DNA from: Ferrovibrio sp. MS7
GTDB lineage: Bacteria; Pseudomonadota; Alphaproteobacteria; Ferrovibrionales; Ferrovibrionaceae
DNA length: 64,000 bases
Direction: 5' to 3'
Assembly (NCBI RefSeq): GCF_038404985.1
Contig: NZ_JBBKBA010000001.1
Coordinates: 772,001 to 836,000, forward strand
The position numbers and the translations under genes were made by a program. The notes beneath the pieces are model-generated. The model had not been told where the DNA came from. It made no database searches and saw only the letters and a program-made list of their open reading frames with translations. This document shows positions 1-64,000 of this stretch, in pieces. The first letter of the stretch is position 1. Each line of letters begins with the position of its first letter.

Positions 1-247
1 AGATCCAGCGGATCACGGTTCTGTCGCCCTCGACAAATACCGGCCGCACGCATTCGCTTTCCACGCTCTGCACGCGTGCCAGCACCGCGCGTTCATGCGC
101 CACCAGATTGGCGCGGCCACGGCGCGGCGGTTCGGTCAGGTTCTCCTGCATCGTCGCCGCTTCCGTATAGAAACGCTCGATGGCGGTGTCATGGGCACCG
201 CTTTCCACCAGGGCGATAAAGGCTTCCAATGTGGCAGGGTTCGGCAT
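1..247 (-). CDS. SnoaL/NTF2-like protein, 3' part cut by window edge
   Basis: The minus strand reads MPNPATLEAFIALVESG from an ATG at 247 and stays open for 82 codons to the window edge, so the C-terminus is missing. The pattern (an N-terminal helix, then AIERFYTEAATMQENL, then an RGRANLVAHE segment and strands such as VFVEGDRTVIRWI) is that of the SnoaL-like/NTF2-fold family, small alpha+beta cone proteins that act as polyketide cyclases, isomerases or binding domains. Which of these it is cannot be told from the fragment. It is divergent from the small membrane protein at 361. Confidence 0.7.
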   Translation of the reverse strand, partial: MPNPATLEAFIALVESGAHDTAIERFYTEAATMQENLTEPPRRGRANLVAHERAVLARVQSVESECVRPVFVEGDRTVIRWI

Positions 248-360
248 CCCGTTGTTCCCTCTGGTTTTCTATTTTAGGTCGCGGTCAAACGTCGCAGGCG
301 GTTGTCCCCGGCTTGCGCCGCGCCAAGTGAAGGCGTGTAGTAGCCCCAGGAGTAAACGCC

Positions 361-621
361 ATGCACAGCAACAGCGACAAGATTTTTGGTATCGGCATCA
401 CACTGGCCCTGATCGGCGCCCTGATCGGCGCCGCGGTGATGAGCGTGCGCTTCTGGACCAATATGGGTGCCGACCTGGATGATGCCGCCGTGGTGCCGTT
501 GATTCTCGGCGTGGTGCTCAGTCTGGTGCTTGGCGGCGCTGTGGTCGGCATCTACCTCTATGGCCGCCGCCAGGAAATCAACCGCGACCTGAAGAATTCC
601 AAAACCCCCGGCGAGTTCTAG
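361..621 (+). CDS. Small two-helix membrane protein, unknown function
   Basis: An 86-residue protein with two hydrophobic segments, about residues 9-28 (FGIGITLALIGALIGAAVMS) and 44-66 (VVPLILGVVLSLVLGGAVV), then a charged tail (YGRRQEINRDLKNS). A purine-rich AGGAGT lies about 9 bases before the ATG, which supports the start. It overlaps the end of the convergent gene at 618 by four bases. No family is recognised; it is probably an inner-membrane protein with both ends on the same side. The antisense ORF in this stretch has an unlikely arginine/threonine-rich composition and was rejected. Confidence 0.6.
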   Translation: MHSNSDKIFGIGITLALIGALIGAAVMSVRFWTNMGADLDDAAVVPLILGVVLSLVLGGAVVGIYLYGRRQEINRDLKNSKTPGEF

Positions 622-1274
622 AACAGCGTAAACGTGTTCCCGACCAGGCCGAGCGGCCAGCGGCCGGCTTCGAACAGGCGGAACTTGGCGGCGAAGGCAT
701 GTTCCTCGCCGCTATCGTCATCCTCGTTATAGTCATTGCCCTGGGCGGCCAGCACCAGCGCGGCTTGATACGCCGCCTGCCCCGCAGCCTGGGCGGCGGC
801 GCGGATCAATCCGTCATCGACGATGCCGGCGCGCGCGGCGGCGGCAACGGCCTTGATCTGCGCCAGTTCGGTGGCGCGCAAGGCCACATGGTTCAGCGCC
901 ACTTCGAGATCATAGCTCGGCAGCCATTGCTCGGCCTGCTCCAGCAAAGCCTGATGCGCCTGTTCTTCCGCTTCCCAGAATTGCGCGTCCCAATCCTGCT
1001 CGGCAGCGAGTGCCGCGGCTTCGCGCCAGCCTTCTAGGCCGCTGACATTGACATCGAGAAAGCCTAAACCCGCGCAATAGCTTTCGGCCCAGATCAGTTG
1101 TGTATTCTTGATCGGCCGGCCGGTCTGGCTGAACCAGTCGATATTCGGTAGCAGCCGCGCCAGGCGTGCCACCGCGCGCAGGCCGGCAATCGCCTCGGCG
1201 CCGGGGATCAGGTCTTCGAGTTCGTCCTCGAAATGGCTGCCCTGGGAGCCATCATCGTCATTCGCGGCGCTCAT
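618..1274 (-). CDS. Hypothetical alanine-rich protein downstream of gentisate dioxygenase
   Basis: About 218 residues. The start is placed at 1274 because its ATG overlaps the TGA of the upstream dioxygenase gene (ATGA), which suggests translational coupling; an extension nine codons upstream exists but lies inside that gene. The N-terminus is acidic (DDDGSQGSHFEDELEDL). A central stretch is rich in Ala, Glu and Trp and probably helical, and a second acidic patch (NEDDDSGEEH) lies near the C-terminus. No transmembrane segment or signal peptide is seen. I do not recognise the family. The overlap with the dioxygenase implies co-transcription and perhaps a role in the same aromatic-acid pathway, which is inference only. 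Confidence 0.6.
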   Translation of the reverse strand: MSAANDDDGSQGSHFEDELEDLIPGAEAIAGLRAVARLARLLPNIDWFSQTGRPIKNTQLIWAESYCAGLGFLDVNVSGLEGWREAAALAAEQDWDAQFWEAEEQAHQALLEQAEQWLPSYDLEVALNHVALRATELAQIKAVAAAARAGIVDDGLIRAAAQAAGQAAYQAALVLAAQGNDYNEDDDSGEEHAFAAKFRLFEAGRWPLGLVGNTFTLF

Positions 1275-2335
1275 CAGCGGTTGCCCCGGCTTTCGCGCCA
1301 CAGCCCGAGCTTCTTCTGCACCGGACGATCCGAGAAGCTGAACAGCACGGCATCGCCGTTCGGCGCATGATGGCTCACCGGGATCCAGCTCGGCACCACG
1401 AAGGTGTCGCGCTTCACCCAGTCAAAGCGTTCCTCGCCCACCATGGAATAGCCGCTGCCTTCCACGATGTTGAACACCGTGGCATCGGTGCTGCGATAGC
1501 GTTCGCCGTCGAAGCCCTTGGGCAGGAGCTGCATGAAGGTGGCGATGGTTGGCATGGCGTAGTCGCCGGTGGCGGGATTCACATACTGCATCTTGAGGCC
1601 GTGGCAGGCATCCCAGGCCTCGGCGCGGCGCATGGTGTCGAGCGCCTCGCGGGTGCGGCGGTAGGGATAGTTGAAGATTGGCGAGGTAGGCGTCGCCGGT
1701 TCGTAATCCAGCGGCAAGAGGCCGGCGCCATAGCGCGCCAGGCTGTCGCCGACCGGCTTGGACAGCGGCTGGGTTTCCTCGGCGCCGCGTTCCATGAAGG
1801 AACAATCGAGCGCCTGGATCAGCGGAATGTCGAGGCCATCCATCCACACCATCGGCTCTGCGGAGTCGTTGCCATGGTCATGCCAGGTCCAGGAGGGCGT
1901 GATGACGAAGTCGCCTTCCTCCATGATGGTCTTCTCGCCATCCACCGCCGTGTAGGCGCCGCTGCCCTCGACCACGAAACGCAAAGCCGACTGCGTATGG
2001 CGGTGCGCCGGCGCGACTTCGCCAGGCAGAATGAGCTGCAGGCCGGCATAGAGCGAGGTGGTGATGCGCGACTGGCCGGGCAGGCCGGGATTTTCCAGGA
2101 TCAGCACGCGGCGCTCGGCCTCGCGGGCGGTGATCAGTGTGCCGGCTTCCATGATGTAGGGGCGCAACGCCGCGTATTGCCAGAAGGCGGCGCGGCAATC
2201 GCTTTTCGGCTGCGGCAGCACCAGGCCATGCAGCACCTCCCAGAGCGGCGTCAGCTTCTGGCTGCCGATGCGCTGGTAATAGGCCTGGCGCGCCGCTTTT
2301 ACATCATCGGGGGCGCCTTGCTGCGATGCCATCAT
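1274..2335 (-). CDS. Gentisate 1,2-dioxygenase
   Basis: A 353-residue bicupin typical in length for gentisate 1,2-dioxygenase, the Fe(II) enzyme that opens gentisate (2,5-dihydroxybenzoate) to maleylpyruvate in the cytoplasm. The first cupin carries the metal-binding pattern HRHTQSALRFVVEG and, further on, TPSWTWHDHGND; the second cupin has the VEGSGYS and VVPSWIPVSHHA segments. A Shine-Dalgarno AGGAG lies seven bases before the first of two adjacent ATGs. The maleylpyruvate isomerase and fumarylpyruvate hydrolase genes that normally accompany this step are not in the window, so the rest of the pathway must be elsewhere or the true substrate is a related hydroxybenzoate. Confidence 0.9.
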   Translation of the reverse strand: MMASQQGAPDDVKAARQAYYQRIGSQKLTPLWEVLHGLVLPQPKSDCRAAFWQYAALRPYIMEAGTLITAREAERRVLILENPGLPGQSRITTSLYAGLQLILPGEVAPAHRHTQSALRFVVEGSGAYTAVDGEKTIMEEGDFVITPSWTWHDHGNDSAEPMVWMDGLDIPLIQALDCSFMERGAEETQPLSKPVGDSLARYGAGLLPLDYEPATPTSPIFNYPYRRTREALDTMRRAEAWDACHGLKMQYVNPATGDYAMPTIATFMQLLPKGFDGERYRSTDATVFNIVEGSGYSMVGEERFDWVKRDTFVVPSWIPVSHHAPNGDAVLFSFSDRPVQKKLGLWRESRGNR

Positions 2336-2380
2336 GGGGGTCTCCTGCCTTTACGCCTTATTCTAACCGCCTCGGCGGCA

Positions 2381-2423
2381 AGAAAAAACGCCCGACCTGC
2401 CGGGACGGCACGGACCGGGCGTT
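2381..2423 (-). terminator. Rho-independent terminator after the response regulator
   Basis: Read on the minus strand, AACGCCCG pairs with CGGGCGTT (plus positions 2416-2423 and 2387-2394) and is followed by a run of Ts (plus 2383-2388). It lies between the response regulator gene ending at 2586 and the dioxygenase starting at 2335, so the two minus-strand genes are probably separate transcription units. The remaining intergenic bases up to 2585 show nothing else that can be supported. Confidence 0.75.
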
Positions 2424-2585
2424 CGCTCATGCATGAGGGAGTGGCGGGGGACACCATCCCTCAGAGCAGGGGTAAGCCGGAACGGGGGGAGTTCCAGCAG
2501 CGGCGAAGGCGGGGGAGCCCGTCGCCGATACGCTGCATATGGGAGCCGATTCGTGCGCCGCCAAGGGGGCCGCAAATATTTCGTT

Positions 2586-3272
2586 TTAGGCCTCAGCCTT
2601 GAGGCGATAACCGATGCCGGGCTCAGTCTGCAGCAGCATGGCGCGGGCCGGGTTTGGCTCGATTTTGTCGCGCAGCTTTTTCACCAGCACGCGCAGCGAC
2701 TGGCGCTCATGTTCGCCATCGTGGTTCCACAATTCCTTGGCGATGGCGTCCAGCGGCACCACCTGGCCGGCCCGTGTCGCCAGCAGCACCAGCAGCCGGT
2801 ATTGCATGACGCTGAGGCGTACCTGACGCTGCCCCACCATGGCGACATGCTGCAGCTTCGAAACGCTCAGGATGCCCGCCCGCACGGTGTCGGATTCTTC
2901 CGTGGCCGCCTCGCGCCGCAACGCCGCGCGCACCCGCGCCAGCAGCTCGCCGAGATCATAGGGCTTGGTCACATAGTCGACCGCGCCGGCATCCAGCGCC
3001 GCCACCTTGCTTTCGGTATCCTCATGGCCGGACACCACAATTACCTTGTAGGGGCGCCGCTCGGGGAGCTGCTTCAGCAGGTCCAGGCCGCCTACTTCGG
3101 GCATCACCAGATCCAGCAGCATGAGATCGAAGCTGGCGCCGCGCAGTTCATTCAGGGCGGCGGCGGCATTCTCCACCTCGGTCACCTGATAGCCGGCGGC
3201 GGTCAATGCCGTGTGCAGATATTGCCGGTCCACCGGGGAATCATCGACCACCAGAAGATTCGGGCCAGCCAT
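2586..3272 (-). CDS. OmpR/PhoB-type response regulator (orphan)
   Basis: A 228-residue two-domain regulator. The receiver domain (about 1-120) has the acidic pair D10-D11, the phosphoacceptor D54 in LLDLVMP, the VVSG switch segment and K103 in YVTKPYDLGELLARVRA. The C-terminal winged-helix domain (about 135-225) ends with the usual LRVLVKKLRDKIE recognition helix and GIGYRL wing. No histidine kinase gene is adjacent, so the partner is unknown. The upstream region to 3470 holds a perfect 12-bp palindrome (TGCATCGATGCA, 3381-3392) and a hairpin at 3333-3356, which could be regulatory sites of this gene. Confidence 0.88.
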   Translation of the reverse strand: MAGPNLLVVDDSPVDRQYLHTALTAAGYQVTEVENAAAALNELRGASFDLMLLDLVMPEVGGLDLLKQLPERRPYKVIVVSGHEDTESKVAALDAGAVDYVTKPYDLGELLARVRAALRREAATEESDTVRAGILSVSKLQHVAMVGQRQVRLSVMQYRLLVLLATRAGQVVPLDAIAKELWNHDGEHERQSLRVLVKKLRDKIEPNPARAMLLQTEPGIGYRLKAEA

Positions 3273-3469
3273 GCTTGGTTTCCACCATGCCTTTAATTAA
3301 GAGCGGTGCCTGCTTCGGGGTTCCCCTTAGCCGGTCGCCTCCCTGGCGACTACCGGCCCGGCAAGTATGGCGGGCAAGGCTGCATCGATGCAAGCGGTGC
3401 CATCATAATTCGCCCGATACTGTCTTATTGCGAGTGCAATTCACTTTAATTGAGAAAATTACCCGGCGC

Positions 3470-3500
3470 TTGACCTTCCCATGATGGGAGGCCCTATCTA
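3470..3500 (+). promoter_or_regulatory. MerR/CueR-type promoter of copA
   Basis: A -35 element TTGACC (3470-3475) and a -10 element TATCTA (3495-3500) are separated by 19 bases, the over-long spacer typical of promoters activated by MerR-family regulators. The spacer contains the dyad CCCATgATGGG (3478-3488), the expected place for a CueR operator. The copA ATG begins only six bases after the -10, so transcription should begin at or next to the start codon. Confidence 0.8.
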
Positions 3501-3506
3501 ACCCCC

Positions 3507-5840
3507 ATGAACCAGATGAACGCCCTGATTGGCGGGTCTCCCGCCGCCCATCCCGCCGCCGCCCAGCCCGGCTCCAAGCCCGGCCCCCAGTCCGGCCCCC
3601 AGTCCGGCGCTGCCAGCGGTCCCGTCACCGACCTCGCTATCGAGGGCATGACCTGTGCTGCCTGCGCCAGCCGCGTCGAGGCAGCACTGCGCAAGGTGCC
3701 GGGCGTGCGCGAGGCAGCGGTCAACCTCGCCACCGAGACGGCGCGGGTCACCTGGAATGCGTCCCCTGGCGCAGCAATGGGTGATGAAACCGCTTTGCTG
3801 ACAGCGGTGAGCAAGGCCGGCTACAGCGCCACCGCGCAGGCTCCGGAAGCCATCCCGGCGCCGCGCCCGGATACCGTCACGCCGCTGAAATTCCAGGCCA
3901 TCGCCGCGCTGCTGCTCACCCTGCCACTGATGCTCGACATGGCGGCGATGTGGGCCGGGCTGCCGCACCTGATGCTGCCGGTCTGGGCGCAGGCGGTGCT
4001 GGCCGGCATCGTGCAGTTCGGCTTCGGCGCGCGCTTCTATGCCGGCGCCTGGCGGGCGCTCAAGGCTGGCAGCGGCAACATGGATCTGCTGGTGGCGCTC
4101 GGCACCTCGGCGGCCTATGGCCTCAGCCTGTGGGTGGTCTACCGCCATGGCTCCCACGGTAGTCACGCATTGTATTTCGAGGGCGCCGCGGCGGTGATCA
4201 GCTTCGTGCTGCTCGGCAAGTGGCTGGAGGCGCGCGCCAAGCGCCGCACCGCCGATGCCCTGGATGCATTGTTGAAGCTGAAACCAGCCGAGGCGCATCG
4301 CCGCCGCGAGGATGGCAGCATCGAGGATATCGCCGCCGGCCGCATCCGGCTCGGCGACCTGCTGCTGGTGCGCGCCGGCGAGGCGCTGCCCGCTGATGGC
4401 GTGGTGGTGGAAGGCCGCGCCAGCGTCGATGAAAGCATGCTCACTGGCGAAAGCCTGCCGGTGGAGAAAGCCATCGGCGACCGCGTGGTGGCCGGTGCGG
4501 TGAACCGCGATGGCAGCCTGTTGCTGCGTGCCACGGCGGTGGCGCAGGAAACCATGCTGGCGCGTATCGTGCGCGCGGTGGCGGCGGCGCAGGCGGCCAA
4601 GGCGCCGATCCAGCGCCGCGTCGATCAGGTCTCTGCCGTGTTCGTGCCGGTGGTGGTGTTGCTCGCCCTGATCAGCTTCGGCCTCTGGGCCGCACTCGGT
4701 GGCGATATCGAACAGGCCATCATCAACGCCGTGGCGGTGCTGGTGATCGCCTGTCCCTGTGCGCTCGGCCTCGCCACACCTGCAGCGTTGATGACCGGCA
4801 GCGGTGCCGCCGCGCGCGCTGGCATCCTGGTGCGCGATGCGGAAGTGCTGGAACGCGCCGGCAAGATCAAGGTGGTGGCTTTTGATAAGACCGGCACGCT
4901 CACCGAAGGCAAGCCGGCGGTGACGGACCTCATTCCGGGCCGTATCGCTGAAGAGGGCGGCATCACCGAGGCTGCATTGCTCAGGCTCGCCGCAGCCCTG
5001 CAGGCCGGTTCCGGCCATCCGCTGGCAGCAGCCCTGCGCCAGCGCGCCGCCGGCATCGAACTGCCAGCATTGACCGCGTTCCGCGACCATGCCGGCTTCG
5101 GTGTCTCAGGGGTTGTCGAAGGCCGTCGCCTGCTGCTCGGCACCGCGCGGCTGCTGCAATCGGAAGGCATCGATGTCGCCGCCTGGAAACAGCGCGCACA
5201 GGATCTGCAGCGCCAGGGCCGCACAGTGTCGTGGCTCGCCGCCGCCGATGGCACGCTGCTCGGCATGATCGGTTTCGCCGACCGTCCGAAGCAGAGTGCG
5301 GCGCGCGCCGTGGCGCGGCTCAAAGCCCGTGGCATCGCGGTGGCGATGCTCTCCGGCGATGCCCAGGGCGCGGCGGAAAGCGTGGCGCATGTGCTCGGCA
5401 TCGATCATGTGGAAGCGGAAATCCTGCCCGAACAGAAGGCGGCGGCGGTGCAAAGGCTGCGCGCCCGCTTCGGTGCCGTGGCGATGGTGGGCGATGGCGT
5501 CAACGATGCACCGGCCTTGAGCGAAGCCGATCTCGGCATTGCCATGGGCGGCGGCACCGATGCTGCTATCGGCGTTGCCGGCATCACGGTGATGCGCGGC
5601 GATCCTGCCCTGGTGGCCGATGCGCTGGAAATCTCCGAACGCACCGAAGCCACCATCCGGCAGAATCTGTTCTGGGCCTTTATCTACAACCTTGTCGGAT
5701 TGCCGCTGGCTGCCTTCGGCCTGCTCAACCCGGTGATGGCGGGCGCGGCGATGGCGTTGTCCAGTGTCAGTGTGCTGGCCAATGCCCTGCGGCTGAAAGG
5801 CTGGCGCCCGGCCGCTTCGGAGACAGGAGACAACGCATGA
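3507..5840 (+). CDS. copA: Copper-translocating P-type ATPase (CopA)
   Basis: A 777-residue P1B-type ATPase that exports Cu(I) across the inner membrane at the cost of ATP. A Pro/Gln/Ser-rich N-terminal tail with short tandem repeats (about 11-40) precedes one heavy-metal-associated domain with the ligand motif GMTCAAC (47-53). Membrane helices, the actuator TGES motif, the transmembrane CPC motif (C416-P-C418), the phosphorylation motif DKTGT (D460), the SGHPLAAAL segment and GDGVNDAP follow in the usual order. The sequence is complete with no disrupted motif. It overlaps the cueR start by four bases and lies behind a MerR-type promoter, so CueR should induce it with copper. No SD is visible before the ATG. 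Confidence 0.95.
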
Positions 5841-6289
5841 AAACCATCGGCGAAGCTGCGGCGGATTCCGGCGTCTCGGCCAAGATGATCCGTTATTACG
5901 AGAGCATCGGCCTGCTGCCCAAGGCCGGCCGCACCGCCGCCGGCTACCGCAGCTACGGCGCGTCCGATGTTCATAACCTGCGTTTCATCCGCCGCGCCCG
6001 CGATCTCGGTTTCAGCCTGGAGGAAATCGCCAAGCTGCTGTCGCTGTGGCGCGACCGCGAACGCTCCAGCGCCGATGTGAAGGCGATTGCCTTGCGCCAT
6101 GTCGCCGAACTCGACCAGCGCATCGCCGAGATGACCGCGATGCGCGGCACGCTCAGCCATCTCGCCGATGCCTGCCATGGCGATGGCCGGCCGCATTGCC
6201 CGATTCTTGATGAACTCGGCGAAGGCCCGAAGCCGCTTGATGGCGATAGCGCGAAGCCACCGGCTGATTGCTGCGCGCCAGCGGAATAG
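5837..6289 (+). CDS. cueR: MerR-family Cu(I)-responsive regulator (CueR)
   Basis: A 150-residue MerR-family activator whose ATG overlaps the copA stop codon (ATGA). The N-terminal winged helix-turn-helix reads [20 protein letters not shown]. The metal-binding loop [11 protein letters not shown] has two cysteines (C113 and C121) separated by seven residues, the spacing used by CueR for linear Cu(I) coordination, and a serine pair lies near position 77 as expected for +1-ion sensors. An extra CC pair occurs near the C-terminus (DCCAPAE). It probably binds the dyad in the copA promoter and activates its own operon; this is inference from position and family. Confidence 0.92.
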
Positions 6290-6308
6290 GCGGGGTCGTG
6301 CCATAAAT

Positions 6309-6553
6309 CGTCATCGCCGCCGGGCCCTTCGGGCCTGTGCGCCCACGAACGCCGCTGGCGTTCGCGCGCTTACAGTGACCCGGCGATCTCAGCCCGCGTG
6401 TCGCGAGATGCCCGGATCAAGTCCGGGCATGACGATGGTTGATTTAGTTCTAATGTCTCCCCGCCCGCTTTCGCGGGAATGAAGTCAAAAAGCGCGCATA
6501 GCCAGCCCTTCGGGCCTCTGCGCCCACAGCCGCTTCGCGGCTGCGCGCTTAGA
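6309..6553. repeat. Palindromic repeat cluster R1 (composite)
   Basis: The 268-base gap between the convergent cueR and PAS_5 genes is filled with palindromic repeats. An outer element starts CGTCATCGCC and ends in CCGGGCATGACGA near 6435. Inside it lies a second module running from CCTTCGGGCCTGTGCG through CACGAACGCC and GGCGTTCGCG to CTTACAGTGACCC. A further CCCGCTTTCGCGGG hairpin and another copy of the CCTTCGGGCCTCTGCGCCCA half follow to 6553. The same outer and inner modules recur at 43691-43817. No coding signal is seen. Confidence 0.75.
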
Positions 6554-6557
6554 GCCC

Positions 6558-7109
6558 TCAGGCCTCGTCCGCCTCGATGACGCAGAACACCATGTCGACC
6601 CTCTCGCCATTGGTGGAGAGCGGCAGCAGTAGGGTGCCGCGCTCGAACAGTTGGCCGCGCAGCAGCGAGCCCTGGTCATCCTGGGGGCCATAGAAGTGGT
6701 TGCAGTCGTAGACGAAGCTGCGCCGCTCGATCACCACGCGGTAATTCAGCAGCACCTCGTCCCAGGTATCGTCTTTCAGGTGGTGGCCGATATGGTGGCC
6801 CCGCACCGCCCGGCCGGTGGGGTCGAAGCCCCGCATGCGCACCTGGCGGGTGCCAACCAGGCGATAGCGCAGGAAGGGCGGCTCGGCCAGCACCTCGGTC
6901 AGCACGATATCCGGCAGCAAGTCGGGTATTTCCTGCGGCTGGATATCGGCGCGGGCCGGCATCAGGCGGCCCTGGCGCTTCCCGTCCCAGTATTCATAGG
7001 CCCGCCGGATGCGTGGCGAGCAGACCTTAAGAAAGTCCAGGGTCAGCAGGCGTGGATGGCTGGACCGCTTCAGCGCTTCGTCCAGGTCCGGCTCTAGGTC
7101 GGGGGGCAT
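6558..7109 (-). CDS. PAS_5-family sensory protein
   Basis: A 183-residue soluble protein of the PAS_5 family, single-domain PAS-like proteins common in Rhodospirillales and Rhizobiales. Characteristic segments are YWDGKRQGRLMPARADI, IPDLLPDIVLTEV and FLRYRLVGTRQV, followed by a GRELFERGTLLLPL-like beta region near the C-terminus. No output domain is attached, so it probably senses a small ligand and works through protein contacts. It is divergently transcribed from the hybrid kinase at 7218, with 108 bases between them, and a functional link with that kinase is possible but not shown. Confidence 0.8.
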   Translation of the reverse strand: MPPDLEPDLDEALKRSSHPRLLTLDFLKVCSPRIRRAYEYWDGKRQGRLMPARADIQPQEIPDLLPDIVLTEVLAEPPFLRYRLVGTRQVRMRGFDPTGRAVRGHHIGHHLKDDTWDEVLLNYRVVIERRSFVYDCNHFYGPQDDQGSLLRGQLFERGTLLLPLSTNGERVDMVFCVIEADEA

Positions 7110-7217
7110 GGCCGGATAAAACCCGGTTTTGTGCGGTGCCTCAAGCGGTAACTTCCCCCCTTTTCGCGGCTGTGTTACCCTCCAAAGGTTGTAGTTGCAT
7201 CGGGGTCTCCGCCGCTA

Positions 7218-9338
7218 ATGCGCCGTGCGCAATCCATCCTGGGTTACGCCCTGTTCGCCATCATCGCCTTGGCGGTGGCGCTGAACGTCTATGTCCATGT
7301 CGAATTGCGCGGCGATGCCGAGCGCGACGAGGTGGCGGTGATGGAGCGACTGGCGCGCATCCATGGCCAAGACCTGGAAAGCACGCTCGACTCCATCCGC
7401 TATTCGATGGAAAAGGCGGCCCTGCTCTACCGCCTGCTGGACGGCCAGCCGGAACGCTTCCATGCCGAGCTGAAACGGCTGGAAAGTGAGATTCCGCAGA
7501 TACGTGCCATCGGTGTGGTCGACCTGCAGGGCCGCGTCATCCATTCCTCGCGCAGCTATCCGCCGCCGCAGATCGTCCTGGCCGACCGCGAGTATATTTC
7601 CTACTTCATCCAGGGTGGCTCCGCCGCCTCGCGCATTGGCGGCCCGGTGCGCAACAATTATGACGGCCAGTGGCAGATCGGTATGGGCGTACCGCTGCGC
7701 GACGATGCCGGCACGCTGATCGGCGTCGTCACTTCAGTGATCGACCCGGTGCAAATCGCCAGGGATTTCGCCAACGGCATCACCGAGGGCGATTTCGTCG
7801 GCCTGCTGGATGACAAGTTCCGCCTCGTCGCGCGTCATCCCTGGCGCGAGGATGCCATCGGCCGTGCCTATCCCGATGCGCCGGCCTACCGTGCCATGCA
7901 CAACGATCCCAGCCTGCCGATGTTCAGCGGTTTGATCGAAAACACCTTCGATGGCTCGTTGCGCTTCGCCGCCGTGCGCCGGGTCTATGGCGGCACCCTG
8001 GTGCTGGCGGCATCGCGCTCGCAGGACGCGGCGTTGCGCAACTGGCGCAGCCTGGCGGTGCTGGTCAGCGCCGCCTCCGCCGCCACCGTGCTGCTGGCGG
8101 CGCTGGCCACCTGGCAGGCGCGGCGACGCATCGAGACCGAGGAGCGCAAGAATGCCTCACTCGCCTCGCTGAATGTGCAATTGCAGGAACAGACCACGCG
8201 CGCCGAGCGTCTGGCCGCGGCGAAAAGCGAATTCCTCGCCACCATGAGCCATGAGATCCGCACGCCGATGAATGGCGTGCTGGGCATGGCGCAGGCATTG
8301 CAGGCGATGCCGCTGCAGCCCAGCGCGCGCGAGGCGGCAGAGATCATTACCGAAAGCGCCGCCAGCCTGCTGGCGGTGCTGAACGACGTGCTGGATTACT
8401 CGCGGCTCGAGGCCGGCAAGCTGGCGCTGACATCGGCGCCGTTGAGTCTCGCCGCCGTGCTGCGCCATATCGAGGCGCTGTTTGCTTCCGCCGTGCAGGC
8501 CAAGGGGCTGGATTTCCAGGTGCTGGTGGCCGATGGCCTGCCCGATGGCGTGGTCAGCGACGAGGCGCGGCTGCGCCAGATCCTGGTCAACCTGATCGGC
8601 AATGCGGTGAAATTCACCACGCAAGGCTATGTCCGTGTTGCCCTCAGCCGTTCTATCGGCCCGGCCGGGCTGCCGATGCTGCGGCTCGAAGTGGCCGATA
8701 GCGGCCCCGGCATCGCGCCCGAGGCGCAGGCTCATATCTTCGACCGCTTCACCCAGGAAGATGCCTCGATCAGCCGCCGCTTCGGCGGCGCCGGTCTGGG
8801 GCTGGCGATCACCAAGCGTCTGGTGGAACTGCTCGGCGGTCGCATCGGCTGCAGCAGCGAGAAGGATCGCGGTGCGCTGTTCTGGGTCGAACTGCCCTGG
8901 CAGGAAGCGGTGGCGGCAGAGCCCCAGGCTGTAGTCGCCCCGGCGCCGCAGCCGCAGCCCCAGCTTGCCTTGTCCAGCCCGGCGAAGCTGCTCTGCGTCG
9001 ACGACAACCTGGTCAACCGCCGTACCCTGCAGGCCTTGCTGATGCCGTTCGGCTTCGATCTGACCCTGGTGGAAAGCGGCGAGGCGGCGGTGCAGGCGGC
9101 GCGTGGCGCAAGCTTCGACAGCGTGCTGCTGGATATCCACATGCCGGGGATGGATGGCTTCGAGACTTTGCGCGCCCTGCGCAAGCTGCCCGGCACGTCG
9201 CAGGCCCGCATCCTGGCGATGACCGCCGATGTGATGCCGGAGGCGGTGTTGCGCTATGAAAGCGCCGGCTTCCAGGGCGTGGTGGCGAAACCGCTGATCA
9301 TCAAGGATCTGCTCGGCGCCCTCGCCCCGGCGGCTTGA
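7218..9338 (+). CDS. Membrane hybrid histidine kinase with extracytoplasmic sensor and receiver
   Basis: A 706-residue kinase. An N-terminal membrane helix (about 7-27), a periplasmic sensor of about 240 residues with Cache/PDC-like features (ASRIGGPVRNNYDGQWQIGMG, then VTSVIDPVQIARDF) and a second membrane helix (about 277-297) precede a short coiled coil. The HisKA motif SHEIRTPMNG carries the phosphorylatable H345. The ATPase domain has the N box (LIGNAVKF), DSGPGI and GAGLGLAI boxes. After an Ala/Pro/Gln-rich linker, a receiver domain follows with D639 in LLDIHMPGMDG and K in VVAKPL. It has no DNA-binding output, so it probably passes phosphate to a separate regulator. Confidence 0.9.
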   Translation: MRRAQSILGYALFAIIALAVALNVYVHVELRGDAERDEVAVMERLARIHGQDLESTLDSIRYSMEKAALLYRLLDGQPERFHAELKRLESEIPQIRAIGVVDLQGRVIHSSRSYPPPQIVLADREYISYFIQGGSAASRIGGPVRNNYDGQWQIGMGVPLRDDAGTLIGVVTSVIDPVQIARDFANGITEGDFVGLLDDKFRLVARHPWREDAIGRAYPDAPAYRAMHNDPSLPMFSGLIENTFDGSLRFAAVRRVYGGTLVLAASRSQDAALRNWRSLAVLVSAASAATVLLAALATWQARRRIETEERKNASLASLNVQLQEQTTRAERLAAAKSEFLATMSHEIRTPMNGVLGMAQALQAMPLQPSAREAAEIITESAASLLAVLNDVLDYSRLEAGKLALTSAPLSLAAVLRHIEALFASAVQAKGLDFQVLVADGLPDGVVSDEARLRQILVNLIGNAVKFTTQGYVRVALSRSIGPAGLPMLRLEVADSGPGIAPEAQAHIFDRFTQEDASISRRFGGAGLGLAITKRLVELLGGRIGCSSEKDRGALFWVELPWQEAVAAEPQAVVAPAPQPQPQLALSSPAKLLCVDDNLVNRRTLQALLMPFGFDLTLVESGEAAVQAARGASFDSVLLDIHMPGMDGFETLRALRKLPGTSQARILAMTADVMPEAVLRYESAGFQGVVAKPLIIKDLLGALAPAA

Positions 9339-9388
9339 ACGCCCGAGTCCGGCGGCGTGATAGCCGAACCGCCGCGCCAGTACTGGCG

Positions 9389-9476
9389 GCGGCTCGGCTT
9401 ACGCCTCGCCGGTTCTGCTAGCGGCTCGGCTTACGCCTCGCCGGTTCTGCTAGCGGCTCGGCTTACGCCTCGCCGG
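9389..9476. repeat. 32-bp tandem repeat spanning the secB 3' end
   Basis: Two identical 32-bp units (9389-9420 and 9421-9452) are followed by a 24-bp partial third unit (9453-9476). Each unit includes the complement of the last secB codons and stop (Gly-Glu-Ala-TAA on the minus strand). The real secB stop is in the third copy (9463-9465), so two extra copies of the gene tail lie downstream. This looks like a local slippage duplication; no spacer or CRISPR structure is present. Confidence 0.85.
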
Positions 9477-9909
9477 CGGCAGCGGCCTTGCTGCGCTGGT
9501 ACTGCGCCACGAAGTCGATCGGGTCGAGCATCAACGGCGGCACGCCGCCATCGCGGGTCACGTCGGCGATGATACGGCGGGCGAACGGGAACAGCATGCG
9601 CGGCGCCTCCACCAGCAGCAGCGGCTCGACATGCTCTTCCGGGATGTTCTGCAGGGTGAACAGGCCGGCATAATGCAGGTCGGCGACGAAGGCATTCTCT
9701 TCGCCATGCTTGGCTTCCACCAGCACGCGCAGCACCACCTCGAACAGGTCGTCGCTGACGCGCTGCGCCTGGGTGCCGATATTGACGCCGATTTGCGGCG
9801 CTTCGTTGATGGTGAAGGTGCGGGGCGCCATCGGGTGTTCGAAGGACAGATCCTTCACATACTGCACATTGACGCTGAAACGCGGCGCCTGCTCGACTGC
9901 TTCGCTCAT
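9463..9909 (-). CDS. secB: Protein-export chaperone SecB
   Basis: A 148-residue SecB, the homotetrameric cytosolic chaperone that keeps preproteins unfolded and hands them to SecA. Family segments are FSVNVQYVKDLSFE, PQIGVNIGTQAQ, EVVLRVLVEAK, VADLHYAGLFTLQNIPEE, APRMLFPFARRI and the hallmark DGGVPPLMLDPIDF. Length is close to the family norm, with a short Ala-rich tail ending GEA at the tandem repeat. It is divergent from the Tim44-like gene, the usual alphaproteobacterial neighbourhood. Confidence 0.95.
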   Translation of the reverse strand: MSEAVEQAPRFSVNVQYVKDLSFEHPMAPRTFTINEAPQIGVNIGTQAQRVSDDLFEVVLRVLVEAKHGEENAFVADLHYAGLFTLQNIPEEHVEPLLLVEAPRMLFPFARRIIADVTRDGGVPPLMLDPIDFVAQYQRSKAAAAGEA

Positions 9910-10022
9910 CGACTTTTTCTCCAGGTTGAAGGCGAGACGGCTAACATGAATCGGGGGGCGTCACAAGCCGCGCAACCCACGTCCAGGCCCCTGTTTGGGG
10001 CACATATCTGCCCGGTTTTTCA

Positions 10023-10059
10023 GCGGGTTTCGGCTCATCCGCCCCTTGGCGAAACCCGC
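10023..10059. repeat. 10-bp inverted repeat in the secB/Tim44 gap
   Basis: GCGGGTTTCG (10023-10032) is the exact reverse complement of CGAAACCCGC (10050-10059), leaving a 17-base loop. It lies between divergent starts at 9909 and 10156. It could be a regulatory dyad or part of a 5' untranslated region; there is no T-run for a terminator. Confidence 0.5.
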
Positions 10060-10155
10060 CTCAGCCCCTACATCTTTGACAACGCCGGGCAACCCCGCCT
10101 GGACCGGGGCAGGCTAACTCGGTAGACTTCAGGCAAATAGGTAGATTTGGGCATC

Positions 10156-10818
10156 ATGGGCGACAGCGGTTTCCAATTCCTCGATATCCTGCTGCTTGGC
10201 GCCATCGCGGTGTTCATCGCGCTGCGCCTGCGTTCCGTGCTTGGCCAGCGTACCGGCCATGAACAGCAGCGCCGCGCCCCGGCCCCGGGCGGCGAAAGCG
10301 CCGCCGATACCGGCGACAATGTGATTGCCCTGCCGCGCCGCGATGCCGAGGCCGAAGCGGCCGAGGCTGCCGATCCCAAGATCGCCCGCATCCGCGCTGC
10401 CGATCCCAACTTCACGGCAGACGAGTTCCTGAAAGGCGCCGCCTGGGCCTATGAGGAAATCGTCGGCGCCTTCGCCGCCGGCGACAAGCAGGTGCTGAAG
10501 GGCATGCTGTCGCGCGAAGTCTTCGCCGATTTCGAGAAGGTGATCGACGACCGCGCCCGCCAGGGCCATACCCAGGAAACCACCTTTGTCGGCCTCAAGG
10601 ATGTGGCGATCATGGAAACCGCGCTGAACGGCCGTACGGCGGAAGTCACCGTGCGTTTCGAGAGCGAACTGATCAGCGCCACCCGAGACCGCACCGGCGC
10701 GATCATTGCCGGCGATCCGCAGGCGGTGGAGCGCGTCACCGATATCTGGACCTTCGCCCGCGATACCCGTTCGCGCGATCCGAACTGGACCCTGATCGCT
10801 ACCGCCAGCCCCAACTGA
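10156..10818 (+). CDS. Tim44-like domain protein (TimA type)
   Basis: A 220-residue protein with an N-terminal hydrophobic anchor (FQFLDILLLGAIAVFIALRL) followed by the conserved LRSVLGQRTG segment, a low-complexity linker, and a C-terminal Tim44-like domain (TADEFLKGAAWAYEEIVGAFAAGD, then VTVRFESELIS and VTDIWTFARDTRSRDPNWTL). Bacterial Tim44-like proteins are inner-membrane proteins related to the mitochondrial import motor subunit. The ATG at 10156 was chosen over an in-frame TTG nine bases upstream. It precedes mltA by five bases, the usual alphaproteobacterial pairing, so they are probably co-transcribed. Confidence 0.88.
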   Translation: MGDSGFQFLDILLLGAIAVFIALRLRSVLGQRTGHEQQRRAPAPGGESAADTGDNVIALPRRDAEAEAAEAADPKIARIRAADPNFTADEFLKGAAWAYEEIVGAFAAGDKQVLKGMLSREVFADFEKVIDDRARQGHTQETTFVGLKDVAIMETALNGRTAEVTVRFESELISATRDRTGAIIAGDPQAVERVTDIWTFARDTRSRDPNWTLIATASPN

Positions 10819-10823
10819 AATTG

Positions 10824-12053
10824 ATGCTGCGCTGGCGCGTCCTCTCGCTCGGCCTGCTGCTGCTTGGCCCGTTGCTGCTGGCTGCATGCGCGCCCAAGGC
10901 ACCGGCTCCGGAGCCGCCGAAACCGCCAGCCATCGCCTTCCGCCCCTCAAGCTTCGCCGAACTGCCCGGCTGGCAGGCCGACCGGCTGGAGGAAGCTTTC
11001 GCGGCCTTGAAGGATTCCTGCCCGCGCATCCTGGCGCAGCGCGGCAAGGCCGGGCCGGATGGTTTCGCGGTCTATGGCAAGCCGGAGGAATGGCAGCCGT
11101 TCTGCACAGGTATCGCCCGGCTGCAAGCCAATGATGGCGCCGGCCTGCGTCGCCTGATCGAGGCCGAGTTGCAGCCCGTGGCGGTGCTGGGCGAGGGCAA
11201 GGCGGAAGGCCTGTTCACCGGCTATTACGAACCGAGCCTCAAGGGCAGCCGCCAGCGCCGGCCGGGCTATGACGTGCCGCTCTACAAGCTGCCGCCCGAC
11301 CTGGTGCAGGTGGATCTCGGCCTGTTCCGGCCCGAATGGCGCGGCCAGCGCACCGCCGGGCGGGTCGAGGGCGGCTTCCTCAAGCCCTATGACGACCGCG
11401 CCGGCATCGAGGCCGGCGCCCTGGCCGGGCGCAATCTCGAACTCGCCTGGGCCGCCGATCCGGTCGCTGCCTTCTTCCTGCAGATCCAGGGTTCGGGCCG
11501 CATCGAACTGGCGGAAGGCGGCGTCATGCGCGTCGGCTTCGCCGGGCAGAACGGCCATGTCTACACGGCGATTGGCCGCGTGCTGATCGACCAGGGCGTG
11601 ATGACGCGCGAGGAAGTTTCGATGCCCGCGCTGCGCGCCTGGCTCAGCACGAACCCGGACAAGGCGCCGGCTTTGCTGCGCGAGAACCGCGCCTTCATCT
11701 TCTTCCGCGAATTGCCCACCCCCGCCGATCCCAGCGCCGGCCCGCCGGGCGCGCAAGGGCTGCCGCTGCGTGCCGGGCGTTCGCTCGCCGTCGACCGCAG
11801 CCATGTCGCCATGGGTCTGCCGCTCTGGCTGGCGGCAAGCTATCCCGCGCCCGAGGCGCCTTATGCCGAGCAGCCGCTGAACCGCCTGATGGTGGCGCAG
11901 GATACCGGTGGCGCTATCCGGGGCGGCGTGCGCGGCGATGTGTTCTGGGGCCATGGCGCGGCTGCCGAAGCCATCGCCGGCCGCATGAAGCACCAGGGCC
12001 GCTACTGGTTCCTGCTGCCCAAGCCAGCCGCCGCGCGGCTCGGGGTGTCGTGA
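10824..12053 (+). CDS. mltA: Membrane-bound lytic murein transglycosylase A
   Basis: A 409-residue lipoprotein. The signal peptide ends at a lipobox (LLLAAC), so the mature protein should be lipid-anchored. It has the MltA barrel domain (GLFTGYYEPSLKGS, AFFLQIQGSGRIEL, NGHVYTAIGRVL) and the C-terminal 3D domain with LMVAQDTGGAIRG and GDVFWGHGAAAE, including the aspartates expected of the active site. It cleaves the glycan backbone of peptidoglycan to 1,6-anhydromuropeptides. An alternative TTG start lies one codon upstream. Confidence 0.93.
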   Translation: MLRWRVLSLGLLLLGPLLLAACAPKAPAPEPPKPPAIAFRPSSFAELPGWQADRLEEAFAALKDSCPRILAQRGKAGPDGFAVYGKPEEWQPFCTGIARLQANDGAGLRRLIEAELQPVAVLGEGKAEGLFTGYYEPSLKGSRQRRPGYDVPLYKLPPDLVQVDLGLFRPEWRGQRTAGRVEGGFLKPYDDRAGIEAGALAGRNLELAWAADPVAAFFLQIQGSGRIELAEGGVMRVGFAGQNGHVYTAIGRVLIDQGVMTREEVSMPALRAWLSTNPDKAPALLRENRAFIFFRELPTPADPSAGPPGAQGLPLRAGRSLAVDRSHVAMGLPLWLAASYPAPEAPYAEQPLNRLMVAQDTGGAIRGGVRGDVFWGHGAAAEAIAGRMKHQGRYWFLLPKPAAARLGVS

Positions 12054-12067
12054 GGGTCTTTAAACCT

Positions 12068-12170
12068 CGTCATCGCCGGCCTTGATCCGGCGATCTCAGG
12101 CCGTTTGGAAAAAGCTGCCCGGCTCACTGTAAGCGCGGGAACGCAAAGCGTTCCTGGCCGGGCATGACGA
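12068..12170. repeat. Palindromic repeat R2
   Basis: Between convergent mltA and the hydrolase gene lies an element opening CGTCATCGCCGGCCTTGATC and closing GGCCGGGCATGACGA. The middle holds CACTGTAAGCGCGGGAACGC and GCGTTCC, a variant of the inner module seen at 6309 and 43691 in the opposite order. It probably forms a hairpin in both mRNA 3' ends. Confidence 0.65.
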
Positions 12171-12216
12171 CAGATTCTAATTCTAAAAACGCTCCAGGCT
12201 GTCTTGAATACACTCA

Positions 12217-13122
12217 CTAGCGCTGCGGCAGGCTGGCGATGAAGCGTTCCAGCAGCGGGCCCCAGACGGGCGGCCCGTCGCGGCTGGTGAAAAGCCCATG
12301 GCCGTCGTTGCCGAAAGCCGGCAGCAGGTGGAAATCGGCCTGACCACCCGCCTTGCTGAAAGCGGCATGCATGGCCTGGCTGATTTCGGGCGCGAAGAAC
12401 GTGTCGTTTTCGGTATAGACCCACAGCATCGGTTGCCGCGCCGTGGCGCCGAACCGCCCTGCCGCCTCGATCAGTGCCTTCGGCGCGCAGTTGTTATGCG
12501 GCTTGTTGTCGGCCCAGCCGCCGCGCCCGCCGGCGAAATTGGCGAAGCCCCACACACCCTCCGGGGCGCGGCTGGCGAAGGCGATGGTGCCCCAGCCGCC
12601 GGCCGATTGCCCCACCACCAGGATGCGGCCGGCATCCACCTGCGGCTGTTCGCGCATGTAGCGCAGCGCGGCGTCGATGTCGTTCGCGGTCTGCAGGCCG
12701 CCGCCGACATAGTTCGGGCTGTTGCAGGCGCCATAGGTCTCGGCCCAGTCGCTGCCGCTCTCGCCATAGCCGCGGCGCAATGGGAAGGCGAGGGCGAAGC
12801 CACGCTTGAGGAACCAGCTCGCGAGCGCGCTGGTGCAGGAATAGGGCTGGGTCGTGCTGCGCCGGCTGGCATCGGGCGGTGAGCCGTGGTTGACAATGGC
12901 AAGCGGGAATTTGCCCGCGCCAGGCGGTTGGCAGCTACGCAGATACAGCACCGTGCTGCGCCGCTCGCCATTCACATACACCGGAATCCAGTGATTCTGC
13001 TCATTGCCGGCACCCTGCGGCGGCGCTATCGGCCCGATCGTCACGCCTTGCGCCTGCGTGGCCGCCGGGATCAGCAGGCCGAGCAATAGGGCGAGCCAGA
13101 GGCCGAGGGCGGGGTGGCGCAT
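12217..13122 (-). CDS. Secreted alpha/beta-hydrolase
   Basis: A 301-residue protein with a clear signal peptide (ALGLWLALLLGLLIPAATQAQ) and an alpha/beta-hydrolase fold. The nucleophile elbow is GQSAGGWG; a HGSPPDAS segment probably forms the oxyanion side, and the likely catalytic acid/histidine lie in VYTENDTFFAPE and GNDGHGLF. Four extra cysteines may form disulfides in the periplasm. The substrate is not evident; the fold is close to dienelactone-hydrolase-like and PET-esterase-like enzymes. It is co-directional with the acetyltransferase at 13132, nine bases upstream. Confidence 0.75.
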   Translation of the reverse strand: MRHPALGLWLALLLGLLIPAATQAQGVTIGPIAPPQGAGNEQNHWIPVYVNGERRSTVLYLRSCQPPGAGKFPLAIVNHGSPPDASRRSTTQPYSCTSALASWFLKRGFALAFPLRRGYGESGSDWAETYGACNSPNYVGGGLQTANDIDAALRYMREQPQVDAGRILVVGQSAGGWGTIAFASRAPEGVWGFANFAGGRGGWADNKPHNNCAPKALIEAAGRFGATARQPMLWVYTENDTFFAPEISQAMHAAFSKAGGQADFHLLPAFGNDGHGLFTSRDGPPVWGPLLERFIASLPQR

Positions 13123-13131
13123 CGCGGCAGC

Positions 13132-13662
13132 CTAGTCCTTCGGCGGTTCGTTGTCGCCGGCGCCGAGGCTGCGCTGCATCAGCACGCTGTCGACCCAGCG
13201 ACCGAACTTGAAGCCGATGCTCGGCAGGGTGCCGATGGTCTTGAAGCCGAAGGCGGCATGCAGGCCGATGGAGGGGGCATTGGCGCTGTCGCCGATCACC
13301 GCGATCATCTGGCGGTAGCCGCGCGCCGCGCTTTCATCGATCAGCGCCGGCAGCAGCAGCCGGCCGAGGCCGCCGCGCCGCAATTCCTGGCGGATATAGA
13401 TCGAATTCTCCACCGTGAAGCGGTAGGCCCGCCGCGCCCGGTAAGGCCCGGCATAGGCATAGCCCAGCACCGGCCCGCCGGCGCCCTCGGCGGCGACGAT
13501 ATAGGGATAGCCGGCGGCACGCAGGGTATCGAAACGCCGCGTCATCTCGGCCAGATCCGGCGCCTCCTCCTCGAAGGAGGCGAGGCCATTGGTCACGTGA
13601 TGCGCGTAGATTTCCTGGATTTCCGGCAGGTCGGTGCTCTGGGCGGGGCGCAGGATAGGCAT
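13132..13662 (-). CDS. GNAT acetyltransferase, phosphinothricin/methionine-sulfoximine type
   Basis: A 176-residue GNAT enzyme of the Pat/MddA group, which acetylate phosphinothricin or methionine sulfoximine/sulfone with acetyl-CoA. Hallmarks are LRPAQSTDLPEIQEIYAHHV at the N-terminus, GYAYAGPYRARRAYRFTVENSIYI, the acetyl-CoA loop RRGGLGRLLLPAL and GLHAAFGFKTIGTLPSIGFKFG. Its ATG overlaps the stop of the upstream gene (ATGA at 13660-13663). Natural substrate unknown. Confidence 0.85.
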   Translation of the reverse strand: MPILRPAQSTDLPEIQEIYAHHVTNGLASFEEEAPDLAEMTRRFDTLRAAGYPYIVAAEGAGGPVLGYAYAGPYRARRAYRFTVENSIYIRQELRRGGLGRLLLPALIDESAARGYRQMIAVIGDSANAPSIGLHAAFGFKTIGTLPSIGFKFGRWVDSVLMQRSLGAGDNEPPKD

Positions 13663-14615
13663 CAGTTTTCCTCGTCGAAATGGGCCAGCCGGTCGAAGTT
13701 GGCCGTGTAGTTCACCGCCTGCTCGGCACGGATGGCACGGGCCAGGTCGGCGGCGTTGTCGAACCGCAGCACGTGGCAGAAGCGCGTCTCATGCGCCGTG
13801 CCATGCACATCCTCATAGGCAATGCTGCCGATCAGGTAGAGCCGGTTCTGCTGACCCTCGATCAGCGCGCCGAGCATATCCGGCGGGAAGGGGCCGCCGG
13901 GGGCCTGGCTGCGCAGGCTGATACCGGGGCCGAGGCTCGGCAGCGGCTGGGCCGGGTTCGGCCAGTCTTCCGGCGCCGGGAAAGGCTGGTCGTCCGGCAG
14001 CGGCTGCGGCAGCACCTTCAGCGCCGCGCTCTGGCGTAGCCGCAAAGCCGGGCTGCGGCCTTGGTTGGTGATACTGAACTGCCCGGCCACCACCATATAG
14101 GCGCCGAAATTGCTCAAGCCCGCCGGTTCCACCACCAGGTAGGCACGGTTCTCGCGGGTGGCGGCGGCCCGGGCAGCCTGGGCCTCGCGGATACTGGCGG
14201 CTGTTGCCGCCTGCCGCTGCTGCAACAGCCGGGCCGCGAACCAGCCACCCAGCGCCAGGCCGGCAAGCAGCACCGCCAGCAGCAGGCCAAGCAGCAGGTT
14301 GCGCTGGCGCTGCGCCGCCAGGCTTTGGGCGTCATGCTCGGCCTGGGCCTTGAGGTTGCCATGCCAGGTATCCAGCGCCGGCAGCGCGACGGACAGGAAA
14401 TCGTAGATCGCATCATCGCTGGCGCCGCTTTTCGCCGAAGCGTTAGCCTGGGCAGCGGGGCCAGCAGTGGAGGCTGGGGCCGGGGGCGAGGCTTGCTGGG
14501 CCTGGGTTTGCTGGGCCTGGGTTGCCTGGGGGACGCCCAGCAGCAGGGCAATGCCCAGGACCAGAGTGGCGGCCAGGGCCGTGGTGAGTGGGGACGCGTG
14601 CGGTTGAGTCGGCAT
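13662..14615 (-). CDS. Hypothetical membrane protein with signal-like N-terminus
   Basis: About 317 residues from the ATG at 14615; a longer reading from 14696 is open but would put 27 basic residues before the hydrophobic segment. The N-terminus (ALAATLVLGIALLLGVPQATQAQ) looks like a signal peptide or anchor and is followed by a Gln/Ala/Pro low-complexity stretch. A second membrane helix (LLLGLLLAVLLAGLALGGWFAA) sits before an Ala-rich coiled coil, and the C-terminal domain has strands such as NRAYLVVEPAGLSNFGAYMVV and FSITNQGRSPA. No family is recognised. It is translationally coupled to the acetyltransferase. Confidence 0.6.
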   Translation of the reverse strand: MPTQPHASPLTTALAATLVLGIALLLGVPQATQAQQTQAQQASPPAPASTAGPAAQANASAKSGASDDAIYDFLSVALPALDTWHGNLKAQAEHDAQSLAAQRQRNLLLGLLLAVLLAGLALGGWFAARLLQQRQAATAASIREAQAARAAATRENRAYLVVEPAGLSNFGAYMVVAGQFSITNQGRSPALRLRQSAALKVLPQPLPDDQPFPAPEDWPNPAQPLPSLGPGISLRSQAPGGPFPPDMLGALIEGQQNRLYLIGSIAYEDVHGTAHETRFCHVLRFDNAADLARAIRAEQAVNYTANFDRLAHFDEEN

Positions 14616-14840
14616 GAAAACTCGGCCAGGAGGCAATGACTGGGGAATCCGATGCGGCTTTGCAGTGCGAATCGCCTGAACCCGCTTTAGCTTCATCTTA
14701 CGCAGGGCTTTTCGCGGAGTCTCGCGGCTTGTGGCGAAAAACCGCCATCCTGCCGCTGCTCCCTGCGACGCCTGCAGGCCTTGGCTGGGCGACAGATTGA
14801 AAACCGCACATCATTAAAAATACTTGCTTTTCTGATCAAC

Positions 14841-14851
14841 TTGTCCGACAA
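14841..14851. promoter_or_regulatory. FadR-type GntR operator upstream of lldR
   Basis: TTGTCCGACAA fits the TNGTNNNACNA pattern bound by FadR-subfamily GntR regulators and lies 27 bases before the lldR start. A wider imperfect dyad ACCAG...CTGGT follows (14851-14873). Autoregulation of lldR and control of lutABC by this site is inference. Confidence 0.55.
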
Positions 14852-14878
14852 CCAGACCATAATTGACCCTGGTAGAGC

Positions 14879-15640
14879 ATGACCGAACTGAACGCCATCC
14901 CGCGCGCGCCATCGCTGGCCGATGATGTCGCCGCCGCCCTGCTGGCCCGCATCGTCAGCGGCGAATGGGCGGTGCATGCCCGGCTGCCGGCGGAAAAGGC
15001 GCTGGCCGCCGGCTTCGGGGTCAGCCGTGCCGTGGTGCGCGAGGCCATCGCGCGGCTGAAGGCGGAAGGCTATCTCACCACCCGCCAGGGCAAGGGCGCC
15101 TTTGTCGCCGCCGTGGATGAGGCGGCGCGGCCGGCTTCCGGCGCCAAGGCGGACGGTTCCAGGGGAGAAGGCGGCAGGAGCGGCTTCCGGCTGCCCCCGG
15201 CGGTGGATGCCCATTTGCTGGAACTGCGCACCCTGATCGAATGCGACTGCGCCGAACTGGCCGCGCTCCGCCATACCGAGGAAGACCTCGCCGCGATGCG
15301 CCAGGCACTGGCCGAGATGCGCGCCGCCATCGAGGCCGGCGGCCTCGGGCTGGCCGAGGATATTCGTTTCCACGAGGCCCTGGCCCAGGCGTCCGGCAAC
15401 CCGGTGCTGGCGCGTTTCGCCCAGTATGTCGGTCGGGGCCTGCGCGAAACCATGCAGCTCGCCCGGCTGTCCAAGCTGCGCTACGAGGACCGGCTGGACG
15501 ATATCGAGCGTGAGCATCAGGCGATCCTCGCTGCCGTGGCCGCCGGCGATGGCGCCGAGGCCCGCGCCCAGCTCGCTGCCCATATTGCCAAGGGCAAGGC
15601 CCGGCTCGGCCTCGCTGCACATCTGGCCAAATCCAGTTAG
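14879..15640 (+). CDS. lldR: GntR/FadR-family regulator of lactate utilisation
   Basis: A 253-residue FadR-subfamily GntR repressor. The N-terminal winged helix has RLPAEKALAAGFGVSRAVVREAIARLKAEGYL and the RQGKGAFV wing. The helical FCD ligand domain has LLELRTLIECDCAELAALR, the metal-binding-type histidine segments DIRFHEALAQASGNPVL and EHQAILAAVAAGD, and ARAQLAAHIAKGKARL. Standing directly upstream of lutABC, it probably represses that operon until lactate is present. The symbol follows context and could equally be lutR. Confidence 0.82.
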   Translation: MTELNAIPRAPSLADDVAAALLARIVSGEWAVHARLPAEKALAAGFGVSRAVVREAIARLKAEGYLTTRQGKGAFVAAVDEAARPASGAKADGSRGEGGRSGFRLPPAVDAHLLELRTLIECDCAELAALRHTEEDLAAMRQALAEMRAAIEAGGLGLAEDIRFHEALAQASGNPVLARFAQYVGRGLRETMQLARLSKLRYEDRLDDIEREHQAILAAVAAGDGAEARAQLAAHIAKGKARLGLAAHLAKSS

Positions 15641-15676
15641 ACTGAAACCCGACGCCCCAAGGATCAGCCAGCACCC

Positions 15677-16471
15677 ATGACCCACGCACCCACCCCGCCG
15701 AGCGAGCGCCCGTCCCAGCCGCGTGTCGCCCTGTTCGTCACCTGCCTGGTGGACCTGTTCCGGCCCTCGGTCGGCTTCGCCGCCGTGAAACTGATGCAGG
15801 ATGCCGGCTGCCTCGTCGAGGTGCCGCCCAGTCAGGTCTGTTGTGGCCAGCCGGCTTATAACAGCGGCGACCGCAAGGACACCACGGCCATCGCGCGCCA
15901 GGTGATCGAGGCCTTCGAGGGCTATGATTTCGTCGTCGCGCCGTCCGGCTCCTGCGCCGGCATGCTGCGCGAGCATTACCCGGCCCTGTTCGCCGCCGAG
16001 CCGGCGATGAAAGCCCGCGCCGAGGCCTTCTCGGACCGGGTCTGGGAACTCACGTCCTTCCTGGTCGATGTGCTGCGGGTCGAAAGCGTCACGGCCAGCC
16101 TGGCGGCGAAAGTCACCTACCACGATTCCTGCTCGGGCCTGCGCGAACTCGGCATCAAGGCGCAGCCGCGCCAGTTGCTCGGCAGCGTGCAGGGGCTGGA
16201 GCTGCTGCCGCTGGAGGGTGCTGAAACCTGCTGCGGCTTCGGCGGCACCTTCTGTGTCAAGTATGGCGAGGTTTCGGCCGATATCGCCGGGCGCAAGACC
16301 GAGAAGATCGCCGCTTCCGGCGCTGAACTGCTGTTGGCCGGCGATATGGGCTGCCTGATGAACATGGCCGGCAAGCTGAAGCGCGAGGGCAGTGCTGTCC
16401 AGGTGCGCCATGTCGCCGAGGTGCTGGCCGGCATGACGGATACGCCGGCGATTGCGGAAGGCGAGGGCTGA
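15677..16471 (+). CDS. lutA: Lactate utilisation protein A (Fe-S oxidoreductase)
   Basis: A 264-residue protein with two CCG domains, as in LutA/LldE and the heterodisulfide reductase family: VCCGQPAYNSGD near residue 56 and TCCGFGGTFCVKYGEVS near 190. LutABC together oxidise L-lactate to pyruvate in the cytoplasm, replacing flavin lactate dehydrogenase. The gene follows lldR by 36 bases and precedes lutB by three, so this is an operon. Length matches the family. Confidence 0.92.
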   Translation: MTHAPTPPSERPSQPRVALFVTCLVDLFRPSVGFAAVKLMQDAGCLVEVPPSQVCCGQPAYNSGDRKDTTAIARQVIEAFEGYDFVVAPSGSCAGMLREHYPALFAAEPAMKARAEAFSDRVWELTSFLVDVLRVESVTASLAAKVTYHDSCSGLRELGIKAQPRQLLGSVQGLELLPLEGAETCCGFGGTFCVKYGEVSADIAGRKTEKIAASGAELLLAGDMGCLMNMAGKLKREGSAVQVRHVAEVLAGMTDTPAIAEGEG

Positions 16472-16474
16472 GCC

Positions 16475-17932
16475 ATGACCATGCCGATCACCTCCTTTGC
16501 CTTCAAGGACAATGCCAAGAAGGCGCTCGCCGATCCCAATCTGCGCAAGGCCATGGCGATCATCGGCGGGCCGATGGCCAGCCGCCGCGTCGAGAGCGCG
16601 CAGCAACTGCCGGAATTCGAGGCGCTGCGCGATGAGGGTCTTGCCATCAAGAAGCATGTGATGGCGCATCTCGACCTTTACCTCGAACGCTTCGAGCAGG
16701 CGGTGACCGCCAAGGGCGGCCATGTGCATTGGTGCCGCACGCCGCGCGAAGCGCGCGAGACCATCCTGGCGCTCTGCCGCTCGCGCGACGCCAAGACCGT
16801 GACCAAGGGCAAGTCGATGGTCAGCGAGGAAATCGGCCTCAACGGTTTCCTCGAACAGCATGGCATCCAGCCGGTCGAGACCGATCTGGGCGAATACATC
16901 ATCCAGCTCGCCCATGAGCCGCCGAGCCATATCATCGGCCCGGCCCTGCACAAGACCCGCGAGCAGGTGGCGGAATTGTTCGAGGAGCATCACCCGGATT
17001 ACGCGCCGAATGGCGTGAAACCAGGCAAACGCTCCACCGAGCCGCAGACCCTGGTATCCGAGGCCCGCAGCGTGCTGCGCCAGGCCTATTTCAAGGCCGA
17101 TGTCGGCATCACCGGCGCCAATTTCCTCATTGCCGAAACCGGCGCCACGGTGATCGTCACCAATGAAGGCAATGGCGACCTGACGCAGAGCCTGCCGAAG
17201 ATGCATATCGTGATTTCGAGCATCGAGAAGGTGATGCCGAATCTCGAGGATGTCTCCACCATCCTGCGCGTACTGGCGCGCTCGGCGACCGGCCAGGAAA
17301 TGAGTTGCTACACGACGCTCTCCTGCGGCCCGAAGCGCGCCGACGACGTGGATGGCCCGGAAGAATTCCATGTCGTGCTGCTGGATAATGGCCGCAGCGA
17401 AATGCTTGGCTCGCCGCTGGAAGACCTGATGCGCTGCATCCGCTGCGGCGCCTGCATGAATAATTGCCCGGTCTATCATTCGGTCGGCGGCCATGCCTAT
17501 GGCTGGGTCTATCCCGGCCCGATCGGCGCCGCGCTGGATCCGCATATGATCGGGCTCGAAGCCGCCCAGCATCTGCCCAATGCCTCCACCTTCTGCGGCA
17601 AATGCGAGGAAGTCTGCCCGATGCGGATTCCGCTGCCGAAGATCATGCGGCATTGGCGCGAGCAGGCGCATGAAAAGCGCATCACGCCGCCGCTGCAGCG
17701 CTATGGCATCGAGGCCTGGGCCTGGCTGGCGCAGCGCCCATGGCTGTATCGCCTCGCCACCCGGCTTGGCATCGGGCTGCTGGGTGCGCTGGGCAAGCAG
17801 AAGGGCCGCTTCGCTTCGTTGCCGCTGGCGAATGGCTGGACAGCGGCGCGCGATTTCCCCGCGCCGCAAGGCGATACCTTCATGTCCCAATGGCAAAAGC
17901 GCCAGTCAGTAAAGCAGGACGGGGGCAAGTAA
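16475..17932 (+). CDS. lutB: Lactate utilisation protein B (Fe-S, LUD domain)
   Basis: A 485-residue LutB/LldF protein. An N-terminal LUD domain (ITGANFLIAETGATVIVTNE) precedes a bacterioferredoxin-type pair of 4Fe-4S motifs, CIRCGACMNNCPVYHSVGG and CGKCEEVCPMRIPLPK, then a helical C-terminal DUF3390-like region. It is the electron-transfer subunit of the LutABC lactate oxidation complex. A large antisense ORF covers this gene and is a GC-rich mirror frame. Confidence 0.93.
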   Translation: MTMPITSFAFKDNAKKALADPNLRKAMAIIGGPMASRRVESAQQLPEFEALRDEGLAIKKHVMAHLDLYLERFEQAVTAKGGHVHWCRTPREARETILALCRSRDAKTVTKGKSMVSEEIGLNGFLEQHGIQPVETDLGEYIIQLAHEPPSHIIGPALHKTREQVAELFEEHHPDYAPNGVKPGKRSTEPQTLVSEARSVLRQAYFKADVGITGANFLIAETGATVIVTNEGNGDLTQSLPKMHIVISSIEKVMPNLEDVSTILRVLARSATGQEMSCYTTLSCGPKRADDVDGPEEFHVVLLDNGRSEMLGSPLEDLMRCIRCGACMNNCPVYHSVGGHAYGWVYPGPIGAALDPHMIGLEAAQHLPNASTFCGKCEEVCPMRIPLPKIMRHWREQAHEKRITPPLQRYGIEAWAWLAQRPWLYRLATRLGIGLLGALGKQKGRFASLPLANGWTAARDFPAPQGDTFMSQWQKRQSVKQDGGK

Positions 17933-17933
17933 G

Positions 17934-18620
17934 ATGGCGACGTCGCGCGACAAGATTTTCTCGACGCTGCGCCGTGGCCTGGGCCGTGGCCCGGAAGATG
18001 CGGCAGCGCAAGCCCGCGTCAACCAGCGCATCAGCAATCCACAGCCGAACCTGATTCCTAAGCGGGCGCAATTGCCGCAGCCGCAGCAGGTCGAGTTGTT
18101 CATCGAAAAGGCCACGGCCTTGACCGTGACGGTGGATCGCGTCGCTTCGATGAATGACGTACCGGAAGCGGTGGCGACGTATCTGGCGCAGCGCAATCTG
18201 CCGACCACTATCCGCATGGCACCGCATCCTGATCTGACCAGCATCCCCTGGGCCGACAAGCCGATGCTCAGCGTCGAAACCGGGCCGGGCCGCTCCCAGG
18301 ATCTGGTCAGCGTCACCCCGGCTTTCGCCGGCATCGCCGAAACCGGTACGCTGATGCTGCATTCCGGCAGCCAGACCTCCACGACGCTGCATTTCGTACC
18401 CGACAACCATATCGTGGTGATGCGCGCGAGCCAGATCACCGGCAGCATGGAAGATGCCTTCGCGCGGTTGCGCCAGAGCATCGGCGGCGTTGCCAACTGG
18501 CCGCGCAGCGTCAATCTGGTGACCGGTCCATCGCGCACCGCCGATATCGAAGGCGTGCCGGTGCTCGGCGCCCATGGCCCGCGCCAGCTTCATATCGTGC
18601 TGATCGACGATGCCGCCTAA
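17934..18620 (+). CDS. lutC: Lactate utilisation protein C (LUD domain)
   Basis: A 228-residue LUD-domain protein (LutC/LldG). Conserved segments are PAFAGIAETGTLMLHSGSQTSTTLHFVP-like in the middle (seen as AGIAETGTLML and LHFVPDNHIVV) and the C-terminal GPSRTADIEGVPVLGAHGP. Its ATG is two bases after the lutB stop. It is the third member of the lactate oxidation complex. Its end overlaps the Smr gene by 11 bases. Confidence 0.92.
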   Translation: MATSRDKIFSTLRRGLGRGPEDAAAQARVNQRISNPQPNLIPKRAQLPQPQQVELFIEKATALTVTVDRVASMNDVPEAVATYLAQRNLPTTIRMAPHPDLTSIPWADKPMLSVETGPGRSQDLVSVTPAFAGIAETGTLMLHSGSQTSTTLHFVPDNHIVVMRASQITGSMEDAFARLRQSIGGVANWPRSVNLVTGPSRTADIEGVPVLGAHGPRQLHIVLIDDAA

Positions 18621-19200
18621 AAAGCTTGGATTGAAGCCGGTGCCATTGGTGCCCGATGGCGAGGTGTGGAACAGCGTCGCCAAGGAAGTGCGGCCGCTGA
18701 AACGCGGACCGGACCGTGTGCCGGCGCCGCTGGCGCCGATGCCGAAAGTGCTGCGGCCCGAGGCGCCGTTCCCGAGCGACTATGCCCGCGCCGATAATCT
18801 CAAGAAAGGTCCGGGAAAGGGCGTCTCGGCAAAGCAGTTGCCGCAGATGGATTCGCGCCTCAAGCAGCGTCTGGTGCAGGGCCGCATCCCGGTGGAGCAG
18901 CGCATCGACCTGCATGGCCTCACGCTGCGCGAAGCCGAACGCGCCATGGACCGGCTGCTGCGCGACTGCATCGCGCGCGGCCAGCGCGGCCTGCTGGTGA
19001 TCACCGGCAAGGGGATCACCACGGGCAGCGAACCGCCGCCGCTCTTCGAGCGCCGCGGCGTGCTGCGCGCCTGGCTGCCGGAATACCTGCGCCACGGCCC
19101 CTGGCGCGACCAGGTGCTCGGCATCGCCCCCGCCCGCCAGGAACAGGGCGGCGCCGGCGCCTTCTTCGTGTTGTTGCGGCGCCAGCGCGAGGAAAGCTAG
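18610..19200 (+). CDS. Smr (small MutS-related) domain protein
   Basis: A 196-residue protein with a basic, disordered N-terminal half and a C-terminal Smr domain (about 95-190): RIDLHGLTLREAERAMDRLLRDC, then GLLVITGKG and GVLRAWLPEYLRHG. The DLHG and TGKG motifs mark the Smr nuclease-like fold found at the end of MutS2 and as stand-alone proteins that cut DNA or RNA. In many alphaproteobacteria it directly follows mltA; here the two are separated by about 6.5 kb including the lut operon. Confidence 0.88.
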   Translation: MPPKKLGLKPVPLVPDGEVWNSVAKEVRPLKRGPDRVPAPLAPMPKVLRPEAPFPSDYARADNLKKGPGKGVSAKQLPQMDSRLKQRLVQGRIPVEQRIDLHGLTLREAERAMDRLLRDCIARGQRGLLVITGKGITTGSEPPPLFERRGVLRAWLPEYLRHGPWRDQVLGIAPARQEQGGAGAFFVLLRRQREES

Positions 19201-19210
19201 ACTGCCGGCC

Positions 19211-20080
19211 ATGCGCCGCCGCCTGCTGATCCTGCTGGTTCTGCTGCTGCTGAACCCCCTGCTGCTGAGTTCGGCAGCGCGGGCCGGTGGCATTGAGCAT
19301 ATCGACCTGCCCTCAGCCAGTCTGGGCCGCGTCCTTCCCGCCTATGTCTATCTGCCAAAAGGCTATGCCGAGTCGAATTTAAGCTATCCGGTGCTGTATC
19401 TGCTGCATGGCTTTGGCGGCAAGGATGGCGACTGGCTGGCCCAGGGCAACCTGGAAGCCACCATGGACCGGCTGATCGAGGCCGGCACCATCCCCCCGGC
19501 CCTGGTAGTGATGCCCTCGGCGGAGCGGAGCTGGTATGTCGATACGGCTGGCAGCGAGAAGATGGAAACCGCCTTCATCCGCGACCTGCTGCCCGGCATC
19601 GAGAAACGCTACCGCGTGCTGGCACGGCGCGACGGGCGGTTGCTCGGCGGGCTTTCCATGGGCGGCTACGGCGCCATGCGCTTCGGCCTGAAATACCCGG
19701 AACTCTTCGCAGCCGCCGCCCTGTTCAGCCCGGCGATTTACAACCCGGAGCCGCCGGAGAATTCCTCCGCCCGCAAGGTCGGGGTTTTCGGCCAGCCCTT
19801 CGATGTGGCGCGCTGGCAGGCGCTGAACTATCCCGCGCTGCTGCCGGGCTTCCTGGCCAAGGGGCTGCCGCTGCCGACCTTCATCGCATCCGGCGACGAC
19901 GACGAATTCCAGATCGAACTACATGCCACGCTGTATTACAGCACGCTGCGCCGCGCCCGGCAGCCGGCGGAACTGCGCATCGTCAACGGCGCCCATTCCT
20001 GGGCGGTGTGGGAGGGCAGCCTGGCCGAGGCGCTGGGCTACATCTTCCAGACTGCGGCCAAGCCTCAGGTCACCGAATAG
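19211..20080 (+). CDS. Secreted esterase of the esterase-D / PF00756 family
   Basis: A 289-residue protein with a signal peptide (LLILLVLLLLNPLLLSSAARA) and an alpha/beta-hydrolase domain of the putative-esterase family. YPVLYLLHGFGGKDGDWL is the family lid/oxyanion segment, and GGLSMGGYGAM holds the nucleophile serine. The likely acid and histidine are in FIASGDDDEFQ and VNGAHSWAVWE. It should hydrolyse esters in the periplasm; substrate unknown. Confidence 0.82.
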   Translation: MRRRLLILLVLLLLNPLLLSSAARAGGIEHIDLPSASLGRVLPAYVYLPKGYAESNLSYPVLYLLHGFGGKDGDWLAQGNLEATMDRLIEAGTIPPALVVMPSAERSWYVDTAGSEKMETAFIRDLLPGIEKRYRVLARRDGRLLGGLSMGGYGAMRFGLKYPELFAAAALFSPAIYNPEPPENSSARKVGVFGQPFDVARWQALNYPALLPGFLAKGLPLPTFIASGDDDEFQIELHATLYYSTLRRARQPAELRIVNGAHSWAVWEGSLAEALGYIFQTAAKPQVTE

Positions 20081-20171
20081 GCTGCAAAAACGGCCCGAAA
20101 CGGTTGGCTCGGCTGGCGGATTCGCTATAGTCCGGCCCAAGCACCCCCCGAATTTTCCGCAGAGGCGCCCC

Positions 20172-21134
20172 ATGCTCCGCAACTCCCTCGTCACCGTGTT
20201 CGGCGGCTCCGGCTTCATCGGCCGCTACGTGGTCCAGAAGCTGGTCGAGCAGGGCGCTCGGGTGCGGGTGGCGATCCGCCGCCCGGATGAGGGCCTGTTC
20301 CTCAAGACCATGGGCGCGGTCGGCCAGGTCGAGCTGGTGCAGGCCAATATCCGCGTGCCGCGCTCCATCGCCGCTGCCCTCAAGAATGCAGACTATGCCG
20401 TCAACTGCGTCGGCATCCTGCAGCAGGGCGGGCCGCAGAGCTTTGCCGCCGTGCAGGCTTTCGGCGCCGAAGCGGTGGCGAAACTGGCCAAGGATGCCGG
20501 GGTGAAGCAGCTTGTGCATGTCTCGGCCATCGGCGCCGATGCCGATAGCGCGTCGGGCTATGCCACCAGCAAGGCGGCGGGCGAGGCCGGGGTGAAGAAG
20601 CAGTTCCCCAGCGCTGTGATCCTGCGCCCCTCGGTGGTGTTCGGCGCGGAGGATGATTTCTTCAACCGCTTCGCCACTATGGCCTCCCTGGTCCCGGCGC
20701 TGCCGCTGGTCGATGGTGGCCACACGAAAATGCAGCCGGTCTATGTGGCGGATGTGGCGGAAGCGGTGCTGCGCAGCCTGACCAGCGCCGAAGCCGCCGG
20801 CCAGACCTATGAGCTCGGCGGCCCCCAGGTCTACAGCTTCAAGGAGCTGATGCAGCTCACGCTCAAGGAAATCGGCAAGTCCCGCCTGCTGCTCCCCGTG
20901 CCGGGCGCGGCGCTGAAGCCGCTGGCCTTCGTGCTGGAAATCCTGCCGCTGCCGTTCCAGGCGCCGATCACGCGGGACCAGATCGAGCTGCTGAAGGCCG
21001 ACAATGTGGTGGCGGACGGCGCCAAGGGGCTCAAGGATCTCGGCATCGAGGCGACCGCGGCGGAAGCCGTGTTGCCGAGCTATCTGATCCGCTTCCGCCG
21101 TGGCGGTGGCAAATTCGAGCCGCGTTTCAGCTAG
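20172..21134 (+). CDS. NDUFA9-like NAD(P)-binding protein
   Basis: A 320-residue atypical SDR. The ATG at 20172 gives the family start MLRNSLVTVFGGSGFIGRYVV, with the Rossmann motif GGSGFIG. Later segments include HVSAIGADADSASGYATSKAAGE, ILRPSVVFGAEDDFFNRFA and MQPVYVADVAEAV, as in the mitochondrial complex I subunit NDUFA9 and its alphaproteobacterial homologues. In bacteria its role is uncertain: complex I accessory factor or ubiquinone-related reductase. A terminator follows directly. Confidence 0.88.
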   Translation: MLRNSLVTVFGGSGFIGRYVVQKLVEQGARVRVAIRRPDEGLFLKTMGAVGQVELVQANIRVPRSIAAALKNADYAVNCVGILQQGGPQSFAAVQAFGAEAVAKLAKDAGVKQLVHVSAIGADADSASGYATSKAAGEAGVKKQFPSAVILRPSVVFGAEDDFFNRFATMASLVPALPLVDGGHTKMQPVYVADVAEAVLRSLTSAEAAGQTYELGGPQVYSFKELMQLTLKEIGKSRLLLPVPGAALKPLAFVLEILPLPFQAPITRDQIELLKADNVVADGAKGLKDLGIEATAAEAVLPSYLIRFRRGGGKFEPRFS

Positions 21135-21161
21135 GCTGGCGCCGCCCGATTGTATGCGTAC

Positions 21162-21186
21162 AAAGCCCGGCTCAGCCGGGCTTTTT
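21162..21186 (+). terminator. Rho-independent terminator after the NDUFA9-like gene
   Basis: AAAGCCCGGCT pairs with AGCCGGGCTTT around a short loop and runs into five Ts. It closes the plus-strand unit that ends at 21134 and separates it from gltD. Confidence 0.85.
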
Positions 21187-21535
21187 CTTAGGCATTTCTA
21201 GCATATTTATTGAAAAACCAACAAATAAACTAATACCGTTTCGGACCTATTGCTAAAGCAGCAACCCCCCATATACCCCCTCGGGGAGTCACCTGGGGGT
21301 GCGAAATAAAATTATTAGTCATAAATACTGACCTATCGGCGTTTTTTTGCTTGCGGAGTCGCGAGCTGGACAATAAAAGCTTAAGAGAAGCCCGGCGGAC
21401 CCCTTCTTGGAGTGTCTGCGCGGGCTTTTGCCGCCCCGGTGCAACTCGCTGAGCACATCCCCCAGGCTGGCAGCCCCGCAAGACCGGGCGGATCGGCCAG
21501 GACGGCCCTGCCCCGAAGACCAGGAGTCCCCGGCC
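21187..21535 (+). other. AT-rich gltD leader with candidate promoter
   Basis: About 350 bases without a gene. The first 190 are strikingly AT-rich for this genome and contain G/C-run hairpins around 21265-21300. A weak promoter candidate is TTGCTT (21347-21352) with GACAAT (21369-21374), 16 bases apart. Downstream lies the hairpin described separately. No sigma-54 (-24/-12) element could be found, although glutamate synthase is a nitrogen-assimilation operon. Confidence 0.4.
21388..21429 (+). terminator. Terminator-like hairpin in the gltD leader
   Basis: AAGCCCG (21388-21394) pairs with CGGGCTT (21421-21427) and is followed by TT, giving a stem before TTTT. It sits between the candidate promoter and the gltD start, 107 bases upstream of the ATG. 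If formed it would act as an attenuator of the gltDB operon. The long loop makes this less certain than the other terminators. Confidence 0.4.
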
Positions 21536-22981
21536 ATGGCCGAGAAGATGCTGAAATTCGTTTCCCTCGCCCAGTCGACGCCCGAGAAGCGCGCGGCGGC
21601 GGAACGCGCCAAGGATTTCGGCGAGATCTACCAGGAATTCGCGGCCGAGAAGGCCGGCCAGCAGGCCTCGCGCTGCTCGCAATGCGGCGTGCCGTTCTGC
21701 CAGGTGCATTGCCCGCTGCACAACAACATCCCCGACTGGCTGCGCATGACCGCCGAGGGAAGGCTGGAGGAAGCCTACGAACTCTCCTCGGCCACCAACA
21801 CCTTCCCGGAAATCTGCGGCCGCATCTGCCCGCAGGACCGGCTCTGCGAGGGCAATTGCGTCATCGAGCAGTCCGGCCATGGCACCGTCACCATCGGCTC
21901 GATCGAGAAATACATCACCGAGACCGCGTTCGAGAATGGCTGGGTCAAGGTGCCGAAGCCGTTTGGCGCGGAACGCAGCCAGAGCGTCGGCATCATCGGC
22001 GCCGGCCCGGGTGGCCTCGCCGCTGCCGAGCGCCTGCGCCGGCTTGGCTATCAGGTGCATGTCTATGACCGCTACGACCGCCCCGGCGGCCTGCTGATCT
22101 ACGGCATTCCGAATTTCAAGCTGGAGAAGGAAGTGGTCGAGCGCCGCTCGGCCCTGCTCGCCGAGGCCGGCATCCAGTTCCACATGAATTTCGAAGTCGG
22201 CCGCGACGCCACGCTGGAAGACCTGCGCAAGAAGCATGATGCGGTGCTGATCGCCACCGGCGTCTACAAGGCGCGCGACATCCAGGGGCCGGGCTCGGGC
22301 CTGGGCAATATCGTGCCGGCGATGACCTACCTCACGGCGTCGAACAAGACCGGCCTGGGCGACAGCGTGCCGGATTTCGTCAGCGGCGCGCTGGATGCCA
22401 AGGGCAAGCGCGTCACCGTGATCGGCGGCGGCGACACCGCGATGGATTGTGTGCGCACCGCCATCCGCCAGGGCGCGGTCAGCGTGCATTGCCTCTATCG
22501 CCGCGACAAGGCCAACATGCCGGGCTCGATGCGCGAAGTGAAGAATGCCGAGGAAGAAGGCGTCGAATTCTCCTGGCTCACCCTGCCGCGCGCCTTCCAT
22601 GGCGAAGGCAATGTCACCGCCGTGCGCATCGGCAAGATGAAGCTCGGCCCCATCGATGCTTCGGGCCGCCAGAGCCCGGTGGAGATCGAAGGCGCCGATT
22701 ATGATCAGCCGGCCGATCTCGTGGTGAAGGCGCTGGGCTTCGATCCGGAAGACCTGCCGACCCTGTTCAAGGCGCCGAATCTGGAAGTGACGCGCTGGGG
22801 CACGGTGAAGGCCAATGCCCGCTCTCATGCCACCAGCCTGCCCGGCGTGTTCGCTGCCGGCGACATCGTGCGCGGTGCGTCGCTGGTCGTCTGGGCGATC
22901 CGCGATGGCCGCGAGGCGGCGGATTCGATCCACACCTATATTCAAGCCAAGGCCGCGCCGAGCGCGCAGGCCGCTGAGTAA
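21536..22981 (+). CDS. gltD: Glutamate synthase (NADPH) small subunit
   Basis: A 481-residue GltD, the flavin subunit that passes electrons from NADPH through FAD and 4Fe-4S clusters to GltB. The ATG at 21536 is preceded by AGGAG. The N-terminal cysteine motifs CSQCGVPFCQVHCP and CGRICPQDRLCEGNC are intact. FAD binding is at IIGAGPGGLAAAERL and NADPH binding at VTVIGGGDTAMDCVRTA; GVFAAGDIVRGASLVV is the C-terminal FAD motif. It lies 17 bases upstream of gltB; the gltD-gltB order is usual in Azospirillum-like alphaproteobacteria. Confidence 0.96.
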   Translation: MAEKMLKFVSLAQSTPEKRAAAERAKDFGEIYQEFAAEKAGQQASRCSQCGVPFCQVHCPLHNNIPDWLRMTAEGRLEEAYELSSATNTFPEICGRICPQDRLCEGNCVIEQSGHGTVTIGSIEKYITETAFENGWVKVPKPFGAERSQSVGIIGAGPGGLAAAERLRRLGYQVHVYDRYDRPGGLLIYGIPNFKLEKEVVERRSALLAEAGIQFHMNFEVGRDATLEDLRKKHDAVLIATGVYKARDIQGPGSGLGNIVPAMTYLTASNKTGLGDSVPDFVSGALDAKGKRVTVIGGGDTAMDCVRTAIRQGAVSVHCLYRRDKANMPGSMREVKNAEEEGVEFSWLTLPRAFHGEGNVTAVRIGKMKLGPIDASGRQSPVEIEGADYDQPADLVVKALGFDPEDLPTLFKAPNLEVTRWGTVKANARSHATSLPGVFAAGDIVRGASLVVWAIRDGREAADSIHTYIQAKAAPSAQAAE

Positions 22982-22998
22982 GAAGGAGGCCATTAGCC

Positions 22999-27534
<4,536 letters not shown>

Positions 27535-27557
27535 CGGCCACGCATCATGCGAAATGG

Positions 27558-27591
27558 AAAACGCCGCCGGAGCAATCCGGCGGCGTTTTTT
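27558..27591 (+). terminator. gltB Rho-independent terminator (first copy)
   Basis: AAAACGCCGCCGGA pairs with TCCGGCGGCGTTTT around GCAA, followed by Ts. An essentially identical copy lies at 29703-29735 after the duplicated gltB tail. Confidence 0.9.
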
Positions 27592-27599
27592 CTTTTAGT

Positions 27600-27770
27600 T
27601 GTCACCCCCGCGAAAGCGGGGGTCCCATTCAACCTTCTGGAAAATGAGATTCCCTGTAGGCCCAGACGCCAAAGGCGTTCGTGGGCGAACAGGCCCGAAG
27701 GGCTGGCGCGGGAGTGACTGAATTAAAAACAGAAACGCGTGGATGCCCCGCCTGAAGCGGGGCATGACGT
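27600..27770. repeat. Palindromic repeat cluster R3 between gltB and the OLD gene
   Basis: The 361-base gap after gltB holds a CCCCCGCGAAAGCGGGGG hairpin (27606-27623), then a copy of the inner module in inverted orientation (GACGCCAAAGGCGTTCGTGG, ACAGGCCCGAAGGGC), then CGTGGATGCCCCG...CGGGGCATGACGT ending at 27770. The last element is matched at 29763-29794 on the far side of the OLD gene. From 27771 to 27895 the sequence is AT-rich, with no sure promoter. Confidence 0.7.
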
Positions 27771-27895
27771 ATTTTATATTGTCATGCCTCTATGAGTTCG
27801 GGGTAGTATTCGAAAATCAGTCATAATGTATGCATTCCATATTAGTAGAGCTAACTGCTGCACACCGCTCTCCAGGATCTTTAAATAGGAAAACC

Positions 27896-29548
27896 ATGCT
27901 TTCATCAATAAAGCTAAAATTTACAGAAACGGGTGAAATATCTCTCCCAACCAAAGGCATTACAATTTTTGTGGGTCCTAATAATTCCGGTAAAAGCTTA
28001 CTGCTTAGAGAAATAGAGGCAGCATTTAATATATACCCTTTTCCAAGCCAGCTTCAGATCCTTGTAGATTATGAGATCGAGTGGCCAACTTCAGAAAATG
28101 TGCAAGCTACAATTTCTAAAGCTAAATATTATAGCCCACCTGACTTACCTATTGAGAATATTTTGTTCAGACGTATTAGTCCGGGGTCAGGCGTCGAAAC
28201 AGCACAATTAAACGAGCTAGACCTTCTCCAAATAGTAAAAGAAAAGAGAGATAAGCGGTGGATGGCTAGCCAGTATCTCAAGTGGGGGGTTATACGGCTT
28301 GATGGGCGCTCTCGCTTTAATCTGACCAATGACCAAGATGCTGGTGATTTATTGGCTTTACCGAACAATATGCTGTCGCATCTTTTTCGAGATGACGCAG
28401 CACGTCTTAAAGTACGCGACCTTATTAAAGATGCCTTTGGTTTGTATTTTGTCATAGACCCTACAAAATTAGGGCAATTACGTATTCGTCTCTCAAGACA
28501 AAACCCGCCATCAGATGAGCAATCTCTTAATGCCACGGCGCGGGAGTATTATAAAAACGCAACTTACGTGAAGGAGGCAAGTGATGGGGTTCAAGCCTTC
28601 ACAGGCATAGTTTCGGCTGTTCTTTCTGGTGAATTTCATACAATTTTAGTCGATGAGCCAGAAGCGTTTCTGCACCCACCCTTGGCGCGGAAGTTAGGAA
28701 AGAATTTGGCGACACTTACGGCTGAGAATGGTCGCATACTTATGGCTTCTACTCATAGCTCAGACTTTCTAATGGGCTGTTTGCAGGCATCATCCACTGT
28801 GCAGGTAGTTCGTTTGGAATATGCGGACGGTAAATCACGCGGGCGAATAATAGACTCAAAAGCACTTGAGGCTCTTTTCAAGCGCCCCTTGATGCGCAGT
28901 GCAAATGTAATCTCAGGGCTTTTTCACGATGGTGTCATAGTGCTCGAATCAGACAATGATCGAGCTTTCTATTCGGAAATTTACCATCGCCTTTCAGAAG
29001 GAAAGTCGAACTATCCTTCTATACTTTTTGTAAATGCCCAGAACAAACAAACAATAAAAGATATTGTTGGACCTCTTCGCCAATTTGGGGTTCCAGCGGC
29101 AGCTATTACCGATATTGATATTGTAAAGGATGGCGGGGAGACATGGACTGACTGGCTAAGTGCCGCCCAAATACCCAGCATATTACACATTGGGTATGGG
29201 CAACAGAGAGCAGCAATCTGTGATGCTTTTAAAGCAACCGGGAAAGATATGAAGACAAGCGGTGGTCTAAGTATTCTAGATGCAAAGAGCCGTGAGGCCG
29301 CAGACTTACTTTTCTCGAATTTAGAGGGGTTTGGTGTATTTCCAGTCCGAGGTGGGGAGTTGGAGAATTGGCTATCACATTTAGGTATACTAGGTAAAAA
29401 GACTGATTGGACAGTTGCAATGTTGGAGCGCCTAGGGAGCAATCCCTTGGACGCGGCATATGTAAAACCAAGTAATGATGATGTGTGGGAATTTCTAGAA
29501 AAGATCATTGCGTGGATTCAAAACCCTTCGCGGAAGGGTACAACTTGA
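27896..29548 (+). CDS. OLD-type AAA ATPase with C-terminal TOPRIM domain (candidate anti-phage nuclease)
   Basis: A 550-residue protein. The ATG at 27896 has AGGA nearby and starts directly before the ATPase fold. The ABC/SMC-like ATPase has Walker A GPNNSGKS (27-34), a degenerate signature (KEASDGVQAF), Walker B TILVDEPEAFLHP (D253-E254) and an H-loop STHSSDF. The C-terminal part has TOPRIM features: E351 in VIVLESDNDRAFYSEI and D406-I-D408 in AITDIDIV. This is the OLD nuclease layout; a fused ATPase-TOPRIM PARIS-type protein is the alternative. Base composition is AT-rich and codon use (AAA, ATA, TTA) is unlike its neighbours, so the gene was probably acquired. No partner gene is visible. 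Confidence 0.8.
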   Translation: MLSSIKLKFTETGEISLPTKGITIFVGPNNSGKSLLLREIEAAFNIYPFPSQLQILVDYEIEWPTSENVQATISKAKYYSPPDLPIENILFRRISPGSGVETAQLNELDLLQIVKEKRDKRWMASQYLKWGVIRLDGRSRFNLTNDQDAGDLLALPNNMLSHLFRDDAARLKVRDLIKDAFGLYFVIDPTKLGQLRIRLSRQNPPSDEQSLNATAREYYKNATYVKEASDGVQAFTGIVSAVLSGEFHTILVDEPEAFLHPPLARKLGKNLATLTAENGRILMASTHSSDFLMGCLQASSTVQVVRLEYADGKSRGRIIDSKALEALFKRPLMRSANVISGLFHDGVIVLESDNDRAFYSEIYHRLSEGKSNYPSILFVNAQNKQTIKDIVGPLRQFGVPAAAITDIDIVKDGGETWTDWLSAAQIPSILHIGYGQQRAAICDAFKATGKDMKTSGGLSILDAKSREAADLLFSNLEGFGVFPVRGGELENWLSHLGILGKKTDWTVAMLERLGSNPLDAAYVKPSNDDVWEFLEKIIAWIQNPSRKGTT

Positions 29549-29561
29549 TTTTCATTTTTCC

Positions 29562-29678
29562 GAGATGTTCAGCGACTGGGACTACATGCGCCAACGCTTC
29601 TGGCAGATCTGCCCGAAGGAGATGCTCTCGCGCCTCGAACATCCGCTCTCGGATGCCCAGGCAGCGAAGCGGGCGTAA
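29562..29678 (+). pseudogene. Duplicated 3' end of gltB (38 codons plus stop)
   Basis: This 117-base segment aligns without gaps to gltB 27418-27534. I count eight substitutions: seven synonymous, one changing Asn to Tyr (DWDNMRQ to DWDYMRQ). It has no start or body, so it is a gene remnant. The synonymous bias means both copies spent time under selection as part of a working gltB, so one came from a diverged relative and was not made by recent tandem duplication. Similarity begins abruptly at GAGATGTTCAGCGACTGG, 13 bases after the OLD stop, and extends through the terminator. Confidence 0.9.
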
Positions 29679-29702
29679 CGCGGCACGCATCATGCGAAAT
29701 GG

Positions 29703-29735
29703 AAAACGCCGCCGGAGCAATCCGGCGGCGTTTTT
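29703..29735 (+). terminator. Second copy of the gltB terminator
   Basis: Same stem as at 27558 (AAAACGCCGCCGGA, GCAA loop, TCCGGCGGCGTTTT). About 50 bases around it are nearly identical between the copies, more so than the coding tail. It would end transcripts of the OLD gene. Confidence 0.88.
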
Positions 29736-29760
29736 CGTTGTCAGGCCTGGGCAATAATAA

Positions 29761-29944
29761 CACGTGGATGCCCCGGCCAAGCCGGGGCATGACGTTTTTT
29801 ATGTTTTACTGTCATTCCCGCGCAAGCGGGAATCCCATTTCCATGACGACAAAATGGGACCCCCCGCTTTCGCGGGGGGTGACGAAACAATAGACGACAA
29901 CAACAAGCAAAAGCGTCATGCCCTGGCTTGGCCGGGGCATCTAC
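29761..29944. repeat. Palindromic repeat cluster R4
   Basis: Fills the gap between the gltB remnant and the convergent PLP-enzyme gene. It contains CGTGGATGCCCCG...CGGGGCATGACGT (partner of the element ending 27770), ATTCCCGCGCAAGCGGGAAT, CCCCCCGCTTTCGCGGGGGG and CGTCATGCCCTGGCTTGGCC with GGCCGGGGCATC. No coding signal is seen. Confidence 0.75.
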
Positions 29945-29966
29945 GAGTTTCCGCTTTCCGAACCAC

Positions 29967-30899
29967 TCACGCCGCGCTGGCGCCGTAGAGCGCCGTGCTC
30001 AGGTATTTCATGCCGCTGTCGCAGGCGATGGTGACGACGGTCTTGCCTGCGCCGAGGCGTTCGGCCAGGCGCAGCGCCACCAGCACGTTGGCGCCGGTCG
30101 AGGTGCCGGCGAAGATGGCTTCCTCGCGCGTCAGGCGGCGGGCCATCGCCATGGCGTCGCTGCTGGAAACCGGCGCGATCTCGTCGGCGAGGTCGGGCCG
30201 CCAATGCGGCATCACGAAGCCCGGCCCGGTGCCTTCGATCTTGTGACTGCCGCTTAGGCCCCCCGACAGCACGGCGGATTCCGCCGGCTCGATGGCGGTG
30301 ACATGCATATGTCGATTCAGTTCGCGCAGCCGGGTGCCGATGCCGCGCAGGGAGCCGGCGGTACCGACGCAATGCACGAAGGCATCGACGCTGCCGCCGC
30401 TCTGCTGCCAGATTTCGTCGGCCATCAAGCCATAGGTGGCGAACACGGATGTGTTGTTGAACTGATCGGTCCAGTAGCTGCCCGGCAGCGCCGCCGCAAT
30501 CTGCCGCGCGGTCTCGATCATTTCAAAGGTCAGCGCCCTGGTGGTGCCACCGGTCGGGCTATGTACCAGGGTCAGCCGTGCGCCGAGCGCCGCCATATGG
30601 TCGCGCTTCTCCTTCGAGAAGGCTTCCGAGGTGACGATTTCCAGCGGGATGCGTTTCGCGGCGCAGACGAAGGCGAGCGAAACACCAGTGCTGCCGCCGG
30701 TATATTCGACAACAGCTCCGCCGGGCTTGAGGCGGCCATCGCGTTCGGCCGCCTCCACCATGGCCAGCGCCATGCGGTCCTTCATGCTGCCGGTCGGATT
30801 CTCGTATTCGAGTTTCAGCAGCAGCCGCGCGGCGCCGGGCTTGTGCAGGCGGATCAGCGGCACCAGACGGGTGCCGCCGATGCAGTTCAGCATGGTCAT
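29967..30899 (-). CDS. Cysteine synthase-family PLP enzyme
   Basis: A 310-residue fold-type II PLP enzyme of the CysK/CysM/cystathionine-beta-synthase family. The PLP lysine is in NPTGSMKDRMAL, the substrate loop is EYTGGSTGVSLAF, the phosphate-binding loop is CVGTAGSLRGIG, and GTSTGANV with ACDSGMKYL closes the domain. It should catalyse beta-replacement on O-acetylserine or a related amino acid; the true substrate cannot be assigned because many paralogues exist. It ends against repeat cluster R4. Confidence 0.82.
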   Translation of the reverse strand: MTMLNCIGGTRLVPLIRLHKPGAARLLLKLEYENPTGSMKDRMALAMVEAAERDGRLKPGGAVVEYTGGSTGVSLAFVCAAKRIPLEIVTSEAFSKEKRDHMAALGARLTLVHSPTGGTTRALTFEMIETARQIAAALPGSYWTDQFNNTSVFATYGLMADEIWQQSGGSVDAFVHCVGTAGSLRGIGTRLRELNRHMHVTAIEPAESAVLSGGLSGSHKIEGTGPGFVMPHWRPDLADEIAPVSSSDAMAMARRLTREEAIFAGTSTGANVLVALRLAERLGAGKTVVTIACDSGMKYLSTALYGASAA

Positions 30900-30923
30900 C
30901 AGGTAAGCATCGTCAGTGGCGAC

Positions 30924-31313
30924 TCAGGCGAAAATCCGCCACAGGATCACCAGCATGCCGACCACGCCGCCGAAATAGGCCAGGGTGCGCGCCCAGGGAA
31001 TGCCGGCGGTATAGACCACGGCATGCACCAGCCGGGCGAAGAAAAAGAGCTGCGCGCCGGCGATGGTCATGGCGTCATGCTTGCCGGCGACATGGGCCAC
31101 CAGCACCAGGGCGGCAAACGGCACCAGATTCTCCACCATGTTGAGATGGGCGCGGTGGGCGCGACCGATCCAGCCCTGGCCGGCGGGAAAATCCTCGCGG
31201 TTGCCGGCCACGGTGTAGAGCCCGCGCTGCACGATGAAGCCGAGCGTGTAGGGGAAGGCGAGAAGCAGGCAGAGCAGGGCCGACAGGGCCAGCATGGTCA
31301 GTTCAGTGGTCAT
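30924..31313 (-). CDS. MAPEG-family membrane protein
   Basis: A 129-residue protein from the ATG at 31313 with four membrane helices. It has the MAPEG signature region GRAHRAHLNMVENLVPFAALVLVAH and a C-terminal RLVHAVVYTAGIPWARTLAYFGGVVG. MAPEG proteins include glutathione transferases and related enzymes; most bacterial members have no known substrate. It sits between the PLP enzyme and a thioesterase on the same strand. Confidence 0.85.
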   Translation of the reverse strand: MTTELTMLALSALLCLLLAFPYTLGFIVQRGLYTVAGNREDFPAGQGWIGRAHRAHLNMVENLVPFAALVLVAHVAGKHDAMTIAGAQLFFFARLVHAVVYTAGIPWARTLAYFGGVVGMLVILWRIFA

Positions 31314-31342
31314 GGTATTCTCCTTTGCTGTGTCACAGGTGA

Positions 31343-31840
31343 TCAGGCGGCCTGGCGCAAAGGCGCCGGCATATAGGTGCAACTGCCCTGGGCCAGCACT
31401 TCGCCGGCGGCGTTGCGGGCAATCGTCTCGGCGAACAGGATGCTGCGGCCCTTGCGCGCGATGCGGGCTTCGGCGCTGGCGCGGCCCGCGAGATGCGGCT
31501 TGTAGTAATTGACCGCCAGATTCACCGTGGCAACAACAAAGCCCTGTTTCATCGTCGTCACCATCGCCCAGCCGACGGCGGTATCCATCATGGTGGCGAG
31601 GATGCCGCCATGCAGGCCGCCCATCGGGTTGGTCAGTTCCAGACGATGATCGAGCCCGATGCGGGCGAAGTCGGTCTGCACATCCTCCAGCACCATGCCG
31701 AGATGGCGGAAGATCGGATAGACGGCTGCCGCTGCCAGCAAACCGTCGCGGCGATCCGGCGTCAGCATGGCTGCATAGGGATGCGGGCTGCCATCATCGG
31801 GGGCCAGCGGCAGGCGCGGCATCTGATCAAGGAATGACAT
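31343..31840 (-). CDS. PaaI-type hotdog thioesterase
   Basis: A 165-residue hotdog-fold protein. The PaaI-type core is LTNPMGGLHGGILATMMDTAVGWA, with the GGxxxxxxD pattern, then VVATVNLAVNYYKP and GEVLAQGSCTYM. Such enzymes hydrolyse aryl- or acyl-CoA thioesters. It lies 21 bases downstream of the TetR gene on the same strand and is probably co-regulated by it. Confidence 0.85.
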   Translation of the reverse strand: MSFLDQMPRLPLAPDDGSPHPYAAMLTPDRRDGLLAAAAVYPIFRHLGMVLEDVQTDFARIGLDHRLELTNPMGGLHGGILATMMDTAVGWAMVTTMKQGFVVATVNLAVNYYKPHLAGRASAEARIARKGRSILFAETIARNAAGEVLAQGSCTYMPAPLRQAA

Positions 31841-31861
31841 GGCTAAGGCCTTCCTGTTATT

Positions 31862-32467
31862 TCAGTTGGCAGGCTGCAGCGCAGCAGGCTTCAATACTGT
31901 GGCGGCGGTGTGCAGGATGCCGTGCAGGGTCTCGCGGCTGGCACCGCTTTTCGCCAGCACCATCAGGCCATGCACCATGCCGACAAGGTAATCGGCGAGC
32001 GCGGCAGGGTCGGCATCGGCGGCGATCTCGCCGCGCGCGCGGGCATTATTCAGGGCATGGCGGAAGGCGGCTGCCATATTGGCAAGATGGGCGCGCACCC
32101 GCTCAGCCACCACGGCGTCATGCGGCGCCAGCTCCAGGGTGGTATTGGCCATCAGGCAGGCGCGGCGCTCCGGGTATTGCACCAGGAAGTCGATCACCCC
32201 CATGGCGGTGTCATGCAACGCCGCCAGCCCGGCATCGGGGGCCTTCAGGGTGGCCAGAAGCTGCGCTTCCAGCGCGGCGCAATACTGGTCCAGGGCAGCC
32301 AGGAATAACTGGGTCTTGTCGCCATAGGTGTCGTAAAGGCTCTGGCGGCTGATGCCCATCGCCGCCACCAGTTCGCTCATGCCAGTATTATGGAAACCCT
32401 GGCGCCAGAACAGCTCCATGGCGCGGAGCAGCGCATCGTCGGTGTTGAAGCTTTTCGGGCGGGCCAT
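31862..32467 (-). CDS. TetR/AcrR-family repressor
   Basis: A 201-residue regulator starting MARPKSFNTDDALLRAMELF. The N-terminal helix-turn-helix is GMSELVAAMGISRQSLYDTYGDKTQLF. The C-terminal ligand domain is helical with a TetR_C-like arrangement. The ATG at 32467 lies only seven bases after a good -10 element, so the mRNA is probably leaderless. It shares its promoter region with divergent ridA. Targets may include itself, the thioesterase and MAPEG genes downstream. Confidence 0.85.
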   Translation of the reverse strand: MARPKSFNTDDALLRAMELFWRQGFHNTGMSELVAAMGISRQSLYDTYGDKTQLFLAALDQYCAALEAQLLATLKAPDAGLAALHDTAMGVIDFLVQYPERRACLMANTTLELAPHDAVVAERVRAHLANMAAAFRHALNNARARGEIAADADPAALADYLVGMVHGLMVLAKSGASRETLHGILHTAATVLKPAALQPAN

Positions 32468-32474
32468 GGCTGCT

Positions 32475-32503
32475 AGAATAGGAATTCCAGAACGATCAGT
32501 CAA
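32475..32503 (-). promoter_or_regulatory. Promoter of the tetR gene
   Basis: On the minus strand TTGACT (plus 32498-32503) and TATTCT (plus 32475-32480) are 17 bases apart. The GGAATTCC palindrome lies in the spacer. A direct repeat ATCAGTCA occurs at 32495-32502 and 32522-32529 in the same gap, a possible operator. The -10 is seven bases from the ATG. Confidence 0.7.
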
Positions 32504-32574
32504 TAATAATATCCTGTTGCAATCAGTCAGAATCCGGCGCAACTTGCGGTTAACCATGTTCGAGGGGGAGCAGA

Positions 32575-32976
32575 ATGCTTAAATCCCACAACCCGCCGGA
32601 CGCGATGGCGCCGGCCGGAGCTTATAGCCAGGGTATCGAAGTCCATCCCGGCGCCCGCCTGCTGTTCATTTCCGGTCAGGTCGGCACCGATGCCTCGGGT
32701 CGCACCGGCATCGGCATCCTGGAGCAGGCGCATATGGCCTGGGCCAATCTGGGCGCGGTTTTGCGCTCAGGCGGCATGGAGCCGAAGGATATCGTCAAGC
32801 TGACGGTGTATTACGTCGGCAGCCTGGACATGAACGACGCCATGCGCAGCGCGGTGAATGCCATCCGCAACCGCTTTCTCGGCGATCATAAGCCGGCCTC
32901 CACCGCCCTGGTGGTCAGCCGCCTGATGCGGCCGGACTGGCTGATCGAGATCGAGGCTATTGCTGCCCGGCGCTGA
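32575..32976 (+). CDS. RidA/YjgF-family protein
   Basis: A 133-residue RidA-family protein, divergent from tetR, with a GAGGGGGAG ribosome-binding site. Family segments are APAGAYSQGIEV, LLFISGQVGTDASG, DIVKLTVYYVGSLD and PASTALVVSRLMRPDWLIEIEAIA. The arginine of the RidA imine-deaminase active site appears replaced in context (VSRLMRPD instead of the VARLPKD-type), so it may be one of the RidA subfamilies without deaminase function. Probably soluble and trimeric. Confidence 0.85.
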   Translation: MLKSHNPPDAMAPAGAYSQGIEVHPGARLLFISGQVGTDASGRTGIGILEQAHMAWANLGAVLRSGGMEPKDIVKLTVYYVGSLDMNDAMRSAVNAIRNRFLGDHKPASTALVVSRLMRPDWLIEIEAIAARR

Positions 32977-33216
32977 TGCGCCGGAATCTATTGCAAGTCG
33001 AATACCTTACCTTGGGTAAACCGGGGGCCTTGGTGCCGGGGCGGCGTTCCTCTATACTCCGCGGACTATGCCCAGCGACGATGCGTCTATAGCCAAGCCG
33101 GCGGATGGTTCCTCAACCCCGCCGGCCCGCCGCCAACCCCTCCCCCACCCCGATACAGCCCTCGGTACTGGCCCCGGTACGGCCTCCCCCGGCCCGCGCC
33201 GGCGTGGGAGCGCGTG

Positions 33217-34512
33217 ATGCCGCTCTCTGCCGAACTGGCCCTGATCGTCGCGCTGATCCTGCTCAACGGCGTGCTGGCGCTCTCGGAACTCGCCGTGGTT
33301 TCGGCGCGCAAGACCCGGCTGCAACTGCTGGCCGCGCAAGGCAATGCCGGTGCTGAAGCGGCGCTCAAACTGGCCAACGATCCTGGCCGTTTCCTGTCCT
33401 CGGTGCAGATCGGCATCACGCTGGTCGGCATCGCCGCCGGTGCCTTTTCCGGTGCCACGCTGGCCGACCGCCTCAGCCTCTACCTGATGACAACCTTCGG
33501 CTGGCCCGAAGCCTGGGCCGATGGCATCGCCTTCGCCGCCGTGGTTTCCGCCGTCACCTATCTGTCGCTGATCGTCGGCGAACTGGTGCCGAAGCAGATT
33601 GCTTTGCGCAATGCCGAGCGCATGGCGATCCTGGTGGCGCGGCCGATGACCGTGGTGGCGCGTATCGCGTCGCCGGCGGTGAGCCTGCTGGATGTTTCCG
33701 CCCGCCTGGTGCTGCGCCTGCTCGGCGCGAAATCCGATACCGCCGAACAGGTGACGGAAGAAGAGATCAAGACCCTGGTGGCGGAAGCCGAAAGCGCGGG
33801 CGTGGTGGAGCCGGCGGAACGCGCCATGATCGCCGCCGTGATGCGGCTTGGCGACCGCCCGGTGCGTTCGGTGATGACGCCGCGCACGGAAATCGACTGG
33901 ATCGATCTTGATTCAGCCTTGCCGCGCCAGCTTGCCACGCTGCGCGGTTCGATCCATGCCTGCTTGCCGGCCGGCCATGGCGGCATCGACCATGTGCATG
34001 GCCTGCTGCTGGTGAAGGATGCACTGGACGCGGTGATTGATGGCAAGCCGCTGGAACTGGCGCCGCTGGTGCGCCCGGCGCCGATCCTGCCGGAAACCGC
34101 CGATGTGCTGGAGGCACTGGAGCAGCTTCGTCATGCGCCCACCGGCATCGCCCTGGTGGTGGATGAATTTGGCACGCTACAGGGCGTCGTTTCCGCCGCC
34201 GACATCATGGAAAGCATCGTCGGCGAACTCGCCACACCAGAAGGTCCGGTGGAGCCCTGGCTGGTGGCGCGCGAGGATGGTTCCTGGCTGATCGACGGCC
34301 TCACGCCGCGCCATCACATGGCCGACATGCTCGGCCTTGTGCTGCCTGAAGGCGAGGATGATTACGATACCGCCGCCGGCTTCGCGCTGGCGCGTTTCGG
34401 CTCAATCCCGCAGACCGGCGACCATGTGGAATGGAAAGGCTGGCGCTTCGAGGTCGTCGACATGGATGGCCGCCGTATCGACAAGCTGCTGGCCTCGCGG
34501 CTCGACGCGTAA
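33217..34512 (+). CDS. CNNM/CBS/CorC-HlyC membrane protein (hemolysin family)
   Basis: A 431-residue protein with the DUF21/CNNM transmembrane domain (ELALIVALILLNGVLALSEL, IGITLVGIAAGAFSGATLAD, LIVGELVPKQIALRNAE), two CBS modules starting about VRSVMTPRTEIDWID and ALVVDEFGTLQGVVSAADI, and a C-terminal CorC/HlyC domain (YDTAAGFALARFGSIPQTGD). Such proteins are linked to magnesium or sodium/divalent-cation efflux. The ATG at 33217 follows GGGAG; a GTG one codon upstream is possible. Confidence 0.88.
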   Translation: MPLSAELALIVALILLNGVLALSELAVVSARKTRLQLLAAQGNAGAEAALKLANDPGRFLSSVQIGITLVGIAAGAFSGATLADRLSLYLMTTFGWPEAWADGIAFAAVVSAVTYLSLIVGELVPKQIALRNAERMAILVARPMTVVARIASPAVSLLDVSARLVLRLLGAKSDTAEQVTEEEIKTLVAEAESAGVVEPAERAMIAAVMRLGDRPVRSVMTPRTEIDWIDLDSALPRQLATLRGSIHACLPAGHGGIDHVHGLLLVKDALDAVIDGKPLELAPLVRPAPILPETADVLEALEQLRHAPTGIALVVDEFGTLQGVVSAADIMESIVGELATPEGPVEPWLVAREDGSWLIDGLTPRHHMADMLGLVLPEGEDDYDTAAGFALARFGSIPQTGDHVEWKGWRFEVVDMDGRRIDKLLASRLDA

Positions 34513-34524
34513 TAATCAGCTATT

Positions 34525-34555
34525 CGTCATGCCCCGGCTTGACCGGGGCATGACG
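34525..34555. repeat. Palindromic repeat R5 (single unit)
   Basis: CGTCATGCCCCGG...CCGGGGCATGACG is a minimal single copy of the repeat family, with 13-base arms and a five-base loop. It fills the 46 bases between convergent genes ending at 34512 and 34559 and should form a hairpin in both 3' ends. Confidence 0.85.
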
Positions 34556-34558
34556 ATT

Positions 34559-35368
34559 TTATGTTTTATAACTCGGATCGAGACGGTCGAGCTTGCGTAG
34601 CAAGGCCGGCCAGGCGAGCTGGCCGCCACCGCCGCCATGGGTGACTTTCCTTGCTGCTTCCGAGATGCCGGCGACGATGGCCGGATCCACCGCGCGCAAG
34701 GCGGCGCCGCCGCTTTGCGCCAGCACCTGCGTGGCGCAGGCACGTTCCAGCACATAGATGCCGAGGAAGGCATCGGCGATGGTGCGGCCGACGGCGAGCG
34801 TGCCGTGATTGCGCAGCAGCATGGCATTGCTGCGGCCAAGATCGGCGACCAGGCGCTGCTTCTCGTCGGGGTTCAGCGCCACGCCTTCATAATCGTGATA
34901 GGCAAGCTGGACATAGGGGAACAGCGAGGTCTGGCTGATCGGCAGCAGGCCGCCTTCCTGCGCCGACACGGCAACGCCGGCCGGCGTGTGCAGATGGATG
35001 ACGCAACCGGCATCCTCGCGCGCTTCATGCACGGCGGAATGGATGGTGAAGCCGGCCGGATTGATCGCGGTCGGCTCGTCGTCCACCACGTTGCCGTGGA
35101 TATCCACCTTCACCAGGCTGGAAGCGGTCATTTCCTCGAACATCAGGCCATAGCGGTTGATCAGGAAATACTCGTGGCCGCCATCGCCTTCACTGGCCGG
35201 TACCCGGGCGGAGATATGGGTGAAGATCAGGTCATCCCAGCCATACAAAGCCACCAGCCGGTAGCAGGCGGCGAGGTCGATGCGGGTCTGCCATTCGGCT
35301 TCCGACATGCTGCGGCGATTCGTGGAACTGCTGCCACCGGCACTGGCGAGGCTGGCGATCTGGCCCAT
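34559..35368 (-). CDS. Class II aldolase/adducin-family protein
   Basis: A 269-residue class II aldolase-fold protein. The zinc-binding pattern is present: CVIHLHTPAGVAVSAQ with the first two histidines, and RNHGTLAVGRTIADAF with the third. THISARVP near the N-terminus is typical of adducin-like members. It may act on a sugar phosphate or be one of the many uncharacterised alphaproteobacterial paralogues. Confidence 0.85.
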   Translation of the reverse strand: MGQIASLASAGGSSSTNRRSMSEAEWQTRIDLAACYRLVALYGWDDLIFTHISARVPASEGDGGHEYFLINRYGLMFEEMTASSLVKVDIHGNVVDDEPTAINPAGFTIHSAVHEAREDAGCVIHLHTPAGVAVSAQEGGLLPISQTSLFPYVQLAYHDYEGVALNPDEKQRLVADLGRSNAMLLRNHGTLAVGRTIADAFLGIYVLERACATQVLAQSGGAALRAVDPAIVAGISEAARKVTHGGGGGQLAWPALLRKLDRLDPSYKT

Positions 35369-35437
35369 GCGTATAACCCTCCCTGTTTCACGTCAGTCTG
35401 AGCCGACTGTCGGACAAAAGGAAGATGGCGTTTGGGC

Positions 35438-35470
35438 AAAAAAAAGGGGCCGCAACGATGTTGCGGCCCA
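35438..35470 (-). terminator. Terminator downstream of the REC-EAL gene
   Basis: On the minus strand GGGCCGCAAC pairs with GTTGCGGCCC and is followed by eight Ts (plus 35438-35445). It lies 280 bases after the REC-EAL stop and just upstream of the aldolase gene. Confidence 0.8.
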
Positions 35471-35749
35471 AGTCTAGGGAGGAAACGCCCGAGAAGGGCA
35501 TGCAGCAAGCCGGGAAGCGTTGCTGCGATGCACAATGTATCCCTGAGCATGGTGCGGCGCAAGAGGAATTTTGTGAAAAAATACTAATGGGCCAAGTGAT
35601 TGTTTTTGTGCATCTATCTAAAAATTACGGCAGTGTTGCTGTCCTGCAACAGGTGTAGGGTTATGCTGCACTAGCGAAGACTGTTGCCGGGGAAATCTTG
35701 CATGTAAGAAAAAGACTTAGCCGGAATTTAGGCAGTCGGAGAGGCTGCC
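35471..35749. other. Gene-free stretch between the aldolase and REC-EAL genes
   Basis: About 280 bases without a supported gene. It is more AT-rich than the coding DNA (for example around 35570-35640). A weak AGGCAG...CTGCCT stem lies near 35730-35750, just after the REC-EAL stop. No RNA gene or promoter could be assigned. Confidence 0.4.
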
Positions 35750-36952
35750 TTATTTCCAGGCAGTGAGCCAGGCGGGAAAATCGTCCGCTGCCATGGGTGG
35801 AGCGATCAGGTAGCCCTGCACCACGTCGCAGCCCAGCCTGAGCGCGCAATCCCAGTCCTCCTGGCTCTCGATTCCCTCCGCCACGGTGCCGATGCCTAAG
35901 CTGCGGGCGAGGCGAATCGAGGAGGCCATGATGGCGCGGGCGGCCGGATCGGCGGCGGCGCCGGTAACGAAGCGGCGGTCGATTTTCAGTTCGTCGAAGG
36001 GGATGCGCTGGAGCTGTTCCAGCGAGGAATAGCCGGTGCCGAAATCGTCGATGGAGAGGCCGAAGCCCTTCAGCCGCAGCCGCGTCACCACTTCCAGCGC
36101 CGGCGCCAGATCCTGGATCAGGCGGCTTTCGGTCACTTCCAGCAGCAGGTCCTCGGCCACCAGGCCATGGCGCGCGACGGCAGCGGACACCTGATCGGGC
36201 AGTTTCAGCCTTGTGAGATCGGCGGCGGAAATGTTGATCGCCATCTGCAGCCGGTGGCCGAGCTTATGCCAGCGCACCAGGGCGGCCAGCGCCTGTTCCA
36301 GCACGGCATCGAACAAAGGCTCGGCGGCAGAGCCGGTTTCGGCGATCGGCACGAAATCCGAGGGCGGGATGACGCCGCGGCTGGGATGCTGCCAGCGCGC
36401 CAGGGCTTCCACGCCCACCACGCTGCGTTCGCGCAGCGATATCTTCGGCTGCACCGCGATGCCGATATCGCCGGCACGCAGCGCTTCCAGCAGATCGTCC
36501 TCGCTCACCGGCAAGAGCGGCGAAACCGGCTGTGCCGGCCGCTGGCCGGGCTTGAGATGCGCCAGCACCGCATCCATCTTGGCACCGGTGAGCGGCTTTT
36601 CCACCACGCCGATGATGTTCAGTTCATGGGCGCGGGCCAGCGTCTCGGCGGTGCGCAGCAGCCGGGGATTCTCGCCCGAAATCAGCGCCACCTGGCCCTG
36701 GAAATGCCGCGCGGCGAGATGCCGCAGCACCTCGATGCCATCCATCACCGGCATGTTGAGATCGAGCAGGATCAGGTCGACCGGGCGCTCGGCATTGGCC
36801 AGCGCTTCCAGCGCCTCCTGGCCATCGGCATAGGCGCTGCAATGGCCGATGCCATAGCGGCGCAGATAGGCCAGGGTCACGTCGCGCATCAGCTTGGTGT
36901 CGTCCACCACCATGACTGACAGCGAAGCGGGATCGAACCCGGACAAAACCAA
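35750..36952 (-). CDS. Response regulator with EAL c-di-GMP phosphodiesterase domain
   Basis: A 400-residue REC-EAL protein. The receiver has D17-D18, the phosphoacceptor D64 (LLDLNMPVMDG) and K119 (VEKPL). The EAL domain keeps E182-A-L-A-R186, NIS, the EVTES glutamate, DDFGTGYSSL, LKIDR, AEGIE and QGYL, so all residues needed for hydrolysis of cyclic di-GMP appear present. It resembles RocR/PvrR-type regulators. A PilZ-bearing chemoreceptor in the same window makes a shared c-di-GMP circuit possible. No kinase is adjacent. Confidence 0.92.
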   Translation of the reverse strand: MVLSGFDPASLSVMVVDDTKLMRDVTLAYLRRYGIGHCSAYADGQEALEALANAERPVDLILLDLNMPVMDGIEVLRHLAARHFQGQVALISGENPRLLRTAETLARAHELNIIGVVEKPLTGAKMDAVLAHLKPGQRPAQPVSPLLPVSEDDLLEALRAGDIGIAVQPKISLRERSVVGVEALARWQHPSRGVIPPSDFVPIAETGSAAEPLFDAVLEQALAALVRWHKLGHRLQMAINISAADLTRLKLPDQVSAAVARHGLVAEDLLLEVTESRLIQDLAPALEVVTRLRLKGFGLSIDDFGTGYSSLEQLQRIPFDELKIDRRFVTGAAADPAARAIMASSIRLARSLGIGTVAEGIESQEDWDCALRLGCDVVQGYLIAPPMAADDFPAWLTAWK

Positions 36953-37033
36953 CCCCCAAGCCAGAGCAACGGAAAAGGCCGCCCCAGCTTAGACAAAAGC
37001 CGGATGCGGCGCTGCCGTTAAATGCGCCCCTGG

Positions 37034-37047
37034 TGACGCTAACGTCA
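37034..37047. promoter_or_regulatory. TGACG-N4-CGTCA dyad upstream of the REC-EAL gene
   Basis: TGACGCTAACGTCA lies 82-95 bases upstream of the REC-EAL start. Its right part (ACGCTAACGTCAAG) differs by one base from part of the large inverted repeat at 44186-44223 (ACGTTAACGTCAAG). It may be a site for the same regulator, or chance. Confidence 0.35.
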
Positions 37048-37059
37048 AGTCATCGGGCG

Positions 37060-37665
37060 CTAGCGTGACTGGGAATGATATTCGTCGTTGGGTAGCATTT
37101 CGATGGCGGCGGCCATGCGGTTCGACATGTTGAAAAAGCTCGCCGTGGCGGCGATGTCCCAGATATCGCGGTCGTTCCAGCCGGCCTTGCGCAGGGCGGC
37201 ACGGTCGGCCTCCACCATCTTGTCCGGCATCTCCGTCAACTTGGCGGCGAAATCCAGCGCCGCGCGCATCTTCGGGCTCAGGTCGGCGACACGGTAATTC
37301 ATCACCATCTGCTCGCCGAGCTTGGGCTCGCCGGAGAGCGCGCGCACCGCCGCGCCATGGGCGGTGAGGCAGTAGTAGCAATGGTTGATCGAGCTGACCA
37401 CCACGGCGATCATCTCGCGCTCGAGCTTGGAGAGGCCCGAAGGCGCCAGCATCAGCTCGTTATACATCTCGGTGAAGCCGCGCAGCTTCTTGGCATCGAA
37501 GCTGTAGCTCAGCAGCACATTCGGCACGAAGCCGAGCTTCTCGTCGCATTTCGCGAAATACGCCTGGGTGTCCGGCTCCAGCTTGGCGCGGGGCGGCACC
37601 GGAATGTTAAGCGCATGCGGCTTCGGCGCTTTGCTCTTGCTTTTACCTGTGGCGGTTTTGGCCAT
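37060..37665 (-). CDS. AhpD-like peroxidase-related protein
   Basis: A 201-residue AhpD/CMD-fold protein. The ATG at 37665 is preceded by AGGAGG. The catalytic motif is SSINHCYYCLTAHGAAV, with the CxxC pair and following histidine used for alkylhydroperoxide reduction in this fold. KLGFVPNVLLSYSFDAKKLRGF at the N-terminus and WNDRDIWDIAATASFFNMSNRMA are typical of the uncharacterised peroxidase-related family. The Lys/Ala-rich start (MAKTATGKSKSKAPKP) is probably disordered. Confidence 0.87.
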   Translation of the reverse strand: MAKTATGKSKSKAPKPHALNIPVPPRAKLEPDTQAYFAKCDEKLGFVPNVLLSYSFDAKKLRGFTEMYNELMLAPSGLSKLEREMIAVVVSSINHCYYCLTAHGAAVRALSGEPKLGEQMVMNYRVADLSPKMRAALDFAAKLTEMPDKMVEADRAALRKAGWNDRDIWDIAATASFFNMSNRMAAAIEMLPNDEYHSQSR

Positions 37666-37766
37666 GATGTTTCCTCCTGGATATGGCCAAAGCCTAGAAG
37701 GTTTCCGGTTGCGGCGGAAGCGGCGGGCCAAAGGCCGCCATCCTGTTCATCGTCCCATAAATTGAT

Positions 37767-37840
37767 CGTCATGCCCGCACTTGATGCGGGCATCTCAGCC
37801 CGATGGCCAAAGATCCTCGGGTCAAGCCCGAGGATGACGA
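37767..37840. repeat. Palindromic repeat R6
   Basis: CGTCATGCCCGCACTTGATG with CGGGCATC is followed by a second hairpin, GATCCTCGGGTCAAGC with CCGAGGATGACGA. It lies between the upstream region of the AhpD-like gene and the 3' end of aroC. Confidence 0.7.
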
Positions 37841-37860
37841 CATTATGGATAGTGGAAGTC

Positions 37861-38973
37861 TTAGGCTTTATCGAAGCCCTGGCGGAATCCGCCGACTTGG
37901 CCGCGATGGCGCAGCAGGTGGTCGGCGAGCACGCAGGCCATCATGGCTTCGCCCACCGGCACGGCGCGGATACCAACGCAAGGGTCGTGGCGGCCCTTGG
38001 TGAGAATGTCGGTCTCGGCGCCGAAGCGGTCGAGCGTGGCGCGCGGGTTGAGGATCGAGGAGGTCGGCTTCACCGCGAAACGCACCACGATATCCTGGCC
38101 CGATGAAATGCCGCCCAGGATGCCGCCGGCCTGGTTGCTGCTGAATACCGGCTGGCCACCGGGCCCAAGGCGCATCTCGTCGGCATTTTCTTCGCCGGTG
38201 AGTTCGGCAGACGCCATGCCGGCGCCGATCTCGACGCCTTTCACGGCATTGATGCTCATCATCGCCGCCGCCAGCTCGGCATCGAGCTTGCCGTAGATCG
38301 GCTCGCCCAGGCCCGCCGGCACGCCGGACGCCTGCAGTTCGACAATGGCGCCGACGCTGGAGCCATTCTTGCGGATGCCGTCGAGATAATCTTCCCAGGC
38401 CATGGCGGCAGTGGGATCGGGGCACCAGAAGGGGTTCTGCGTCACACTGTCCCAGCGCCAGTTGGCGCGGTCGACACCCATCTTGCCGATGCGCACCAGG
38501 GCGCCACGGATCTGCACGGCATCGCCAAGGATGGATTTCAGTACGCAGCGCGCCACCGCGCCAGCGGCAACGCGCGCCGCCGTCTCGCGCGCGGACGAAC
38601 GGCCACCGCCACGGTAATCGCGGATGCCATACTTTTTCCAATAGGTGTAATCGGCATGGCCGGGACGGAACTTGTCCTTGATCTCACCGTAATCCTTGCT
38701 GCGCTGATCCTGGTTTTCGATCAGCAGCGAGATCGGTGTGCCGGTGGTGCGGCCCTCGAAGGTGCCGGAGAGAATCTTTACTTCATCGGGCTCGCGGCGC
38801 TGCGTTACGAAACGCGAAGTGCCGGGCTTGCGTTGATCCAGCCAATGCTGGATGTCGGATTCGGCAAGCGCGATGCCCGGCGGCGTGCCGTCGATGACAC
38901 AGCCCAAGGCCGGGCCATGGCTCTCGCCCCAGGTGGTGACGCGGAAGAGCCGGCCGAACGTATTATCCGACAT
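37861..38973 (-). CDS. aroC: Chorismate synthase
   Basis: A 370-residue chorismate synthase, last step of the shikimate pathway (EPSP to chorismate, using reduced FMN). The signature segments [41 protein letters not shown]-type (seen as GHADYTYW and [13 protein letters not shown]) and the C-terminal [17 protein letters not shown] are complete. Its ATG overlaps the fabI stop codon (ATGA at 38970-38973 on the minus strand), so it is coupled to fabI. Confidence 0.96.
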
Positions 38974-39833
38974 CAGTCCGCTTTCTTGCCGCCGAGGCTC
39001 TGCAGCAATTCGGCGACGGCCGGCGCCTGGTCCACCGCCACCATGCCGACGCTGTGATAGCCACTGTCGACGTGATGCACTTCGCCGGTGACGCCGCCGC
39101 CGAGATCGCTGAGCAGATAGAGGCCGGAGCCACCAACTTCATCAATGGTGACATTGCGGCGCAGTGGCGCGTTGAGTTCGTTCCACTTCAGGATATAGCG
39201 GAAATCGCCGATGCCGGAGGCGGCCAGCGTCTTGATCGGGCCGGCGGAGATGGCATTGACGCGGATGCCGCGGGGCCCAAGATCGGCGGCGAGATAGCGC
39301 ACGCTGGCCTCGAGTGCCGCCTTGGCCACGCCCATCACGTTGTAATGCGGCATCACGCGCTCGGCGCCGAAATAGGTCAGCGTCACCGCCGCGCCGCCCT
39401 CACTCATCAGCTTCTCGGCGCGTTGCATCAGCGCCGTGAAGGAATAGCAGCTCACATTCATGCTGAGCGCGAAATTCTCCGGCGAGGTGTCGACATAGCG
39501 GCCCTTCAGCTCTTCCTTGTCGGCATAGGCGATGGCATGCACCAGGAAATCGAGCTTGCCCCATTCCTTCTGCAAGGTGGCGAACACCGCATCCATCGAG
39601 GCGGCATTGGTCACGTCGCATTCCATGGTCAGCTTGGCACCGATCTGGGCGGCCAGCGGCTCCACGCGCTTCTTCAGCGCATCGCCCTGGTAGGTGAAGG
39701 CCAGTTCGGCGCCCTGGGCGGCCACCGCCTTGGCGATGCCCCAGGCCAGCGAACGGTCATTGGCAACGCCCATGATCAGGCCACGGCGACCTTGCATAAG
39801 GTTACCGGCATGGGGGGCTTGCGGCTGGGACAT
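38973..39833 (-). CDS. fabI: Enoyl-[acyl-carrier-protein] reductase (NADH)
   Basis: A 286-residue FabI, the last reductase of fatty-acid elongation. The N-terminal [20 protein letters not shown] is the variant nucleotide-binding motif of FabI, and the catalytic Tyr-x6-Lys lies in [29 protein letters not shown] is the substrate-loop segment. The ATG at 39833 matches the family start; the upstream open frame adds an implausible basic extension. FabI is the target of triclosan-type inhibitors; sensitivity cannot be judged here. Confidence 0.95.
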
Positions 39834-40182
39834 TGCCTTCCTCGACTTATCTGAAAACAGCATAAAGACCCTGCTGCCTGCGACGCGACGCCGCAGGCCG
39901 GGCGGATAGGGCAAGATAGCCGAAAAGCGCTTGCCGCGCCAACCGTCGCCGGGGGGTGATTTAGCTTTGATTTCCGCAGTTTTCCGGGTTTGATACTGTG
40001 GCTCCACCCAGGCTTGCCGGCTTTTGCGGCACAGGCGCATAAGCGAATGTTCATAGAGCTATCGCTTGGCAGCCGGAACCCATCTTGGCACTGATCATCC
40101 TGCGCGAGCATTGGTCATGGGCATTGGCTTGCCTAAGATTACAGCGCAGGGGTGCGTGGTACAGAAAACAAGGAACACGACT

Positions 40183-42429
40183 ATGCAGGCGGTGAGTGGC
40201 GGCGGAGCGGTAAAAGGCGGTCTCGGTATTCCGGTGATGTTGCGCATCATGGCGATCATCGCCGTGGCAGTCGGCAGCCTGTTCACCCAGATGCTGCTGG
40301 ATGAGTTCGACCAGCGCGACCATGTCATGCAGGAGCGCCGCATCGCTTTGCGCCACCTGGTGGAAGTGGCCCACACCGTGGTCGAGTCCTACGCCAAGGA
40401 AGCCACTGCCGGCAGCATGACGGAAGCCGCCGCCAAGGAAGCGGCGCTGAAGCGGCTGGAGGCATTGCGCTACGAGAAGAACGAATATTTCTGGGTCAAT
40501 GACATGGCCCCGGTGCTGCTGATGCACCCGTTCTCCAAGCAGCTCGTCGGCAAGGATGTGTCGACCAATGCCGATCCCACCGGCAAGCGGCTGTTCGTCG
40601 AGATGGTGCAGGTGGTACGTGCCCAGGGCGGCGGTTTCGTCGATTACATGTGGCCGAAGCCCGGCCTGGATAAGCCGGTGCCGAAGATTTCCTATGTGAA
40701 GGGCTATGCCCCCTGGGGCTGGGTGATCGGCTCCGGCGTCTATATCGACGATATCGAGGCCGAGGCGAAGCAGTCGCTGAAAGATGCGATCATTGCCGTC
40801 AGCATCAACTGCCTGGTGCTGATCGTGCTCGGCTTCCTGCTGGCGCGTTCAGTGGCCAAGCCGCTGCATGATCTCACCGGCGCGATCCTGAAACTGGCCG
40901 AGCGCCAGTGGCAGACGGCGGTGCCGCATGTCGCCAAGCGCGACGAAATCGGCGCCATCGCCCGTTCGGTGCAGGTATTCAAGCAGAATGGCCTGGAGAA
41001 TGAACGGCTGCAGCAGGAGGCGGATGAACAGCGCCGCCAAGTGGAGGAGCAGCGTGCCGCCCGCGAGGCGCGCGAAGCCAAGGCGGCCGAGCAGATCGCC
41101 GACTTGGTGCAGGCGGTGGCGCAGGGCGACCTCAACCGCCGCATCAACGAGGCCGACAAGGAAGGCTTCCAGCTCACCGTCAGCAAGCAACTCAACTCGC
41201 TCACCGCGACGCTGCAGGGTGTTACCAGCGACCTCGCCCGCGTCATGCGCGCGCTCTCCAAAGGCGATCTCGGCCGCCGCATTACGGTCGAGTATCATGG
41301 CGTCTATGGCGAATTGAAGGAGTCCGCCAACACCATGGCGGAACGCTTAAGCGAATTCGCCCGTCGTCTGGCGCATTCGGCCAACCAGTTGCGTGATGCC
41401 GCCGCCGATATTTCCAGCGGCTCGGAAGATTTGGCGCAGCGCACCGAAAGCCAGGCGGCAACACTGGAAGAAACCGCTGCGGCGATGCACGAAGTCACCT
41501 CCACGGTGAAGCAGAATGCCGAGAATGCGCTCGCCGCCGACCGGCTTTCCGCCGAGGCACGGCAGACCGCGCTGCGCGGCGGCAATGTCGTCGGCGATGT
41601 CGTCGGCGCCATGGGCAAGATCGAGGACAGCGCCAAGAAGATCAGCGACATCATGGCGCTGATCGACGAAATCGCGTTCCAGACCAACCTGCTGGCGCTG
41701 AATGCTTCCGTTGAAGCGGCGCGCGCTGGCGAAGCCGGCAAGGGTTTCGCGGTCGTGGCGCAGGAAGTGCGCAGCCTGGCGCAGCGTTCGGCGAATGCCT
41801 CGAAGGAAATCAAGGCGCTGATCAGCCAGTCCAATGCGCAGGTGAAGACCGGTGCCGACCTGGCCAATCAGGCCGGCGGCGCGCTGGAAGACATCACCGG
41901 CGCGGTGCAGAAGGTCACCAGCATCATCAGCGAGATTGCGTCGGCTTCCGGCGAACAGTCGCGTGGCCTCGATGAAGTGAATAAGGCCGTCGCCAACATG
42001 GACGAAATCACCCAGCGCAATGCCGCCCTGGTGGAGGAAACCCATGCCTCGGCCCAGGCTTTGGCCAACCAGGCGCAGGAACTGGCCGAACTGGTCGGTT
42101 TCTTCAAGCTGGCGCAGCAGACTTTCGAGCAGCGTACCGCGCGGCGCATCGAGACGCGGCCGGGCGACCATGTGGTGTTGAACGGCAACCAGTTGCCTTT
42201 GCGCAACTGGAGCGCCATCGGCCTGTTGATCGGCCCGCTGAACAACGCGCCGGCGATTGGCACCAGCATGGCGCTCACCGTGGTGGTGAACACGCCGCAG
42301 CAGGTGTTCCGCTTCGCCGCCGATGCCCAGGTGGTGCGTGTGGATGGCAATTATGCCGGCCTGCGCTACACCTGTGGCGACGCCGACATGGCCCAGGAAA
42401 TCCGCGCCTATTTCGCGGCGGAACGGTGA
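40183..42429 (+). CDS. Methyl-accepting chemoreceptor with Cache sensor and C-terminal PilZ domain
   Basis: A 748-residue receptor from the ATG at 40183 (AAGGA upstream). A first membrane helix, a periplasmic sCache_2-type sensor ([33 protein letters not shown]) and a second helix are followed by two HAMP-like regions and a coiled coil. The signalling domain has the tip [20 protein letters not shown]. From about residue 655 the tail has R-I-E-T-R and, 15 residues on, NWSAIG, the RxxxR and (D/N)xSxxG motifs of PilZ, so it should bind c-di-GMP. Azospirillum Tlp1 has the same layout. Confidence 0.88.
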
Positions 42430-42440
42430 GGCTTCCTGGT

Positions 42441-42557
42441 CGTCATCGCCGGACTTGATCCGGCGATCTCACGCAAGGCGGGCAGAGATCCTCGGGTCAA
42501 GCCCGAGGATGACGATACTATATTCTCGTCATGCCCGCACTTGATGCGGGCATGACG
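42441..42557. repeat. Palindromic repeat cluster R7
   Basis: Three hairpins fill the gap between convergent genes: CGTCATCGCCGGACTTGATC with GCCGGCGATCTCA-type partner, GATCCTCGGG with CCCGAGGATGACGA, and CGTCATGCCCGCACTTGATG with GCGGGCATGACG. The last two are near-copies of R6. Confidence 0.75.
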
Positions 42558-42569
42558 TTTGTTTTAAAG

Positions 42570-43670
42570 CTACGCCGCCGCCAGCATCCAGGCTTCGGCC
42601 GGCGGGGCCTTGCCGTCCAGCATCGCGGCATAGACGCGGGCGAAACCATCCGGGCCGTGGCCGGTGCTGATTTTCAGCCAGCCGGCGGCGGCGCGCACGA
42701 AAGGCCGCCAGGCCGCGTCGATGCGGCTGTTCAGCCCCTCGCGGCCCCATTCCTGGCCGCGCACTTTCAGCCGGTCCGGCGCGAAGAACAGCACCGGCTT
42801 CGCACCCGGCAGGTCGGCCATGCTGGCGCGCTTGTCGCGGTGTGAGAGGCCGACCATCAGGCTGAATTTCATGTTGTCGCGGAAATGCCCATGCAGCGCG
42901 TTGCGCACCGGGCCGTTGCCGGCCATGTCGACGAACACGGCAGGTTTCGTGGCATCCAGGCTGTTGAGTGCATCGTAGCTCACCGCCGCGTCATAGCAGC
43001 CGAGCTTTTCTACGAAGCCACGATTGCTCTCGGCGGTCAGGCCGATGATGCGCGGCCGCGCCGCGCGCTGGCTGGCGGCATGGGCCAGGGCAAAGGCGGT
43101 TTTGCTCGAGGCGCTGGAAATGATCAACTGCGTCGCGCCGAAATAGCCGGCATCGGCCAACTGGTCGTCGATCAGGAATGATGTAACGTAAAGCGGCTTC
43201 AACAGTGCCTGCAGATCCTCGAAAGCGGCTTCATAGCCCGGATCAGCGGCGCAGCGCGTATAGCTGTTATAGGCGGCGGCCAGCCCGGCGCGGTGTTCGG
43301 CGGTCTCAACGAAACTCGCCGGCGTGATGCGGCCGGGCTTCAACGTGGCGTGGCTGCCCATCGGCCAATAGCCATAGATGCGCTCGCCCAGGGCCAGGCC
43401 ATCGCAGCGGCTCTCGGCGATGTCGGCGAAACCCCAGACCGGCACGCGGCCCCAGGCCGGGTCGGCGGCGGGATAGAAGCGCCAATAGGCCATGCTGTCG
43501 CCCATGGCGGCGTAGGTGATGTTGTTGGCGGTGAAGGCGAAGCGGTCGATGCGGAGGCGGATTTCGCCGTCCTGCAGCGGCAGCAGCTCGTGTTCGACAA
43601 TCCGCGTTACCGCGAGGTCGCCGCGCGATACCTCGAAATCCCAGGCTTTGTGAATCCCGGCTTTTGCCAT
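42570..43670 (-). CDS. DUF2855-family protein (MDR-like)
   Basis: A 366-residue protein of the DUF2855 family, related to medium-chain dehydrogenases but without a known reaction. The ATG at 43670 follows GGGAAG. Segments such as IDRFAFTANNITYAAMGD, WGFADIAES, IYGYWPMGSHATLKP and LIISSASSKTAFALAHA (Rossmann part) identify it. No zinc-ligand cysteines are seen. DUF2855 genes often lie near acyl-CoA and terpenoid catabolism genes, as here. Confidence 0.85.
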   Translation of the reverse strand: MAKAGIHKAWDFEVSRGDLAVTRIVEHELLPLQDGEIRLRIDRFAFTANNITYAAMGDSMAYWRFYPAADPAWGRVPVWGFADIAESRCDGLALGERIYGYWPMGSHATLKPGRITPASFVETAEHRAGLAAAYNSYTRCAADPGYEAAFEDLQALLKPLYVTSFLIDDQLADAGYFGATQLIISSASSKTAFALAHAASQRAARPRIIGLTAESNRGFVEKLGCYDAAVSYDALNSLDATKPAVFVDMAGNGPVRNALHGHFRDNMKFSLMVGLSHRDKRASMADLPGAKPVLFFAPDRLKVRGQEWGREGLNSRIDAAWRPFVRAAAGWLKISTGHGPDGFARVYAAMLDGKAPPAEAWMLAAA

Positions 43671-43690
43671 GGCGCTTCCCCTTAAAGCAT

Positions 43691-43817
43691 CGTCTTGCCC
43701 GCCGAGGCCCTTCAGGCCTGTGCGCCCACGAACGCCGTATGGCGTTCGCGCGCTTACAGTGACCCGGGCATCTTTGGGTATTGGCATGAGATGCCCGCAT
43801 CAAGTGCGGGCATGACG
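43691..43817. repeat. Palindromic repeat R8 (composite)
   Basis: Outer element CGTCTTGCCCG...GCGGGCATGACGA interrupted by the inner module CCTTCAGGCCTGTGCG, CACGAACGCCGTA, GGCGTTCGCG, CTTACAGTGACCC. This is the same composite as the first half of R1, 37 kb away. It lies between the DUF2855 start and the SCP2 stop. Confidence 0.78.
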
Positions 43818-43854
43818 AACTTGCTTAACGCGCATGACGCTAGGGAATATAGGC

Positions 43855-44148
43855 TCAGCCCAGCAGGCCCTGCAGCTTCATGGCGATGCCCATGTTTCCC
43901 TTCACCTTCAGTTTGCCCATCATGAAGGCGGTGGTGGGGTCGAGGTCGCCGCTGGCCAGGGCGAGGAAATTGTCCATCGTGATGGTGATGGTGCAATCGG
44001 CCTCGGCATCCTCGTTCGACACGGTGTTGTTCACGCCGTCGACGAACACGATGCCATCGCTGCCGAAATCGAACTTAACGGTGGCGTTCAGGCCGCTGCC
44101 GGCGGCAACGCGGCTGGACAGGTTCTGGGTGATCTGTTCGAGCGACAT
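43855..44148 (-). CDS. SCP2 sterol-carrier domain protein
   Basis: A 97-residue single SCP2 domain, a small cytosolic lipid or acyl-CoA binding fold. Conserved segments are FDFGSDGIVFVDG, DCTITITMDNFLALASGDLDPTTAFMMGKLKVKGNMGIAMKL-type (seen as DCTITITMDNFLALASG and GKLKVKGNMG). An AGGAAG lies before the ATG. It is divergent from the atu-like operon across a large symmetric dyad and may carry acyl-CoA intermediates for it. Confidence 0.9.
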   Translation of the reverse strand: MSLEQITQNLSSRVAAGSGLNATVKFDFGSDGIVFVDGVNNTVSNEDAEADCTITITMDNFLALASGDLDPTTAFMMGKLKVKGNMGIAMKLQGLLG

Positions 44149-44185
44149 TGGCTTCCTCCCTTAAGTGACCCTTGAACGGTCGCGC

Positions 44186-44223
44186 AAGCTACCTTGACGT
44201 TTACGTTAACGTCAAGGTAGCTT
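44186..44223. promoter_or_regulatory. Perfect 16-bp inverted repeat, LiuR-like operator
   Basis: AAGCTACCTTGACGTT and AACGTCAAGGTAGCTT are exact reverse complements around TACGTT. The core TTGACGTTTACGTT resembles the ACGT-repeat operators described for the MerR-family regulator LiuR of leucine and acyclic-terpene catabolism. TTGACG is a good -35 on both strands; TAGCTT, 18 bases on, is a weak -10. It sits between the divergent SCP2 and SDR starts and could control both. Confidence 0.65.
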
Positions 44224-44260
44224 CTTGTTAAATAACGAAGTGGGAGGAGCGGCCAGGATC

Positions 44261-45136
44261 ATGGCGGGCTATCAATCGGTTTTTCGCCCCGGCCTGTTCA
44301 GCGGCCAGGTGGTCATCGTCACCGGCGGCGGCAGCGGCATCGGCCGTTGCACCGCCCATGAACTCGCCAGCCTCGGCGCCACCGTGGCCCTGGTCGGCCG
44401 CAAGCAGGACAAGCTCGATGCTGTGCTGGCGGAACTGCGCCAGGATGTGCCCGGCGTCGTGGCCGGCGGCTGGAGCTGCGATATCCGCGAGGAGGCCACT
44501 GTGGCCGCCACCGTGGCCGCTATTCTCAAGCAATTCGGCCGCATCGACGGCCTGGTGAACAATGCCGGCGGGCAGTTTCCGGCGCCGCTCAGTCAGATCA
44601 ATCAGAAGGGCTGGGAAACCGTGGTGCGGAACAACCTCACCGGCGGCTTCTTGATGGCGCGGGAATGCTACACGCAATGGATGGCCGATCATGGCGGTGC
44701 CATTGTCAACATCATCGCCGATATGTGGGGCGGCATGCCCAATATGGGCCATAGCGGCGCCGCCCGCGCCGGCATGCTGAATTTCACCGAGACCGCCGCC
44801 TGCGAATGGGGCGTGAGCAATGTGCGCGTCAATGCCGTGGCGCCGGGCTGGATCGCCTCGTCCGGCATGGACACCTACCCCGACTGGATGGGGCCGGTGA
44901 TCCGCTCGATGCGCGACCGCGTGCCGTTGCAGCGCTTAGGGAACGAGGCGGAAGTCTCTGCGGCCATCCTGTTCCTGCTGTCGCCGGCCGCCGCCTTCAT
45001 CAGCGGCTCCTGCATCCGCGTCGATGGCGCGGTGCCGAATGCGCGGCCGAATTATCAACTGCCGAAGCACCGCAAGTCGCAGGAATATCCCGGCTTCCAC
45101 CGCGCGGTGACGCCGAAGGTGCTGCAGGAGGACTAG
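44261..45136 (+). CDS. SDR protein of the atu-like operon (AtuB position)
   Basis: A 291-residue short-chain dehydrogenase of the PECR (trans-2-enoyl-CoA reductase) type. The nucleotide motif TGGGSGIG (21-28) and NNAGG are intact. The region NMGHSGAARAGMLNFTE (H164 onward) has the HSGAARAG of PECR, but neither the canonical YxxxK nor the YNLTK of PECR is seen. It is first in a five-gene operon matching the order atuBCDEF. The role of AtuB itself is not well established. Confidence 0.8.
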   Translation: MAGYQSVFRPGLFSGQVVIVTGGGSGIGRCTAHELASLGATVALVGRKQDKLDAVLAELRQDVPGVVAGGWSCDIREEATVAATVAAILKQFGRIDGLVNNAGGQFPAPLSQINQKGWETVVRNNLTGGFLMARECYTQWMADHGGAIVNIIADMWGGMPNMGHSGAARAGMLNFTETAACEWGVSNVRVNAVAPGWIASSGMDTYPDWMGPVIRSMRDRVPLQRLGNEAEVSAAILFLLSPAAAFISGSCIRVDGAVPNARPNYQLPKHRKSQEYPGFHRAVTPKVLQED

Positions 45137-45139
45137 AGC

Positions 45140-46759
45140 GTGGCGATCATCGAGTCCCGTATCGAGCCCGGCTCGGCAGCCTTCCAGCGCAACCGCGCCG
45201 AGATGCTGGCGCTGATCGAGCAGTTCCGCGGCCTGGAGCAGCGCGTGCGCGATACCTCCAACGCCAAGCTGCCGGTGTTCCAGAAGCGCGGCCAGCTCAC
45301 GCCGCGCCAGCGCGTTGCCCATCTGCTCGACCGTGGCTCGCCTTGGCTGGAAATCTCGACGCTCTCCGGCCTCAACATGCATGACGACGATGGCGCCGAG
45401 AATATCATGGGCGGCGGCGTCATCGCCGGCATCGGCTTCGTCTCCGGCGTGCGCTGCATGGTCACGGCCTCCGACAGCGGCATCAAGGGCGGCACCACGG
45501 CGCCGATGGGCCTGGCGAAATCGCTGCGGGCGCAGGAAATCTGCCTCAAGAACAAGCTGCCGCTGATCAGCCTGGTGGAATCGGGCGGCGCCAACCTGAA
45601 TTACCAGGCCGAAATCTTCGTCGCAGGCGGGCAGAATTTCGCCAACATGGCGCGCCTGTCGGCCATGGGCATTCCGCATGTGACGGTGGTGCATGGCTCC
45701 AGCACGGCGGGCGGCGCCTATCAGCCGGGGCTCTCGGATTACGTCGTGGTGGTGAAGAATCGCGCCAAGATTTTCCTCGCCGGGCCACCGCTGCTGAAAA
45801 CCGCCACCGGCGAAATCGCCACGGATGAAGAACTCGGCGGCGCCGAGATGCACACCACGATTTCCGGCGTGGCGGAATACATGGCCGAGGATGATGCTGA
45901 TGGCCTGCGCATCGCGCGCGAGATCATGGCCCACATCCCGTGGAATGAGCGGCTGGCGCCGAACCAGGTGAAAAGCTTCCGCGAACCGCGCTACAGCCCG
46001 GATGAACTCTGCGGCGTGGTGCCGGTTGATTACCGCAAGCCCTATGACGTGCGCGAGGTGATCGCGCGGCTGGTGGATGATTCCGATTTCGTCGATTTCA
46101 AGCCGCTCTACGGCACCCACACGGTCTGCGGCCAGGCCAGCATCCATGGCGAGGCCGTAGGCCTGATCGGCAATAACGGACCCATAGATGCACAGGGCGC
46201 GGTGAAAGCCGCGCAGTTCATCCAGCTCTGCGACCAGGCCGACATGCCGCTGGTTTTTCTGCAGAACACCACCGGCTACATGGTCGGCAAGGACGCCGAA
46301 CGCAGCGGCATCGTCAAGCATGGCTCGAAGATGATCCAGGCCGTGACCAACGCGCGGGTGCCGAAGCTCACCCTGCATATAGGCGCCTCGTTTGGCGCCG
46401 GCAATTACGGCATGTGCGGCCGGGCCTATGATCCGCGCTTCATCTTCGCCTGGCCGAATAACCGCATCGCGGTGATGGGGCCGGAACAGGCTGCCGGCGT
46501 GCTCGCCATCGTGGCGGAAGAAAAATTCCGCCGCGCCGGGGCCGAGCCGGACACGGCGATGATCGAGGGCATGCGCCAGAAGGTGATCAAGCGCATGGAA
46601 AAGGAAAGCACGGCGCTCTTCGCCACCGCGCGGCTCTGGGATGACGGCCTGATCGACCCGCGTGATTCACGCCGCCTGCTGGGCTATTGCCTCTCGATCT
46701 GCCGCGATGCCGATAGGCGCGTGCTCAAATCCAACACCTTCGGCATTGCCCGGATGTAA
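45140..46759 (+). CDS. atuC: Geranyl-CoA carboxylase-type beta subunit
   Basis: A 539-residue carboxyltransferase of the MCC-beta/GCC-beta group, which transfers CO2 from carboxybiotin to a beta-methyl-branched enoyl-CoA. Key segments are MVTASDSGIKGGTTAPMGL, SLVESGGANLNYQ, ISGVAEYMAEDDADGL, FLQNTTGYMVGKDAE and HIGASFGAGNYGMCGRAYDP. GTG start with AGGAGG eight bases before, embedded in the previous gene's end. Assignment to geranyl-CoA rather than methylcrotonyl-CoA rests on gene order and must be taken as probable. Confidence 0.82.
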   Translation: MAIIESRIEPGSAAFQRNRAEMLALIEQFRGLEQRVRDTSNAKLPVFQKRGQLTPRQRVAHLLDRGSPWLEISTLSGLNMHDDDGAENIMGGGVIAGIGFVSGVRCMVTASDSGIKGGTTAPMGLAKSLRAQEICLKNKLPLISLVESGGANLNYQAEIFVAGGQNFANMARLSAMGIPHVTVVHGSSTAGGAYQPGLSDYVVVVKNRAKIFLAGPPLLKTATGEIATDEELGGAEMHTTISGVAEYMAEDDADGLRIAREIMAHIPWNERLAPNQVKSFREPRYSPDELCGVVPVDYRKPYDVREVIARLVDDSDFVDFKPLYGTHTVCGQASIHGEAVGLIGNNGPIDAQGAVKAAQFIQLCDQADMPLVFLQNTTGYMVGKDAERSGIVKHGSKMIQAVTNARVPKLTLHIGASFGAGNYGMCGRAYDPRFIFAWPNNRIAVMGPEQAAGVLAIVAEEKFRRAGAEPDTAMIEGMRQKVIKRMEKESTALFATARLWDDGLIDPRDSRRLLGYCLSICRDADRRVLKSNTFGIARM

Positions 46760-46793
46760 TCACGATAAAAAACAGGGACCAGAGGAAACGACG

Positions 46794-47951
46794 ATGCAGT
46801 TGACCCATGAGCATGAAGAAATCCGCAATAACGTAAAGAAGTTCATCGAAACGGAAGTCAATCCGAACGTGGATGAGTGGGAGCGTGACGGCATTTTCCC
46901 GGCGCGCGAATTGTTCATGAAAATGGGCAAGCTGGGCTTTCTCGGCATCAACAAGCCGGAAGCCTATGGCGGCCTCGGGCTGGATTATTCCTATCACATG
47001 ATGATGGTGGAGGCTTTAGGCCACACCCATTGCGGTGGCGTGCCGATGGCGATTGGCGTGCAGACCGACATGGCGACGCCGGCCCTGGCGCGCTTTGGTT
47101 CGGATGAACTGCGCAAGGAATTCCTCGCGCCCGCCATTGCCGGCGAGATGGTCACCTGCATCGGCGTTTCGGAAGCCGGTGCCGGTTCGGATGTCGCCAG
47201 CATCAAGACCACGGCGAAGAAGGATGGCGGCGACTACGTCATCAACGGCGGCAAGATGTGGACCACCAACGGCACCCAGGGCGACTGGATGTGCCTGCTG
47301 GCCAATACCGGCGAAGGCCCGGTGCATCAGAACAAGTCGCTGATCATCCTGCCGCTCAAGACCAAGGGCGTCAGCATCGCGCGCAAGCTCGACAAGATGG
47401 GCATGCGCTCATCCGACACGGCGCAGTTCTATTTCGACGATGTACGCGTGCCGCAGCGTTACCTGATCGGCCAGGAAGGCCATGGCTTCGTCTACCAGAT
47501 GATGCAGTTCCAGGAGGAACGGCTCTGGGCGGCGATTTCCGGCCTGGCCGCCAAGCAGCGCTGCATCGACGACACCATCGACTATACCCGCCAGCGCAAG
47601 GCCTTCGGCCAGTCGATCCTGGATAACCAGACGGTCTATTTCCGCATGGCGGAATTGCAGACCGAGGTGGAGCTGCTGCGCTCGCTCTGCTACCGCGCCT
47701 GCGATTTGATGCTGAAGGGCGAGGATGTGACCATGCTGGCCTCGATGGCGAAGCTGAAATCCGGCCGCCTGGCGCGCGAGATCACCGATTCCTGCCTGCA
47801 ATATTACGGCGGCATGGGCTTCATGAACGAAACCCTGATCAGCCGTGCCTATCGCGACACGCGGCTCGGCTCCATCGGCGGTGGTGCCGACGAGGTGATG
47901 CTGTCGATTATCGCGAAATACATGGGCATCATGCCGGGCAAGAAGAAGTGA
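46794..47951 (+). CDS. atuD: Acyl-CoA dehydrogenase, citronellyl-CoA type
   Basis: A 385-residue acyl-CoA dehydrogenase from the ATG at 46794 (AGAGGA upstream). FAD segments are CIGVSEAGAGSDVASI, MWTTNGTQGDWM, GMRSSDTAQFYFDDVRVP, YYGGMGFMNE and IGGGADEVMLSI. FQEERLWAAISGLAAKQRC is near the active site. By position it is AtuD, which oxidises citronellyl-CoA to geranyl-CoA; a related acyl-CoA substrate is possible. Confidence 0.85.
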   Translation: MQLTHEHEEIRNNVKKFIETEVNPNVDEWERDGIFPARELFMKMGKLGFLGINKPEAYGGLGLDYSYHMMMVEALGHTHCGGVPMAIGVQTDMATPALARFGSDELRKEFLAPAIAGEMVTCIGVSEAGAGSDVASIKTTAKKDGGDYVINGGKMWTTNGTQGDWMCLLANTGEGPVHQNKSLIILPLKTKGVSIARKLDKMGMRSSDTAQFYFDDVRVPQRYLIGQEGHGFVYQMMQFQEERLWAAISGLAAKQRCIDDTIDYTRQRKAFGQSILDNQTVYFRMAELQTEVELLRSLCYRACDLMLKGEDVTMLASMAKLKSGRLAREITDSCLQYYGGMGFMNETLISRAYRDTRLGSIGGGADEVMLSIIAKYMGIMPGKKK

Positions 47952-47952
47952 C

Positions 47953-48732
47953 ATGAATACACTGCTGCTGGAACGCAGCGGGCCGGTTTTGCGTATCACG
48001 CTGAACCGGCCCGAGGTTAAAAACGCCATGTCGGCGCAGATGGTGCAGGAACTTGTCGCCGCTTTCACCCAGGCGCGCGACGACGATGGCATCCGTGCCG
48101 TGCTGCTGCGCGGAGCCGGCGGCGCCTTCTGTGCCGGCGGCGATATCAAGGACATGGCGGGGTCTTCCGCACCAGAGGCCGTGCAGGCGCGCAACCGCGC
48201 TTTCGGCGCCATGCTGGAACTGGCCGATCAATGCCCGAAGCCGGTGGTGGCGCTGGTGGAAGGCCCGGCGATGGGCGGCGGCTTCGGCCTTGCCTGCATC
48301 GCCGATGTGACCATTGCCGAGGCCACGGCCGGTTTCGCCATGCCGGAAGTGAGCTTAGGGATTCTGCCGGCGCAGATCGCGCCTTTCGTGGTGGCGCGCA
48401 TCGGCTTCACCCAGGCCCGCCGCTTGGGCGTCACCGGTGGCCGCATCGATGGGGCTGAGGCCGTGCGCATCGGCCTGGCGCATGAGGTGGCCGAGGGTAC
48501 GGAAGACCTGGAAGCCAAAGGCCGTGCGGCGCTCAATGCCATCCTGCGCTGTGCGCCCAATGCGGTCGCCACCACCAAGGCGCTGATGCGGCGTAGCCAG
48601 GGTGGCGATCTCGGCGCCACGCTGGATGCGGCAGCGGCGTCGTTTGTCGCCGCGCTGGGCAGCGTCGAAGGCCGCGAAGGCACCAAGGCGTTCGTTGAGA
48701 AGCGCAAACCCGCCTGGGCGGCAGAGGTATAG
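47953..48732 (+). CDS. atuE: Enoyl-CoA hydratase, AtuE type
   Basis: A 259-residue crotonase-fold protein beginning one base after the previous stop. Family landmarks are LNRPEVKNAMS, AFCAGGDIKDMAG (oxyanion hole), GPAMGGGFGLACIADVTIAE and PEVSLGILPAQIAPFV. By operon position it should hydrate isohexenylglutaconyl-CoA. The catalytic-glutamate pattern of ordinary hydratases is partly altered (PEVSLGILPAQI), as also in AtuE/LiuC-like proteins. Confidence 0.85.
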   Translation: MNTLLLERSGPVLRITLNRPEVKNAMSAQMVQELVAAFTQARDDDGIRAVLLRGAGGAFCAGGDIKDMAGSSAPEAVQARNRAFGAMLELADQCPKPVVALVEGPAMGGGFGLACIADVTIAEATAGFAMPEVSLGILPAQIAPFVVARIGFTQARRLGVTGGRIDGAEAVRIGLAHEVAEGTEDLEAKGRAALNAILRCAPNAVATTKALMRRSQGGDLGATLDAAAASFVAALGSVEGREGTKAFVEKRKPAWAAEV

Positions 48733-48741
48733 GGCAACAAC

Positions 48742-50697
48742 ATGCCGGCATTCGACACCATCCTGATTGCCAATCGCGGCGAGATTGCCTGCCGCGTGAT
48801 CCGCTCGGCGCGCGCGCTGGGCTACCGCACGGCGGCGGTGTATTCCGAGGCCGATGCCGGGGCACCGCATGTCATGCTGGCCGATAGCGCGCGCTGCATC
48901 GGTCCGGCCGAGGCGCGGCAAAGTTATCTCAATGCCGATGCGATCATCGCCGCAGCCAAGGAAATGCGCGCCGGCGCGGTGCATCCGGGCTATGGCTTCC
49001 TGTCCGAGAATGCCGATTTCGCCGCCGCCTGTGCGGCAGCCGGACTGGTATTCATCGGCCCGCCGGCATCAGCGATTGCCGCCATGGGCAACAAGGCGGC
49101 CGCCAAGCGCCGCATGATCGAGGCCGGCGTGCCTTGCGTGCCGGGCTATCAGGGGGCTGACCAGTCGGATGCGGTGCTGCTGGCAGAGGCCAGGCGTATC
49201 GGCCTGCCGGTGATGGTGAAGGCGGCAGCTGGTGGCGGCGGGCGCGGCATGCGCCTGGTGCATGAGGAAAGCGCGCTGCTGGCGGCGATCCAGGGCGCGC
49301 GCTCGGAAGCCGAGAATGCCTTCGGCTCGGCTGAACTCATTCTCGAAAAAGCCGTGATTGACGGCCGCCATGTCGAAATCCAGGTCTTTGGCGATAGCCA
49401 TGGCAATGTGATCCACCTCGCCGAACGCGATTGCAGCGTGCAGCGCCGGCATCAGAAGGTGATCGAGGAAGCGCCGTCGCCGGCGGTGAATGCCGATCTG
49501 CGCGCCCGCATGGGCGCGGCGGCGGTGGCGGCGGCCAAGGCGATAGGCTATGTCGGCGCCGGCACGGTGGAATTTCTGCTTTCTGCGGAGGGCGAGTTCT
49601 ACTTCCTCGAAATGAATACCCGCCTGCAGGTGGAGCATCCGGTAACGGAAGCCATCACCGGGCTGGATCTGGTGGCGTTGCAACTGCGCGTCGCCGCTGG
49701 CGAGGCGTTGCCGCTCACCCAGGCAGATCTGGCGCTCAGCGGTCACGCCATCGAAGTGCGGCTCTATGCCGAGGCACCGCATAAGGGCTTCCTGCCACAG
49801 AGTGGCGTGCTGGATGTCTGGCAGCCGCCTCAGGCAGAAGGCATCCGTGTCGATCATGGGCTGCGTCCAGGCCAGGAGATCACGCCATTCTACGATCCGA
49901 TGATCGCCAAGATCATCGCCCATGGCGCCACCCGCGAGGCAGCCCGCCGCCGCCTGATCCGCGCGCTGGAGGAAACCGTGGCGCTCGGCATCGAGACCAA
50001 CCGCAGCTTCCTGCTCGATCTGCTGCGCCATGACGGTTTTGCTGCCGGCGCCGCCACCACGCGCTTCATCCCGCAGCATTTCGAAAAACCGGCGGCTCCC
50101 GAGGCTGATGCGAAAGCCATCGCCTTGGCGGCAGCCTTGCTCTATGAGCACGATGCGGCAAAGTTTGGCCATGACGCGGCCGCTGCCTGGTCGAGCAACA
50201 ATGTGCTGGCCTCGCCCTTCGATCTGCGGCTCGGCGATGACGGCACGCCGCAACGCGGCAGTATCGCGCCGCTGAAAAATCGCGGCTATCGCGTCACGCT
50301 CGGCGATGCGGCGATAGCGGTGGAGCTGATGGGTGCGGACCGGGCGCGGCTGGATGGCGAAGAGGCCGGCTTTGCCGCGCAGTTCCGCCGCGATGACCTG
50401 CTGCTGAAACTCGGCGCGCTGGACCTGGCTGTGCGCGATGCCACCTATGCGCCGCGCGGCGGCGAAGGCGGCGCCGGCGATGCCGAATTGCGCGCGCCGA
50501 TGAACGGCAAGATCGTTGCTGTGCTGGCGCAGCCCGGCGATGCCCTGCGCAAGGGCCAGGCGGTGCTGATCCTGGAAGCGATGAAGATGCAGCATGAAGT
50601 GGCAGCAAGGCTGGATGGCCAGTTGGAAAGCCTGGCGGTGAAGCCCGGTGATCAGGTGGCGACACGGCAATTGCTCGCCGCGCTGAAGCCGGCGTGA
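48742..50697 (+). CDS. atuF: Biotin-dependent acyl-CoA carboxylase alpha subunit
   Basis: A 651-residue alpha subunit. The N-terminal biotin carboxylase begins ILIANRGEIACRVIRSARALG, with ATP-grasp GGGGRGMRLV, the QRRHQKVIEEAPSP loop and the EMNTRLQVEHPVTE catalytic segment. A BT-type domain follows and the C-terminal BCCP domain carries the biotinyl lysine in ILEAMKMQHEV. It pairs with the beta subunit at 45140 to form the complete carboxylase. Confidence 0.9.
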   Translation: MPAFDTILIANRGEIACRVIRSARALGYRTAAVYSEADAGAPHVMLADSARCIGPAEARQSYLNADAIIAAAKEMRAGAVHPGYGFLSENADFAAACAAAGLVFIGPPASAIAAMGNKAAAKRRMIEAGVPCVPGYQGADQSDAVLLAEARRIGLPVMVKAAAGGGGRGMRLVHEESALLAAIQGARSEAENAFGSAELILEKAVIDGRHVEIQVFGDSHGNVIHLAERDCSVQRRHQKVIEEAPSPAVNADLRARMGAAAVAAAKAIGYVGAGTVEFLLSAEGEFYFLEMNTRLQVEHPVTEAITGLDLVALQLRVAAGEALPLTQADLALSGHAIEVRLYAEAPHKGFLPQSGVLDVWQPPQAEGIRVDHGLRPGQEITPFYDPMIAKIIAHGATREAARRRLIRALEETVALGIETNRSFLLDLLRHDGFAAGAATTRFIPQHFEKPAAPEADAKAIALAAALLYEHDAAKFGHDAAAAWSSNNVLASPFDLRLGDDGTPQRGSIAPLKNRGYRVTLGDAAIAVELMGADRARLDGEEAGFAAQFRRDDLLLKLGALDLAVRDATYAPRGGEGGAGDAELRAPMNGKIVAVLAQPGDALRKGQAVLILEAMKMQHEVAARLDGQLESLAVKPGDQVATRQLLAALKPA

Positions 50698-50706
50698 GCC
50701 AGGCCG

Positions 50707-51225
50707 ATGGCTGTCAGTATTCGCCCGGCCCGGCTTGAGGATCTCGAAGGTTATCTCGCCTGCCTCGACCGTGTGGCACGCGAGCGTATCTATATTGCTT
50801 TCACGACAGCGCCTTCGCCACAGCAGGCACAGGGCTTCATGGCGCAGATGCTGAAGCGGCGACTGCCTTTCGTGGTTGCCGAGGCGGCAGCGGAAGGCAT
50901 CGTCGGTTGGTGCGACATCTATGCCGAGCCGGATAGCGATCAACGCCCCGGATTCGGTCATGTCGGGCGCCTCGGCATGGGCCTGGATAGCGGGCATCGC
51001 CGCCAGGGCCTGGGCGAAGCCATGCTGCACGCCGCGCTGGACCAGACCGCCCATTGCGGCATCGAGCGGGTGGAATTGCAGGTCTATGCCTCCAACGCGC
51101 CGGCCATCGCGCTTTACCGTAAATTCGGCTTCGAGACCGAAGGCATGAAGCGGCGGGCGCGCAAGATCGATGGCCGTTACGACGATATCCTGATCATGGC
51201 ACGACTGCGGCCGCCGCAAGGCTAG
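50707..51225 (+). CDS. GNAT-family acetyltransferase
   Basis: A 172-residue GNAT protein starting nine bases after the carboxylase alpha gene. The N-terminus SIRPARLEDLEGYLACLDRVARE, the acetyl-CoA loop GLDSGHRRQGLGEAMLHAAL, and the LQVYASNAPAIALYRKFGFETEG helix are typical. It resembles RimI/YhhY-like small-molecule or protein acetyltransferases. Its position suggests co-transcription with the acyl-CoA operon, but the target is unknown. Confidence 0.83.
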   Translation: MAVSIRPARLEDLEGYLACLDRVARERIYIAFTTAPSPQQAQGFMAQMLKRRLPFVVAEAAAEGIVGWCDIYAEPDSDQRPGFGHVGRLGMGLDSGHRRQGLGEAMLHAALDQTAHCGIERVELQVYASNAPAIALYRKFGFETEGMKRRARKIDGRYDDILIMARLRPPQG

Positions 51226-51257
51226 CAGCGAGCCAGGATTAAACTGTGGGAACGATC

Positions 51258-52400
51258 ATGCAAAAGCACTCGCCCTATTTCACCGCCGACCATGACGCCT
51301 TCCGCGACCAGCTCCGCCGCTTCGTGGCGAAGGAGCTGGAGCCTTTCGCCGACGCCTGGGACGAAGCCGGTGAATTCCCGCGTGCGCTATACCGCAAGGC
51401 TGCCGAATTCGGCCTGCTGCAACTGAATTTTCCGGAAGAATACGGCGGCGTGAAAGCCGACCGGCTTTATGCCGTGATCGTTGGCCAGGAACTGGCGCGC
51501 TGCGGTGCCGGCGGTGTCTGTGCCTCGCTCTTGAGCCACACCATCGGTGCCCCGCCGATCGCCAAGCTCGGCTCGGATCAAATGAAGGCGCGCGTGCTGC
51601 CGGCAATCCTGGCCGGCGAAAGGATTTCCGCGCTCGCCATCACTGAACCGGGCGGTGGCTCCGATGTTGCCAACCTGCGCACTTTGGCGCGGCGCGAGGG
51701 CGATTATTACATCGTGAAGGGCGAGAAAACCTTCATCACCTCAGGCATGCGCGCCGATTACTACACCGTGGCGGTGCGCACCGGTGGCCCCGGCATGGGC
51801 GGCATCTCGCTGCTGCTGATCGAACGCGATACGCCCGGCTTCACGCGCACACCGCTGAAAAAGATGGGCTGGTGGGCCTCCGATACGGCAACGCTGCATT
51901 TCGACGATTGCCGCGTGCCGGTGGCAAACCTGATCGGCGCCGAGAATGCCGGTTTTCTCGGCATCATGATGAACTTCAATGATGAGCGGCTCGGTCTGGC
52001 CTCATCCTGTGCCGGCTTCGCCCGCGTCGCCTATGATGAAGCGGTAGCCTATGCGCAATTGCGCGAGACCTTTGGCAAAAAACTGATCAAGCACCAGGTG
52101 ATCCGCCACAAGCTGATCGACATGGCGCAGCGTATCCATGCCACCGAGGCGATGCTGGAAAACATCGCCTGGCGGCTCGATCAGGGCGAAAGCCCGGTGG
52201 CGGAATTGTGCATGCTTAAGAACCAGGCGACTCAGACGCTGGCCTTCTGCGCGGCGGAAGCGGTGCAGATTTTCGGCGGTGCCGGTTTCATGCGCGGCGC
52301 TAAGGTGGAACGCATCTACCGTGAGGTGAAGGTGAATGCCATCGGCGGCGGCGCCGAGGAAATCATGAAGGATCTCGCCAGCCGCCAGATGGGCTGGTAG
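51258..52400 (+). CDS. Acyl-CoA dehydrogenase, second copy
   Basis: A 380-residue acyl-CoA dehydrogenase. The ATG at 51258 is used; a GTG at 51246 in the same frame is an alternative. FAD and substrate landmarks are LAITEPGGGSDVANLRT, TFITSGMRADYYTVAV, MGWWASDTATLHFDDCRVP, IFGGAGFMRGAKVER and IGGGAEEIMKDLASRQ. It follows the atu-like genes and may act on a later intermediate such as an acyl-CoA formed after the HMG-CoA-like cleavage. Confidence 0.88.
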   Translation: MQKHSPYFTADHDAFRDQLRRFVAKELEPFADAWDEAGEFPRALYRKAAEFGLLQLNFPEEYGGVKADRLYAVIVGQELARCGAGGVCASLLSHTIGAPPIAKLGSDQMKARVLPAILAGERISALAITEPGGGSDVANLRTLARREGDYYIVKGEKTFITSGMRADYYTVAVRTGGPGMGGISLLLIERDTPGFTRTPLKKMGWWASDTATLHFDDCRVPVANLIGAENAGFLGIMMNFNDERLGLASSCAGFARVAYDEAVAYAQLRETFGKKLIKHQVIRHKLIDMAQRIHATEAMLENIAWRLDQGESPVAELCMLKNQATQTLAFCAAEAVQIFGGAGFMRGAKVERIYREVKVNAIGGGAEEIMKDLASRQMGW

Positions 52401-52408
52401 GGCGGGCG

Positions 52409-54142
52409 TCAGCCCACTGAATCGTACTGGCGGTTCTTGTCCAGCCAGTCTTCGGCGCGGTTCACAAGCTGCTGGATGGCCGGGCTCTGCTCCGGCTTGT
52501 AGCGCTGCACAAAGTCGCGCAGCAACCGCGCCGCTTCCGCCGATTGCCCCTTGTCGTGATAGCTGATGGCGTGCAGATAGCCGGCATTCGCCACCGTCTC
52601 GCGCAGCTTGGCGTCGCGGGTATCGCCATAGCGCGTGGCTATATCCTGATAGGCAGCGATGGCTTCGTCATGCATGCCGATCACGGTGTAGACCACGCCC
52701 TTGGTCAGCAGCACGGTGGCGATGCCACGGCTGCGCTCGGGCTCCGGCTTGGCCTCGGCGGCGGCGATCTGCTTGTCCAGCTCGCCGATGGATTCTTCGA
52801 CCTTGCCACGGCTCTGGCGCAGGCCGATGGCGTTGGCCTTGGCCGACATGGCATTGGCGGCTAGGTCGCGCAGGCTGTTTTCCTTGGCGTTGCCGAAGCG
52901 GGCGCCCACGGCATCGAAGGCAGTGATGGCAACGTCGTAACGCTGCAACTGCACCAATGCCTGGCCGCGCAGCAGCCCGGCGCGGGCGGAAACCTCGCGC
53001 ATCTGCAGCGCCGGGCGCTCGCCGGTCTTGCGCAGAGCGGCATCGCAGAGCGGCAGCACCTCTGCCGGCCGCTTCTGCCGGAACAGGATAAGCGCCTTGT
53101 TCACCTGCGCCCGGGCCACGGCGAAGATCACCGCATCCTCGGTGCGGCTGTCGAACTGGCCGATCAAGCGGTCATAGAGCGCCAGGGCTTGGGCTTGCTG
53201 GCCCATGCTGTCGAGCATCGACGCCTGGTTGCCGAGTGCCTGGGCGGCATAGGCAATGGCCTGGCGGGTGCCCGAGAGTGCGCCGACTTCGGCGGTGCGC
53301 GCGAAGCTGGCCACGGCTTCCTGTCGCCGCTGGTTTTCCGCCAGCAGCACGGCCTTGCGCCAATGGGCTTCGGTCACTTCCTGGCGCACGTCGTTGTTGC
53401 TGTTGCTGCCATGGCTGCCGATCACCGCGTCATAGGCTGCCAGGGCATCGTCGGTCAGCTTGCGTTCGCCCAGGCTCTGGCCCAGGCGGATGCCCAGCTT
53501 GGCGCAGGCAACGGCCAGCGGTACGGTGGCAATCGGCGCAGGACAAAAGCGTTCCATCGCCTGGCGGTAGGTCTGCTCACCCTGCAGCCGCTCGCCCAGC
53601 GCCACCTGCGCTTCGCCGGTATAAAGCTGCCCGGTGGCAACGGCGCGGCGCTGGGCCGGCTCGACATCATTGCCGTAAAGCCGCGCCAGCTCCTGATAGG
53701 CGGCGATTTCCTCGCGGCGCTGGCCAAAGGCCTTGTGCAATTGGCCCTTGTTCAGCCAGGCCAGCGCCAGATCGTTGCGCGCCGAACTGGTGCTGGTGTC
53801 ACCCCATTCGGTGAGGATGCGGTTATATATCGCCAGCGCCTCGCCGAATTGCTGCGCACCGAAATACAGGCCGGCCTTGCGCATCTGGTTGGTGATCTTG
53901 ATGCCGGGCATGACGGCCATGCGCGTGGCATCGTCATAGGCCTTGGCCTGGGCTTCCTCAGTCGTGGTCAAGGCCCGGCTCTTGACCTGGCTGGCCATTG
54001 GCGGTGGGGTGGTGGGTGTCGGAACCGGTGCCTGGCTGGCGCTCGTGACCGGCGGACTGCCGGACGGCTGGTTGGTCTGGCAGCCGGTCAGGGCAAGCAG
54101 CAGGACCGCGGCAGGAAGCCAAGCGAGGCGGATCTTGGTCAT
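52409..54142 (-). CDS. TPR-repeat outer-membrane or periplasmic lipoprotein
   Basis: A 577-residue protein beginning MTKIRLAWLPAAVLLLALTGCQ, a lipobox (LTGC), so it should be lipid-anchored. After a Pro/Thr/Ser linker, at least four TPR-like helical hairpins are visible (for example ALAIYNRILTEWGD, ALALYDRLIGQF, AIAAYQDIATRYGDTRD, RLLRDFVQRY), the pattern of scaffold proteins. It is convergent with the acyl-CoA dehydrogenase gene. Function unknown. Confidence 0.8.
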   Translation of the reverse strand: MTKIRLAWLPAAVLLLALTGCQTNQPSGSPPVTSASQAPVPTPTTPPPMASQVKSRALTTTEEAQAKAYDDATRMAVMPGIKITNQMRKAGLYFGAQQFGEALAIYNRILTEWGDTSTSSARNDLALAWLNKGQLHKAFGQRREEIAAYQELARLYGNDVEPAQRRAVATGQLYTGEAQVALGERLQGEQTYRQAMERFCPAPIATVPLAVACAKLGIRLGQSLGERKLTDDALAAYDAVIGSHGSNSNNDVRQEVTEAHWRKAVLLAENQRRQEAVASFARTAEVGALSGTRQAIAYAAQALGNQASMLDSMGQQAQALALYDRLIGQFDSRTEDAVIFAVARAQVNKALILFRQKRPAEVLPLCDAALRKTGERPALQMREVSARAGLLRGQALVQLQRYDVAITAFDAVGARFGNAKENSLRDLAANAMSAKANAIGLRQSRGKVEESIGELDKQIAAAEAKPEPERSRGIATVLLTKGVVYTVIGMHDEAIAAYQDIATRYGDTRDAKLRETVANAGYLHAISYHDKGQSAEAARLLRDFVQRYKPEQSPAIQQLVNRAEDWLDKNRQYDSVG

Positions 54143-54243
54143 GGCGATCACGGCGTTTGGGGTAATTTCCCCTTCAAAGTAGCGGATGTGCCATGTCGTT
54201 GCAATTATTGGAAGATGAATTCCAGGGAAATCGGGCGTAGAGA

Positions 54244-54573
54244 ATGCAGATAGCGAATTTACCCTTTGGCACCACCGACTGGTCGGATGTGCCGGTCACC
54301 GAGCATAAGGGTGAAACCGGCATGGCCTATTGGCGCACGCGCCAGTTCGGCCCGATCCGGGTGCGCCGCGTCGATTACACGCCGGGCTACCTGGCGGATC
54401 ATTGGTGCGTGAAGGGGCATATCCTGTTCGTGCTGGAAGGCGAGCTGGTGACGGAGCTGGAGGATGGCCGCGTTTTCACGCTTGGGCCGGGCCAGAGCTA
54501 TCAGGTCGCCGACAATGCCGAGCCGCACCGCTCGCGCACGGCGGTGGGCGCTAAACTGTTCATCGTCGACTGA
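54244..54573 (+). CDS. DHCW-motif cupin protein
   Basis: A 109-residue single cupin. The characteristic motif ADHWCVKGHILFVLEGEL is followed by TELEDGRVFTLGPGQSYQVAD and AEPHRS, giving His and Glu ligands usual for a metal cupin. Members of this small family have no assigned function. It ends directly against the convergent transporter gene (no bases between the two stop codons). Confidence 0.85.
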   Translation: MQIANLPFGTTDWSDVPVTEHKGETGMAYWRTRQFGPIRVRRVDYTPGYLADHWCVKGHILFVLEGELVTELEDGRVFTLGPGQSYQVADNAEPHRSRTAVGAKLFIVD

Positions 54574-56280
54574 TCAGGCCGGCTTGGCGTGGCCGCCATT
54601 CGGCGCGGCCTTCTTGCCGGCCTGCTGCTGTTCGTCGGCGCGCAGGCGCGTGGCGGAAAGCTCGCCGGTCTGCTCCAGGATCGGATAGGCCACCGCCGTC
54701 AGGTGGCTGTTGATGCGCTTGAGGTCGCGGATCACGTCGAGATGGATGGCGCTGGTCTCGATGCTTTCGGCACGGCCGGCGGCAAGGCGGCGGTAATGAT
54801 TCTCGGCGGCCATGCGCTCGGCCTCGCGCAGAGACGCCTTCTCCTGCAGCAATTGCCGCGCCAGCTTGGCGTCGCTGGCCATGAACACGTTGCAGGCCAT
54901 CTGCAGGTTGCCGGCGACACGGGCATGGAACTCGGCCAGTTCCTGCATGCCCTCAGGCGAGAAATGCAGGCGATGCTTGATCTTCTTCGCCGCCAGTTCC
55001 ATCAGGTTCTTGTCGATGATGTCGCCGATATGCTCGAGATTGGTGGTGAAGGTCAGCACATCGACATAGCGGCGGCTTTCTTCGGCATCCATTTCGTGGT
55101 TCGAGAGCTTGGTGAGATAGAGCTTGATCGCCTCATGCAGCTTGTCGACCTGGTCATCGGCCTGTTCCACCGCCTTGGCCAGCCGCGCATCGTCGGTCTT
55201 GAACACGGTGATGGCGTCATCCAGCATGCGGCTCACGGTATCGGAAAGCCGCAGCGTTTCGCGCGCCGCAGCGGCCAGCGCCACGGAGGGCGTGTCCAGC
55301 GCGCCGGAATCGAGATAGCGCGGCTTGGTGCTGTCTTCCGCGGTCGGCGCATCGGGCAGCAGGCGGCGGCAAAGCAGTTCGACCTGGGCCAGCAGCGGCA
55401 GAAACAGCAGCGCCAGCGCCAGATTGAACGCGGTGTGGAAATGCACCGCCAGGCGCGGGCCTTCCAGGCCCAGCGCGCCGAGCCATTGCGGCACGAAGGA
55501 GAGCAGCGGCAGCGCGATCACCACGCCGATGGCGCGCATCAACAGGTTGCCGAGCGGCGCGCGCCGCGCGGCAGGCGTCTGGCCGGCCGTGGCGGCGAAC
55601 GGCGCCACGGCGCCGCCGATATTGGCGCCAAGCACCAGGGCGAGCGCCAGCGGCACGGAAATCGCCCCGGCGGACGCCAGGCCAACCAGCATCAGCACGA
55701 TGGCAAGGCTGGAATGTGCCGCCCAGGTGATCAGCGCGGCCAAAGCCACGGCGAGCAGCGGTTCCTGCGCCAGCGGCGCCATCACGGTGGCGAAAGCGGA
55801 GGCGTTGCGCAAAGGCTCGGAGGCGGCAACGATCAGGCGCAGGGCCAGCAGCAGCAGGCCGAAGCCGATGAACAGGCGGCCGACATGGCGGCGATTGCCG
55901 CTTTCGGTGGAGAGGAACAGGCCGACGCCGATCACCAGGGCCAGCGGCCCCATCCAATGCAGGTCGAGCGAAAGGAGCTGCGCCGCCAGCGTGGTGCCTA
56001 CATCGGCGCCCAGCATCACCGCCAGGGCGGCGGCGGGGCCGATCAGGCGGCGGCCGGCGAAGGAGGCAACCAGCATCGCGGTAGCGGTGGCCGATTGCAG
56101 CAAAGCGGTGACGCCGATACCGGCGGCGAAGGCGGAAAAGCGGTTGCGGGTGGCACTGCCGAGCAGCCGGCGCAGCCGGGCGCCGAAGGCGCGGGTCATG
56201 CCGGTGCGCACCATGCGCACACCCCACAGCAGCAGGGCGATGCCGGCGGCAAGGTCGAGCAACAGAGCGGTGGCACCCAT
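54574..56280 (-). CDS. Na/Pi cotransporter family protein with PhoU-like tail
   Basis: A 568-residue membrane protein. Two inverted Na/Pi-cotransporter repeats are present: GVTALLQSATATAMLVASFAG and LITWAAHSSLAIVLMLVGLA, the QS-rich segments of the family, with about eight membrane helices in the first 320 residues. A cytoplasmic PhoU-like helical region follows (DKLHEAIKLYLTKL, DVLTFTTNLEHIGDIIDKNL). It probably carries phosphate driven by sodium. A Pho-box-like site upstream fits that. Confidence 0.88.
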   Translation of the reverse strand: MGATALLLDLAAGIALLLWGVRMVRTGMTRAFGARLRRLLGSATRNRFSAFAAGIGVTALLQSATATAMLVASFAGRRLIGPAAALAVMLGADVGTTLAAQLLSLDLHWMGPLALVIGVGLFLSTESGNRRHVGRLFIGFGLLLLALRLIVAASEPLRNASAFATVMAPLAQEPLLAVALAALITWAAHSSLAIVLMLVGLASAGAISVPLALALVLGANIGGAVAPFAATAGQTPAARRAPLGNLLMRAIGVVIALPLLSFVPQWLGALGLEGPRLAVHFHTAFNLALALLFLPLLAQVELLCRRLLPDAPTAEDSTKPRYLDSGALDTPSVALAAAARETLRLSDTVSRMLDDAITVFKTDDARLAKAVEQADDQVDKLHEAIKLYLTKLSNHEMDAEESRRYVDVLTFTTNLEHIGDIIDKNLMELAAKKIKHRLHFSPEGMQELAEFHARVAGNLQMACNVFMASDAKLARQLLQEKASLREAERMAAENHYRRLAAGRAESIETSAIHLDVIRDLKRINSHLTAVAYPILEQTGELSATRLRADEQQQAGKKAAPNGGHAKPA

Positions 56281-56361
56281 CAGGCGGTGGACTCCTCAGG
56301 ACGAAAAGTGAAGGACAGGGCCAGGTCAGATCAAACAGGTGGAACCCGGCACGAATCCATT

Positions 56362-56379
56362 GTTACAGTTTTATTACAC
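56362..56379 (-). promoter_or_regulatory. Candidate Pho box of the Na/Pi cotransporter gene
   Basis: The minus strand reads TGTAATAAAACTGTAAC, two TGTAA(T/C) half-sites starting 11 bases apart, as in the PhoB box (CTGTCATAAAACTGTCA type). It lies about 82 bases upstream of the transporter start. The rest of the 56281-56646 gap holds the TetR promoter described next. Confidence 0.5.
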
Positions 56380-56577
56380 CCAAAAGTCATTAGCACAAAA
56401 GCAATTTACAAACCCTTTGCGGCGCAAAAATGGCTAGTGTCCGCCGGATGGCTGAGGGGCGGCCCGGCAACGGTCGTGGGGGCGACTGGAGGTCGGCGGC
56501 GGGCCGATTCATGGCTGCAACCGGCATGAGGCGCTCGACGTGGTTCGTGCGCAACACGGCGGACAAACCCCGAATGG

Positions 56578-56606
56578 TTGATAAAACAGCCACTTGTTTT
56601 TATGCT
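56578..56606 (+). promoter_or_regulatory. Promoter of the tetR gene with operator-like dyad
   Basis: TTGATA (56578-56583) and TATGCT (56601-56606) are separated by 17 bases. The spacer carries AAAACA-GCCACT-TGTTTT (56583-56600), an inverted repeat expected for a self-repressed TetR gene. The ATG used is 41 bases after the -10. Confidence 0.55.
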
Positions 56607-56646
56607 GGCCGGCAATCATCGCCAGAATTCCAACATAACCGGGCCA

Positions 56647-57255
56647 ATGCGAACCGTCGGATCCAACCGCGATACCACTGAAAAGGCCATTCGCGAAGCG
56701 GCCATCAACATCATCGCACGTCATGGCTTCAAGGCCGCCAGCCTGCGCATGATCGCCAAGGAAGTCGGCATCCAGGCCGGCTCGCTCTACAATTACATCA
56801 AGAGCAAGGAAAGCTTCCTGTTCGAGCTGCTGCGCGATCATCTGCAGTCGATGATCTCGGAATACCAGGAGCGCACCGCGAACGAGAGCGATCCCTACAA
56901 GCGGCTGCTAATCTATATCGACATCCACCTGAATTTCCATATCCACCGGCAGATGGAAGTGTTCATCGGCAACATGGAGCTGCGCAATCTCTCCAAGCCG
57001 CATTACAAGACCATCACCGGCCTGCGCGATGCCTATTCCAACCTGCTCACCGGGCTGATCAAGGAAGGCAACAAGACCGGCCTGCTGACTGTGGAGGATC
57101 CGCGCGTCACCACCTTCGCCATCATCTCGCTGCTGTCCGGCGTCTGCTACTGGTACCAGCCGGGCGGGCGTCTGTCGGAAAAGGAAGTGCGCGACACCCA
57201 TACCGCCATGGTGTTCCGCCTGCTGGGCCTCAAGGCGCCGCCAAAAGGCCGCTGA
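56647..57255 (+). CDS. TetR-family regulator beside an acyl-CoA cluster
   Basis: A 202-residue regulator starting MRTVGSNRDTTEKAIREAA; earlier in-frame starts exist (56578, 56602). The helix-turn-helix is SLRMIAKEVGIQAGSLYNYIKSKESFL. The ligand domain has FHIHRQMEVFIGNMELRNLS and ISLLSGVCYWYQPGGRLS, like KstR2-type TetR_C regulators of CoA-ester catabolism. It faces the minus-strand DUF2889-SDR-acyl-CoA dehydrogenase genes and probably controls the surrounding cluster. Confidence 0.83.
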   Translation: MRTVGSNRDTTEKAIREAAINIIARHGFKAASLRMIAKEVGIQAGSLYNYIKSKESFLFELLRDHLQSMISEYQERTANESDPYKRLLIYIDIHLNFHIHRQMEVFIGNMELRNLSKPHYKTITGLRDAYSNLLTGLIKEGNKTGLLTVEDPRVTTFAIISLLSGVCYWYQPGGRLSEKEVRDTHTAMVFRLLGLKAPPKGR

Positions 57256-57295
57256 AGCAGGCCGCTCGTCGCTGCCAGTCACCAGTCGCAGCCAG

Positions 57296-57904
57296 TCAGT
57301 CGCTTCCCGTGCGCTTGGCCGATTTCGTCACGGCGAATTGCGGGAAATAGCGCGCCACCACCGGGCTGGTCAGGGCCCAGGAATAGCATTGATCGAGGAA
57401 GAACGGCAGGCCGTTCTTGCCGGCCGGCGCACCGCGCTCGGCCATGAATTCCTCGCGATAGGGCGAGATGGTCTGGAAGGCGGCGGTGGCGATATTGTAG
57501 AGCAGTTCGCGTAAATGCGAGCAGCCGGCGGTGCCGCGCATGCGCTCGTCCACGGCGCGGCGCCAGCCGCCCCCCAGGGTAATGCCGATGAAGCTGGCGG
57601 CATCGGCGGCGGCGCCGGCACAGAAGCTGAAGGGGATCGCGCGCATCTCGAAATGCGCGTCGCGGATCACCAGCGCGTCATCCACCGTCAGCCGCGCCAG
57701 CATGTGATGCACCGGGGTACCCGGCGGCATCCGGCCGCGCTCGCGGTCGGCATAGGCATAGGGCTTGGTGTCGCAAAGTTCGCCCTCGATATCCCACAGG
57801 CCATCTTCGCGCAGATAGCCGCGATAGGTGGTCTGGCGGGTATGCAGGTGGCGGCGTGGTGCCGGCTCTGGAAGCGGAAGAGAAAGTGGAAGCGGGCCAG
57901 ACAT
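57296..57904 (-). CDS. DUF2889-family protein
   Basis: A 202-residue protein of the DUF2889 family from the ATG at 57904; a GTG at 57913 overlapping the upstream stop is an alternative. Conserved segments are RQTTYRGYLREDGLWDIEGEL, GTPVHHMLARLTVDDALVIRDA, GCSHLRELLYNIATAAFQTI and LDQCYSWALTSPVV. The family has no known activity but recurs next to CoA-ester catabolism genes; cysteine and histidine residues could bind metal. Confidence 0.85.
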   Translation of the reverse strand: MSGPLPLSLPLPEPAPRRHLHTRQTTYRGYLREDGLWDIEGELCDTKPYAYADRERGRMPPGTPVHHMLARLTVDDALVIRDAHFEMRAIPFSFCAGAAADAASFIGITLGGGWRRAVDERMRGTAGCSHLRELLYNIATAAFQTISPYREEFMAERGAPAGKNGLPFFLDQCYSWALTSPVVARYFPQFAVTKSAKRTGSD

Positions 57905-57909
57905 CGCGG

Positions 57910-58668
57910 TCACGTCAGCATATAGGCGCCATCGGCCGGCAGCACCGCGCCGGTGAGATAGCTGGCGGCCGGCGAGGCGAGGAACAGCACGATGCTGGCA
58001 ATTTCAGCGGGCTGCGCGAAACGGCCCAGCGGCGTGCGGGTGAGCATCTTCTCGGCATGGCGCTTCTGGCTGGTGAGATGCGCCACCATCGGCGTTTCCA
58101 CCACGCCCGGCGCAATCGCATTGACGCGCACGCCCGCCGGACCAAGTTCAGTCGCCAGCGCCTTGGTCAGCCCGGCCACGGCATGCTTGGAGGCCGTGTA
58201 GCCGAGCGAAACCGAGCCGGCGATGAAGGCTTCGGTGGAGGCCATGTTGATGATGCAGCCGCGGCTCTGCACCAGGGCTTCGCGGCAGGCATGGGCAAGA
58301 TAGAGCGGCGCCAGGGCATTGATGCGGTAGAGCTGCTCATACACCGCCGGCGCATCCGGATCGGCTAGGCGGTTGAGCTGATAACGCCCAGCATTGTTCA
58401 CCAGCAGGTCGATCCGGCCGAAGGCGGCCAGCGCCTCGGCGATGGCCTTGGCCGAAGCCGCCGCATCGGTGATATCGCAAGGCAGCAGCAGGCAGTCTGT
58501 TTCGGCGGCGCCGATCTCACGCCGGGTTTCCTCCAGTGCCGTGCGTTCGAGATCCAGCAACGCCAGCCGGGTGCCTTCGCGATGCAGGGCGGCGGCGATG
58601 GCGCGACCGATGCCGCCGCCCGCACCGCTGATCACGGCCACATGCTCGGATGTCCCAGAGGCTGGCAT
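57910..58668 (-). CDS. Short-chain dehydrogenase/reductase
   Basis: A 252-residue classical SDR from the ATG at 58668. The nucleotide motif is SGAGGGIGRAIA, NNAG is present, and the catalytic S-Y-K is intact in NMASTEAF and GYTASKHAVAGLTKAL. IAPGVVETPM and the C-terminal LTGAVLPADGAYM follow the family pattern. It probably oxidises or reduces a hydroxyacyl-CoA or keto intermediate in this cluster. It starts two bases after the acyl-CoA dehydrogenase stop. Confidence 0.88.
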   Translation of the reverse strand: MPASGTSEHVAVISGAGGGIGRAIAAALHREGTRLALLDLERTALEETRREIGAAETDCLLLPCDITDAAASAKAIAEALAAFGRIDLLVNNAGRYQLNRLADPDAPAVYEQLYRINALAPLYLAHACREALVQSRGCIINMASTEAFIAGSVSLGYTASKHAVAGLTKALATELGPAGVRVNAIAPGVVETPMVAHLTSQKRHAEKMLTRTPLGRFAQPAEIASIVLFLASPAASYLTGAVLPADGAYMLT

Positions 58669-58670
58669 CA

Positions 58671-59816
58671 CTAGAAGGCGCGCTTGAAGCCGAAATAGCG
58701 TTCGGCGATCAGGTTGCGGCACATCTCGTCATTCAGCGGCGCGAAGGCGTAGAGCCGGTGGTCGCGGTAGTAGCGCTGCATCGGCGCGGCGGTGTCGAAG
58801 CCGGCGGCGCCCATGATCTCCATGCCGATATCGGTGGCCTGCTTCACCACATTGGAGGCGGTCAGCTTGATCATCGAACTGGCGACGTCGATGGCGCCGC
58901 CTTCCTCGTCGCGCTTCGCCGCATCGAGCAGGAACAGCCAGGCCATCTCGAAGGCGGTGGCGACATTGGCCAGCTTGTGCTGCACCGGATGCAGTTCCGA
59001 GAGCGTGCGGTTGAAGGCCGGGCGCTGCTTGGCGTATTCGGCGGCATAATCGAAGGCGCCCTTGGCGATGCCCAAGGCCACGGCGGCGGCATTGAGGCGC
59101 TCGGCATTCAGCGTCGCCAGCACCTGGCGGAAGCCCTGGCCCTCGACGCCGATCAGGTTTTCTTCCTGCACGAACACATCATCGAAGAAGACCTGGCAGG
59201 TATCGTAGCCGTTGATGGCGAAGGTCTCGACCTCGCGGGCAGTCACGCCTTTCGCCTTGCTCGGCACCAGCAGCATGGAAACGCCATCGGTCTTGCCTTC
59301 GGCGGTACGCGCGAGCACGATATAGAAATCGGAGGTGACGGCGCCGCTGATCCACATCTTGGCGCCGTTCAGCTTGTAGCCGCCAGCCACTTTCTGCGCC
59401 TTGGTTTTCATCGCGCGCAGGATGTCAGTGCCGCCGCCGGCTTCGGTGAGGCAGAAGGACGCCTTCACGCGGCCGGCCGCCAGCGGCACCAGATAGGCCT
59501 GCTTCTGCGCCTCGGTGGCATTGTCCTTCAGCAGCCGGGTGATCAGGAACTGCACCACGCAGAACACCGCCATCGAAGTGGCCATGCCGCCGAGCGTGCA
59601 GAGCGCGATCATATGCTCGGTGCTGCCGCCGCTGCCGCCATAGCGTTCGTCGACGCCAAGGCCGAGCACGCCGAGATCGCCCAGCGCCGCATGCAGGTCG
59701 GTATCGAAGGTTTTGCGCGCATCCAGCGCCTGGGTTTTTTCCAGGGGTGAGATTTTCTGGATGGTCTTGATCAGCGCGTCCTGGAACAGGACCTGCTCTT
59801 CGGAAAGGCGATTCAT
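58671..59816 (-). CDS. Acyl-CoA dehydrogenase, third copy
   Basis: A 381-residue acyl-CoA dehydrogenase from the ATG at 59816. FAD segments are SFCLTEAGGGTDILRAM, MWISGAVTSDFYIVLA, INGYDTCQVFFDDVFV, IMGAAGFDTAAPMQRYYRDHRLYAFAPLNDE-type (seen as MGAAGFDTAAPMQRYYRD). The usual catalytic Glu-containing C-terminal segment is changed (FAPLNDEMCRNLI), so the substrate may be unusual. It has its own promoter with an operator at 59861. Confidence 0.87.
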   Translation of the reverse strand: MNRLSEEQVLFQDALIKTIQKISPLEKTQALDARKTFDTDLHAALGDLGVLGLGVDERYGGSGGSTEHMIALCTLGGMATSMAVFCVVQFLITRLLKDNATEAQKQAYLVPLAAGRVKASFCLTEAGGGTDILRAMKTKAQKVAGGYKLNGAKMWISGAVTSDFYIVLARTAEGKTDGVSMLLVPSKAKGVTAREVETFAINGYDTCQVFFDDVFVQEENLIGVEGQGFRQVLATLNAERLNAAAVALGIAKGAFDYAAEYAKQRPAFNRTLSELHPVQHKLANVATAFEMAWLFLLDAAKRDEEGGAIDVASSMIKLTASNVVKQATDIGMEIMGAAGFDTAAPMQRYYRDHRLYAFAPLNDEMCRNLIAERYFGFKRAF

Positions 59817-59851
59817 CTGGCACCGGTGATTTGACAGCAACGATGTCGGCA

Positions 59852-59879
59852 ATTATAAAAACAAACAACCGTTAGTCAA
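59852..59879 (-). promoter_or_regulatory. Promoter and operator of the acyl-CoA dehydrogenase gene
   Basis: On the minus strand TTGACT (plus 59874-59879) and TATAAT (plus 59852-59857) are 16 bases apart, a near-consensus promoter. In the spacer, plus 59861-59876 reads ACAAAC-AACC-GTTAGT. The same ACAAAC-N4-GTTAGT occurs at 61272-61287 before the biotin carboxylase gene. Confidence 0.75.
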
Positions 59880-59964
59880 ACGGAATCGCTGGCCGACCTG
59901 TCTGGATGCTTGAGCTGTTCGGATACCGGTATGGCGATAGATGCGAGCGAAAGGAGAGGCGGGC

Positions 59965-60399
59965 TTGGCCATGATCCGCCGCAGCATTCACTATAGTATA
60001 CGTCTCCGCCCGGTGCGGCGGGCAGAGGCGCTGGATTGCCTGTTTGATTTTCACCGCCCGCTGCGCAGCCTGCCGGGAATCAGCCGTGCCTTCAGCCGGC
60101 GCGGCGGTGTACTCGGTCTGCGCATCTGCGAGGCTGGCGGCACCTGCTTCATCGAGCGGCGCTTGAGCCAATCGGCCCGGCATCTGGGCTATTGCATCGT
60201 GTCGGCGCCGATGCCGGTGGTGAGCTACCGCGCCGAAATCCGCTACCGTCCCGGCGCAAGCGCCGATCTGCTGTGGCATTGCAGCTTCCTGGTCGATGCC
60301 AGCCAGGTCGAAAGCATGACGCGATTTTTCACCGGACTTTACCGCCGCAGCCTGCAGCCCTGGATGCTGCCGGGCTCGGCGCGGCTGCGTATCACCTGA
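59965..60399 (+). CDS. SRPBCC-like protein, unknown function
   Basis: About 144 residues. An AGGAG at 59952 is eight bases before the TTG at 59965, chosen as start; ATGs at 59941 and 59971 are alternatives. The pattern of strands (SIHYSIRLRPVRRAEALDCL, TCFIERRLSQSARHLGYCI, VSYRAEIRYRPGASADLLWH) fits the SRPBCC ligand-binding fold (polyketide cyclase-like). It is very rich in arginine. Probably a lipid or CoA-ester binding accessory; assignment is tentative. Confidence 0.6.
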   Translation: MAMIRRSIHYSIRLRPVRRAEALDCLFDFHRPLRSLPGISRAFSRRGGVLGLRICEAGGTCFIERRLSQSARHLGYCIVSAPMPVVSYRAEIRYRPGASADLLWHCSFLVDASQVESMTRFFTGLYRRSLQPWMLPGSARLRIT

Positions 60400-60421
60400 C
60401 TTCCCCATGAGCGTGAGAACC

Positions 60422-61213
60422 ATGAGCTACCAGACAATTGCCTTCACCGTGGATGCCGATGGCGTCGCCACCCTGACGCTGAACCGGCCCGAGATGAAAA
60501 ACGCCATGAATGGCGAAATGTATGACGAGGCCCGCGCCGTGGTGGCCGAAGTCGACCGCGACCCGGCGATCCGCGTGCTGGTGCTGACCGGCGCCGGCAC
60601 CGCTTTCTGCTCCGGCGGCGATTTCAAATACCAGCAGAGCCAGGCCAGCCGGCAGCACGCCGCGCGCATCGCCGAGGCGAGCAAGCTGGCTTTGTGGCTG
60701 CGCGAACTCGACACGTTGTCGAAGCCGCTGGTCGGTCGCATCAATGGCGCCGCCTATGGCGGTGGGCTTGGCCTGGTCTCGGTCTGCGATGTCGCGGTGG
60801 CCAGCGCGGCGGCGAAATTCTGCCTCTCCGAAGTCAGCCTCGGCCTGCTGCCGAGCATGATTTCGCCTTATGTGGTGCGCAAGATGGGCATCTCCAATGC
60901 GCGCGCGCATTTCCTCAATGCCGCCGTGTTCGATGCCGACAAGGCATGCAGCATGGGTATTGTGCATGACGTGGCGCCGGAAGCGGAACTCGATGCTGCC
61001 GTGCGCCGCCAGGTCGCCCTGTTCCTACGCTGCGCACCGGGCGCCATTGCCGCCACCAAGCGGCTGGTCGATTTCGTCGACCGCCACGGCTATGAGGAGA
61101 ATTTCTCCTATACCGTCGACCGTGTGGCCGAAATGTGGTCGTCGGAAGAAGCGGCGGAAGGCATCAACAGCTTTCTCGGCAAGCGCAAGCCGGCCTGGGC
61201 CAAGGCCGGCTGA
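60422..61213 (+). CDS. Enoyl-CoA hydratase/isomerase
   Basis: A 263-residue crotonase-fold protein; the ATG at 60422 matches the family start, with another ATG at 60407. Landmarks are TLNRPEMKNAMN, AFCSGGDFKYQQS (oxyanion hole), GRINGAAYGGGLGLVSVCDVAV and SEVSLGLLPSMISPYVV. The LGLLP rather than LGIIPG pattern and the absence of the usual hydratase glutamates resemble AtuE/LiuC-like proteins; it may hydrate a glutaconyl-type CoA ester. Confidence 0.87.
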   Translation: MSYQTIAFTVDADGVATLTLNRPEMKNAMNGEMYDEARAVVAEVDRDPAIRVLVLTGAGTAFCSGGDFKYQQSQASRQHAARIAEASKLALWLRELDTLSKPLVGRINGAAYGGGLGLVSVCDVAVASAAAKFCLSEVSLGLLPSMISPYVVRKMGISNARAHFLNAAVFDADKACSMGIVHDVAPEAELDAAVRRQVALFLRCAPGAIAATKRLVDFVDRHGYEENFSYTVDRVAEMWSSEEAAEGINSFLGKRKPAWAKAG

Positions 61214-61239
61214 AGGCGCCTGGATGTTGCGGTTTGCGC

Positions 61240-61287
61240 TTGACAGCGGACAGGTCTCGCCATAGAAAGAAACAAACACCTGTTAGT
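61240..61287 (+). promoter_or_regulatory. Promoter and operator of the biotin carboxylase gene
   Basis: TTGACA (61240-61245) and TAGAAA (61263-61268) are 17 bases apart. The operator-like ACAAAC-ACCT-GTTAGT (61272-61287) begins four bases after the -10, over the expected transcription start, where binding would block initiation. Confidence 0.7.
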
Positions 61288-61310
61288 TTAATTTCCGGAA
61301 CCCGAATCCC

Positions 61311-62684
61311 ATGCCGTCCGCCACGTCCTTGCCGAAGCTGCTCGTCGCCAACCGGGGCGAGATCGCCTGCCGCGTCATCCGCGCCGCCAAGGCGCTGGGC
61401 CTAGGCAGCGTCGCGGTCTATTCCGAGGCCGATGCGGCGGCGCCGCATGTGGCTTTGGCCGATGAGGCAGTGCTGATTGGCCCGGCGCCGGCGCAGAAAA
61501 GCTATCTCGATGGCGCCCGCATCATTGCCGTGGCGAAGGAAACCGGCGCCACGCTGATCCATCCGGGTTATGGTTTCCTGGCCGAGAATGCCGGTTTCGC
61601 CGAAGCCTGCGCCGCCGCTGGCATCACCTTTGTCGGCCCGACCCCGGCACAGATTCGCGCCATGGGCGACAAGGAATGCGCGCGCCGCACGGCCGCCGCC
61701 GCCGGTGTGCCGGTGTTGCCGGGCAGCGATCAGGTGCCGGCGAATGACGAGGCGGCTTTGCATCTGGCGCGCGGCATCGGCTATCCGCTGCTGATCAAGG
61801 CGGCGGCGGGTGGCGGTGGCATCGGCATGCGGCTGGTTGCGGCCGAGGCCGATCTGCTGGCAGCGCTTGCCGCCACGCGTAATCTCGCGGCCAAGGCTTT
61901 CGGCAATGAGGCGGTGTATTTCGAACGCTATGTGGCGCGGGCGCGGCATATCGAGGTGCAGGTCTTCGGCCTCGGTTCGGCCGGCGCGGTGCATCTGTTC
62001 GAGCGCGAATGCTCGTTTCAGCGCCGGCATCAGAAGGTGATCGAAGAGGCGCCGGCGCCGAATCTGCCGCAGGCGCTGCGCCAGGCGATGGCCCAGGCGG
62101 CGGTGGATCTGGCCCGCTCGCTCGATTATGTCGGCGCCGGCACCATCGAATTCCTCTACGACGAAACGCGCGAAGGCTTCTACTTCCTGGAGATGAACAC
62201 CCGCATCCAGGTGGAGCATCCGGTGACCGAGGAAATCACCGGTCTTGATCTGGTGGCGGCGCAGATCCGCCTGGCGCTGGGCCAGGCGCTGCCGGATTTC
62301 GTGCAGGCGGATATCGTGGCGGCGGGTCATGCCATCGAGGCACGGCTCTATGCCGAGCGTCCAGCGAAGAATTTCCTGCCCGCGCCAGGCCTGATCGAGC
62401 GGCTGCGGCTGGAGGTGATGCCCGGTATCCGCGTCGAAAGCGGCTATGCGGAAGGCCAGAAAGTGACACCGTTCTACGATCCGATGATCATGAAGATTGT
62501 CGCCCATGGCGCCGACCGTGGTGAAGCCCTGGCGCGGCTGGATGCGGCGCTGGCGGCGCTCGATATTGTCGGCATCGAAACCAACCGGGATTTTCTGCGC
62601 CGCCTGATCGCGCATCCGGAAGCCGCTGCCGGCCGCGCCTATACCCGTTTCATAGAAGAGCACCTGACCGAACTGGTTGCCTGA
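61311..62684 (+). CDS. Stand-alone biotin carboxylase subunit
   Basis: A 457-residue biotin carboxylase domain without a BCCP. It begins LLVANRGEIACRVIRAAKALG; the ATP-grasp loop GGGGIGMRLV, the QRRHQKVIEEAPAP segment and EMNTRIQVEHPVTEEITG are complete. AccC of acetyl-CoA carboxylase has this layout, but the neighbours are catabolic (hydratase, HMG-CoA-lyase-like), so it may serve an acyl-CoA carboxylase whose BCCP and carboxyltransferase lie beyond the window. Confidence 0.88.
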   Translation: MPSATSLPKLLVANRGEIACRVIRAAKALGLGSVAVYSEADAAAPHVALADEAVLIGPAPAQKSYLDGARIIAVAKETGATLIHPGYGFLAENAGFAEACAAAGITFVGPTPAQIRAMGDKECARRTAAAAGVPVLPGSDQVPANDEAALHLARGIGYPLLIKAAAGGGGIGMRLVAAEADLLAALAATRNLAAKAFGNEAVYFERYVARARHIEVQVFGLGSAGAVHLFERECSFQRRHQKVIEEAPAPNLPQALRQAMAQAAVDLARSLDYVGAGTIEFLYDETREGFYFLEMNTRIQVEHPVTEEITGLDLVAAQIRLALGQALPDFVQADIVAAGHAIEARLYAERPAKNFLPAPGLIERLRLEVMPGIRVESGYAEGQKVTPFYDPMIMKIVAHGADRGEALARLDAALAALDIVGIETNRDFLRRLIAHPEAAAGRAYTRFIEEHLTELVA

Positions 62685-62695
62685 GGAGAACGACC

Positions 62696-63097
62696 ATGGC
62701 CGCTGAAACCCCATTCCTGGCCAATCAAGAGAAGCTGGCGCGGCTGGCCTCGCGCTATGTCACCGTGGCCGACCTGCCGTGGAAGCCGACGCCGACACCC
62801 GGCATCGACATGAAGATCCTGCTGCAGGACAAGGATACCGGCCTGCTTACCGCCCTGTTCCGCTGGGAACCGGGCACCTCGCTGGCGCTGCATGAGCATG
62901 TCGAGATCGAGCAGACCTATGTGCTGGAAGGCAGCATCGTCGATGACGAGGGCGAGGTGCGGGCCGGTGATTATGTCTGGCGTCCGAAGGGCAACCGCCA
63001 TCTGGCGCGCTCGCCCAATGGCGCGCTGGTGATTTCCTTCTTCCTCAAGCCCAACAAGTTCCTGCTCGGCGATCTCGCCGGCAAGGAACTGGTGTGA
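62696..63097 (+). CDS. Cupin-domain protein (ChrR/anti-sigma type fold)
   Basis: A 133-residue cupin starting 11 bases after the carboxylase. The metal site is LALHEHVEIEQTYVLEGS with two histidines and a glutamate; a third histidine lies in RPKGNRHLARSP. The fold resembles the ChrR C-terminal cupin (cupin_7) found in single-domain acetylacetone-cleaving-type proteins. It may be a dioxygenase or a sensor; no further assignment is possible. Confidence 0.82.
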   Translation: MAAETPFLANQEKLARLASRYVTVADLPWKPTPTPGIDMKILLQDKDTGLLTALFRWEPGTSLALHEHVEIEQTYVLEGSIVDDEGEVRAGDYVWRPKGNRHLARSPNGALVISFFLKPNKFLLGDLAGKELV

Positions 63098-63119
63098 TCC
63101 GTTAGCCGGAGTAGCCGCG

Positions 63120-64000
63120 ATGTCCGATCTGCCGCGTTTTGTCCGTATCCATGAGGAAGGCCCGCGCGAGGGCTTCCAGATCGAGGCCGCCACCATTCCC
63201 ACCGCCGAGAAGGTGGCTTTCATCGAGGCTTTGGCGGAAACCGGCATCAAGCAGATCGACTGCGTTTCCTTCGTCAATCCGCAGCGCGTGCCGGGCATGG
63301 CCGATGCCGAGGACGTGATCCGCTTCATCCGCAAGAAGCCGGGCGTGCGCTATACCGGCTTGTGGCTCAACACCAAGGGTTTGCTGCGCGCGTTGCAGAC
63401 GCCGGTGGATGTGGTTGGCGCCATCCGCGTCACCGCGTCGGAGACTTTCTGCATCAAGAATACCGGTATGGATGTGGCACAGACGCTGGCGGAACAGCGA
63501 CGCTGGATCGCCATTTACAAGGAACACAAGCTGCCGGTGGAGTGGGGTTATGTGATGACCGCCTTCGGCTGCAATTACGAAGGCTTCGTGCCACCGGCCC
63601 GGGTGGTGGAGATGGTTGGCCATGTGCTCGATCTGGCGGCGGAAGCCGATATCAAGCTGCAGGGCGTCTATCTCGCCGACACGGTGGGCTGGGGCACGCC
63701 GCTGGCGATGGAGCGGGTAATCGGCGCGGTGCGCGAACGCTGGCCGGATCTGCCGCTGGCGCTGCATCTGCACGATACGCGCGGCACCGGCCTGAGCAAT
63801 GCCTATGCCGCCCTGCGCCTCGGCGTGGCGCAGTTTGACACCACCTGCGCCGGGCTTGGCGGCTGTCCCTTTGCCGGGCATCAGGGCGCAGCTGGCAATA
63901 TCTGCACCGAGGACATGGTGTTCATGTGCCATGAGATGGGCCTCGATACCGGCATCGATATCGACAAGCTGATCGATTGCGCCCATATGGCGGAACGCAT
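63120..64000 (+). CDS. Hydroxymethylglutaryl-CoA lyase-like protein, 3' end cut by window edge
   Basis: 293 codons are visible from the ATG at 63120. It is a HMGL-like/TIM-barrel carboxyl-lyase: the N-terminal EEGPREGFQIEAATI holds the catalytic arginine segment, KQIDCVSFVNPQRVP the beta-strand, and ALHLHDTRGTGL with GLGGCPFAGHQGAAGN the metal ligands and the catalytic-cysteine loop. It would cleave an HMG-CoA-like ester to acetyl-CoA plus a keto acid, which fits the end of a carboxylation pathway. The C-terminus is off the window. Confidence 0.87.
   Translation, partial: MSDLPRFVRIHEEGPREGFQIEAATIPTAEKVAFIEALAETGIKQIDCVSFVNPQRVPGMADAEDVIRFIRKKPGVRYTGLWLNTKGLLRALQTPVDVVGAIRVTASETFCIKNTGMDVAQTLAEQRRWIAIYKEHKLPVEWGYVMTAFGCNYEGFVPPARVVEMVGHVLDLAAEADIKLQGVYLADTVGWGTPLAMERVIGAVRERWPDLPLALHLHDTRGTGLSNAYAALRLGVAQFDTTCAGLGGCPFAGHQGAAGNICTEDMVFMCHEMGLDTGIDIDKLIDCAHMAER

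Follow-up and report, generated by a model that had tools for sequence, protein, structure and literature searches.

Downstream of gltB in the alphaproteobacterium Ferrovibrio sp. MS7 lies a single AT-rich gene that an earlier note on this DNA had read as a candidate anti-phage gene encoding an OLD/Toprim ATPase. The locus raises two questions: what would such a gene do for its host, and how did it come to stand at the end of a metabolic gene? We analyzed a window of 64,000 nucleotides (the whole stretch of DNA around the gene, with positions counted from its first letter). The features at and around the gene are as follows.

22999 to 27534, forward strand: gltB, glutamate synthase large subunit, complete (Pfam GATase_2, Glu_syn_central, Glu_synthase, and GXGXG)
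27418 to 27590, forward strand: left repeat copy, consisting of the last 117 nt of gltB and the terminator hairpin
27591 to 27780, no strand assigned: dispersed repeats of host type, which separate the gltB terminator from the AT-rich segment
27896 to 29548, forward strand: predicted Class 1 OLD-type ATPase-Toprim gene, 550 aa, in a frame open from 27830
29562 to 29735, forward strand: right, truncated copy, consisting of the last 117 nt of a gltB allele, the stop codon, and the terminator hairpin
29967 to 30899, reverse strand: convergent gene for a PLP-dependent enzyme, cysK-like, which adjoins gltB on the right in three congeners

The OLD gene is intact, with positions 27830 to 29548 of the forward strand forming one open frame of 572 codons. 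Alignments with relatives begin at the methionine at 27896 in six of seven near-full sequences, the seventh being interrupted by a contig end, and the frames of three relatives (L047, L055, and L056) start at the position matching this methionine; therefore, 27896 is the likely start, as the earlier note had it, giving 550 codons. The base composition is indeed far from that of the neighbors, with a GC content of 43.6% (GC3 0.37) in the OLD gene compared to 64.4% (GC3 0.85) in gltB. Between the gene and five relatives, the third codon position differs in 62 to 68% of codons and the second in 15 to 21%. Because the differences fall mostly at third positions, the gene appears to be under purifying selection at the protein level. 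A search of positions 27500 to 30000 for sigma-70-type promoters found no matches, with 2.9 expected.

The product is very probably an OLD-type ATP-driven nuclease, judging from profiles, aligned residues, and predicted fold. Its C terminus matches the Pfam family PF20469 (OLD-like_TOPRIM) at 33.3 bits, above the cutoff of 23.2, and the AAA_21 and AAA_15 matches likewise exceed their cutoffs; DUF4435, the other family against which the earlier note proposed to search the C terminus, was not among the six Pfam families matched at E ≤ 1. Old was the best of the 100 PADLOC models matched (82 bits, 1e-23), followed by AriA (55 bits, 2.3e-15) and NsnB (2.7e-15), and the best GajA match among the best 25 of these 100 families was at 2.5e-7. 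Six solved sequences matched at E ≤ 1, and the only OLD protein among them was that of Thermus scotoductus (6p74).

Substitutions at 11 residues of the Old protein of phage P2 are reported in PMC7049728 to abolish its lethality in vivo: K37, D299, H306, H332, E398, and E402, and further D453, D455, D541 (for which the text has a reservation), E543, and K550. We took the P2 Old sequence from phage P2 and added it to an alignment of 23 sequences, which left out two of the 18 nearly full-length viral loci described below (L063 and L066), as well as L048 (close to L047) and the fragment L053. The motifs of the Ferrovibrio protein, all encoded on the forward strand, align with P2 Old as listed here.

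27959 to 27997, forward strand: ATPase P-loop region, ITIFVGPNNSGKS, with K33 of the Walker A motif GPNNSGKS, aligned to P2 Old K37
28646 to 28678, forward strand: Walker B and D-loop, LVDEPEAFLHP, with D253 and H260, corresponding to P2 Old D299 and H306 and invariant in 23 of 23 rows
28751 to 28759, forward strand: H-loop THS with H287, corresponding to P2 Old H332 and invariant in 23 of 23 rows
28946 to 28960, forward strand: Toprim metal residues E351 and D355 in ESDND, aligned to P2 Old E398 and E402
29111 to 29119, forward strand: Toprim DID motif with D406 and D408, aligned to P2 Old D453 and D455
29357 to 29365, forward strand: Toprim metal B residues E488 and E490 in ELE, aligned to P2 Old D541 and E543

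Counterparts were thus found for 10 of the 11 residues, of which 8 are identical (K33, D253, H260, H287, E351, D406, D408, and E490) and 2 are conservative replacements (D355 and E488), and all 10 are invariant in every alignment row that covers them. The earlier note had named Walker A, Walker B, the H-loop, and the acidic Toprim residues E351, D406, and D408; each of these aligns to a catalytic residue of P2 Old, and D355, E488, and E490 complete two metal sites with the latter three. The basic catalytic residue near the C terminus of OLD proteins is K550 in P2 Old and arginine in T. scotoductus OLD. The K550 column holds G500 here, with K501 and K502 adjoining.

The structure prediction that the earlier note had also proposed gave a confident AlphaFold2 model from the 23-sequence alignment (pLDDT 89.8, pTM 0.87). 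Foldseek ranked T. scotoductus OLD (6p74) first (E 3.6e-11), followed by a chain of the retron-Eco8 complex, SMC/Rad50 heads, and GajA; the full-length agreement with 6p74 is low, with a TM-score of 0.38 of the query, an rmsd of 14.1, and 16% identity. The 50 matches listed by a second structure aligner were mainly SMC/Rad50 heads and PtuA; 6p74 was absent among these 50, which chiefly cover residues 1 to 345 and not the Toprim half.

Relatives of the gene are scattered over bacteria and prophages, and the gene was, on this sequence comparison, acquired horizontally. Our scan of 84,980 species genomes yielded eight loci, seven of them in Mesorhizobium, Polynucleobacter (two), Phenylobacterium, an alphaproteobacterial MAG, Asticcacaulis, and Lysobacter, with 54 to 70% identity, and the eighth (L053) a 42-residue fragment in a MAG of Acidobacteria. 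A viral collection contained 39 loci, including 18 of nearly full length with 35 to 69% identity. Among phage records, 2 of 50,697 were close to the OLD gene, both of them P2; among plasmid records, 8 of 72,556 matched at no more than 38% identity (in Paracoccus, Lactococcus, Streptomyces, Arthrobacter, and Priestia). The gene is absent from all eight congeners at E ≤ 0.001 and from all 17 other genomes of the order that were searched at E ≤ 1e-60. Counting the Ferrovibrio genome itself, matches occur in 10 of 385 genomes of the class at E ≤ 1e-30, only three of which exceed 300 bits, and in 3 of 398 genomes of the phylum. The earlier note had held that presence in all strains with vertical inheritance would speak against its reading; we found instead absence from the congeners and presence in distant bacteria and viral contigs. 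One class genome with a match above 300 bits (G202; locus L113, 4234 to 5320) carries a broken close relative that is divided between two frames and has lost its middle, Walker B included.

The commonest gene clusters near these relatives are portal and terminase, each in 5 of 24 loci, and no other cluster exceeds them. In 5 of 24 loci, a P2-type portal gene is found no more than four ORFs from the OLD gene; it is directly adjacent in four of them and one ORF away in the fifth. Those tested were identified as portal by PHROG (two of two) and Pfam (four of four), and the terminase by Pfam (two of two). In phage P2, old is the cos-proximal gene, and PMC9122126 describes a P2 hotspot between gpA and the portal gene gpQ. 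The relatives thus partly sit at the locus where phage P2 keeps old, and the subfamily is well conserved, being common to viral contigs and bacterial chromosomes. No non-structural partner recurs among the 24 loci. Genes of an SOS-associated (SRAP) cluster lie within four ORFs of the OLD gene in three of them (L055, L058, and L068), with SRAP confirmed by Pfam in L055, the one gene of the cluster tested. An integrase gene occurs near the OLD gene in Polynucleobacter, and a nucleotidyltransferase gene near that of Asticcacaulis.

Taken from sequence, the best reading of the gene's function appears to be single-gene interference with phages. A housekeeping or DNA-repair OLD protein with no part in phage interference is distinctly unlikely. 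The OLD family does include a cell-cycle protein, the archaeal Cran1 (PMC12796447), and the SRAP-cluster genes near three relatives would suit a role in repair; however, the foreign base composition, the patchy presence across the class and absence from congeners, and the fact that viral contigs carry relatives, some of them at the P2 old locus, all argue against it.

The gene has no recognizable partner in its neighborhood, as the earlier note had observed. Nine of the ten neighboring proteins had no PADLOC match at E ≤ 1e-5, AriB was not matched in any of the ten at this threshold, and the tenth matched only PD-T4-2_B. This last is a Ribonuc_L-PSP protein (32575 to 32976) that matches at 1.2e-9, probably through a shared housekeeping domain. 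A UvrD-like helicase directly downstream, the mark of Class 2, is absent; the copied gltB tail and the PLP-enzyme gene stand there. Class 1 OLD proteins are defined in PMC10568477 by their solitary context, so a lone gene with no recurrent partner fits Class 1.

Comparison with known systems agrees with this assignment. P2 Old (NP_046798.1), the founder of the OLD family, has the same domain order, the same catalytic residues, and a single gene, and the relatives occupy its prophage locus beside the portal gene; it differs in that only 24% identity over 51% of the query is shared and that the gene here is chromosomal, with no phage gene recognized alongside. T. scotoductus OLD, a solved Class 1 protein, is the best OLD match by sequence among solved structures as well as the first by Foldseek, but it is distant, as its identity and TM-score show. 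As described in PMC13261556, E. coli YbjD (OldB) is also a lone chromosomal Class 1 gene convergent with its neighbor and combines an ATPase with Toprim. Gabija GajA (Class 2) and the retron-Eco8 effector (Class 3) were both among the Foldseek matches, but they have a helicase or reverse-transcriptase partner of which none is seen here, the Eco8 model reaches 21.8 bits against a cutoff of 250, and GajA scores below Old in PADLOC. The Gabija, retron, and PARIS readings are all weaker, having lower profile scores and partner genes that are not seen nearby. A PARIS-like system, in which an AriA ATPase has a fused or lost AriB/DUF4435 effector, is very improbable: the AriA model matches the related ATPase half at 2.3e-15 and the fused AriAB model matches residues 272 to 428 of P0001 at 7.6e-12, but Old outscores both (82 versus 55 and 43 bits), DUF4435 is unmatched at E ≤ 1, no partner is seen adjacent, and the residues of OLD proteins, among them the metal B pair, are present in the C terminus. 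The earlier note had left the choice between OLD Class 1 and a fused PARIS-like protein; the first is supported, with 82 bits for Old, and the second is not favored, as the fused AriAB model, among the best 25 of the 100 matched PADLOC families, reaches 42.7 bits. The explanation that accounts best for the locus, and that we consider quite likely, is a horizontally acquired, solitary Class 1 OLD protein that would sense and cleave in the manner of P2 Old.

In computed terms, the protein joins an ABC/SMC-like ATPase to an OLD-type Toprim domain and has the residues required to turn over ATP and to cleave phosphodiester bonds with two metals. The most likely chain of events, by analogy with P2 Old, would consist of sensing, ATP-driven release, and Toprim cleavage. 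The protein would idle as an ATP-binding dimer, and a sign of infection would release the dimer; for P2 Old, this sign is inhibition of the host RecBC, caused by lambda Gam. The released protein would then cut host tRNA or DNA, and the infected cell would stop making phage. Cleavage of host tRNA by activated P2 Old is attributed to recent work cited in PMC13261556, and DNA exonuclease activity in vitro is known from PMC10568477. The earlier note expected an active ATP-dependent nuclease, and this is best kept conditional because E. coli YbjD, another Class 1 protein, acts on phage without its Toprim domain, as stated in PMC13261556.

How the gene arrived is suggested by the DNA on either side of it. 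The earlier note placed it in an insertion, and this is borne out by three of the seven congeners with a parsable gltB end (G002, G004, and G005), in which the convergent PLP-enzyme gene directly follows gltB after a short interval. The other four show a further gene after gltB (G003 and G007), other sequence (G008), or a contig end (G001). In G003 and G007 (L018 and L017), the PLP-enzyme gene is missing, and the gene after gltB reads as the one that comes next in the window, a MAPEG gene, identified in the window by Pfam. The same-species genome G061 (72% complete) provides no empty site, because gltB and the flanking sequences are both missing from it.

The earlier note did not mention that the 3' end of gltB is repeated, which is a new observation here. 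Direct repeats at 27418 to 27590 and 29562 to 29735 bound the insert, one of them completing gltB and the other beginning 13 nt past the OLD stop codon. The copies are 94% identical over 174 columns, with a local alignment score of 152 compared to a maximum of 16 in 60 shuffles. Their coding parts differ at 8 of 117 nt, of which 7 are synonymous third positions (chance approximately 0.003 if all sites were equal), and the sole amino acid change, N to Y, is carried by the right copy; at this site, the congeners have N in two of seven cases and Q or M in five. Over 90 nt, two of the seven congeners are equally distant from both tails, and the other five are nearer to the left copy by 1 to 4 nt. 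Because unselected decay would not keep such a synonymous pattern, most of the divergence arose in two working gltB alleles.

Several ordinary explanations for these repeats do not fit. A transposon target-site duplication can be set aside, since the copies are 174 columns long, share only 94% identity, and have synonymous differences. Integration at a tRNA gene fails because the window holds no tRNA. A general hotspot at gltB is likewise rejected: of 18 genomes searched, 14 have a match to the gltB tail, and the Ferrovibrio genome is the only one of them with two tails, the other 13 each having one. Phage_integrase has no match in the window; the genome has nine, and the closest of those on this contig is approximately 440 kb away. 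The repeats at 27591 to 27780 match other places in the same genome at 73 to 93% and are also found in G061. Families of GC-rich hairpin repeats (ATGCCCCG...CGGGGCAT and others) occur at 27591 to 27780 and at 29755 to 29950, with many copies in G000 and G061.

Gene-tail copies also occur beside other OLD genes. We tested six intact loci that belong to the close subfamily and lie on bacterial contigs, and three have one: that of Ferrovibrio, that of Asticcacaulis, and that of genome G356. In Asticcacaulis (L051, 8402 to 8486 and 9449 to 9533), the 85-bp 3' end of a PhnB-like gene (Pfam 3-dmu-9_3-mt) recurs at 95% identity, with a score of 77 compared to 22 for the best shuffle; the copy stands between the PhnB-like gene and the OLD gene, and DUF4844 and nucleotidyltransferase genes lie between the two copies. 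In G356 (L112), 35 bp of azlD recur at 83% (score 23 compared to 16 for shuffles; 0 of 2,000 in another shuffle test). In both Asticcacaulis and G356, the OLD gene is beyond the tail copy, not between two copies. The remaining three loci, in Mesorhizobium (L046), the MAG (L050), and Lysobacter (L052), have no tail copy; that of Mesorhizobium is also downstream of azlD, as identified by Pfam, yet lacks one.

Tail copies of azlD were found without an OLD gene in G775 (L138; 123 bp) and G777 (L139; approximately 83 bp) and were not seen in G761, G763, and G766. Tail copies of azlD are thus present in three of six genomes examined, and differing small cargo lies downstream of azlD in several genomes. 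Just beyond the copy in G775 are GmrSD_N and HEPN genes. In the azlD copies and in that of Asticcacaulis, the end lies no more than 5 nt from the stop codon.

We screened 931 frames of at least 100 aa at 23 loci, antisense frames included, with a score threshold of 30, below which the G356 copy (score 23) falls. Of the 26 matches with a score of at least 30, five are the only ones assignable to gene-tail copies: one each for gltB and the Asticcacaulis gene, two for azlD (G775 and G777), and one in a frame that runs antisense to the copy in G775. The remaining 21 comprise 17 in one repetitive stretch of Lysobacter L052 and four elsewhere; three of them in L052 and one in L141 likewise end within 3 nt of a stop codon. 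As a background, repeats at E ≤ 1e-4 occur in 14 of 87 windows, two of these 14 being OLD loci with tail copies. Ten further OLD loci (the broken close relative and nine distant ones, L117 among the loci of the repeat search having a short left flank) showed no repeat at E ≤ 0.001 in eight cases and weak ones in two. One of these, L120 (reverse complement, 2662 to 2711 and 3374 to 3423), has a weak 50-bp repeat of 72% at the end of a 271-aa frame, with the second copy just upstream of the distant OLD relative, which makes a further gene-tail copy possible; the other, L121, has three weak repeats.

From these observations, the 2.1-kb insert (27591 to 29735) would have come with DNA that carried the end of a related gltB allele, and its arrival would have left it with a complete gltB on one side and a truncated gltB tail on the other. 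Candidate routes are site-specific integration that supplies a tail, a single crossover of a circle, or one homologous and one illegitimate junction. The last two amount to a one-off accident of homologous recombination in the gltB tail with a linear or circular donor fragment, a route whose chances of being right or wrong we consider evenly balanced. It accords with divergence lying mostly inside working gltB alleles, with host-type repeats inside the insert, and with no recombinase of the Phage_integrase family being seen there, the nearest integrase match on the contig being so distant. In an E. coli test of illegitimate recombination described in PMC3240628, partial gene duplications were the main product, and single-crossover products carried gene duplications of 109 to 950 bp in 14 sequenced clones. 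This route leaves unexplained the tail copies beside two other close relatives, as well as the fact that the azlD and Asticcacaulis copies end so near the stop codon.

The alternative is a small element without an integrase of its own, which would target the 3' ends of genes and bring along a copy of the tail; its movement would depend on a recombinase acting in trans or on one that has since been lost. We regard this as possible and rather doubtful. It would account for the tail copies beside OLD genes in three of six close loci, involving gltB, a PhnB-like gene, and azlD, for the azlD copies in G775 and G777 that lack an OLD gene (one of them next to GmrSD_N and HEPN genes), and for the screen, in which the only assignable copies were these. 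On the other hand, the OLD genes of Asticcacaulis and G356 are not enclosed by the copies, half of the close loci and eight of the ten further loci have no copy, only 1 of 14 genomes with a match has a second gltB tail, and no attachment core was identified, nor a recombinase in the search with Phage_integrase. We favor the recombination accident over a cassette that supplies a tail because single-crossover products with duplications of 109 to 950 bp have been seen in E. coli. The broader proposition, that lone defense genes travel as recombinase-less cassettes into the 3' ends of metabolic genes such as gltB, azlD, and the PhnB-like gene, is unlikely. We found no apt printed report of gene-tail copies beside defense genes, which is no proof of their absence.

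Isolated Class 1 OLD genes are poorly understood, and they are called rare, with a figure of 0.45% of bacterial genomes quoted in PMC13261556. Because the subfamily described here is conserved across viral contigs and bacterial chromosomes, it would be a good test of P2-type sensing and nuclease action beyond enterobacteria. OLD genes of this kind are already known as anti-phage genes that are often borne by prophages; what is new is the adjoining copy of the gltB tail. The gene-tail copies beside three OLD genes suggest a searchable mark of integrase-free movement of single-gene defenses, and if the cassette reading were true, such copies would mark a general, unrecognized route by which these genes spread outside prophages and defense islands.
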